This document shows positions 1-30,729 of a stretch of DNA of 30,729 nt, piece by piece. How positions within the stretch are numbered: the first letter of the stretch is position 1; the number at the start of each line of letters is the position of its first letter. The notes beneath the pieces were generated by a model, which worked only from the letters and a program-made list of their open reading frames with translations, did not search any database and had not been told where the DNA came from. Source of the stretch: a virus; the IMG/VR virus record IMGVR_UViG_3300025769_000534, positions 1-30,729 of that record; one strand, 5' to 3'. A program made the translations under genes and the position numbers.

Positions 1-328
1 CTGTGCGTAAATCAAAACCCGCATCTTTGAGCCATTTAGCTGCGTAATCTTCTATTTCGTGACCAAATTGAAAGATACGCAAAGTCTGTGCGCTGAATCC
101 CGACCCTTCATCTTGTGGGTAATTTAAAAAACGGTACTGTATCTTGCGGTTACACTCTTCCCCGATACTAGATGCGCCAAGATATTTCCTGCGTTCACGC
201 TTTTGTTCATTGCGCAAGATTGCATCGTCTACCTCTTTTTTTATTGCATCAGCGACAGGATCAGAAGGGGATGCTTGTAATTGGGAAAGCACCTGTTGAC
301 TTAAAGTATTTTTCTTCGAGAACTCCAA
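1..328 (-). CDS. PD-(D/E)XK (Cas4/RecB-like) nuclease, N-terminal part, cut by the window edge
   Basis: Only the first 109 codons are present; the frame is open to base 1. After a charged N-terminal helix, a segment reading GASSIGEECNRKIQYRF is followed by LRIFQFGHEIEDYAAKWL. The small-residue patch, Cys and basic-aromatic run followed by a G-H/N-x2-E helix are typical of phage Cas4/RecB-like PD-(D/E)XK exonucleases. The Asp and Glu-x-Lys catalytic motifs would lie outside the window. The chosen start is TTG at 326-328, because GGAG lies 7 bases upstream (336-339) and no in-frame ATG follows before the conserved part. It overlaps the preceding gene by 68 bases in another frame, which is unusual for this compact operon. 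As the last visible gene of the replication operon it would process DNA ends together with the ATPase and helicase. The family call is from motif memory, not a search. Confidence 0.6.
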   Translation of the reverse strand, partial: MEFSKKNTLSQQVLSQLQASPSDPVADAIKKEVDDAILRNEQKRERRKYLGASSIGEECNRKIQYRFLNYPQDEGSGFSAQTLRIFQFGHEIEDYAAKWLKDAGFDLRT

Positions 329-488
329 TTTCTATCTCCTGTGATATTGGTTTTGCTTCTTGTATGGCAAACAGTAAAACGTGGACTTGATCTTCTGATA
401 GATCGCAAAATCTGGTTTCCCAACCAAATTTGTCTAATATGAAAGCTAACTCATCTATCGCTGCTCTTGGTTCTGGCATTACAGTCAA
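261..488 (-). CDS. Small hypothetical acidic protein (75 aa)
   Basis: I do not recognise the family. It is an acidic protein with a predicted amphipathic helix (PEPRAAIDELAFILDKFGW), a DLSEDQVHVLLFAIQEA helix and a short hydrophobic end. The start is probably TTG at 486-488. It overlaps the TGA of the previous gene as TTGA and has AGGAG 8 bases upstream, which suggests translational coupling; an ATG three codons later (477-479) is the alternative. Its 3' end overlaps the nuclease start by 68 bases. The helix-forming, non-biased composition argues that it is real, but the long overlap leaves open that one of the two starts is misplaced. Confidence 0.55.
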   Translation of the reverse strand: MTVMPEPRAAIDELAFILDKFGWETRFCDLSEDQVHVLLFAIQEAKPISQEIEIGVLEEKYFKSTGAFPITSIPF

Positions 489-802
489 TGCATTGTCTCC
501 TCTCTGGAACCTTCCATTAATAAATCTATTATGTCTTCTACTTCTTTTTTAGGAAGATCTGAGTTTTTGTAATGCATCATCATAACAGTTAGTTTATTTA
601 TAATTACGTCTGCTGATCCAAACAAAACTTCGTCTTTCTCATTTTCCTCAAATTCTTCGTAAACAATCTCATTTACAGTTTCGGTAATCTCTTCAATATT
701 GCCCAAATCCTTACAATAACACATGTACTCTTTATTTTCTGTGTATAACTCATTGTCATTTTTTCTTTTGGCTATTGATAAAATGAGTTCAAATCGAGCC
801 AT
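485..802 (-). CDS. Hypothetical acidic helical protein (105 aa)
   Basis: No recognised family. The protein begins MARFELILSIAKRKND and is rich in Glu, with a strongly acidic middle (EEITETVNEIVYEEFEENEKDE) and a Met/His patch (VMMMHY). It is probably an all-helical small early phage protein. There are two ATGs at the front. The second (800-802) is chosen because GAGGAG is 7 bases before it, while the first (806-808) is almost on top of that Shine-Dalgarno. It overlaps the 3' end of the 56-aa gene upstream and ends in a TTGA overlap with the next gene, so it sits in the middle of the early operon. Its role may be as a small host-takeover or replication accessory factor, but nothing in the sequence specifies this. 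Confidence 0.65.
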   Translation of the reverse strand: MARFELILSIAKRKNDNELYTENKEYMCYCKDLGNIEEITETVNEIVYEEFEENEKDEVLFGSADVIINKLTVMMMHYKNSDLPKKEVEDIIDLLMEGSREETMH

Positions 803-959
803 CTTCATTCTCCTCTTTGCTGTTATGTTTTAACCATAACGCTAATTCGGCAAGAATATACTTAAATTGTGATGGATCTATTTTTGCCACTAACTCACCG
901 TCATACCAAACCTTGAGTCCCTCATCGTATACCGCCCATCTTGTTTTCACATCTTTCAT
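789..959 (-). CDS. Small hypothetical protein (56 aa) coupled to the helicase
   Basis: A short gene found by reading the gap after the helicase. Its ATG (957-959) overlaps the helicase stop as ATGA, and its TGA is at 789-791 inside the start of the following gene. The product begins MKDVKTRWAVYDEGLKVW, continues YDGELVAKIDPSQFKYILAEL and ends in a charged tail. The pattern is two short strands followed by a helix, a compact alpha/beta microprotein. The tight overlap at both ends and the ordinary phage-like composition support it as real. Function unknown. Confidence 0.65.
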   Translation of the reverse strand: MKDVKTRWAVYDEGLKVWYDGELVAKIDPSQFKYILAELALWLKHNSKEENEDGSI

Positions 960-2626
960 AGATATTTCTCCACTGCTCTTTCAATTTCTACCTTATTCCA
1001 CATGAAACTAAGCATGCATGCGGCTTTATATTTAGTCCATGAGAAGTCCATAAACCCCACTTCGATGCCTTGCTTGCGTAAGTGTTCGGTTTGCTTATCT
1101 GTGGCTCTCTGGTCAAGCCACCTCTTTGTTTTCTTTGCTGCATTACCATCTTCTATCTCACGCAAGAAATCATCTGCGGCTGCTGTAGCTTGTGGGCTAC
1201 CACCTACGGCAAGAACTTTAAGCTGCATTTTTTTGCCTTTGGTAAGACCAAAAGAAATAGACAACTCTGATGTGTTTGCTACCCCAACAAATCCTTCAAA
1301 CCCCATAGCCATGCGCAAGCTGCCATCGCCAAACAAATCAATCCACCGGAACGGTGACATTTGCATCAAGTCGTACTCAGTCATTGAAACGTCATACAAC
1401 TCTTCTTTCTCTTCTCCCTCTTGTTCAGAAATAAATTCATGCTCACAGAACTGACAGATTTTGGTTCCCATAGGAACTTCTGAACCACAATTAGGACAAT
1501 TCTTAATAGGCGCTTCACCTTGTTCACGATCATCAAGATTGACTGAGTCCTCAAGTGAGCCATGCGTAAAGACGCTTGTACCAAAGTCAAGCACAACGCA
1601 ATCAGTTTTCACTATGTCTGGAAACTCTTCTGGATCAATCGTGCGTAAACCACGACCAATCATCTGAACCATTGTACTCTTCTGTGAACACGGTCTTGTC
1701 AAAACCACACAGGACACTGGCGGTGCGTCAAAACCCTCTGTAAGGACCGCTACGTTGACCACAACCTGTAACTCTCCATAGGTTAGGTCATTTAGTATTT
1801 TGGCTCTCTCTGCCCTTGGAGTTTCGCCTGTAACCATTTCAGCGTTAACATCAGCGTCCAAAAATTCATATAGAAGATCCTCTGCATGCTTGATTGTGCT
1901 ACAGAACACGACAGTCTTTCGATCACTTGCCTTATCAATCCAGTTATCAACAACAGCTTCATTGATAACTTTGCGATTCATAATGGCTTCGACTTCATCC
2001 ATGTCAAAATCATTACCCTTACGGCTTACGCCACTAAGTTTATCTTTCACACCGCAATCAATTACATATGTTTTGGGCGGTACTAAGAAGCCTTCTCGAA
2101 TCAATGTTGTAATTTCAATTTGGTGAGCGCAATTATTGAAAACGCTGCGTAGCCCTTTGCCATCGCCACGATTCGGTGTTGCAGTAAAGCCAACAATCTC
2201 TGCTTTTGGATTATCTTTTTTAACTGCTTTGATAACTCTTAAATATGTATCGGCTGCAGCGTGGTGGCTTTCATCCACGACAACCATATCAAACGCGGGG
2301 CGGTCTTGTAGGTTTTTTTCGCGTGATATTGTTTGCACCATTGAGAAGATTGCGTTGCCACCCCAATCTTTGATCGTGCCGTTCACAATGCTTGTTGTAA
2401 TGTATGGGTTGATACGCTCAAACTTGGACTTGTTTTGATCTACAAGTTCATCGCGGTGCTGCATCACCAAAATCTTTTTACCGTCTTTGTATCGTTCACC
2501 TACGAGCGCGGAAAGCATAATCGTCTTACCTGCTCCAGTAGGTGCTACGACAATTGTATTACCGTGTTTGTCTAATGCTTTACATGCATCACTAACAGCG
2601 GCCTCTTGATAAGGGCGCAATAACAT
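956..2626 (-). CDS. SF2 ATP-dependent DNA helicase with C-terminal zinc ribbon
   Basis: 556 aa. All the main superfamily 2 motifs are readable: Q-like LRPYQEAAV near residue 4, Walker A APTGAGKT (28-35), DESH Walker B (118-121), FTATPNR (motif III, about 147-153), motif V-like TEGFDAPPV (about 297-304) and arginine-finger QMIGRGLR (321-328). A four-cysteine zinc ribbon follows (C377, C380, C391, C394), then a C-terminal domain of about 150 residues I do not recognise. This layout fits RadD/UvsW/ResIII-type phage helicases, which remodel forks or recombination intermediates. The start is ATG 2624-2626 with GGAG 7 bases upstream; a longer GTG-started frame from 2671 is rejected because it would run through the structured leader. 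It lies downstream of the ssDNA-binding and Sak4-like genes, making a recombination-replication set. The leader carries a predicted pseudoknot. Confidence 0.9.
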   Translation of the reverse strand: MLLRPYQEAAVSDACKALDKHGNTIVVAPTGAGKTIMLSALVGERYKDGKKILVMQHRDELVDQNKSKFERINPYITTSIVNGTIKDWGGNAIFSMVQTISREKNLQDRPAFDMVVVDESHHAAADTYLRVIKAVKKDNPKAEIVGFTATPNRGDGKGLRSVFNNCAHQIEITTLIREGFLVPPKTYVIDCGVKDKLSGVSRKGNDFDMDEVEAIMNRKVINEAVVDNWIDKASDRKTVVFCSTIKHAEDLLYEFLDADVNAEMVTGETPRAERAKILNDLTYGELQVVVNVAVLTEGFDAPPVSCVVLTRPCSQKSTMVQMIGRGLRTIDPEEFPDIVKTDCVVLDFGTSVFTHGSLEDSVNLDDREQGEAPIKNCPNCGSEVPMGTKICQFCEHEFISEQEGEEKEELYDVSMTEYDLMQMSPFRWIDLFGDGSLRMAMGFEGFVGVANTSELSISFGLTKGKKMQLKVLAVGGSPQATAAADDFLREIEDGNAAKKTKRWLDQRATDKQTEHLRKQGIEVGFMDFSWTKYKAACMLSFMWNKVEIERAVEKYL

Positions 2627-2653
2627 GTTGGGACTCCATTCGTCTAGAAAATG

Positions 2654-2686
2654 AGGGGGTATCTGGCCCACCGCCCCCTTCGGTGG
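2654..2686 (-). promoter_or_regulatory. Predicted H-type RNA pseudoknot in the helicase leader
   Basis: Reading the minus strand as RNA, CCACCG (2686-2681) pairs with CGGTGG (2673-2668). The GGGGG in the loop (2678-2674) pairs with CCCCC at 2659-2655, extendable by one A-U pair to 2654. This gives a compact H-type pseudoknot: stem 1 of 6 bp, stem 2 of 5-6 bp, loop 1 of 1-2 nt, no nucleotide between the stems and a loop 3 of 8 nt. Its 3' end is about 17 nt before the helicase Shine-Dalgarno (2634-2637). It could bind a protein or small ligand to control translation, or be an mRNA-stability element. It is not followed by a U-tract, so a simple terminator is unlikely. Confidence 0.5.
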
Positions 2687-2687
2687 T

Positions 2688-2719
2688 CTAGCAGGTATCG
2701 GAGTGACCTGTGCCGCTAG
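2688..2719 (-). repeat. Inverted repeats between the ssDNA-binding gene and the helicase
   Basis: CAGGT (2692-2696) faces ACCTG (2706-2710) across 9 nt, and the outer CTAGC (2688-2692) faces GCTAG (2715-2719). This stem-loop lies immediately upstream of the pseudoknot, between the stop of the DUF669-like gene (2723) and the helicase start. With the pseudoknot it forms a structured intergenic segment of about 65 nt, the only sizeable gap inside the early operon. Confidence 0.4.
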
Positions 2720-2722
2720 ATA

Positions 2723-3340
2723 TTACCTATTAGCCCAACTAGGTGCTACGCCGCCTGTTGCTTGTGTGCCTGTGGCAGGGGCGCTTGTAACGCTTACCGT
2801 TGACTGCTGTGCAACTGGCGCTTGACCAGAAGGGATAAAATCCTTTTGGTTAGGCGTTAATGCTGCTGTTAACCTATTGGTATCAGCGTAACCATCATTG
2901 CCTTTCTTGACACCGACTTTAGCGCAAATTTCCATTCCATTCAAGTCCATAACGCCTGAAATGTTTCGACGTTGTTGTGCCTCCGGTGACATATCACTCG
3001 GTAGTAGTGAATTTGCACTCTCAATGATCTGGCGCAGAGTCTGTAAGCCAATCTCTTTGGCTTGCGGAATACCGCTTTGACCCATCTTGTCACCATCAAC
3101 AAATATTTTTTCCCAGAACTTACGTTTGTCATGCTCACCACCAATAACGGTAAACTCTAGTTCCATCCATTTAGCATTTGTAGTGGCTGATCTTTTAAAC
3201 CATTGTCCACTGCCAAACTCAGGAATCTCTATGTCTCCCATCTTGACTACGATAACTGCACGGCAAATTGTTCCTGCAGGAATTAATGTGCGCTCCATTT
3301 GTGGTGCGTCTGATACAGGTGCGTTGTTTAAATTAAGCAT
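2723..3340 (-). CDS. DUF669-like protein, candidate phage ssDNA-binding protein
   Basis: 205 aa. After a short linker the protein has a beta-rich core: ERTLIPAGTICRAVIVV, a conserved KWMELEFTVIGGEHDKRKFW block, then a helical section and an ICAKVGVKKGNDGY strand pair. The C-terminal about 45 residues are Ala/Thr/Pro/Gln-rich and disordered. The P-x-G-x-(Y/C) start, the measured 'xGxxxxRKxW' strand and gene order fit the DUF669 family beside Sak4-like ATPases, which are thought to act as ssDNA-binding or recombination accessory proteins. The tail lacks the acidic tip of classical SSB. The start is ATG 3338-3340 with AAGGAG 9 bases upstream, overlapping the ATPase stop by 8 bases. A longer in-frame start lies within the ATPase gene and is less likely. 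Confidence 0.6.
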   Translation of the reverse strand: MLNLNNAPVSDAPQMERTLIPAGTICRAVIVVKMGDIEIPEFGSGQWFKRSATTNAKWMELEFTVIGGEHDKRKFWEKIFVDGDKMGQSGIPQAKEIGLQTLRQIIESANSLLPSDMSPEAQQRRNISGVMDLNGMEICAKVGVKKGNDGYADTNRLTAALTPNQKDFIPSGQAPVAQQSTVSVTSAPATGTQATGGVAPSWANR

Positions 3341-4205
3341 TTGCGATTTCTCCTTCGCTAGAATTTTGAGTATTTGGATCAACGAATTCCAAATTACGAT
3401 TTGATTGAACTGGTCCAGTTGACATTTTTTCCATCAACTTACCAAGATGCGGTTCTTCCAATGTGTCAAGCCTACCAGATCTGTCTTTAGCAGGGTAGCC
3501 CCATTCATTAAGGGCACCGCAGACGAAGGCACGAAATGGCCCATTGTCTCCCCCAAGAACAGCCATTGTAATGACCTCGTCCACGATTCCCGGCAATTCG
3601 CGTCCAGTTTTGCTACCCTCAATCTGAAGCGCGTATTGCTTTCTGCCATAATCATCGGTAATTTCGTCTAGGATGCCGACAAAAATGACATTCTTTTCGC
3701 GGATATGCTGCAAGTGCGTAAGCCATGCCATCATCTCGCGTCCGTGCATGCCATAAGCTGCACGAGTGTCCAACTTGCCAGTTCTATCGGATTTTGCTTC
3801 TGGCTGTTGTTGGCACCATTGAAAACATAGGCGACCTGCGACTGTAATAGAGTCAACAAAGATCGTATCAAATTTTGCCATAAGATCAGATGGATCACCA
3901 TATGTTTGCATCACATAATCATAGTGTGATTCACTATACGGTTGATCCTCTGCCAAGGATGGATTTGGCCCACCTATGTAACATGCAAAATCTTGACACT
4001 CTACCCATGTCTTAGGACGTATAACGTCAATGGGATATCCTTCGATAGCCGCATCACCCGCTTCTAAATCCATAAATAGTGTTTTGCTTGGCTCTAATGT
4101 ACGAGCCAAGGTTGTTTTGCCGACACCACTTGCGCCACAAACAACGATCTTATGACCGCGCTTCTCTGCAAGACGCTCCTCGGCTGTGATAATTTGTAAA
4201 CCCAT
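3333..4205 (-). CDS. Sak4-like P-loop ATPase (RecA-fold recombinase candidate)
   Basis: 290 aa. Walker A is GASGVGKT (24-31), followed by TLFMDLEAGD (the usual 'D-x-E' after strand 2) and Walker B TIFVDSIT (about 114-121). A later strand, NVIFVGILDEITDDYGR, and a C-terminal KLMEKM segment complete a RecA-like core, with a disordered Asn/Ser-rich tail. The family (AAA_24, the Sak4 group) provides single-strand annealing or recombinase activity in many phages. ATG 4203-4205 overlaps the previous stop as TAATG and has an AGGTGG Shine-Dalgarno, so it is translationally coupled. Downstream is the DUF669-like gene, a pairing often seen in phage recombination modules. It likely acts with that protein and the nuclease on DNA ends. 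Confidence 0.8.
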   Translation of the reverse strand: MGLQIITAEERLAEKRGHKIVVCGASGVGKTTLARTLEPSKTLFMDLEAGDAAIEGYPIDVIRPKTWVECQDFACYIGGPNPSLAEDQPYSESHYDYVMQTYGDPSDLMAKFDTIFVDSITVAGRLCFQWCQQQPEAKSDRTGKLDTRAAYGMHGREMMAWLTHLQHIREKNVIFVGILDEITDDYGRKQYALQIEGSKTGRELPGIVDEVITMAVLGGDNGPFRAFVCGALNEWGYPAKDRSGRLDTLEEPHLGKLMEKMSTGPVQSNRNLEFVDPNTQNSSEGEIANA

Positions 4206-4603
4206 TATTCCACCTCTTCGATTGAAAATGCACCAACCTCTACCGTGCGACACGGCTCCAATACTTTTTTGATTGCGGGTGGTGCTGCTGTGTACTTGCG
4301 CTCTTCAACTGAAAGCACAAGTTTACCATAGTGACGCGCATCCTCTTCAGGCATACTCTCTAACGCGACACCAAGTTCATTTTGATCCCACACAACCTTT
4401 TTAGAGATTTTAGCTTTGAGCTTTTTATTCCCTGCTATAATGTATGTGGTGCCAAAGTCTTTACCATCTGCGCGTAATGCATCGCGTGTCTGGTTTAAAA
4501 ATGTATCTGAGATTTGTTGTTCGATGTCCTTGAGTTCATCTTTCATTTCTGAAAGCACTGCTTTTAACTCTGTGCGACGATCAAACAGTTCATTACTGTT
4601 CAT
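4205..4603 (-). CDS. Coiled-coil protein, first gene of the leftward early operon
   Basis: 132 aa, family not recognised. Residues about 5-40 form an amphipathic, heptad-like helix (RRTELKAVLSEMKDELKDIE), followed by a small beta region (GTTYIIAGNKKLKAKIS, KKVVWDQ) and an acidic C-terminus ending FSIEEVE. The arrangement resembles small phage proteins that sit just before Sak4-like ATPases, where a helper or loader role is plausible but not shown. The start ATG 4601-4603 has GGAG 6 bases upstream. It is the first leftward gene after the divergent regulatory region, so promoter control of the whole operon would act here. Confidence 0.7.
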   Translation of the reverse strand: MNSNELFDRRTELKAVLSEMKDELKDIEQQISDTFLNQTRDALRADGKDFGTTYIIAGNKKLKAKISKKVVWDQNELGVALESMPEEDARHYGKLVLSVEERKYTAAPPAIKKVLEPCRTVEVGAFSIEEVE

Positions 4604-4644
4604 TTCATGCTCCGATCAAATTGTTTAACTTCGCTAGAATTTCA

Positions 4645-4673
4645 TGTTTAGAAAATTATGGGATAGAAGTCAA
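4645..4673 (-). promoter_or_regulatory. Candidate leftward sigma-70-like promoter for the early operon
   Basis: On the minus strand, TTGACT (4673-4668) is followed after 17 nt by TAAACA (4650-4645). The -35 is good but the -10 is poor (3 of 6). It would start transcription about 35 bases before the coiled-coil gene. Repeat site 1 (4646-4664) covers its spacer and -10. A TATAAA at 4687-4682 is an alternative -10 with no good -35. Confidence 0.3.
4646..4664 (+). repeat. Operator-like repeat, site 1
   Basis: GTTTAGAAAATTATGGGAT. It matches site 2 (4723-4741) at 17 of 19 positions in the same orientation, and its ATTATGGGA core (4655-4663) recurs at 5500-5508. It overlaps the candidate leftward promoter. 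Confidence 0.55.
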
Positions 4674-4707
4674 CAACTTTTTTTATAAATTTTTTTATTT
4701 TTGGGGG

Positions 4708-4736
4708 TTGACATTTAATTACGTTTAGGATATTAT
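4708..4736 (+). promoter_or_regulatory. Consensus-like sigma-70 promoter for the rightward 106-aa gene
   Basis: TTGACA (4708-4713), a 17-base spacer and TATTAT (4731-4736). The -35 is a perfect consensus and the -10 has 5 of 6 matches, so the host housekeeping RNA polymerase should read it strongly. Transcription would begin near 4743, giving a leader of about 45 nt before the ATG at 4790. Operator-like site 2 covers the -10. Confidence 0.75.
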
Positions 4737-4741
4737 GGGAT
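4723..4741 (+). repeat. Operator-like repeat, site 2
   Basis: GTTTAGGATATTATGGGAT, 17 of 19 identical to site 1 and 77 bases from it. It spans the whole -10 element of the rightward promoter, the position expected for a repressor site. Confidence 0.55.
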
Positions 4742-4789
4742 TATCAATCGAAGTGATTGATTTAATTTAACTAAATTCGGAGGCTCATT

Positions 4790-5110
4790 ATGAGTGAATT
4801 AAAAGTACCTTACATTTTAAATGTAGAAACCCACGGACAGGAAGCCATTGATCGGCAGCTTGGAAGTCTTATCGGTAAGACCGTTTGTATTTCATATACA
4901 ACAATTACCACTGGTAATGATAAGATTGAGCTTGGGGCGAGAGATCATTTCGAACCCCAGATTTCTGTTCAAGCCAAACTTGAAGGCAATGAAGAGACAG
5001 GAAAGTATCGTGTCCTAATAGACGATAACACCTACTCTTACTTTTACAATGATTCAGTTTGGTCTATGGGGCAAGCCGCAGATAAACGAGCAGTCATTTA
5101 TTTTAAATAA
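4790..5110 (+). CDS. Rightward hypothetical beta-rich protein (106 aa)
   Basis: Family not recognised. The product starts MSELKVPYILNVETHG and shows alternating strands (KTVCISYTTITTG, KIELGARDHF, QISVQAKLEG, YRVLIDDNTYSYFYND, RAVIYFK), suggesting a single small beta domain. It has no membrane segment or signal peptide. The start ATG at 4790 has GGAGG 6-7 bases upstream. It has its own strong promoter (4708-4736) and its own terminator (5116-5141), so it is a monocistronic unit transcribed against the rest of the genome. That suggests very early or constitutive expression, as for host-takeover or immunity-type genes, but no function can be read from the sequence. Confidence 0.75.
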   Translation: MSELKVPYILNVETHGQEAIDRQLGSLIGKTVCISYTTITTGNDKIELGARDHFEPQISVQAKLEGNEETGKYRVLIDDNTYSYFYNDSVWSMGQAADKRAVIYFK

Positions 5111-5115
5111 CGAAG

Positions 5116-5141
5116 AGGGGGCTTCGGCCCCCTTACTTTTT
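5116..5141 (+). terminator. Rho-independent terminator after the 106-aa gene
   Basis: AGGGGGC (5116-5122), TTCG tetraloop, GCCCCCT (5127-5133), then TAC and TTTTT. The 7-bp GC-rich stem with a very stable UUCG loop starts 6 bases after the TAA. Read leftward it still forms a hairpin just past the stop of the DUF1064-like gene, but with a poor U-tract, so leftward termination is less certain. Confidence 0.85.
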
Positions 5142-5501
5142 AGACAGATAGATTTCAATGTTATAAACAGCTTTCATAAGCTTTTTCTTTAACTTGAACT
5201 CCGGAGTTTCCACACCCTTTGCGTCTTCGATCACATGTTCCCAAACACCGTCTTTGTCTTCCTTGTCATATTTAAAGTCGGCTATGTAGGTGCAGATCTT
5301 TTGTCCGTTTACAGAAATGATGAACTTTGGCTGTAGCTCTAAATTCTTTACTCGACCTGCTTTTTCTAAAGACTTCAGATAAAGATAGCGTTGTGATTCC
5401 CATTTAGAGTCAAACTTTATTCCGTCAACCACAGTTTTTTTATTACCGTACTTGGGTCTTGACCTTTTTAGTTTGGGATTATATGTTGGTTTCGAGAACA
5501 T
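5133..5501 (-). CDS. DUF1064-like PD-(D/E)XK nuclease, candidate Holliday-junction or structure-specific endonuclease
   Basis: 122 aa from ATG 5499-5501. The sequence has the family order: KYGNKKTVVDGIKFDSKWESQRY with the conserved Glu in a helix, a QPKF strand, YIADFKYD (catalytic Asp candidate) and EDAKG (Glu-x-Lys pair), followed by EFKLKKKLMKA. These are the expected PD-(D/E)XK active-site elements. DUF1064 proteins occur in phage replication modules and are usually regarded as resolvase-like nucleases. No clear Shine-Dalgarno is seen. A GTG at 5564 would add 21 residues but also lacks one, and the family usually begins a few residues before 'YGNKK'. It is the last leftward gene after the ejection genes. 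Its start codon is one base from an ATG of the opposite strand (CATTATG), inside a regulatory repeat. Confidence 0.75.
   Translation of the reverse strand: MFSKPTYNPKLKRSRPKYGNKKTVVDGIKFDSKWESQRYLYLKSLEKAGRVKNLELQPKFIISVNGQKICTYIADFKYDKEDKDGVWEHVIEDAKGVETPEFKLKKKLMKAVYNIEIYLSKK
5459..5487 (+). promoter_or_regulatory. Candidate promoter for the ribbon-helix-helix-like gene
   Basis: TTGACC (5459-5464), 17 bases, TATGTT (5482-5487), lying inside the 5' end of the DUF1064-like gene on the other strand. It would give a leader of about 25 nt before GTG 5518. The upstream rightward gene is closed off by a terminator, so a separate promoter is needed. Confidence 0.45.
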
Positions 5502-5508
5502 TATGGGA
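5488..5508 (+). repeat. Operator-like repeat, site 3
   Basis: The ATTATGGGA core (5500-5508) is preceded by GTTTCGAGAAC, resembling the GTTTAGAAA arm of sites 1 and 2 with two extra bases. It lies just downstream of the candidate -10 at 5482-5487 and covers the start region of both divergent genes. Confidence 0.45.
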
Positions 5509-5517
5509 GTTATGCTA

Positions 5518-5733
5518 GTGCCTAAACCATCAAAATACAAGTCAATAGGTGTCGGTATCGACACTTATGAAAAGATTGTTCATCTTGCACACGAAGAGCG
5601 CCGAAACATTTCACAACAATTAGCTCTGTTAGTCGATGAAGAATACAGGATGAGAGAATTAAGGAAAGCAGATTTACCTGCCAAGCTTAGAAAAAAATAC
5701 GTTGGCGGTTTATCTGCAGTCATAGAAGATTAA
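5518..5733 (+). CDS. Ribbon-helix-helix-like (CopG/Arc-type) small DNA-binding protein candidate
   Basis: 71 aa. Residues 2-45 fit a ribbon-helix-helix: a short strand (KYKSIGVGID), helix A (TYEKIVHLAHEER), a turn with N-I-S, then helix B (QQLALLVDEEYRMREL). A basic tail (KADLPAKLRKKY) follows. Such proteins dimerise and bind short operators with the strand. GTG 5518 is chosen because GGGAG (5505-5509) is 8 bases upstream; ATGs at 5503 and 5512 are in frame but poorly spaced. Its 5' end is antisense to the DUF1064-like start region, and its TAA overlaps the convergent 991-aa gene by 3 bases. Proximity to three copies of one repeat suggests (inference) that it is an autoregulated repressor. 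Confidence 0.6.
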   Translation: MPKPSKYKSIGVGIDTYEKIVHLAHEERRNISQQLALLVDEEYRMRELRKADLPAKLRKKYVGGLSAVIED

Positions 5734-8705
5734 AGAAGCCCTGCGCTTCCAAGACCCCCCAATAGTGTAGCTGCTATTGCGGGGTTTTCTTTTGCCCTTT
5801 GGCGTATATTTCTCTTTTCAATTGCCCTTTGACGAATCTGACCAAGTATATCTTGAGGTTGCGTTGGTTGAGGAGCCACGTTCAATGTCGGGCTAACTGT
5901 AGGCACCGGAGTTCTCATTGGCCTTGGCGTTGGGGGCGGTGTTGGAGAAGCTGTTGGTGTTGCCTCTGGCCTGTTCTCTTCTATTGTACTTTCAAGCAAG
6001 CTTTCTGCTGTACGTCTTGCATTAGTTGATGACTCATCAACAGCTTGCGCTCCAGTTTGAGCTATAGCTTTTGAAATAGAATCTGCAAACAATCTACCAA
6101 AAGTGTTTGCTTTTTCTTTTACACTCGCTCTGCCAGTAAGAGCTTTATATTGATCGTCTAAATTTTTATAAAACAAATCAGTAGACATCATTCTAGTGAA
6201 CAAGCCAAACCTCGCTAACTTATCCAAATTTTGTAAAGGTGACATTGCAACGTGAGCCGCAACAATTCCACCACCGTCAGCAGTTTTAGCATTGAACGTA
6301 AGCGTTTCTCCAAAGCGGCGCATACGCCCCGCCATCTCTTCTCCAAACAATTCTTTTAATCTACCGGAGTCTGCCTCTTTAATTAGTCTTGTTCCAAACT
6401 CAGTCATCTTGCCGGGTTCCGAAACAAACTTTTCGCCAAAGTCACCAATAAGGTTTTCCATATAAACGCTACGAAATTTCCTATCGACTTCTGGGTTAGC
6501 AAAATATTTTGATAACTTTCTGATTGTTGTTGGGGCTGTGTTTGGGCTTGTAATCAAGTTTGCTGCAGCAACTTCATCTAAGTCACCGCTATCTAGCTTT
6601 GATAAAACACGGTCCCTTTCAAACTCATTGAATTGTTTTTGAGTGTCTCGCAATCCTTTTAAAAGACCAATCGTAGGTTCATCTGCATCAACCAAAGCAC
6701 TTATTCGGCTTATAACAGCTTCATCAGTGGTTTTAAGATTAGTTGCTTCCATTTGACGAGCTAATTTTTTTAATTGATTATATTGACTAGACCCGAACAA
6801 TTCTTCGCCAGTTGATCCTAAATTATCTACTTTGGTACGGAAAGAACTCGCTCGGAAGTTATTGGGATCTAGATCATTTATAGAATTACCAATATTCTTA
6901 CGAATCCATTCTCCTCCAATTCTACCTTTTAGATTATTCCAACTATCTCCAAGCATCTCCTCTGCACGTTTTAATAGATCTGGATTATTATTTTTAACTA
7001 AACGATCCATCATACCTGCAGGATTTGCTCTGCCAAGACCTTTTATTTCTTTTCTTAATTGATTTAAATTTGCAATATTAGAAACTTCGCCCCAACGAGT
7101 CATGCCTTCTCTATAAAAATTTCTAGCACCCGGAATATCTTTTGCAGCTTGAACAAGTAAATCTGATCCTGCACTATCTATGGTTTTTCCTGCGTTAGCG
7201 ACTGCATCTTCAATGTTTGTGTATAGTAATTTGTTATCTAACATACTAAGCAAATCACCGCCATATCTCGCAAGAGTTTCATCTTTAGGAAATTGCGCAA
7301 TGAAATCATTTAAACTTTTACGCGCATTATAAAGTTGCGCAAAAGATGCTTTATTGCGCCTTCCCAATCCAGATAAACTACTTAACGCTGTAACCGTTGT
7401 TCCTGTGCTATCTGTTAATACAGAGCCTTCAAATCTTACTTTGTTAGCTTTAGTAAATTCTTTGATATCGTTTATAGGAACAATATTAGCATCTCCTGCA
7501 GCACTTCTTACTGCATCGTCAATAGAAGAAAATTTTGCTGTGGCAAGAGATTGAAAATCTGTATATGCATTTTTCCAAGCGTCATACAAATCTGCATTGA
7601 TCGCTTGTACATCGTTTTTAGATGCCCTACCTAAATCATCCGCAACATACTGAAACTGCTTCAATACTTTTTTCTGAGCATCTAAAACGTCATCACTTAA
7701 TATTTTTTGTCCAGTTGATCGTGCGTTAAATAAAGCTTCACCAAGCCTGTTTGCGTCAATATCACCACCTAAGTCTCTAAATTCTTTTAAAACATCTTGA
7801 ATTGCCATGTTGTTTTTGTATGTGCGGGGAGAGCCACCAAATATTTTTTCACCTGTAGCAAAAACACGAGCTAAAAGTGCATTGAAACCAGAACGACCCG
7901 GATCAGCCGTAATACCAAATTCTTCACGCCCCATACCTACAGCGCGTATTGTATCTTCATCTGCTTTACTTTTTTGACCTGCTCTAAGAAAATTAAAGCC
8001 TCTGGCAATTCCTCCTACGACACCTTCCCCAAGGGCTGAGATTCCACCTTCTATCGCTGCATCTCTAGCTATCTCTCCTGCGGTCTGTTTAGAAACACCT
8101 GCTAAACCCTCTATGCCCTCTTCAAGCAAAGAACCGCCTGCACCGCCTAACCCTGCGCCAATCATTGCGCCAAGAATCGGAATAGGAATAAGTGTCTGAC
8201 CTGCAACTGCGCCTGCAACCGCACCACTAAACTCTGGAGCTATTGCTGCTAAATCTGCTAAATCGTAACGACTGAAACCTTCCTCATCAATTACAATGTT
8301 ACGGTCTGTTTTCACACCAAACTTAGTAGCACCGTCTGGAGTAAGTGCTAAGTTACCACGCCTGTCTCGAATAAAGTCTGATTGTGTCAAGCCAAACTTA
8401 TACAGGATACTATCTTCTTCTTCTTTGGTTTCTGCTGCACCCAGAGAAGAACGTAGTTTTGCATTTTTTATGCCGCTTTTACGATCAAAACGATTCTCTT
8501 CAGCCAAAGATTTACCACGAGCCTCTAATATTTTTTCTTCAAAACTTTTGGGTGATCCTAAATTTCTCATATATATTTCACCAAAAGCCCTATCCGCGTC
8601 TACTTGACCGTCAAGTGCGCGACGCAAAATGAGTTCTTGGCGTTTGTTTAAACCTTCAGGCTGTGCAAGCAACTGTCTAATAAGGAGTTCTTGTTGCTTA
8701 TCCAT
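5730..8705 (-). CDS. Large internal virion/ejection-like protein (991 aa)
   Basis: A long, mostly helical protein with no recognised enzyme domain. Residues 1-50 hold two similar helices (LLIRQLLAQPEGLNKRQELI). A Gly/Ala-rich hydrophobic stretch (about 157-193, GAVAGAVAGQTLIPIPILGA then GAGLGGAGG) could insert in a membrane and is followed by a second Gly-rich stretch to about 235. The middle is coiled-coil-like, about residues 905-955 are Pro/Thr-rich, and the end is basic (IRQRAIEKRNIRQRAKENPA) with a Gly/Leu-rich tip. Length, hydrophobic stretch and position after the lysis cassette fit podoviral ejection proteins such as those of P22 and T7, delivered into the host with the DNA; this is inference from architecture. 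The ATG overlaps the previous stop as TAATG. It converges on the rightward gene at 5733. Confidence 0.6.
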   Translation of the reverse strand: MDKQQELLIRQLLAQPEGLNKRQELILRRALDGQVDADRAFGEIYMRNLGSPKSFEEKILEARGKSLAEENRFDRKSGIKNAKLRSSLGAAETKEEEDSILYKFGLTQSDFIRDRRGNLALTPDGATKFGVKTDRNIVIDEEGFSRYDLADLAAIAPEFSGAVAGAVAGQTLIPIPILGAMIGAGLGGAGGSLLEEGIEGLAGVSKQTAGEIARDAAIEGGISALGEGVVGGIARGFNFLRAGQKSKADEDTIRAVGMGREEFGITADPGRSGFNALLARVFATGEKIFGGSPRTYKNNMAIQDVLKEFRDLGGDIDANRLGEALFNARSTGQKILSDDVLDAQKKVLKQFQYVADDLGRASKNDVQAINADLYDAWKNAYTDFQSLATAKFSSIDDAVRSAAGDANIVPINDIKEFTKANKVRFEGSVLTDSTGTTVTALSSLSGLGRRNKASFAQLYNARKSLNDFIAQFPKDETLARYGGDLLSMLDNKLLYTNIEDAVANAGKTIDSAGSDLLVQAAKDIPGARNFYREGMTRWGEVSNIANLNQLRKEIKGLGRANPAGMMDRLVKNNNPDLLKRAEEMLGDSWNNLKGRIGGEWIRKNIGNSINDLDPNNFRASSFRTKVDNLGSTGEELFGSSQYNQLKKLARQMEATNLKTTDEAVISRISALVDADEPTIGLLKGLRDTQKQFNEFERDRVLSKLDSGDLDEVAAANLITSPNTAPTTIRKLSKYFANPEVDRKFRSVYMENLIGDFGEKFVSEPGKMTEFGTRLIKEADSGRLKELFGEEMAGRMRRFGETLTFNAKTADGGGIVAAHVAMSPLQNLDKLARFGLFTRMMSTDLFYKNLDDQYKALTGRASVKEKANTFGRLFADSISKAIAQTGAQAVDESSTNARRTAESLLESTIEENRPEATPTASPTPPPTPRPMRTPVPTVSPTLNVAPQPTQPQDILGQIRQRAIEKRNIRQRAKENPAIAATLLGGLGSAGLL
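5755..5793 (+). terminator. Rho-independent terminator of the rightward gene, embedded in the antisense of the 991-aa gene
   Basis: CCCC, one mismatch, CAATAG (ending 5765), an 8-base loop, CTATTG (5774-5779), mismatch, GGGG (5781-5784), then TTTTCTTTT. It begins about 22 bases after the rightward TAA. The same bases encode residues near the C-terminus of the leftward virion protein, so the element is under double constraint. Confidence 0.75.
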
Positions 8706-10561
8706 TAAGCTTTAACCCCTTGCTCTTCTCTTAATCTAAGCAACTCTTTTTCATCTTCTTCTGAGAAATCACCATCAGTAAACAAGGAATGATAATTATT
8801 ACGCGAATGATTATCTAATGTTTTAACGGCTGAAAGTATTTGTCTTCTTTTTTTATCAACTATTTCTGTTTTTAATTGAAGAAGCTTTTTTCTTAAATCG
8901 TCAGGAGATCCACCTAAAAGACCCGGCAAATCGCCTACAATTTCTGCTACAAGTTGTCTATCTTTATCAGAAAGAGTTTTACCTGCTTCCCCTAAAATTT
9001 CAGCAGCATTCTGAGCCTGTAATTTAGTAACAAATCTTTTTAAATCTTGTGTAGGCGTATTTGCATCTACATCTACACCTATTCTGTTAAGGGCTTGAAT
9101 AAGAACGTTTTGAGCTTGAGCTTGTAAAGTTGCACCACCTTCATCAATATCTGCAATGGCTCCCGCAAAAGTGGTTTCAAATTTATTTAAATCTTGTAAT
9201 GCATTACCCAAAGCATCATAGATTTGATCTGCTTGCCCGGGATTTGACAATTTACCAAATTTGGGAGTCTTATCTTCAGGTAAATTTGGATTTACATCGT
9301 TTACTTTAAAAGTAAAAATAGCGTCAACATTATCTCCGGGGAATAAAACCATATCGGATTTTGTGGTTGAGTAAAGTTCTGCAGCTTCTTCAGAATTTAA
9401 GGCTGCATCTGCAAGTGTGGCAAACCTTTCTTCAGTAATTATATCGTATTGTTCAGAAAACTCTGGATTTGTTACCAACGCATTAAGTTCTGTGGCATTT
9501 AAGAATTCTGCTACTCCTTCATCCATCACAGAAAGAAAACCACTTATTCCTTCAGACTTAGGCATAATGTAATATTTGCCACGCTGTTGTGCTGCCATGG
9601 CTGCTGAAATTGCCTTCTCTTGGTCAGCAGAACGCATATCTAACGCATATTTACCCGCAGCCGCTGCATTTGCTCTGGCTTCTTGTCTTGCAGCCTCTAG
9701 CTCTGGCATTGCTTTCTCACCTGCCTTACCAACTTCTCGTAGCATTTTACCTACGTTGAAGCCTTTACCTGCACGATTTTGCATCAAGGCTAAACCAAAC
9801 GCCATGAGAGCTTGGCTCTTGTCCACTTTGCCACTAATATCTAAACCTGTTGCGTCTGCAAATTCTCTTTTATAATCATCAAGATCTCTGACCTTGGTAG
9901 CGTCTGGAGACTTAGCATCACGGGCTGATTTTATAAATTCATCCATCCCTGCCATAAAAGCGTTAGTGACAGGGTCTCCTTTATCTGATTGTGGTTGGTC
10001 AAAACTCTTCTCTTGTTTTTTTCTTGATTCTTCTGAAATATAATCTGCACGTTCAGTCAAACTTTCAATGAGATCGCCTCTACCGCCTGCAAGATCAGAT
10101 GGCATTACTCTTGTTCCGAGATTACCTTGGCGACCACTGGAATAAATTTCATCAGTAGAAAATGTTTTTCCGTCAGCAATTGTTTTATCAATTTTAGATT
10201 CCGGCCCACCACGGACGATACCAACGCCCTCTTGACCTTCTGTAGGCACCACAAAAGGAACAAAATCATCAGGCACTCTTGCCCCTTTAGCTGTAGAAAT
10301 AACTTCTTCCGTTGCAGAAAATATATCATTGGGCAGAGAAAAAGCAGGTAAAGTATAAGCTTTGTTTTCAACTAACTGATTTCTACCACTCAAGCCACCT
10401 GCCATTTGAAGTCTTTTGATGTCATCAATTAAGCTAGTGCTTTCTGGAATGGCTGCTCTTGCCATTTGACCTCTGGTTACGGGCCTATTGTCGGCAAAAG
10501 CTCTACCTATCCCGTAATTGTACATTTGGTTTTTCATGCTACGAATAGGTTCATTCGCCAT
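8705..10561 (-). CDS. Internal virion/structural protein (618 aa), ejection protein candidate
   Basis: Not recognised as a named family. Helical and Ala-rich, it starts MANEPIRSMKNQMYNYGIGR, with a low-complexity region (about 60-200) and a segment rich in Ala and charged residues, EKAMPELEAARQEARANAAA (about 280-300), that looks like a coiled coil. A later part contains several charged helices and ends LRLREEQGVKA. No signal peptide or transmembrane segment is obvious. Its neighbours are also large helical proteins, and it precedes the 991-aa protein with a 1-base overlap, so they are probably made together and packaged. The start ATG is preceded by an AAGGCGAACAATT leader that is identical to that of the next gene upstream. 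Confidence 0.55.
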   Translation of the reverse strand: MANEPIRSMKNQMYNYGIGRAFADNRPVTRGQMARAAIPESTSLIDDIKRLQMAGGLSGRNQLVENKAYTLPAFSLPNDIFSATEEVISTAKGARVPDDFVPFVVPTEGQEGVGIVRGGPESKIDKTIADGKTFSTDEIYSSGRQGNLGTRVMPSDLAGGRGDLIESLTERADYISEESRKKQEKSFDQPQSDKGDPVTNAFMAGMDEFIKSARDAKSPDATKVRDLDDYKREFADATGLDISGKVDKSQALMAFGLALMQNRAGKGFNVGKMLREVGKAGEKAMPELEAARQEARANAAAAGKYALDMRSADQEKAISAAMAAQQRGKYYIMPKSEGISGFLSVMDEGVAEFLNATELNALVTNPEFSEQYDIITEERFATLADAALNSEEAAELYSTTKSDMVLFPGDNVDAIFTFKVNDVNPNLPEDKTPKFGKLSNPGQADQIYDALGNALQDLNKFETTFAGAIADIDEGGATLQAQAQNVLIQALNRIGVDVDANTPTQDLKRFVTKLQAQNAAEILGEAGKTLSDKDRQLVAEIVGDLPGLLGGSPDDLRKKLLQLKTEIVDKKRRQILSAVKTLDNHSRNNYHSLFTDGDFSEEDEKELLRLREEQGVKA

Positions 10562-10576
10562 AATTGTTCGCCTTAT
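10559..10576 (-). repeat. Duplicated translation-start leader, copy 1
   Basis: An 18-base segment, CATAATTGTTCGCCTTAT on the plus strand, which reads ATAAGGCGAACAATTATG toward the 618-aa gene. It is identical to 11698-11715, which starts the 375-aa gene. Confidence 0.6.
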
Positions 10577-11700
10577 GCCGCTGCTTGGTTAACGCCTTGA
10601 AGAGTTGTGTAAGCTCCAAGCCCCCCGATAAATGGGTTTGTTGACTCATAATAATTTTGTTGCGTATCTGAATAAACACCCGCTGAAGGTGTTCCAGATA
10701 ATGCGCCATATGCATATGTATATGGTAACAACGCTTGTTCTGTCGGACGTTGATATTCCTGTCTTGCTGTATCTATCATCTGTTGACGATAAGCACGTTC
10801 TGCTTCGCCTACGCCTGTCATAAATGCAAGATCCGCAGGTTGTAATGCTGAATACACACGACCAATGTCTGCGGTTGTTCCCGCTAGAGTGCCATATTGA
10901 CCGCCCAAACCACCGAATGCTGTGCCAAGTTGACCAACAGATTGACCAAGACCACCTAATAGACGGCCTGCTTCTAAATCACGAGTCGCTGCTTGTTGAT
11001 AAGCTTGAGATGATGCAGCAAGAGCTTGCTCATAATTTTTTGCGCGTAAATCTGCTGTTGCCTTTGCTTTTGCATCTTGAATCGCACGTTCTACCTCTGC
11101 GGCCTGAATGCCTTGGCGAGAACCGCCAAATGCTCCACGACCAACTGCTTCAGCAGAAGCTCTTTGACGAGCCACATTACCTTGACGCTCAATGTCAGCA
11201 ACAGTCTCATCAATTACATTTTCGGTATATGGATTCATATATTGCGTTACATACTGTGAAGGATCATACATCCCTCGACCACCAGACACATATTGTGCGG
11301 CAGGGCCAAAAAAGGTTTTTGCTTCACCTAACGCACCAAGACCACGACTTAATGATTCAATACCACCAGTGGCTGCTCCACCTGCAACATCAAAGTAAGG
11401 TTGATAACGACCTATGAAATCTGGAATACCATCATTGTTCAAGTCTTGCATTAACGCTTGTGATGCAAATGTTTCAAGGCCAAGACCTGTAATTGCACCA
11501 GTAGCGGGATCACGACCAGTTTGACCTGCTAGTTTGTAAGGAGCTACTACAAACATGTTAGGGTCTTGAAGAAGGCCACCTGATAAAGTTCCATCTGTTT
11601 CAGTGCCAAATATTCCGCTTAATAAGGCTTTTTCTAAACGCTCAATGTATTCCGGGCGACGAGTTACGTTTTCTTGTGTAATTACATTATCATCAGACAT
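10573..11700 (-). CDS. Ala/Gly/Gln-rich virion protein with a calcium-loop motif (375 aa)
   Basis: Family not recognised. Residues 86-94 read DLNNDGIPD, a D-x-N-x-D-G calcium-binding loop as in EF-hands or dockerins. Then come Gly-rich segments (FDVAGGAATGGIESLSRGLG) and a long Ala/Gln/Arg-rich helical region (about 165-250) with ARQRASAEAVGRGAFGGSRQ and QDAKAKATADLRAKNYEQAL. The C-terminal part is Gly/Tyr-rich (TYAYGALSGTPSAG) and probably flexible. Similar Gly-rich plus coiled-coil proteins occur beside ejection proteins in podovirus-like phages, so an internal virion role is the most likely. It overlaps the previous gene by 8 bases and shares its leader sequence with the next gene. Confidence 0.55.
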   Translation of the reverse strand: MSDDNVITQENVTRRPEYIERLEKALLSGIFGTETDGTLSGGLLQDPNMFVVAPYKLAGQTGRDPATGAITGLGLETFASQALMQDLNNDGIPDFIGRYQPYFDVAGGAATGGIESLSRGLGALGEAKTFFGPAAQYVSGGRGMYDPSQYVTQYMNPYTENVIDETVADIERQGNVARQRASAEAVGRGAFGGSRQGIQAAEVERAIQDAKAKATADLRAKNYEQALAASSQAYQQAATRDLEAGRLLGGLGQSVGQLGTAFGGLGGQYGTLAGTTADIGRVYSALQPADLAFMTGVGEAERAYRQQMIDTARQEYQRPTEQALLPYTYAYGALSGTPSAGVYSDTQQNYYESTNPFIGGLGAYTTLQGVNQAAA

Positions 11701-12472
11701 AATTGTTCGCCTTATTTTCTAATTGATTCATCATGGAATAAGCTTTTTCAATTCCACGCTCTGAATCTCCATTACCAAGACCTTTTACAGCGTCTTTTGT
11801 AAGAACAAATTCACCTGCCATTAACATAGCAGGAACATCATCTTTTTGCCCCGAACCTTCAGACGGCATTATGCCACCGTTACGCCTTGGGAAATATTGA
11901 CCCTCAATATATCCTCCGTCAGCAAGTTTGTTTGGTATATTAATTCTTATATCACCTTCCCCGCCAAATGGTCTGGAGCCTCTCCCTGCTCTGGGATCAT
12001 CACTACTAAAGGTGTCTAAAAGTTGAGAACCAAGACCAGTTGCTAAAGCTTCTCCAACACGAGAATTTAAAAGAGTTGCTATTTTACTATCGGGCTTAAC
12101 TAATCCCGCATCTACAAGAAATTTAGCGTAACCAAGCGTGTTATCTGCCTGTGTAAAAACTGGATTAATTTTACTTGCTGCACTCGCTGCGTTTACAATT
12201 TTGTTTGCCGGATTAACAGTTCTTCCCGCCTCCATCATAGGGCTAGTCGCATATGATTGAGGTGAAGAAAGATTAATTTGTTTTGGCGCTGCTTCTTGAC
12301 CGCCAAATAAGTTTAAACCACCACTCCCAAGACCTTGTTGAAGGGCGGTAAACATAAGAGCATCTTTTGTGCTGCCACCAAGAATTTTGGAAGTTATAGC
12401 ATTTGCAATAAGATTAGATACAAAATTACCGCCTGTTAAGGCTCCGATGCCTTGTACAATTTTATCTAACAT
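11693..12472 (-). CDS. Virion protein with a tape-measure-like C-terminal motif (259 aa)
   Basis: The N-terminal part is hydrophobic and Gly-rich (IGALTGGNFVSNLIANAI, FTALQQGLGSGGLNLFGG). The C-terminal about 70 residues read GGYIEGQYFPRRNGGIMPSEG and DDVPAMLMAGEFVLTKDAV. The G-G...D-D-V-P-A-M-L-x-x-G-E-F-V motif is one I associate with tape-measure and internal virion proteins of many tailed phages. It is the first gene after the gap behind the endolysin, so it may open the ejection-protein operon. ATG 12470-12472 has GGAG upstream. It is too short to be a tape measure for a long tail, which agrees with a podovirus. Confidence 0.55.
   Translation of the reverse strand: MLDKIVQGIGALTGGNFVSNLIANAITSKILGGSTKDALMFTALQQGLGSGGLNLFGGQEAAPKQINLSSPQSYATSPMMEAGRTVNPANKIVNAASAASKINPVFTQADNTLGYAKFLVDAGLVKPDSKIATLLNSRVGEALATGLGSQLLDTFSSDDPRAGRGSRPFGGEGDIRINIPNKLADGGYIEGQYFPRRNGGIMPSEGSGQKDDVPAMLMAGEFVLTKDAVKGLGNGDSERGIEKAYSMMNQLENKANNYV
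11698..11715 (-). repeat. Duplicated translation-start leader, copy 2
   Basis: Identical over 18 bases to 10559-10576. Here it also encodes the NKANNY end of the 259-aa protein, so it serves as coding sequence and as ribosome-binding leader. Confidence 0.6.
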
Positions 12473-12497
12473 TGGGCGCTCCGAGTATCATGCGTAC

Positions 12498-12525
12498 TTT
12501 TTAACATACTATTTCCTAATTTCAA
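12498..12525 (-). promoter_or_regulatory. Weak candidate promoter in the gap after the endolysin
   Basis: The 68-base gap 12473-12540 is the largest in the late region. On the minus strand it holds TTGAAA (12525-12520), 16 nt and TAAAAA (12503-12498). It could give separate expression of the four ejection genes. No terminator hairpin is visible after the endolysin stop. Confidence 0.3.
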
Positions 12526-12540
12526 AGTGTCACTCTTAAA

Positions 12541-13149
12541 TTATCTTAACCACTCATAAATCTTCTTAGTTTCTTCTTTTCGGTGTTTCAATCCATTGTA
12601 GCCGCCGTTCACTCTCTTAGTTATAGTCTTTATAACATCGTCGTTGACACCTTCATCACAAATTTCCCACAGCTTGTTCCTGTGAAAAAACCAAATAGCT
12701 GATTCCATAGGATATTTTGTGGCAACTAAATCAGGATCTTTCATAATTTCTGGTAAATCCATGTCTGCTGAAAACTGGGAATAGTTATTTTTGCCCGTGC
12801 ACTGAAGGAAACCACGCCCTCGCCACAAATACCCTTGTCCATCATTACCCATTCTACCGCCATATACTTTATCCGCTAGTGCTTGGGGGTTACGTGCACA
12901 ACTCTCAGCCTCACCTTGTGTTGGAAAATATTTACCAAACACTTTGAGAATAGCTTCAGTAGAGTAGTTTAAATTTTCCTCAACGTATTTAAACGTACCG
13001 CTTTCATGTACCAACTGACCAAGAAAGTGTGCCCCACGCTCTGGATTCAGAGCATAGTGATGACAAATCTTTGTTGCGGTGTTAGGGCCAAACGCACCAT
13101 CAGGTGCGGCTCCAATCTTTTCTTGTAGATTTTTTAGTGCTTCACTCAT
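12541..13149 (-). CDS. Endolysin, GH19 chitinase-like peptidoglycan hydrolase
   Basis: 202 aa. The N-terminus (LQEKIGAAPDGAFGPNTATKI) resembles a short peptidoglycan-binding repeat. The GH19 core shows the catalytic-Glu context HFLGQLVHESGTFKYVEENL (Glu about 49), the KVYGGRMGNDGQGYLWRGRG loop with GFLQCTGKNNY, and the RVNGGYNGLKHR C-terminal motif, all hallmarks of the GH19 family of phage lysozyme-like endolysins. There is no signal peptide or membrane segment, so it needs the adjacent holin to reach the cell wall. It overlaps the 89-aa membrane gene by 8 bases and closes the lysis cassette. The catalytic assignment is from motif recognition. Confidence 0.9.
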   Translation of the reverse strand: MSEALKNLQEKIGAAPDGAFGPNTATKICHHYALNPERGAHFLGQLVHESGTFKYVEENLNYSTEAILKVFGKYFPTQGEAESCARNPQALADKVYGGRMGNDGQGYLWRGRGFLQCTGKNNYSQFSADMDLPEIMKDPDLVATKYPMESAIWFFHRNKLWEICDEGVNDDVIKTITKRVNGGYNGLKHRKEETKKIYEWLR

Positions 13150-13411
13150 TTACAACCTCTTTTGATCCACAAACACGTTCATACACCATATCATCTGTGT
13201 AAGCTTCTGCCCATTTGTTTTCGGTGTAGGTACAGAAATACCACAAATCATTTACGTCAGCATTAAGCAGATCTATGATGTCTTGTTGCGCTGAAGTTTG
13301 TCCTTGAAGGTGTTCGATGTCGTGTACAATGTTGCTGATATACCACACCAAACCAACTAATTGCACTGCCATGGCAAAAACTAATGCTACTGGAATTTTT
13401 AGGTCACTCAT
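13142..13411 (-). CDS. Single-pass membrane protein of the lysis cassette (spanin-like candidate)
   Basis: 89 aa. One N-terminal transmembrane helix (about residues 7-27, PVALVFAMAVQLVGLVWYI) is followed by a helical soluble part (HDIEHLQGQTSAQQDIIDLLNADVNDLWYF) with two cysteines (C60 and C81). A signal-anchor plus helical periplasmic domain between holin and endolysin is the layout of an inner-membrane spanin (Rz-like), but it is short and no Rz1-like lipoprotein is embedded in it that I could find. It overlaps both neighbours (ATGA-type with the holin, 8 bases with the endolysin). An accessory holin is the alternative. Confidence 0.6.
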   Translation of the reverse strand: MSDLKIPVALVFAMAVQLVGLVWYISNIVHDIEHLQGQTSAQQDIIDLLNADVNDLWYFCTYTENKWAEAYTDDMVYERVCGSKEVVNE

Positions 13412-13794
13412 TTTTTACTATCCGTTTTTTTAAGTTTATCAAACGATCTCATGCCACCAATTCCGAGCATACCCAATAACAATGGCATCATTACTGACAT
13501 ATCTGCCTGTGGTATTTCAAAACCAAAGCCCAAAGCAATTGGGGCGATCATGTAATTTATACCGAGCGATATGCCTGCGATCCATCCAATAAGGGGTCGC
13601 CACGATGCTTGAAACCAATTTCCTTGCGCATCAGCTTGCAAAATCTTCAGTTGTTGCATCATAAGAGCTTGAGAGTTTTTCTCAGCCATTGTTGCAATTT
13701 CGTGAGCTAATCTAGCCTTTTGATCTTTGTCTTCAATTACCTTGTCAAGAATATTACTTACTGGATCAACCAGTTTTCCTATTAAATCTAGCAT
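13408..13794 (-). CDS. Holin, 3-TM GTA-type family
   Basis: 128 aa. An N-terminal amphipathic part (MLDLIGKLVDPVSNILDKVIEDKDQKARL) leads into a helical segment and the signature NWFQASWRPLIGWIAG, then hydrophobic segments (ISLGINYMIAPIALGFGF and MMPLLLGMLGIGG) and a basic tail. The W-F-Q-A-S-W-R-P motif followed by membrane helices is characteristic of the GTA_holin_3TM family, first described in gene transfer agents of Rhodobacterales and found in many marine phages. It would form the membrane lesion through which the GH19 endolysin passes. Start ATG overlaps the preceding stop as ATGA. Confidence 0.85.
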   Translation of the reverse strand: MLDLIGKLVDPVSNILDKVIEDKDQKARLAHEIATMAEKNSQALMMQQLKILQADAQGNWFQASWRPLIGWIAGISLGINYMIAPIALGFGFEIPQADMSVMMPLLLGMLGIGGMRSFDKLKKTDSKK

Positions 13795-14141
13795 CAGTCT
13801 CCCTCCATCTGAATGCTTGTTTTCTTACTTTCAGCCTTTGCGCTATACGCATTAAAGCCCATAAAAGCTGCGACTACACCAGACGCTGCAATTACATATA
13901 CACTTGCTATATCTGTGATTAAACTCGCCGCCTTGTCAAATCCAAGCACAGAAGCAAGTAATATAATAAATGGATAAATCAACATGCCTGCAAGAGCAAA
14001 CCCTGTGAATCTACGTTCTGCGTTACGCTTCAGATCTCGGTCAATCATTTCAAGTCTGCGATCTTCCAAAGCCAGTTTGTTCCACTCAGCTTTCTCTATA
14101 ACGCCATTGTTGTTTAAATCTGCTTTTTCAAATTCTGTCAT
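13794..14141 (-). CDS. EF-hand membrane protein of the lysis cassette
   Basis: 115 aa. Near the N-terminus DLNNNGVIEKAEW forms a complete EF-hand loop (D8, N10, N12, G13, E16, E19). Two transmembrane helices follow (FTGFALAGMLIYPFIILLASVLG and ASVYVIAASGVVAAFMGF), then a short basic tail. A cytoplasmic or periplasmic Ca2+-binding domain attached to two membrane helices beside the holin suggests a calcium-responsive accessory holin or antiholin, but no experiment is known to me. It is coupled to the 37-aa gene upstream and to the holin downstream by ATGA overlaps. Confidence 0.75.
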   Translation of the reverse strand: MTEFEKADLNNNGVIEKAEWNKLALEDRRLEMIDRDLKRNAERRFTGFALAGMLIYPFIILLASVLGFDKAASLITDIASVYVIAASGVVAAFMGFNAYSAKAESKKTSIQMEGD

Positions 14142-14251
14142 TTCTTTGATCTCGCATATGTCATAACAACTCGTTTATCACGGCTTATTATAACCACTTT
14201 TCCGTTTTTGTCATATACAATGTATTTATTGCGCCATTCCTTGAGTATCAC
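14138..14251 (-). CDS. Basic microprotein (37 aa), GTG start
   Basis: The GTG at 14249-14251 overlaps the previous stop (GTGA) and the TGA lies in the ATGA of the next gene. The product reads VILKEWRNKYIVYDKNGKVV then IISRDKRVVMTYARSKK. It is basic, with a likely beta hairpin. Exact coupling at both ends in a gapless operon is the main support. Too short to assign; function unknown. Confidence 0.5.
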   Translation of the reverse strand: MILKEWRNKYIVYDKNGKVVIISRDKRVVMTYARSKK

Positions 14252-14409
14252 CGTTCTATTTTAATGCATACTACCTTTGAGTTTTGATTTGTAACAAGAA
14301 CTTTTGCTTCTTTTTGTGCTTCTTTGCAAGCTTCTTCACTTGAGTAGCTACCCACATGGTAATGATCGAAACTGCCGCTTACTACTTGTAACCACAACAA
14401 TACCCACAT
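14248..14409 (-). CDS. Small protein with a hydrophobic N-terminus (53 aa)
   Basis: ATG 14407-14409, TGA 14248-14250. The product starts MWVLLWLQVVSGSFDHYHVG and continues with a charged helix, EEACKEAQKEAKVLVTNQN, ending VVCIKIER. The first 10-12 residues could be a short membrane or signal segment, and two cysteines (C29, C48) could form a disulfide outside the membrane. It lies between two other membrane-associated genes and abuts the previous stop, so it belongs to the lysis cassette. Family not recognised. Confidence 0.55.
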   Translation of the reverse strand: MWVLLWLQVVSGSFDHYHVGSYSSEEACKEAQKEAKVLVTNQNSKVVCIKIER

Positions 14410-14886
14410 TTACCACCTACCTTGCCATTTGCCTAAATAGTAGAAAATAACAAATAAGATGCCTCCACTTATTACAAATATTGTAGCTCCTATGGCAAAA
14501 TTTATCATGGCATCTACCTGTTCTTGCTTTCGGTATAGCTCTTGTTTTCTCTTTCGACGCATTTCCGCCTCAATCGCCAAGACCTCTTTCCAAGCACTCG
14601 GACCATATGTCCAACTGATGTGATCTTTTATCTCGGCTCTCATTTGCTCCATCTTTTTTTTATTGGCAAAGATCTCCAAAGCGGTCTCTTCGTCAGACCC
14701 CTTGAACGTCTTTTTCCAAAACGGAGGATTCTTCTCCCGCTCTTCAAGATTAGAGAAATCAGAAAAGGCTTTGCCCCATTGGGACAAAGTTCCTGTCATA
14801 TCTTGTAAATCCTTGCCCGTAGAGATAGCCGCACGTATTGTTTTATACGCTCCTGTCGCTAAAGCAACGCAAGATACGGGGTCCAT
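14410..14886 (-). CDS. Helical membrane-anchored phage protein (158 aa)
   Basis: Starts MDPVSCVALATGAYKTIRAA at ATG 14884-14886, just after the previous TGA. The first about 125 residues are helical and charged, with a conserved-looking GKDLQDMTGTLSQWGKAFSD segment and an Arg/Lys-rich coiled coil (MRRKRKQELYRKQEQ). One C-terminal transmembrane helix (NFAIGATIFVISGGILFVIFY) ends in GKWQGRW. Proteins beginning this way are familiar to me from marine myo- and podoviruses as uncharacterised. Topology suggests a tail-anchored cytoplasmic coiled-coil protein, possibly virion-associated or a lysis accessory. An upstream extension of the frame overlaps the neighbouring gene and is rejected. Confidence 0.65.
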   Translation of the reverse strand: MDPVSCVALATGAYKTIRAAISTGKDLQDMTGTLSQWGKAFSDFSNLEEREKNPPFWKKTFKGSDEETALEIFANKKKMEQMRAEIKDHISWTYGPSAWKEVLAIEAEMRRKRKQELYRKQEQVDAMINFAIGATIFVISGGILFVIFYYLGKWQGRW

Positions 14887-14887
14887 A

Positions 14888-15118
14888 TCAGGCTTCTCCT
14901 GATATAGCCTCTGGTGCAGTTGCGAAAATACGAACCCCTTTTGATTCAGATCCTGTCCAAGTATTGCCACATTGGGGGCAATTACCGTCTGGATATGATG
15001 CAATTTCTTCGGGGGTATCAACTGCATTATTACAAGAAGCACAATGAATTAAGTCTTGGCTCGTAGATGGCTTCCATTTGGAGCCATTAGACATGATAAG
15101 AATAGTATCATCACTCAT
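14888..15118 (-). CDS. Zinc-ribbon small protein (76 aa)
   Basis: Two Cys-x2-Cys knuckles (CASC at residues 26-29 and CPQC at about 48-51) form a probable zinc ribbon. The N-terminus is MSDDTILIMSNGSKWKPSTS and the tail is Ala/Gly-rich. ATG 15116-15118 overlaps the previous stop as ATGA and the stop is one base before the next ATG region. It could be a regulator or structural adaptor; zinc ribbons are common in small phage proteins of unknown role. No further family is recognised. Confidence 0.65.
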   Translation of the reverse strand: MSDDTILIMSNGSKWKPSTSQDLIHCASCNNAVDTPEEIASYPDGNCPQCGNTWTGSESKGVRIFATAPEAISGEA

Positions 15119-15411
15119 GTTGTTGTCACCGTTACTGTCCCCACAGATCCTGTTGCACTAGAACCACGAACATGGGGAACATTTGTTCGGGTTATTTTTA
15201 CAAATCCATCTTGTTGGAACAAAGCACCAATTTCAAGACCAGAATCATCTGTTTGCAAATCAGTTAAAGTGAGTCTCGTTGCTCTTTCTTCGCCGGGATT
15301 TTGTTGTTGCTCCATATAAATAGCAAAACTTCGCGTAAGATTTGCGAAATATTGTTGATCGTACTGCGTTGGAGGTACAGCAAAAAAAGGTAGAATTAAA
15401 TTTCGGGACAC
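15115..15411 (-). CDS. Small tail-associated protein (98 aa) with a VGTVTV repeat end
   Basis: Begins SRNLILPFFAVPPTQYDQQY after a GTG start (15409-15411) that overlaps the 636-aa gene stop as TAGTG. The middle has a helix (ANLTRSFAIYMEQQQNPGEERATR) and strands (LTLTDLQTDDSGLEIGALF). The last 15 residues (VRGSSATGSVGTVTVTTT) match the short repeat unit of the 306-aa protein and the right-edge protein. Position directly after the stabilisation-like protein suggests a tail-tip partner. Family not recognised. Confidence 0.65.
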   Translation of the reverse strand: MSRNLILPFFAVPPTQYDQQYFANLTRSFAIYMEQQQNPGEERATRLTLTDLQTDDSGLEIGALFQQDGFVKITRTNVPHVRGSSATGSVGTVTVTTT

Positions 15412-17321
15412 TAACGCCTCCCATCAGGCCGCACATCAAGTCTTGGAGATCCCAATCTCCAACCTACGCCTGTTGCTGTAGATTCAATTCTCATTGCAAA
15501 ACTACGCCCACGTAATCTTAAATGAACTTGATCTGTAAACTGTTCGACAGGCACAGACGCTGTCTTTGTTACAGCACTTGATGTTGATTGTAGATAATTA
15601 CCACCGGGGAAATTTCTTGTTTTTACAGTTATATTTGCAGATGGACTACCTGCAGTCGATCCTCTAAATGTTAAATCTGGTATCATGCGACGGATAAAAG
15701 AAAACTGCTCTCCATCTCCAATGTCCATTTGGCTTGATTCAATATATGCAGTAAGTGCAGACCCATCGTCATCAAATCCAGATTCTTGAGTGTAGAGATA
15801 GTTGTTTGGCCCTGCTGCAATAGGGTTGTCGAAGATACCACGATCCATCCAAAAGCTTCTTGCAAGTGAACCATAATACCAAACCTTTTGTTCATAATTA
15901 TAAACTACATATCTATCATTATTGTCGCTAGATGCAGAAGGATAAAACCACCATATTTCAGAAAAAGCCGTATTTGTTGCAGCTACAATTTTTTCACGTT
16001 GTAAAAGATTAAAATCATCAAATACAAAGTCTCTTACAGAGCAAGGCAATCTTTGTACTGTACCGCCATAAACGTAGAACTCTTTTAGACCCATCCAAAA
16101 CACATTATCTTCTACAGCAACTGCGGAAAGCGGCCCCATCGTTGTAATGTTTTCAGAAACAAGGTTTACACCAAAAGTAAACGGTGGCCCCAAGAACTGC
16201 ATGGCATACAACGATTCGTCGGTGTAAACCAAGATCTGCTGCCTTGTTTCAACTGCGCTAACTATCTCAGAACCAGATCCAAGCCTTAATTCACCCGCAG
16301 TATTTGCTGCTGTTGTTGCCCAATCAGTTAAAGATTCTTGAGAAGAAAAACGTATAGCTAATGGATCTTGAACGCCGGGGTTTGCCTCTGTATCACAACC
16401 AAAAGCAATGATGTGCCTATCTCTATCAGAAACAAGAATTTGTTTGGCTATAGTCGGTGCGCTTGTTGATCCCGCAAGCGAGTCCAAACTGACGGCTCTT
16501 GTAGTAAAACCACCAGTTTTGTCCCAATAATATATGCCGCCATTACGCACGTTGATAAGTAAGTCTTCACCAAAGTTATCATGTGACCAGATACGCAAAG
16601 TGTTTGTAACAATAGGCGTAGTAGCTGCCTGACCCCAACCATTACGTCCCCATGTACCTACACCCCAACCTGCCCCTGTTGCTGTTGTATCTAAACCAAC
16701 ACTTACCTGATACGCACCCACAACAGAACTACCGCCATTACCTGTATCAGAGGAGTTTGCGGTGACAGGCGTTGGGGATAATGCTCCGTCTACAGTAATA
16801 TCTTTAATTGTTGTGCCTGCGGTTCTCGCTACGATGGTATAACTATTATCATTAACAACCTGTGTCACATAGTATTCTTGGTTAAGCACGGCTGCTGTAA
16901 TATTGCCTCCAAGACTTGCGGCACCGCTGAATGTTACAAAATCATTTACCACTGCGCCATGATTAGTGTCTGTTACAGTAATTGTAGATGAACCATTAGT
17001 TGCGGAAAAGGTTACGTCCCCCGCCGCTGTTGTGTTTCTTATGGGTGTAATATCGTTAAACGCACCGCCGTCTTGGTTAATATAGTATTTTAGAGAAGTG
17101 CCAATACCAATAAGTCGGCTGTTATCTAATGCCACCCAAGGGTGCATAGCTCTTGCTGTGCCAAGATATGATGCTGTACTAAACTTCTCCCACCCACCAA
17201 TCTTCTCAGGCATACCAAAGCGAAAACGTACCTTATCTACGTCAAACCAACCGCCCTCATTGGTGTAAGAGGTAGTCTCTCGATTGACACCTGGGCGGAA
17301 CTGAAGCTTGGTTAGTGGCAT
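15411..17321 (-). CDS. Phage stabilisation / tail-hub-like structural protein (636 aa)
   Basis: Starts MPLTKLQFRPGVNRETTSYT, then NEGGWFDVDKVRFRFGMPEKIGGW, the head motif of podoviral stabilisation-type proteins (P22 gp10-like family) that plug the connector after DNA packaging. A beta-rich insert (about 95-190) looks like an Ig-like domain, and residues 217-230 are Gly-Trp rich (GWGVGTWGRNGWG). The rest consists of repeated strand pairs (HIIAFGCDTE, QILVYTDESLYAMQF, VFWMGLKEFYVYGG), suggesting a beta-propeller-like fold. The ending RPDGRR is basic. Next to the fibre genes and the small partner, it most likely sits at the portal-tail interface. The family is assigned from memory of motifs, not by search. 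Confidence 0.65.
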   Translation of the reverse strand: MPLTKLQFRPGVNRETTSYTNEGGWFDVDKVRFRFGMPEKIGGWEKFSTASYLGTARAMHPWVALDNSRLIGIGTSLKYYINQDGGAFNDITPIRNTTAAGDVTFSATNGSSTITVTDTNHGAVVNDFVTFSGAASLGGNITAAVLNQEYYVTQVVNDNSYTIVARTAGTTIKDITVDGALSPTPVTANSSDTGNGGSSVVGAYQVSVGLDTTATGAGWGVGTWGRNGWGQAATTPIVTNTLRIWSHDNFGEDLLINVRNGGIYYWDKTGGFTTRAVSLDSLAGSTSAPTIAKQILVSDRDRHIIAFGCDTEANPGVQDPLAIRFSSQESLTDWATTAANTAGELRLGSGSEIVSAVETRQQILVYTDESLYAMQFLGPPFTFGVNLVSENITTMGPLSAVAVEDNVFWMGLKEFYVYGGTVQRLPCSVRDFVFDDFNLLQREKIVAATNTAFSEIWWFYPSASSDNNDRYVVYNYEQKVWYYGSLARSFWMDRGIFDNPIAAGPNNYLYTQESGFDDDGSALTAYIESSQMDIGDGEQFSFIRRMIPDLTFRGSTAGSPSANITVKTRNFPGGNYLQSTSSAVTKTASVPVEQFTDQVHLRLRGRSFAMRIESTATGVGWRLGSPRLDVRPDGRR

Positions 17322-17328
17322 TCATCAC

Positions 17329-19869
17329 CTATGTTTTTACTACGAGTTCGGTTGCAGAGATAGCAGTCCCTGCCAGTACACTTGGGTCATCTGCTGTTGT
17401 GCTAATCGTTCCGTCTGTTTGTACAAAGTATTGCTGCCCTGCGGTGAGGCTACTTTGGTTTGTGCTAACTGATCCAATTATGTCTACCAATGCAGCTTGA
17501 CCGTTAGTTACTTGGCCTCTAATCTCTGGATTGTAAACTCTTGTCGTTCCATAATTACTGTTTGTAGTCAATCTGTAGACAAGCACACTTACTTTTGAAT
17601 TGGTATCGTAGGTTATTCTAGGAGTATAAACCTGTCCTGAAGTTATATTGTCTTGTTGATCGCTAAAAGATATTGAAGTGCCTGAAACAGTTCCTTGTTT
17701 AGATGCTGTTATGTTGCCAGTTGTTTTATATATGACAATCATTTTACCTAAAGTCGGATCAAAAGACACGCCATAATTATTATGGTTTTCAACACTCGAC
17801 CATTCTACTTCTGAACCAAAAGATATTGAATATCCTGATACTGTGCCAACAATTGCCTTATAAGTGCTTTGTTGAAAGAAAATTACAACTTTATTATTAG
17901 CACTATCAAAGTCAACACGTATGTTACCTGTAGACCCAGAATTAAATGCAGTGGGTGAGCCGTCGTATGAAACTGAAGTACCGCTTATATTTCCAACAAT
18001 AGCCTTTCCATTTGAGCTACCACCATCATCTCTATAAACAGTAATAACTTTATTGTTAGAGCTATCAAAAGTGCTTTTTATATAAGTGGCTTCGCTTCCT
18101 ACAAAAATTTGCTCTGAGCCAAATGATATTGATGTCCCACTCACTGTTCCAACAATACCAATTCCTGTGTTATTATAACCAAAAGAAATATAAACTTTAT
18201 TAGCGTTGGAATCAAAACAACAATCTATGTTATTGGTATTTCCAGATTTAAAAGTTACAGGCGATCCGAAGGATATTGACGTACCAGAAACAGTGCCTAC
18301 TACCGCTTTTCCGTAAGTGTCGCTTCCATCCCTATAGGCTATGACTATTTTATTATTAGAACTGTCAAAAGCCATTCCTCCCATACTTGTATCTACGTTT
18401 GCAAAAGTTACTGCTGATCCTGCGGTCATAGTAGTCCCTGACACATTAGCAACTACTGCCACACCTTTTTGAGGACTATTAGATCCGTCAGTGTATGCAA
18501 ACACAACTTTGTTATTACTGCTGTCAAAAGCTAGAATATTTTCAGTAGCATTTTCACTTACATATGTAAGTTCAGTCCCAAGGACTGATGGTGTGACCAC
18601 GCCCCTCGACATACCAATGTAGTTTTCTGAGGTGAGGTTTGAGTTGCTGTAACCTATTTGCAAAGCATTAGCTCTTAAATTACCACCAGAGCCATCCTGA
18701 TAAAAAAGAAGAGCTTGACCGCTGCCATTAGCTGCGACCTCTGTATAACCAGAAGAAACGGTAGTATCAACTGAAACCCTAGAATTAACAGTAACATCTG
18801 TTCCAGATATACTTCCAGTTACATAGTATACTTTATCCGCATTACCTCCACCACTACCATCAGTGTAGTGAATAACAAACTTCTTTGCTGTTTCATCAAA
18901 TGTAACACTATTATAATTTACTATTTCTGTCTCAAAATCTACAGCAGTTCCAAAACTTACATCTGTTCCGCTTATTGTAGCGGTTCTAACTTTTCCGTTA
19001 TTACTATCGTTTACGTCTTTATAAACTAATATATGTTTGTCTGAAGAACTGCTGTAAGTTAAATCTATGAAATTAGATTCACTGGACAAAAAGGTAACAG
19101 CAGTCCCAAAACTTATGCTCGTGCCAGATACAGTTCCAACTCTGCCTGAAGCAGAAGTGTTTGCGTCCCCATAACAAATTAAAACTTTATTTTGTCCACT
19201 ATTAAAACTTACTGCGGGAGCATTAGTTGTAGAAGTACGAAAATTAACTGCGCTACCAAAACTTATACTCGTACCCGAAACAGTGCCGACTACTGCCGAA
19301 CCCCTCGAATTAGTATTATCTCTATATGCTATTACAATACGTTCATTGCTAGAGTCATAATCTATTCCATTCTGTTGTGCAGAAGTATTGACGCTTGCAT
19401 ATACTACTTCTGTTCCAAAACTTATGGAAGTGCCAGAAATTGTACCCACTATTGCTGTGCCATAGTAGGAGTTGCTGTTATCCCTGTATGAAAGCACGAC
19501 TTTGTTATTAGTCGAATCAAAAGCAGCGGCTATATTGGTGGTGTTACCTGCATTAAAAGTTACTTCACTACCAAAAGTTACAGAATCGTCTGAAGTATCA
19601 ATTGTGCCAACCTTGCATTTTCCATAGTTGTTTGAAGCTTTATAGGCAACTAAAAATTTATTAGCATTTGAGTCATAGACTATAGCAGTTTCTCCACTTG
19701 CGCTATTTATAACACTTGCTTGGGAACCTAAATTTTCTGATGCAGTAGTTAAGCTGATACTGCTAACTGTCCCATCTGCATTAACCACCACTGGCCTACC
19801 GCATGGCAATGTGCCACTGGCTATTGCTTTAAACTCACCACCTTCTTCAGCCCCTATACGCTTTAACAT
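17329..19869 (-). CDS. Fibre-like protein with two seven-blade repeat domains (846 aa), paralogue 3
   Basis: Modules: N-terminal GRPVVVNADGTVSSIS; seven about 50-residue repeats; linker SNLTSENYIGMSRG; seven more repeats; then a C-terminal knob (LTAGQQYFVQTDGTISTTAD ending LVVKT). Each repeat contains an F/Y-D-S-x-x-N-K-V-V-I-A-Y-R-D strand pair and usually GTVSGTSISFG. I counted seven core motifs in each half, the seventh of the first half being degenerate (GSGQALLFYQDG). Seven repeats per half strongly suggests two seven-bladed beta-propellers. It is one of three tandem paralogues. The likely role is host recognition or binding of cell-surface sugar, inferred from position and fold. The start is ATG 19867-19869. 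Confidence 0.75.
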   Translation of the reverse strand: MLKRIGAEEGGEFKAIASGTLPCGRPVVVNADGTVSSISLTTASENLGSQASVINSASGETAIVYDSNANKFLVAYKASNNYGKCKVGTIDTSDDSVTFGSEVTFNAGNTTNIAAAFDSTNNKVVLSYRDNSNSYYGTAIVGTISGTSISFGTEVVYASVNTSAQQNGIDYDSSNERIVIAYRDNTNSRGSAVVGTVSGTSISFGSAVNFRTSTTNAPAVSFNSGQNKVLICYGDANTSASGRVGTVSGTSISFGTAVTFLSSESNFIDLTYSSSSDKHILVYKDVNDSNNGKVRTATISGTDVSFGTAVDFETEIVNYNSVTFDETAKKFVIHYTDGSGGGNADKVYYVTGSISGTDVTVNSRVSVDTTVSSGYTEVAANGSGQALLFYQDGSGGNLRANALQIGYSNSNLTSENYIGMSRGVVTPSVLGTELTYVSENATENILAFDSSNNKVVFAYTDGSNSPQKGVAVVANVSGTTMTAGSAVTFANVDTSMGGMAFDSSNNKIVIAYRDGSDTYGKAVVGTVSGTSISFGSPVTFKSGNTNNIDCCFDSNANKVYISFGYNNTGIGIVGTVSGTSISFGSEQIFVGSEATYIKSTFDSSNNKVITVYRDDGGSSNGKAIVGNISGTSVSYDGSPTAFNSGSTGNIRVDFDSANNKVVIFFQQSTYKAIVGTVSGYSISFGSEVEWSSVENHNNYGVSFDPTLGKMIVIYKTTGNITASKQGTVSGTSISFSDQQDNITSGQVYTPRITYDTNSKVSVLVYRLTTNSNYGTTRVYNPEIRGQVTNGQAALVDIIGSVSTNQSSLTAGQQYFVQTDGTISTTADDPSVLAGTAISATELVVKT

Positions 19870-19871
19870 AG

Positions 19872-22469
19872 TTACCCTTTCACGATAAGTTTAGTTGCCG
19901 ATACAGCCGTCCCTGCAAAGACGCTAGGATCAGCAGCCGTTGTACCAATTGTGCCATCTATCTGAACGTAGTAGCTTTGCCCTGCTGTCAATCCTATTTG
20001 ATTGTCAGATATTGCACCTTGTGTGTCTACTAAAGCGTGATCACCGTCTGCTACTTGGCCTCTGGTGGTTGCTACGGTGTTTGTAGTAAAAATATTAGCT
20101 GTACCATGATTGGAACTATTTACATCTCTATAACCTATAAAAACTTTGTTAGCATTGCTATCAAAAGCAGCGGTTAGATTATCTAAATTATTTCCTGTTT
20201 TTACTGTTGTGATATCATCAAAACTTATGCTTGTGCCACTAACAGTTCCAGAAATACCAGATATTGAAGTGTTACTATTAACAAAAGCTATAACAACTTT
20301 GTTTACGCTAGTATCAAAAACAGCAGCGGCTAAACGATTATCATTTGATCCACTCGTAAAATCAACAGCAGAGCCAAAAGAAATAGATGTACCAGAAACA
20401 GTTCCAACGTATGCTTTACCCACGTCAGAACTACCTCTTATTGCAATCACAACTTTGTTATTAGAACTATCAAATGTCATGGTTGTTGAATTAACAGTAC
20501 CTGACTCAAACTCAACAATGCTTCCAAAGCTTGTACCTGTACCAGAAACAGTGCCGACTATCGCCTTTCCTTTATTGCTGTCACCTCCATCTGCATATGC
20601 AACAACAAATTTATTAGAGTTGGAGTCAAATGTTGTAGATATTCGCTCTGTAGTTCCACTTTCAAAAGTATTAGGAGAACCAAAAGAAATAGACGTACCA
20701 CTAATAGTTCCAACAATGGCTGTGCCTTGGTTTGAGTTACCAACGTCATTATAACAAATTACAACTTTGTCAGCGTTAGAGTCTTCTACTACTGAAGTAA
20801 AAGTTGTGTGTGCACTCTCAAAAACTGTTTCAGTGCCAAAACTTATAGAGTTATCAGAAGAGTCTACGCTTCCTACAATGGCTGTTCCATAATCAGAGTT
20901 ACCTGCATCTTTATAAGCTATAATTACCCTATTAGTATCGTCATAAAAAGTCATACTTATCTCAGAAGTGTTACCACTATTAAAAACAACTTCAGAACCA
21001 AAACTTATTGAGCTACCACTAATTGTACCTACAATCGCTGTGCCTTGGTTTGAGTTACCATTATCTCTATATGCAATAACTATTCTATTAGAGTTGCTAT
21101 CAAAGGCAGATGCAATTTGATTAGTAGACGCACTTGCAAAAACAACGTCAGATCCTACAGAAGCAGCACTTCCTGTCTGAAAAGCAGGCCCACCCGACAT
21201 TCCGATATAGTTCTCTGAGGTGAGGTTTTGTGATGTAGAAGCGTTTGTAAAAACAATACCCCCAATCCTGTCATCTCCACCATACCTATAAAAATTAAGA
21301 ATTTTATTTACGTTGCTATCGAAAACTGTTACTGTTCCTCCTTGTACACCAGATATAGCTCCTGAGTTATGAAAAACTACTGGTGTGCCAAACGTAATAG
21401 CCGTGTCATTTACAGTTCCAACTGTTAAAGTGCCATACTGACCATTTCCACCGTCTTGATATGAAATAACAACCTTTCCTGCGTTGCTATCAAATCCAAT
21501 ACTTGTTTGTTGGGCATTTGCGGCTTCAAAAACATATTCATTGCCAAAACTTATTGATGTGCCACTAACAGTCCCAACAATCGCAGTCCCATAATAAGAG
21601 TTACCATTATCTCTAAAAGCAACAACTATTCTGTTATTCGTGCTGTCAAAAGTAGCTTTGTAATGTGATGGTGTGCTAGTTACATTCCAAGTCGTTTCTG
21701 AACCAAAACTTATACTTGTGCTGCTTACTGTACCTACATTTGCATAACCAGTAGTATTATTCCTATAGACTACAATAACTTTTCCATTAGTGCTGTCAAA
21801 AGCTAAAGAAGCATTATCATCAAGAGTTCTTGCTGCAATTTGAGTGGCACTTCCAAAACTTATGCTTGTTCCTGATACAGTTCCTACTATTCCATGAGGG
21901 TAGTGAGAAGATGAAGATTTGCGAAAAACAATTACAATTTTATTATTAGTACTGTCAAAAATAGAATCGCTATAATTAGCACTACTTCCAGATTCAAATT
22001 TTACCGCCGTGCCATAACTAATACTAGTGCCGCTTACTGTGCCAACTCTAGAGGTTCCATGTCCACTACTCGTCCAATCTGCATATGAAACAACAACTTT
22101 ATTATTGCTACTGTCAAATGCAGCAGTCATACCATCAGCGTAGCCGCTATTAAAAACAACAGGAGTTCCGTAGCTTAGAGTATCTCCAGAAATAGAAACC
22201 ACAACAGATGTTCCATAATTCGAATTACTCTCATCTCTATAAACAATAACTGCTTTATTGTTTGAACTATCAAATGCAGCAGCAAGTTGTCCTGCATCTG
22301 AATTAGCAAAAGTTTGTTCACTGCCTACATTTTGAGATATACTAGTTTCAGCAACAACACTCACTGTCCCATCTGCATTTACAACAACAGGCTTGCCGTT
22401 TGGCAACGTACCACTGGCGACTTCTTGTGTCTGTCTTGGTACGCTTGGATCGTTACCAATGATACGCAT
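19872..22469 (-). CDS. Fibre-like protein with two seven-blade repeat domains (865 aa), paralogue 2
   Basis: Same plan as its downstream neighbour: MRIIGNDPSVPRQTQEVASG, GKPVVVNADGTVSVV, seven repeats (core motifs from FDSSNNKAVIVYRDE to FDSNVNKILNFYRYG), linker NLTSENYIGMSGG, seven repeats (FDSNSNRIVIAYRDN to FDSNANKVFIGYRDV), and a C-terminal knob (LTAGQSYYVQIDGTIGTTAA ending KLIVKG). Start ATG 22467-22469 is preferred over an in-frame extension that adds a basic MGRARRRRVGLH peptide. The two blade sets differ from each other and from paralogues. Probable homotrimer or adhesin tip, not shown by the sequence. The GTVSGTSISFG segment is encoded with different serine codon classes in neighbouring blades. 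Confidence 0.75.
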   Translation of the reverse strand: MRIIGNDPSVPRQTQEVASGTLPNGKPVVVNADGTVSVVAETSISQNVGSEQTFANSDAGQLAAAFDSSNNKAVIVYRDESNSNYGTSVVVSISGDTLSYGTPVVFNSGYADGMTAAFDSSNNKVVVSYADWTSSGHGTSRVGTVSGTSISYGTAVKFESGSSANYSDSIFDSTNNKIVIVFRKSSSSHYPHGIVGTVSGTSISFGSATQIAARTLDDNASLAFDSTNGKVIVVYRNNTTGYANVGTVSSTSISFGSETTWNVTSTPSHYKATFDSTNNRIVVAFRDNGNSYYGTAIVGTVSGTSISFGNEYVFEAANAQQTSIGFDSNAGKVVISYQDGGNGQYGTLTVGTVNDTAITFGTPVVFHNSGAISGVQGGTVTVFDSNVNKILNFYRYGGDDRIGGIVFTNASTSQNLTSENYIGMSGGPAFQTGSAASVGSDVVFASASTNQIASAFDSNSNRIVIAYRDNGNSNQGTAIVGTISGSSISFGSEVVFNSGNTSEISMTFYDDTNRVIIAYKDAGNSDYGTAIVGSVDSSDNSISFGTETVFESAHTTFTSVVEDSNADKVVICYNDVGNSNQGTAIVGTISGTSISFGSPNTFESGTTERISTTFDSNSNKFVVAYADGGDSNKGKAIVGTVSGTGTSFGSIVEFESGTVNSTTMTFDSSNNKVVIAIRGSSDVGKAYVGTVSGTSISFGSAVDFTSGSNDNRLAAAVFDTSVNKVVIAFVNSNTSISGISGTVSGTSISFDDITTVKTGNNLDNLTAAFDSNANKVFIGYRDVNSSNHGTANIFTTNTVATTRGQVADGDHALVDTQGAISDNQIGLTAGQSYYVQIDGTIGTTAADPSVFAGTAVSATKLIVKG

Positions 22470-22477
22470 GTGGAGTC

Positions 22478-22735
22478 CTACTCTTCTTCTTCTGGCTCTA
22501 CCCAATCAGGATTAGCTGACCACGTTGTGCCATCTAACTTATACTTGTTACCCACCCAATCGCTAGGTGCGTTGGTCACGTTCTCTGTAATAGTCGCATT
22601 GCCACTGTTTAGATCAGCAATAATAAACTGAGCAGGATCACCCACTGTAATATTATCTGCTGTCGCTGTAATTACTACGTCATCTGCAAGTAGATACTTG
22701 CTTAACTTAGTTGATGTTTCCACGATAGTTTTCAT
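22478..22735 (-). CDS. Small acidic virion protein (85 aa) between fibre genes
   Basis: Begins MKTIVETSTKLSKYLLADDV, followed by VVITATADNITVGDPAQF, then a segment with GTTWSANPDW and an EPEEEE end. It is beta-rich and acidic with no membrane segment. Small proteins with a 'TKLSKYLLADD' start recur in my memory of marine phages beside tail genes, of unknown role, perhaps a fibre chaperone or attachment factor. The ATG is at 22733-22735. It sits 3 bases after the 868-aa gene and 8 bases before the 865-aa gene start, so it is part of the same transcript. Confidence 0.65.
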   Translation of the reverse strand: MKTIVETSTKLSKYLLADDVVITATADNITVGDPAQFIIADLNSGNATITENVTNAPSDWVGNKYKLDGTTWSANPDWVEPEEEE

Positions 22736-22738
22736 TGT

Positions 22739-25345
22739 CTAACCTTTCACTATTAGCTCTGTGGATGATATAGCAGTTCCCGCCGTAACGGAAGGACTTC
22801 CTGCTGTTGTGCTTAACGCCCCATCGGTGGGCGACACAAAGTATGTCTGCCCTGAAGTTAAGCTTGTTTGATTTCTTGCAATTGAGCAAGAAGAAAGTAT
22901 CTCGCCATTCGTGCCATCTAACGCTGCACCCTTCATAAATCCTACGAAGTTTTCTGAGGTGAGGTTGGACGGTGTTCCAGGAGATTGATAAACAACAGCC
23001 TTTCCGTAGTCACCGTCATCATCGTCTTCATATGCAAAAACAACTCTCTCTGCTGCACTATCAAAAACACCAGTTATATATTTTGTTCCGCCCTGCTCAA
23101 AAACTATCGCATCGCCAAAAGAAATTGATGTTCCGCTCACAGTTCCTGCTTTAATAGTTCCTTTATTTGAACTTGAGTCATCTGGAAAAGCAACAATTGT
23201 TTTGTCATTTACACTATCGTAAACACAAGAAACATTTGAATTGTCTCCCGTGCTTCCGACTGCACCAAAATTTGTAGCCGACCCAAAAGAAATTGATGTC
23301 CCCGAAACCGTCCCTACAACAGCACCTCCAGTAGTGTCATCTGAATTTCTAAAACCAATAACCACTTTATCTGCCGTTGAGTCATAAGCCACACCTGGGT
23401 TTTGAGCGTGATTTGAGCCATTAACGTTTGCTTTGCTACCATAGCTTACAGAAGTCCCGCTTACTGTGCCAACATACGCATGACCTGTATCATCTGATGC
23501 CTGCGCAGAAACAACAAACTTACTATTTCCTATATAAGCCATTCTTAAAACATAATTGTTTGTCTCTGAATACTGAACTCTTGATCCAAAACTTATTGAT
23601 GTACCACTTACCGTGCCAATAATCCCATAGTTTCTATTGTTTTCACTGCTGTTTCTATAAGCAACCACAATTTTATTATTTACATTATCAAAAATTGCTT
23701 GGCAGTCTCTTGCGACTTGAGTTTCAAATACAACTGCGGAGCCAAAGCTTATTGATGTTCCACTGACTGTTCCAACTATTGCCGTTCCACGATTACTATT
23801 TGCAACATCAGTATAAACAATAACCGCTTTATCATTTGCCGTATCATAAGTAGCGCCCGTATATTCAATACTAGCTGATTCAAAAACCACTGGCGTTCCA
23901 AAAGTAATTTCGCCTGAAGCTACTGTTCCAACAACAGCCGTGCCATAACCTGAGTTTCCTTGATCTCTATATGCGACAATAACTTTTCCAAGAGTGCTGT
24001 CATAAGCACTAGCAATATAACCTACAGAGGCTGCTTCAAATTGAGGGGTGCTCGTAACAGATTGATCTCTAGTACTTTGACTAACACTACTCACAGTCCC
24101 ATTTGCATTTACAATGACAGCTTTACCATCGGCTATCGTGCCGCCTGTGTCAGCAGAGTAGCCTACTCTTATTACTTGTGTGATACCAAGATCACTTCCC
24201 GTAGCATCTAAATAAGCAGGGACGACTCTTTTATTAGTGCTGTCATATGCTATTCCTGGGCGTTGATAAACGCCCTCAACATCTTTAAGAACTGTTTCTG
24301 TATCAAATGTAATGCTTGTTCCGCTAACAGTACCAGATATAAATGTAGGTCTATTGGAGTTACCACCGTCTTTATAAATGATAGCTATTTTTCCTGCATT
24401 AGAGTCATAGACTCCACGATGATATTCTGACTGACCTGCGTTAAAAACAACAGCACTTCCGAAACTTATACTTGTGCCGCTTACTGTTCCAACTTGAGCC
24501 TTTCCTTTACTTGCATCACCACTATCTTGATAAACCAAAACCATTTTATTATTTGACGAATCAAAGATAAGATCACAATTAGTTGCAGAGCTAGAACTTA
24601 CAGCTACCTCTGATCCGTAACTTATAGATGTGCCAGAAACAGTTCCCACTATGGCAGTGACTTGTTGACTTGCGCCTTGATCTCTATAAGCAATTACAAC
24701 CTTGTTATTACTGCTATCAAATTCTGCTCCTGTATTATTAGTGTTTGCAGAATTAAAAACAACAGGTGTACCAAAACTTATATTTGTGCCTGACACTGTG
24801 CCAACAGCCGATGTACCGTAATCTGAATTTCCTGCATCTTTGTAAGCAACAACAAACTTATTGGCATTGCTATCGAAACAAGCACTAATATGTTGAGTGT
24901 TACCTGACTCAAAAGCTGCTTTAGTGCCAAAAGATATTGAAGTACCACTTACTGTTCCAACAATAGCTGTACCAGTTCTAGAGTTTGTGCTTGGATTGTT
25001 TGTGTCCGTGTAAAAAATAACAACTTTGTTTGCATTGCTATCAAAAACGCAATCCATTTCATCGCCAGTAATTTCACTATCTTGAAAAGTTACCGCAGAA
25101 CCAAGGCTTATGGAGTTATTAGAGGGATCTACAGTACCAACACGAGCTTTACCTCTTTGTCCATCAGTGCCATCGCTATAAGCGATTACGACTTTACCTG
25201 TGTTAGAGTCAAAAGCCGCAGCAAAACCAGTTGTAGAGCCTGTGTTAAAAGTTACGTCTGTGCCTACAGCCTGAGTAACAGTTAATCCTTCACTAACCGC
25301 AGCCCTGATGATGGCGTCTTTGGTTAAGTTGCCAATTACCTTCAC
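22739..25345 (-). CDS. Fibre-like protein with two seven-blade repeat domains (868 aa), paralogue 1
   Basis: GTG start (25343-25345) with AAGGAG 7 bases upstream. MKVIGNLTKDAIIRAAVSEG leads directly into seven repeats (FDSNTGKVVIAYSDG to YDSTNKRVVPAYLDA), then the GKAVIVNANGTVSSVSQ module, seven more repeats (YDSTLGKVIVAYRDQ to FDSAAERVVFAYEDD, with one weak blade YIGNSKFVVSAQAS), then NLTSENFVGFMKG and the knob (LTSGQTYFVSPTDGALSTTA ending LIVKG). Compared with the two paralogues, the 'VNADGTVS' and 'LTSEN' modules have exchanged places around the propellers. Two seven-bladed beta-propellers are inferred from repeat count. The likely role is host binding. Confidence 0.75.
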   Translation of the reverse strand: MKVIGNLTKDAIIRAAVSEGLTVTQAVGTDVTFNTGSTTGFAAAFDSNTGKVVIAYSDGTDGQRGKARVGTVDPSNNSISLGSAVTFQDSEITGDEMDCVFDSNANKVVIFYTDTNNPSTNSRTGTAIVGTVSGTSISFGTKAAFESGNTQHISACFDSNANKFVVAYKDAGNSDYGTSAVGTVSGTNISFGTPVVFNSANTNNTGAEFDSSNNKVVIAYRDQGASQQVTAIVGTVSGTSISYGSEVAVSSSSATNCDLIFDSSNNKMVLVYQDSGDASKGKAQVGTVSGTSISFGSAVVFNAGQSEYHRGVYDSNAGKIAIIYKDGGNSNRPTFISGTVSGTSITFDTETVLKDVEGVYQRPGIAYDSTNKRVVPAYLDATGSDLGITQVIRVGYSADTGGTIADGKAVIVNANGTVSSVSQSTRDQSVTSTPQFEAASVGYIASAYDSTLGKVIVAYRDQGNSGYGTAVVGTVASGEITFGTPVVFESASIEYTGATYDTANDKAVIVYTDVANSNRGTAIVGTVSGTSISFGSAVVFETQVARDCQAIFDNVNNKIVVAYRNSSENNRNYGIIGTVSGTSISFGSRVQYSETNNYVLRMAYIGNSKFVVSAQASDDTGHAYVGTVSGTSVSYGSKANVNGSNHAQNPGVAYDSTADKVVIGFRNSDDTTGGAVVGTVSGTSISFGSATNFGAVGSTGDNSNVSCVYDSVNDKTIVAFPDDSSSNKGTIKAGTVSGTSISFGDAIVFEQGGTKYITGVFDSAAERVVFAYEDDDDGDYGKAVVYQSPGTPSNLTSENFVGFMKGAALDGTNGEILSSCSIARNQTSLTSGQTYFVSPTDGALSTTAGSPSVTAGTAISSTELIVKG

Positions 25346-25356
25346 AACAACTCTCC

Positions 25357-25734
25357 TTAGTCAGTTATTTGCTCGTAACTGATTATTACTTCTAGATCGT
25401 TAGCAGTCCCTGCTGTTGCAGTGATAGACATGTTCTCTTCTAGGTATATCGCTGTGTTCTTATCCAACACTACCAGTGAAGAGTCAGCCGCTACAGATGC
25501 AGTTGAAATCAATGAGAATGCAGTGCCGCCACCTGATGCTGCGCTGTGTACGTCTATCGTAATGTCACAAGCATTCGTGCCATCTACGTTTGCAACTTGA
25601 ATCATGTTCACTTTCAAAACATCATCACTCGATGCTGCGTTATTTAAGATTGTAGTCTGTGAAGTCGTTGAAAGCGCATACTGGTCTGTCTTACCCAGTA
25701 TTGAGCTTACATTTACAATATTTGGTGCAGCCAT
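25357..25734 (-). CDS. Small beta-rich structural protein (125 aa)
   Basis: Reads MAAPNIVNVSSILGKTDQYA, then LSTTSQTTILNNAASSDDVL, KVNMIQVANVDGTNACDITI, and ends ITATAGTANDLEVIISYEQITD. Alternating strands with many Ser/Thr/Ala/Asp residues suggest an Ig-like or jelly-roll capsid/tail decoration domain. It stands directly before the 868-aa fibre gene with an 11-base spacing. A short structural protein of this type is familiar from marine phages. The exact role is unknown. Confidence 0.65.
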   Translation of the reverse strand: MAAPNIVNVSSILGKTDQYALSTTSQTTILNNAASSDDVLKVNMIQVANVDGTNACDITIDVHSAASGGGTAFSLISTASVAADSSLVVLDKNTAIYLEENMSITATAGTANDLEVIISYEQITD

Positions 25735-25747
25735 ATCTTAGCCTCCT

Positions 25748-26428
25748 TTACCCAAAAACAATAGCCATAGCTATGGCCTTACCTGTTCCAATTCCTGCAC
25801 TACCGAAAGAGATAGTACCACTGCCATTTGTAACCAACGCCTGCCCGTTAGTCCCGTCGGACGTAGGAAGGGTAAGAGCCGTTACAAATCCCTGTAGGTT
25901 TGCGTCATAAGCTAATACGTTTGTGCCTATCGCAAGTCCTAAATTTGTTCTAGATGTTCCTGCATTTGCAACATCTGATAAGTTATTTGATGCAAGCAAC
26001 GCTCCTGATAAGGGTAACGCCGCCCCTATATCAACAACCGCTGCGCCAGATCCTGCACCATCACAGTAAATTATAGCTGATGCACCGTTTGCTACCGTAA
26101 CATTTGCACCAGATCCTTGTGAGAATACAGCGGACTGACCTGAATTATTCTTTACAAAGTACATACGCTTTGCATCATTTGGCGCAACCGTTATGGTATT
26201 TGTCCCAGAAGGTGAGCCGCCTAGAACTAACACATGATACTGCCCATCTGATGCAGATCCATCTGATGTGGTCAGTGTATGCGTTGTCCCTGAGAGTGTG
26301 ATGTCTCCGACACCCGCCGCAACACGGTCAATAATATCGAAGTTTGTATTGGTTGACGTACCCCATGTTCCAGATTCGTCACCTGTAGCGATCTTTTTTA
26401 TACCGCTGTTTGTTGTATAGGTTGCCAT
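25748..26428 (-). CDS. Tail-fibre-like protein (226 aa)
   Basis: The N-terminus, MATYTTNSGIKKIATGDESG, followed by TWGTSTNTNFDIIDRVAAGV, is the common start of phage tail-fibre proteins in which a trimeric head is anchored. A beta-rich Ser/Gly/Thr region follows, with the SNNLSDVANAGTSRTNLGLA motif characteristic of fibre shafts, then VLAYDANLQGF. The C-terminus is Gly/Ala-rich (GIGTGKAIAMAIVFG). At 226 aa it is short for a complete fibre, so it may be a connector for the larger propeller proteins. Confidence is high for the type and low for its exact place. Confidence 0.75.
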   Translation of the reverse strand: MATYTTNSGIKKIATGDESGTWGTSTNTNFDIIDRVAAGVGDITLSGTTHTLTTSDGSASDGQYHVLVLGGSPSGTNTITVAPNDAKRMYFVKNNSGQSAVFSQGSGANVTVANGASAIIYCDGAGSGAAVVDIGAALPLSGALLASNNLSDVANAGTSRTNLGLAIGTNVLAYDANLQGFVTALTLPTSDGTNGQALVTNGSGTISFGSAGIGTGKAIAMAIVFG

Positions 26429-26440
26429 GTTCTCCTACCT

Positions 26441-27361
26441 CTACGCTGCTATCTCTGTCCAAGTTGTTCCTGGTGTGGGATCTATTTCCGCCCATGTACT
26501 GTTGGGGTTAGGCGTAATATTAGACCAAGAAGTTCCTGGAGCGGGAACTATATTTTCATAAACTATCACAGAACCTACCAATGCGCTAGTGCTAACACCA
26601 GTAACCTCTGCTTTACTGATAGTCGTTACGGATACTGTACCAACAACTCCTGTTCCAGACAAGTTATCTGATGAAACTGGCACAACTTGTGATGTTAATA
26701 CTGTAACAGGCCCAACTGTACCTGTTCCTGCTATTCCTGTTGCTGCAACATTTGGAGCTGAACCAATGATACTTGGTTCAGTAACGCCGCCAGTAGCTGC
26801 AACACCAGTTGGCGTAACATCAACACCAACACCTTCACTAATTGTAACAGAACCTACACCACCTGTGGCTGCAATACCTGTAGGCGGTACGTTCACACCA
26901 ATTACAATGCTTGTGCCAGATCCTACTGACGCTGTAGATGATAGCCCTGTAACAGAAACATTAATGCCTCCACCTTGAACAACTACAACATTTCCTACAA
27001 AGGTTTGGCCTTGTAAACCTGTGACAGGAACGTTCTGTTCTGTAACAAGAGTTACGTCACCCACACCACCTGTAGCCGCAAGACCAACAGGCGTAACTGA
27101 GTTATTACCTTTTGCTGTTACACTACCAAGACTAGCAGTAGCACCTAAACCCGTAACAGATATTGATATATCTTCTCGAACAACAGCAGTGCCAACCTGA
27201 CCCTGCATTGCTGCAAGCGTTGATTTCTCACCACCCCAAGAGGTTTCACCCCAAGTTAACTCACCCCAACCGTTGAGAGTGTGACCAACACGAACAGGAA
27301 CCGCTTCATTCCAAGCGCCCTCACCCCATGTTCCACGCCCCCAACCTGTGATGTTTGTCAC
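26441..27361 (-). CDS. Gly-Trp-rich protein with about ten 23-residue repeats (306 aa)
   Basis: Three regions. Residues about 1-45 are Trp-Gly repeats (GWGRGTWGEGAWNE and GWGELTWGETSWGG). Residues about 50-275 hold roughly ten copies of a unit like V-x-x-T-G-(V/L)-x-A-T-G-G-V-G-S-V-T-(V), about 23 residues each. The end has three W repeats (TSWSNI, STWAEI, TTWTEI). The GTG start (27359-27361) has AAGG 10 bases upstream. The repeat unit recurs at the C-terminus of the 98-aa protein at 15115 and in the right-edge protein, and the Gly-Trp motif recurs in the stabilisation-like protein. Likely a virion surface or tail protein, perhaps a beta-solenoid; no family known to me. Confidence 0.65.
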   Translation of the reverse strand: MTNITGWGRGTWGEGAWNEAVPVRVGHTLNGWGELTWGETSWGGEKSTLAAMQGQVGTAVVREDISISVTGLGATASLGSVTAKGNNSVTPVGLAATGGVGDVTLVTEQNVPVTGLQGQTFVGNVVVVQGGGINVSVTGLSSTASVGSGTSIVIGVNVPPTGIAATGGVGSVTISEGVGVDVTPTGVAATGGVTEPSIIGSAPNVAATGIAGTGTVGPVTVLTSQVVPVSSDNLSGTGVVGTVSVTTISKAEVTGVSTSALVGSVIVYENIVPAPGTSWSNITPNPNSTWAEIDPTPGTTWTEIAA

Positions 27362-27373
27362 GGGAAGACTGCC

Positions 27374-27823
27374 TTATGCTATACGGATAATCGCGTTAGA
27401 TGCGTCAGCCGTTGGAAACACAATTTGAAAGTCGCCAGAAGTAGAGGACTTGTTTGATCCAAAGTCTAATACAACAACTGTATCTGTAGTTCCTGAACCT
27501 GCGCCTGTTGTAGTGTTGTAAATCAATGCACCACGAGCAGTGATTGTTGCAGAGGTATACGTCTTGTCTGCGAAGTCTGTAAGAGCAGTCGTACCAGAAG
27601 TTGTAGGTGTTACATTTGTTAAAGCGCCTCCACCCGCTGTATACGAGCCAGAGTTGCCTACTTCGTTTGATGAAGTGTATGCTGTAGTAGCGGCATTAAA
27701 AGAAGCATTGTTATCATACAAAGCTAGTTTAAAAGTGTCGCCACTTGAGTTTGTAAAATTGTGACTGCCTACAAGCAATTGTTGCTTAAAAGAAGTACAC
27801 ATAAAGTTTCCAGAAAAGGCCAT
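27374..27823 (-). CDS. Structural protein of beta-rich type (149 aa)
   Basis: Starts MAFSGNFMCTSFKQQLLVGS then HNFTNSSGDTFKLALYDNNA. Ser/Thr/Gly-rich strands dominate (SYTAGGGALTNVTPTTSGTT, ATITARGALIYNTT, TVVVLDFGSNKSSTSGDF), with the last residues IVFPTADASNAIIRIA. Such 'MAF-GNF-CTSFKQ-L' proteins are, to my memory, common uncharacterised virion proteins of marine phages. No membrane segment. It is near the adaptor gene, so a tail or connector role is likely. Spacing to both neighbours is small. Confidence 0.7.
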   Translation of the reverse strand: MAFSGNFMCTSFKQQLLVGSHNFTNSSGDTFKLALYDNNASFNAATTAYTSSNEVGNSGSYTAGGGALTNVTPTTSGTTALTDFADKTYTSATITARGALIYNTTTGAGSGTTDTVVVLDFGSNKSSTSGDFQIVFPTADASNAIIRIA

Positions 27824-27824
27824 G

Positions 27825-28121
27825 TTAAAGTCTCCTTATAAGTTCAGCCAGTTGGGGATGACCCGCATCTTTTATTGCGTTGTACACAGTCGTGCGGTCA
27901 CTGCGAATAGCCTGTCTCATATAATATGCAACAAGCTTTTCAACATGCTTTGAGAAAGCATGAGCTTGGTCTCTTATACCAGGATGAGCCTGATCCGAAA
28001 CCGAAACTATTTTTTCTACACATTGTTCAGCCAACTCTTCAGGAGTAAATCCCCTGTTTTCTGTTGTTCTGACACCTACAATCTGTTCGTGCTGTGGGAC
28101 ACTTACATCAATTTTAAACAT
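27825..28121 (-). CDS. Hypothetical helical protein (98 aa)
   Basis: Begins MFKIDVSVPQHEQIVGVRTT. The rest is helical: GFTPEELAEQCVEKIVSVSD, a His-rich segment (QAHPGIRDQAHAFSKHVEKL) and AYYMRQAIRSDRTTVYNAIK with a basic C-terminus. Similar small helical proteins appear in marine phages beside the adaptor. Its stop is 1 base from the start of the 149-aa gene, and its ATG overlaps the adaptor stop. Possibly an assembly factor; function unknown. Confidence 0.6.
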   Translation of the reverse strand: MFKIDVSVPQHEQIVGVRTTENRGFTPEELAEQCVEKIVSVSDQAHPGIRDQAHAFSKHVEKLVAYYMRQAIRSDRTTVYNAIKDAGHPQLAELIRRL

Positions 28122-28777
28122 TACATATCCATCCTTGGCTCACCATCACGATAACTGTCTCGCTTTAGCCTGCCCTCACCTAACACTAACAACCTGCTCA
28201 TAGCTTCATCAAACTTTTCTTTATACATTGCAAGAACATCTTGCTCACCCTTCATAAAAATATATGCATTTACTAAGCTACCATATAGTAGAGCCTGCTC
28301 TGCATTATCTCCTAACCATGACGTGCTAGAAGTAACAATAGAAGGTGGATCGAAATAGTAGTGCAATTGGACTGAGTAGGTAGTGTCTGGCGTTGGCGCT
28401 ACTATAAAGTTACCAGAAGAACTGGGAGATGTTACATCTCCATCAAACTCTGAATAATATTTTGGAAGCCCAGTCGTTGATTGATTAGGGTATGCTTCGC
28501 GCATAAAGTTTACATCTTTTTCAATAAGAAAGGTATAATTACTACTGCCATCGATTACAGCAAAAGAAAATGGAGCTAAAAAATCTGCGGGCCTAGCAAC
28601 GTATGGATTATTAGCACTCATATTAGCAGTCACGTTCTTTCTAAGCTCTGGAAGCATTACGGTTCTATATATTAATTCCTCTGCCTGTCTCACAAACGTA
28701 GGTATCTCTGCAACGAAAGTTGTTTCGTTGTTTTCAGTAAAGTCCTGTATAGACTGTAATAACTCAGCGTAATTCAT
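28121..28777 (-). CDS. Head-tail adaptor / tail-accessory protein (P22 gp4-like or SU10-type)
   Basis: 218 aa. The first part, MNYAELLQSIQDFTENNETT, followed by FVAEIPTFVRQAEELIYRTV, LPELRKNVTANMS and YVARPADFLAPFSFAVIDGS, matches the adaptor pattern found beneath the portal in podovirus-like phages. A middle beta insertion (TTYSVQLHYYFDPPSIVTSS) is followed by helices carrying NAEQALLYGSLVNAYIFMKG and EKFDEAMSRLLVLGEGRLKR. Adaptor proteins bind the portal ring and receive the tail. This supports a short-tailed virion. Similarity is by motif memory. Confidence 0.8.
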   Translation of the reverse strand: MNYAELLQSIQDFTENNETTFVAEIPTFVRQAEELIYRTVMLPELRKNVTANMSANNPYVARPADFLAPFSFAVIDGSSNYTFLIEKDVNFMREAYPNQSTTGLPKYYSEFDGDVTSPSSSGNFIVAPTPDTTYSVQLHYYFDPPSIVTSSTSWLGDNAEQALLYGSLVNAYIFMKGEQDVLAMYKEKFDEAMSRLLVLGEGRLKRDSYRDGEPRMDM

Positions 28778-28781
28778 CTAC

Positions 28782-29051
28782 TTACCCATTTCTAGTAAAC
28801 GCACCACCACGACTTGCTGCGCCCATGCCACGACACTTGCCGCCCATACCCATTTTAGTGACTTTACCACCACTTTTTTCTTTTAGGAGCAGTTGATCTG
28901 CTTCTTCAGGTGGCGTTAAATCTACAACATCAGGACGCTCTTTTGGGCGTAGAGACTTTTTAACAGCACCTGATCTGCGTTCTGGTCTTGGTTTTGGTTT
29001 CATAGGCTTCTTTAAGTCTTTTCGGGTCTTCTTGGGGCTAGGTACTGCCAT
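28782..29051 (-). CDS. Basic Pro/Lys-rich protein with a GGKCRGMG tail (89 aa)
   Basis: The N-terminal half is highly basic and disordered (PKKTRKDLKKPMKPKPRPER), the middle is mixed (DVVDLTPPEEADQLLLKEKS) and the end is Gly-rich (MGMGGKCRGMGAASRGGAF). The terminal motif is common in marine-phage virion proteins. Strong positive charge suggests contact with packaged DNA. It lies 4 bases after the 224-aa gene, in the same operon. Confidence 0.65.
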   Translation of the reverse strand: MAVPSPKKTRKDLKKPMKPKPRPERRSGAVKKSLRPKERPDVVDLTPPEEADQLLLKEKSGGKVTKMGMGGKCRGMGAASRGGAFTRNG

Positions 29052-29054
29052 GTC

Positions 29055-29729
29055 TTAATCCTCGTTATAAAGGTTATCAAATACTCTATTCACGTCCAGT
29101 GTATAGTCTAAATCACTTTTTGAATAGTGTATATGTTGTGAAGGTTTAAAATCAGGTGCGCCTTTGCCAGTCTCAAACCAAGCGGGATGTGTTACTCTCA
29201 CACGGTTATTAGGGAGCGCAACAATATTACCTGTCCATTCTCCTGCATCAAGCAACTGCATAACATGACTTTGTTTATGTTGTGCAGGGTCGTCAGCTAT
29301 CTCACTCTCTGCATAATCGACGGTAAACATATATTTTGCAGGGAACATGTTACCATCTATCTTAGCTAACCAAGGACAGGGAGTTGCTCTGTCAAGAACA
29401 TACACAGCGTGTGTATGAGAGGAACAGTCCCAAGGCTGTGCGTCATGCACCGCCATAGGTTCGGGCCATTCCTCAAATGGCTCATCTGCAACTAACGCAG
29501 TTATAGGCATCCTAGCCCACATTGCACCGCCATGTACATTCTCATCGCCTTCCTCATCTGCTTCGCAGCCTGTAAAGATAACTTGAAAACTCAAGCATCT
29601 GTTTGGCATTGTTGTTACCGCTATTGCCATCGCATGAAGGAACTCTCCATGGTAGGCTTGGTGGTTATGCGTATATTCACGACGAACCCAACATTTAAAA
29701 TGTGGTATATTACTTTGTAAATAAGGCAT
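29055..29729 (-). CDS. Hypothetical globular protein, probably virion-associated (224 aa)
   Basis: Starts MPYLQSNIPHFKCWVRREYT. It is rich in His, Trp and acidic residues: HNHQAYHGEFLHAMAIA, NRCLSFQVIFTGCEADEEGD and HTHAVYVLDRATPCPWLAKI. The ending, IHYSKSDLDYTLDVNRVFDN, is acidic. It has an enzyme-like composition with several His clusters, but no catalytic motif is recognised. I recall similar uncharacterised proteins beside the structural genes of marine cyanophages and pelagiphages. Start ATG overlaps the preceding stop. Role unknown. Confidence 0.65.
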   Translation of the reverse strand: MPYLQSNIPHFKCWVRREYTHNHQAYHGEFLHAMAIAVTTMPNRCLSFQVIFTGCEADEEGDENVHGGAMWARMPITALVADEPFEEWPEPMAVHDAQPWDCSSHTHAVYVLDRATPCPWLAKIDGNMFPAKYMFTVDYAESEIADDPAQHKQSHVMQLLDAGEWTGNIVALPNNRVRVTHPAWFETGKGAPDFKPSQHIHYSKSDLDYTLDVNRVFDNLYNED

Positions 29730-30037
29730 TACCTACGTGTTTTGCCGCCTTTAGCCATGGTTTTCTTCTTCATGCTGCCGCCATATCTTTTCTTGACTGC
29801 ACCGCCTTTAGCCATGGTTTTCTTCTTCATGCTACCACCGTATCTTTTCTTAGCAGCGCCGCCTTTTTTCATTTTACCTACACCATCAGCAGCAAAGAAT
29901 GGAACGCTCTTTCCGTTCTTCTTCACCATCTTTAACTTTGATCCCGCCCCTTTTTTAACAACCTTGCTACCTTTCTTCATAGCAACAGGCTTTTTCATTG
30001 CACCGCCTCTAGCATAACCTTTTTTCTTCATAGCCAT
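29729..30037 (-). CDS. Lys/Gly-rich repetitive basic protein (102 aa)
   Basis: The first half is Lys-rich (KKKGYARGGAMKKPVAMKKG, KKGAGSKLKMVKKNGKS), and the C-terminal about 45 residues are two copies of a 19-residue unit (AVKKRYGGSMKKKTMAKGG) plus a partial one. It has essentially no acidic residues apart from one Asp. This resembles a protamine- or histone-tail-like DNA-condensing peptide or a virion DNA-binding protein; such K/G-repeat proteins are seen in marine phages. ATG at 30035-30037 has AGGAG upstream. The two flanking genes are structural, so packaging within the head is the likely setting. Confidence 0.65.
   Translation of the reverse strand: MAMKKKGYARGGAMKKPVAMKKGSKVVKKGAGSKLKMVKKNGKSVPFFAADGVGKMKKGGAAKKRYGGSMKKKTMAKGGAVKKRYGGSMKKKTMAKGGKTRR
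29745..29858 (-). repeat. 57-base tandem repeat in the basic protein gene
   Basis: Two near-identical 57-base units (29745-29801 and 29802-29858) encode the 19-residue unit, with a partial third copy beginning at 29859. The copies differ at a few positions, so the duplication is recent but not fresh. Confidence 0.7.
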
Positions 30038-30046
30038 TTTAATCTC

Positions 30047-30729
30047 CTATGTTGTGTTAAGTTGACCGCCCATACCACTGTGATATTGACAATAATAGTA
30101 AAGTGTTGGAGCGCCATTTGCTACAGTTATTGTTGACGTGTACGCTCCTGTATTTATTGTCACGCCTGTAGTATACTCAGACCCCCCACCATGCGTTCCA
30201 TCTGACGTGGTTGAGAATCGTAAAGGATGCCCTGTCGCCGCTGACCAATTAAACGTATACGTCTGGCCTTCAGAAAGAGTGAGCGTAGGCTGTAAAGCAC
30301 CATCTATATAATACTTATTGCCAGACCCTGGGTTAGCGACAGTGACTGTATAAACAGTAACCGCAGTAGTTGATACGGTCACAGAGCCAACGCTTGCAGT
30401 TGCCGCAGAACCAGTAGGACTTGCAGCAGCATCTTCGTCAGAGTTTACAGCAACGTTACCGACAAGTGCATTTGCAACTACACCACTAACTAGATTTGCA
30501 TCTGTTTCCGATATAGAGACACTAACCCTGCCAACTGAAGCAGTAAGTAGAGTGCCTTGGTTACCTACAGGATCAAAGCCGTATAACGCTCTGCTTTCTT
30601 CTAGAGATCTATCGGGTCTTGGATTACGCAGAGACTGAGGATCATTTATTTTTATTCTACCAAGAAAGTTCTGAGGCTGATCGGGGTCAACAACATCTCT
30701 TCCAACAAGAAATCCTGTCTTAACACCGT
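30047..30729 (-). CDS. Virion protein with a C-terminal cupredoxin-like domain, N-terminus beyond the window
   Basis: The frame is open from the window edge (227 codons visible). The visible N-terminal part contains VVDPDQPQNFLGRIKINDPQ and repeats of the type VGSVTV (TASVGRVSVSI, NALVGNVAVN, TASVGSVTVST). The last about 90 residues form a cupredoxin-like domain: GNKYYIDGALQPTLTLSEGQ, TYTFNWSAATGHPLRFSTT, then LYYYCQYHSGMGG. The possible type 1 copper ligands are His (30227-30229), Cys (30089-30091), His (30080-30082) and Met (30071-30073), with His-to-Cys spacing of 46 residues, close to 47 in plastocyanin. The GTG at 30380-30382 is internal. It precedes the basic protein and adaptor, so it is most likely a virion or tail component. 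Copper binding is inferred from ligands only. Confidence 0.65.
   Translation of the reverse strand, partial: GVKTGFLVGRDVVDPDQPQNFLGRIKINDPQSLRNPRPDRSLEESRALYGFDPVGNQGTLLTASVGRVSVSISETDANLVSGVVANALVGNVAVNSDEDAAASPTGSAATASVGSVTVSTTAVTVYTVTVANPGSGNKYYIDGALQPTLTLSEGQTYTFNWSAATGHPLRFSTTSDGTHGGGSEYTTGVTINTGAYTSTITVANGAPTLYYYCQYHSGMGGQLNTT

Follow-up and report, generated by a model that had tools for sequence, protein, structure and literature searches.

Tandem seven-bladed propeller proteins of a marine phage as probable exchangeable adhesins of the tail-fibre tip

Three tandem genes of a marine virus of bacteria encode proteins with two sets of seven repeats each, which are likely to be receptor-binding adhesins at the tip of the upstream fibre, serving as exchangeable lectin-like heads; the binding, the docking and the stoichiometry are what we infer. 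The repeats and their closure pattern, the quantisation of their number, the three-gene module, the ending of the fibre, the position of a 125-aa protein and the exchange of rings are read from the sequences themselves. The DNA analysed, called the window here, is the virus record IMGVR_UViG_3300025769_000534 at its full length of 30,729 bases, and its long genes lie on the minus strand. From position 30,727 downwards, an SU10-type adaptor (PF24175) and small virion proteins precede the 226-aa fibre, next to which come the 125-aa protein and then the propeller genes, the first of them followed by an 85-aa open reading frame (Table 1). Downstream lie a P22/SU10-type nozzle (phrog_3287), lysis genes, three large proteins, Sak4 and a helicase. 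Full-length relatives of the nozzle protein are found in phages such as DSL-LC04 (41.9%) and in Pelagibacter phages; the nozzle (15411-17321) was considered as a relative of the propellers and rejected, since it forms a separate family of its own. Several further genes were observed in the window: a partial gene running off its end (30047-30727) with a cupredoxin-like C-terminal part, two small, very basic, lysine/glycine-rich proteins near the adaptor gene (29729-30037 and 28782-29051), and, between a phrog_644 protein and the fibre gene, a 306-aa low-complexity protein with repeated TAATGGVG-like stretches (26441-27361), relatives of which are present in nine contigs.

Table 1. Positions of the propeller genes, their rings and the neighbouring fibre-related genes in the window
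Feature	Position	Strand	Remarks
Tail-fibre gene, 226 aa	25748..26428	-	C-terminus ends GTGKAIAMAIVFG (tag ~25751-25783); directly upstream of the module
125-aa protein, proposed fibre-tip/adhesin connector	25357..25734	-	Conserved alignment; homologue in 55/70 contigs
Gene 1	22739..25345	-	868 aa, 7+7 blades; ring A precedes the barrel, ring B within it; barrel clades with gene-1 proteins of other phages
Gene 1 ring A, seven blades	24167..25273	-	Repeat HMM; 83.5% nt identity to L008 gene 1 ring A; edges approximate
Gene 1 ring B, seven blades	22961..24088	-	Repeat HMM; edges approximate
85-aa protein, proposed tail-fibre assembly chaperone	22478..22735	-	Homologue in 48/70 contigs, around the propeller genes
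Gene 2	19872..22505	-	877 aa as listed, 7+7 blades, one barrel holding both rings; true start at Met ~22469, as homologues suggest
Gene 2 ring A, seven blades	21222..22355	-	Repeat HMM; edges approximate
Gene 2 ring B, seven blades	20061..21173	-	93.6% nt identity to the sole ring of the L053 gene 3 protein
Gene 3 (P0001)	17329..19869	-	846 aa, 7+7 blades, one barrel holding both rings; AlphaFold model
Gene 3 ring A, seven blades	18646..19758	-	Model residues 46-405; 97.6% nt identity to L010 gene 3 ring A
Gene 3 ring B, seven blades	17512..18591	-	Model residues 427-786; nt identity 96.3% to L002 gene 3 ring B, 92.9% to L001 gene 2 ring B
Gene 3 C-terminal barrel segment	17332..17511	-	Gene 2 equivalent ~19875-20060, gene 1 equivalent ~22742-22960

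The first-pass annotation, made from the sequence alone, had counted seven plus seven copies of a strand motif in each of the three proteins, 42 blades in all, over about a quarter of the window. This count was borne out by a repeat HMM, by an AlphaFold model and by relatives, and the three open reading frames cover about 26% of the window. The repeat unit is about 52 residues long. The motif in its strict form occurs 10, 13 and 12 times in the proteins of 846, 877 and 868 aa, respectively, and an HMM built from the proteins themselves detected 13, 14 and 14 significant repeats, with independent E-values from 6e-12 to 2e-26 except for two half-blades at E of about 3-4e-6. Together with the strand pattern, the HMM gave seven similar four-stranded units per ring. 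Since blade 7 of ring A of gene 3 is degenerate (P0001 residues 374-404; 387-396 matched with E 1.7), the count for that protein depends in part on the AlphaFold model and on relatives. Every ring opens with a stretch corresponding to the second half of the repeat and closes with a repeat from which that half is missing. This is the arrangement expected of standard propeller closure, in which the start of the ring supplies the outer strand of the last blade. Pfam and PHROGs searches with the three proteins returned no sensible family; the only Pfam match above the cut-off, Cyclophil_like2 on one blade, covered about 40 residues and was read as spurious.

Closed seven-bladed rings were supported by structure prediction. 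The AlphaFold2 model of P0001, computed with 42 relatives, reached a mean pLDDT of 83; most of each ring scored above 85, and the barrel described below was of low confidence. The predicted ring A (46-405) superposed on YncE with Z 32.5 and an rmsd of 2.4 Å over about 303 residues, and also on PLL lectins (Z ~30), WDR5 and RACK1; for the predicted ring B (427-786) the matches were Sec12 and a RACK1-type ring (Z ~28). Similar results were obtained for a single-ring relative, the 481-aa gene 3 protein of contig L053, modelled with 57 sequences (pLDDT 87, ring mostly above 90), which superposed on the BP39L lectin (Z 32.8, 318 residues, 2.6 Å) and on PLL4 with a TM-score to target of 0.77. Thus, the predicted models superposed as whole rings on solved seven-bladed rings with Z of 28-33 overall. 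A sequence search of the PDB found no match for P0001 (E up to 1) or for the 57-member profile (E up to 0.01). Neither an open solenoid nor a number of repeats other than seven came out of the predictions. The half-blade closure, the superpositions of the predicted models and the quantisation in relatives give good support to the proposal that each chain forms two closed rings of seven blades.

Relatives were collected by a scan of IMG/VR, which yielded 79 loci. The lengths of 171 complete open reading frames cluster at about 480 aa with 7 repeats and about 855 aa with 14, with almost nothing between. Nearly all of the 165 complete relatives shorter than 530 aa or longer than 800 aa have 7 (±1) or 14 (±1 or 2) repeats, and because complete relatives show these numbers at two lengths, the repeat number is not due to chance. 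Exactly three propeller genes were present in 28 of the 30 modules complete at both ends. However, the set of three double propellers to which the first-pass annotation drew attention is not fixed, since each gene can be single (S) or double (D) independently in relatives: the three-gene modules comprised SSS (8), SSD (6), DSS (4), DSD (3), DDD (3) and other patterns (4). A search of genome contigs for propeller loci gave one locus, on a MAG contig with a phage tail region, and therefore no host was identified. This contig, L091, was binned as a Euryarchaeota MAG and is probably phage sequence.

The rings are set into a small domain, a barrel, that is split in each protein. Its segments follow the order ASGTLPNGKPVVVNADGTVS, ring, NLTSENYIGMS, a second ring where present, and a C-terminal part of the form ...LTAGQ.YYVQ.DGT...AGTA.SAT.LIVKG. 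The linker between the rings had been thought to lie in the same place in all three proteins, but the barrel strand NLTSENYIGMS occupies it in the 846- and 877-aa proteins only, where both rings lie in barrel loops; the linker of the 868-aa protein, whose first ring is ahead of the barrel, contains GGTIADGKAVIVNANGTVS. At the sequence level the barrel identifies a protein as the product of gene 1, 2 or 3. The nearest barrel in another contig belonged to the same gene rank in 126 of 126 cases, and a tree of the last 62 residues grouped the proteins for the most part according to their place in the operon and not according to whether they have one ring or two. The barrel loops can hold other inserts, namely a propeller of a different type (L016/L047) or a cupredoxin-like domain (L030/L072, in gene 3). 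The latter is comparable to the C-terminal part of the partial gene at the window end and to the N-terminus of the L091 fibre. A ring-in-barrel unit also forms the C-terminus of tail fibres in relatives. The L091 fibre (L091:7448-14500, 2350 aa), as read by eye, carries four such units in tandem in one chain and lies downstream of a protein resembling a siphovirus tail-tip protein.

The propeller proteins had been taken for the fibres themselves, a view that we abandoned: the fibre is the gene upstream of the module, and the propeller proteins look like tip adhesins. In relatives, the 125-aa gene usually follows a fibre gene whose product varies at the N-terminus with the tail type and has a constant ending, GKAIAMA(M/I)VFG; in some contigs a larger open reading frame further upstream was taken for this survey. 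We then used this ending as a DNA search pattern without selecting for propellers, and obtained 79 new loci, a few of them from contigs of the first set (e.g. L099, L030), so that the two sets are not fully independent. A homologue of the 125-aa protein came next after the fibre ending in all 68 of these loci with at least 450 nt downstream. What followed it, in the 53 loci with at least 1.5 kb, was a propeller in 12 cases, a glycine-rich protein in 27 and some other protein in 14. Read by eye, these other proteins include RCC1-like, YVTN-like and kelch-like repeats and LamG-like proteins, and domain families in this slot in other phages include Gly_rich_2 and Laminin_G_3. RCC1-, YVTN- or kelch-like repeat proteins after the 125-aa protein were noted in L107, L109, L137, L149, L133, L141, L153, L157 and L171; possibly these are other propeller families used as adhesins.

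The module was observed with an SU10/P22-type nozzle in the window, with a T7-type fibre in L053 (phrog_1640) and with a contractile sheath in L008 (phrog_23). In the isolates DSL-LC04 and HTVC033P, the fibre and the 125-aa homologue are followed by glycine-rich adhesins (Gly_rich_2); in the isolate S-SKS1, a 125-aa homologue after the fibre is accompanied by LamG proteins and a Phage_tail_APC chaperone, and the fibre ending differs (IMMGMIF). The number of adhesin genes in such other classes can be two (HTVC033P, S-SKS1). A sequence search with the profile of the 125-aa protein found no solved structure. The 85-aa protein is 40.7% identical (E 9.8e-19) to the N-terminal part of a protein of Lentibacter phage ICBM2 that carries Phage_tail_APC; PF16778 did not match the 85-aa protein, and the ICBM2 homologue has this domain in an extra C-terminal part.

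Comparison of closely related genes indicated that the rings are units of exchange. In bins of 52 residues, gene 3 of the window and that of L010 shared 94-100% amino acid identity in ring A, 28-50% in ring B and 100% at the C-terminus. The opposite was found with gene 3 of L002 (26-46% in ring A, 94-98% in ring B, 94-100% at the C-terminus), and ring B alone was shared with gene 2 of L001 (80-100%). The identity between ring B of gene 2 and the ring of L053 gene 3 ends at both ring edges. Among ring pairs of different contigs with at least 80% nucleotide identity, 71 in number, 28 occupied the same place, 28 a different gene and 15 a different slot or form; after removal of further redundant contigs, 12 of 33 ring clusters spanned genes. 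These alignments place the breakpoints at the edges of the rings, which move as wholes from one gene, slot or phage to another. Rings within one genome were no more different than expected by chance (0 pairs with at least 70% identity observed against 0.86 expected, P 0.42), so that the data do not support selection for a virion to carry distinct rings.

In the mechanism that we propose, each protein would consist of a short gene-specific N-terminus and the barrel as a constant scaffold, with one or two closed seven-bladed rings held in the barrel loops or, in gene 1, ahead of the barrel. The constant C-terminal ending of the fibre probably docks the 125-aa connector, which would hold the adhesins, and the 85-aa protein probably aids folding or assembly as a chaperone. 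The variable face of the rings, made of the d-a and b-c loops, would bind host surface molecules, probably glycans. In propellers these loops form the usual ligand face, and they were assigned to it here on the basis of strand order and such general knowledge. A set of 1,023 distinct blades gave mean entropies of 2.35 bits for the d-a and b-c loops and 1.23 bits for the a-b and c-d turns (permutation P 0.0001). Whole rings would travel between genes, slots and phages by recombination at their edges, within the conserved DNA of the barrel, and this would change specificity and thereby, we suppose, host range. The first-pass annotation had suggested alternative or combined receptor-binding units, and a set of combined units is the best reading, receptor binding being presumed. 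A more elaborate version is tentative and rather doubtful: that the fibre tip is an obligate heterotrimer with one of each of the three paralogues on the threefold fibre end, which would present three to six different propellers per fibre at once, drawn by marine phages from a shared pool through ring exchange as a combinatorial adhesin system.

Since the relatives used in the exchange analysis are all metagenome contigs and the repeats are similar to one another, the apparent ring exchange could come from assembly, with short reads of related phages joined across conserved barrel or blade DNA. We consider this very improbable, because the exchanged rings are 80-99% and not 100% identical, which argues against simple chimeric assembly; moreover, 12 independent clusters, drawn from many samples, show exchange, while barrels and gene order stayed consistent (126/126). 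A location on the head was retained as an alternative because the barrel is of low confidence in both predicted models and has a sub-threshold resemblance to a cement family. The proteins would then be capsid decoration (cement) proteins with the barrel on the head and the propellers projecting, for example keeping the virion near cell-surface glycans. When five barrels with the ring cut out were compared with PF09956 (Phage_cement_2), two matched over nearly the whole length (E 1.4e-4 and 4.3e-4). However, the best scores (22.6 and 21.0 bits) were below the Pfam gathering cut-off of 24, and the other spliced barrels scored 12.7-13 or were not listed. The fibre that precedes the module, in 68/68 loci with the fibre ending, the movement of the module between phages of different tail types and the ring-in-barrel C-termini of tail fibres elsewhere make a head location very unlikely.

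The rings might instead be enzymes of the depolymerase or sialidase type that cut surface polysaccharide and are not pure binders. Many phage tail proteins are depolymerases, and sialidases were among the Foldseek matches of the single-ring model, but the best matches were seven-bladed rings and lectins (BP39L, PLL family). Sialidases are six-bladed. The most conserved columns lie in the turns and core strands and not in the variable loops, and an enzymatic role appears unlikely to us.

Read as fibre-tip adhesins, the proteins are of wider interest, since little is known of how most uncultured marine phages recognise their hosts. To the first-pass annotation our analysis adds the barrel scaffold, the ring exchange and the module of fibre tag and 125-aa protein. 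The constant fibre ending and the 125-aa protein provide a marker of where to find the adhesins of many such uncultured phages, whatever their type (propeller, glycine-rich, LamG or other repeats). Swapping closed rings among three scaffold genes would be a simple means of changing or combining binding specificities, and ring exchange between genes may let related viruses alter what they bind.

Propellers in phage tails are already known from phiKZ gp131, phi11 gp45, PRD1 P2 and the T7 and crAss nozzles, and exchangeable fibre-tip adhesins from gp38 (PMC12892980). In the literature on phage propellers, pelagiphage fibres and gp38, most subscription journals aside, we found no description of the ring-in-barrel cassette, the three-gene exchange or the portable module. 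The propeller-type receptor-binding domains of phi11 gp45, with five blades, and PRD1 P2 (PMC6115969), the latter described as six-bladed (PMC6115969) or as a distorted five-bladed ring (PMC4901313), are not inserted in a barrel cassette, unlike the window rings. The C-terminal domain of phiKZ gp131 (PDB 4GBF) is a seven-bladed propeller at the baseplate edge with a suggested receptor-binding or degrading role; this myovirus baseplate protein has one such ring, and tandem paralogues or ring exchange are not described for it (PMC4901313). The closest solved folds to the predicted rings are the PLL/PHL/BP39L lectins (Z 29-33, TM-score to target up to 0.78), which are bacterial lectins with 7-13% identity to window-type rings and no detectable sequence relation; in PLL, sugars bind between the blades, at two types of site with up to seven of each (PMC12203525).

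Among isolates, Lentibacter phage vB_LenP_ICBM2 has a fibre-like protein (AYP28108, P0006) whose end holds a propeller-like stretch between the halves of a window-type barrel, followed by a chaperone related to the 85-aa protein of the window. It differs from the window in having one protein with a divergent ring, and a search for a 125-aa homologue in this phage found none. The trimeric tail fibre of T-even phages (S16, PP01, T2) carries the adhesin gp38 at its tip; one part of gp38 is constant and joins the fibre, and another is variable and binds the receptor (PMC12892980). Like gp38, whose gene stands directly behind that of the distal tail fibre, the propeller genes, as known here from the gene order, come after a fibre gene with a constant ending, with the 125-aa gene between, and glycine-rich adhesins hold the same slot in relatives of the window module. 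Whereas gp38 is one protein with a polyglycine sandwich, the window encodes three paralogues that combine seven-bladed rings with a barrel, and the 125-aa protein as a product of its own; the polyglycine-rich domain is absent from the window proteins, and the glycine-rich proteins in the slot occur only in other phages. The likeness to gp38 is one of layout.
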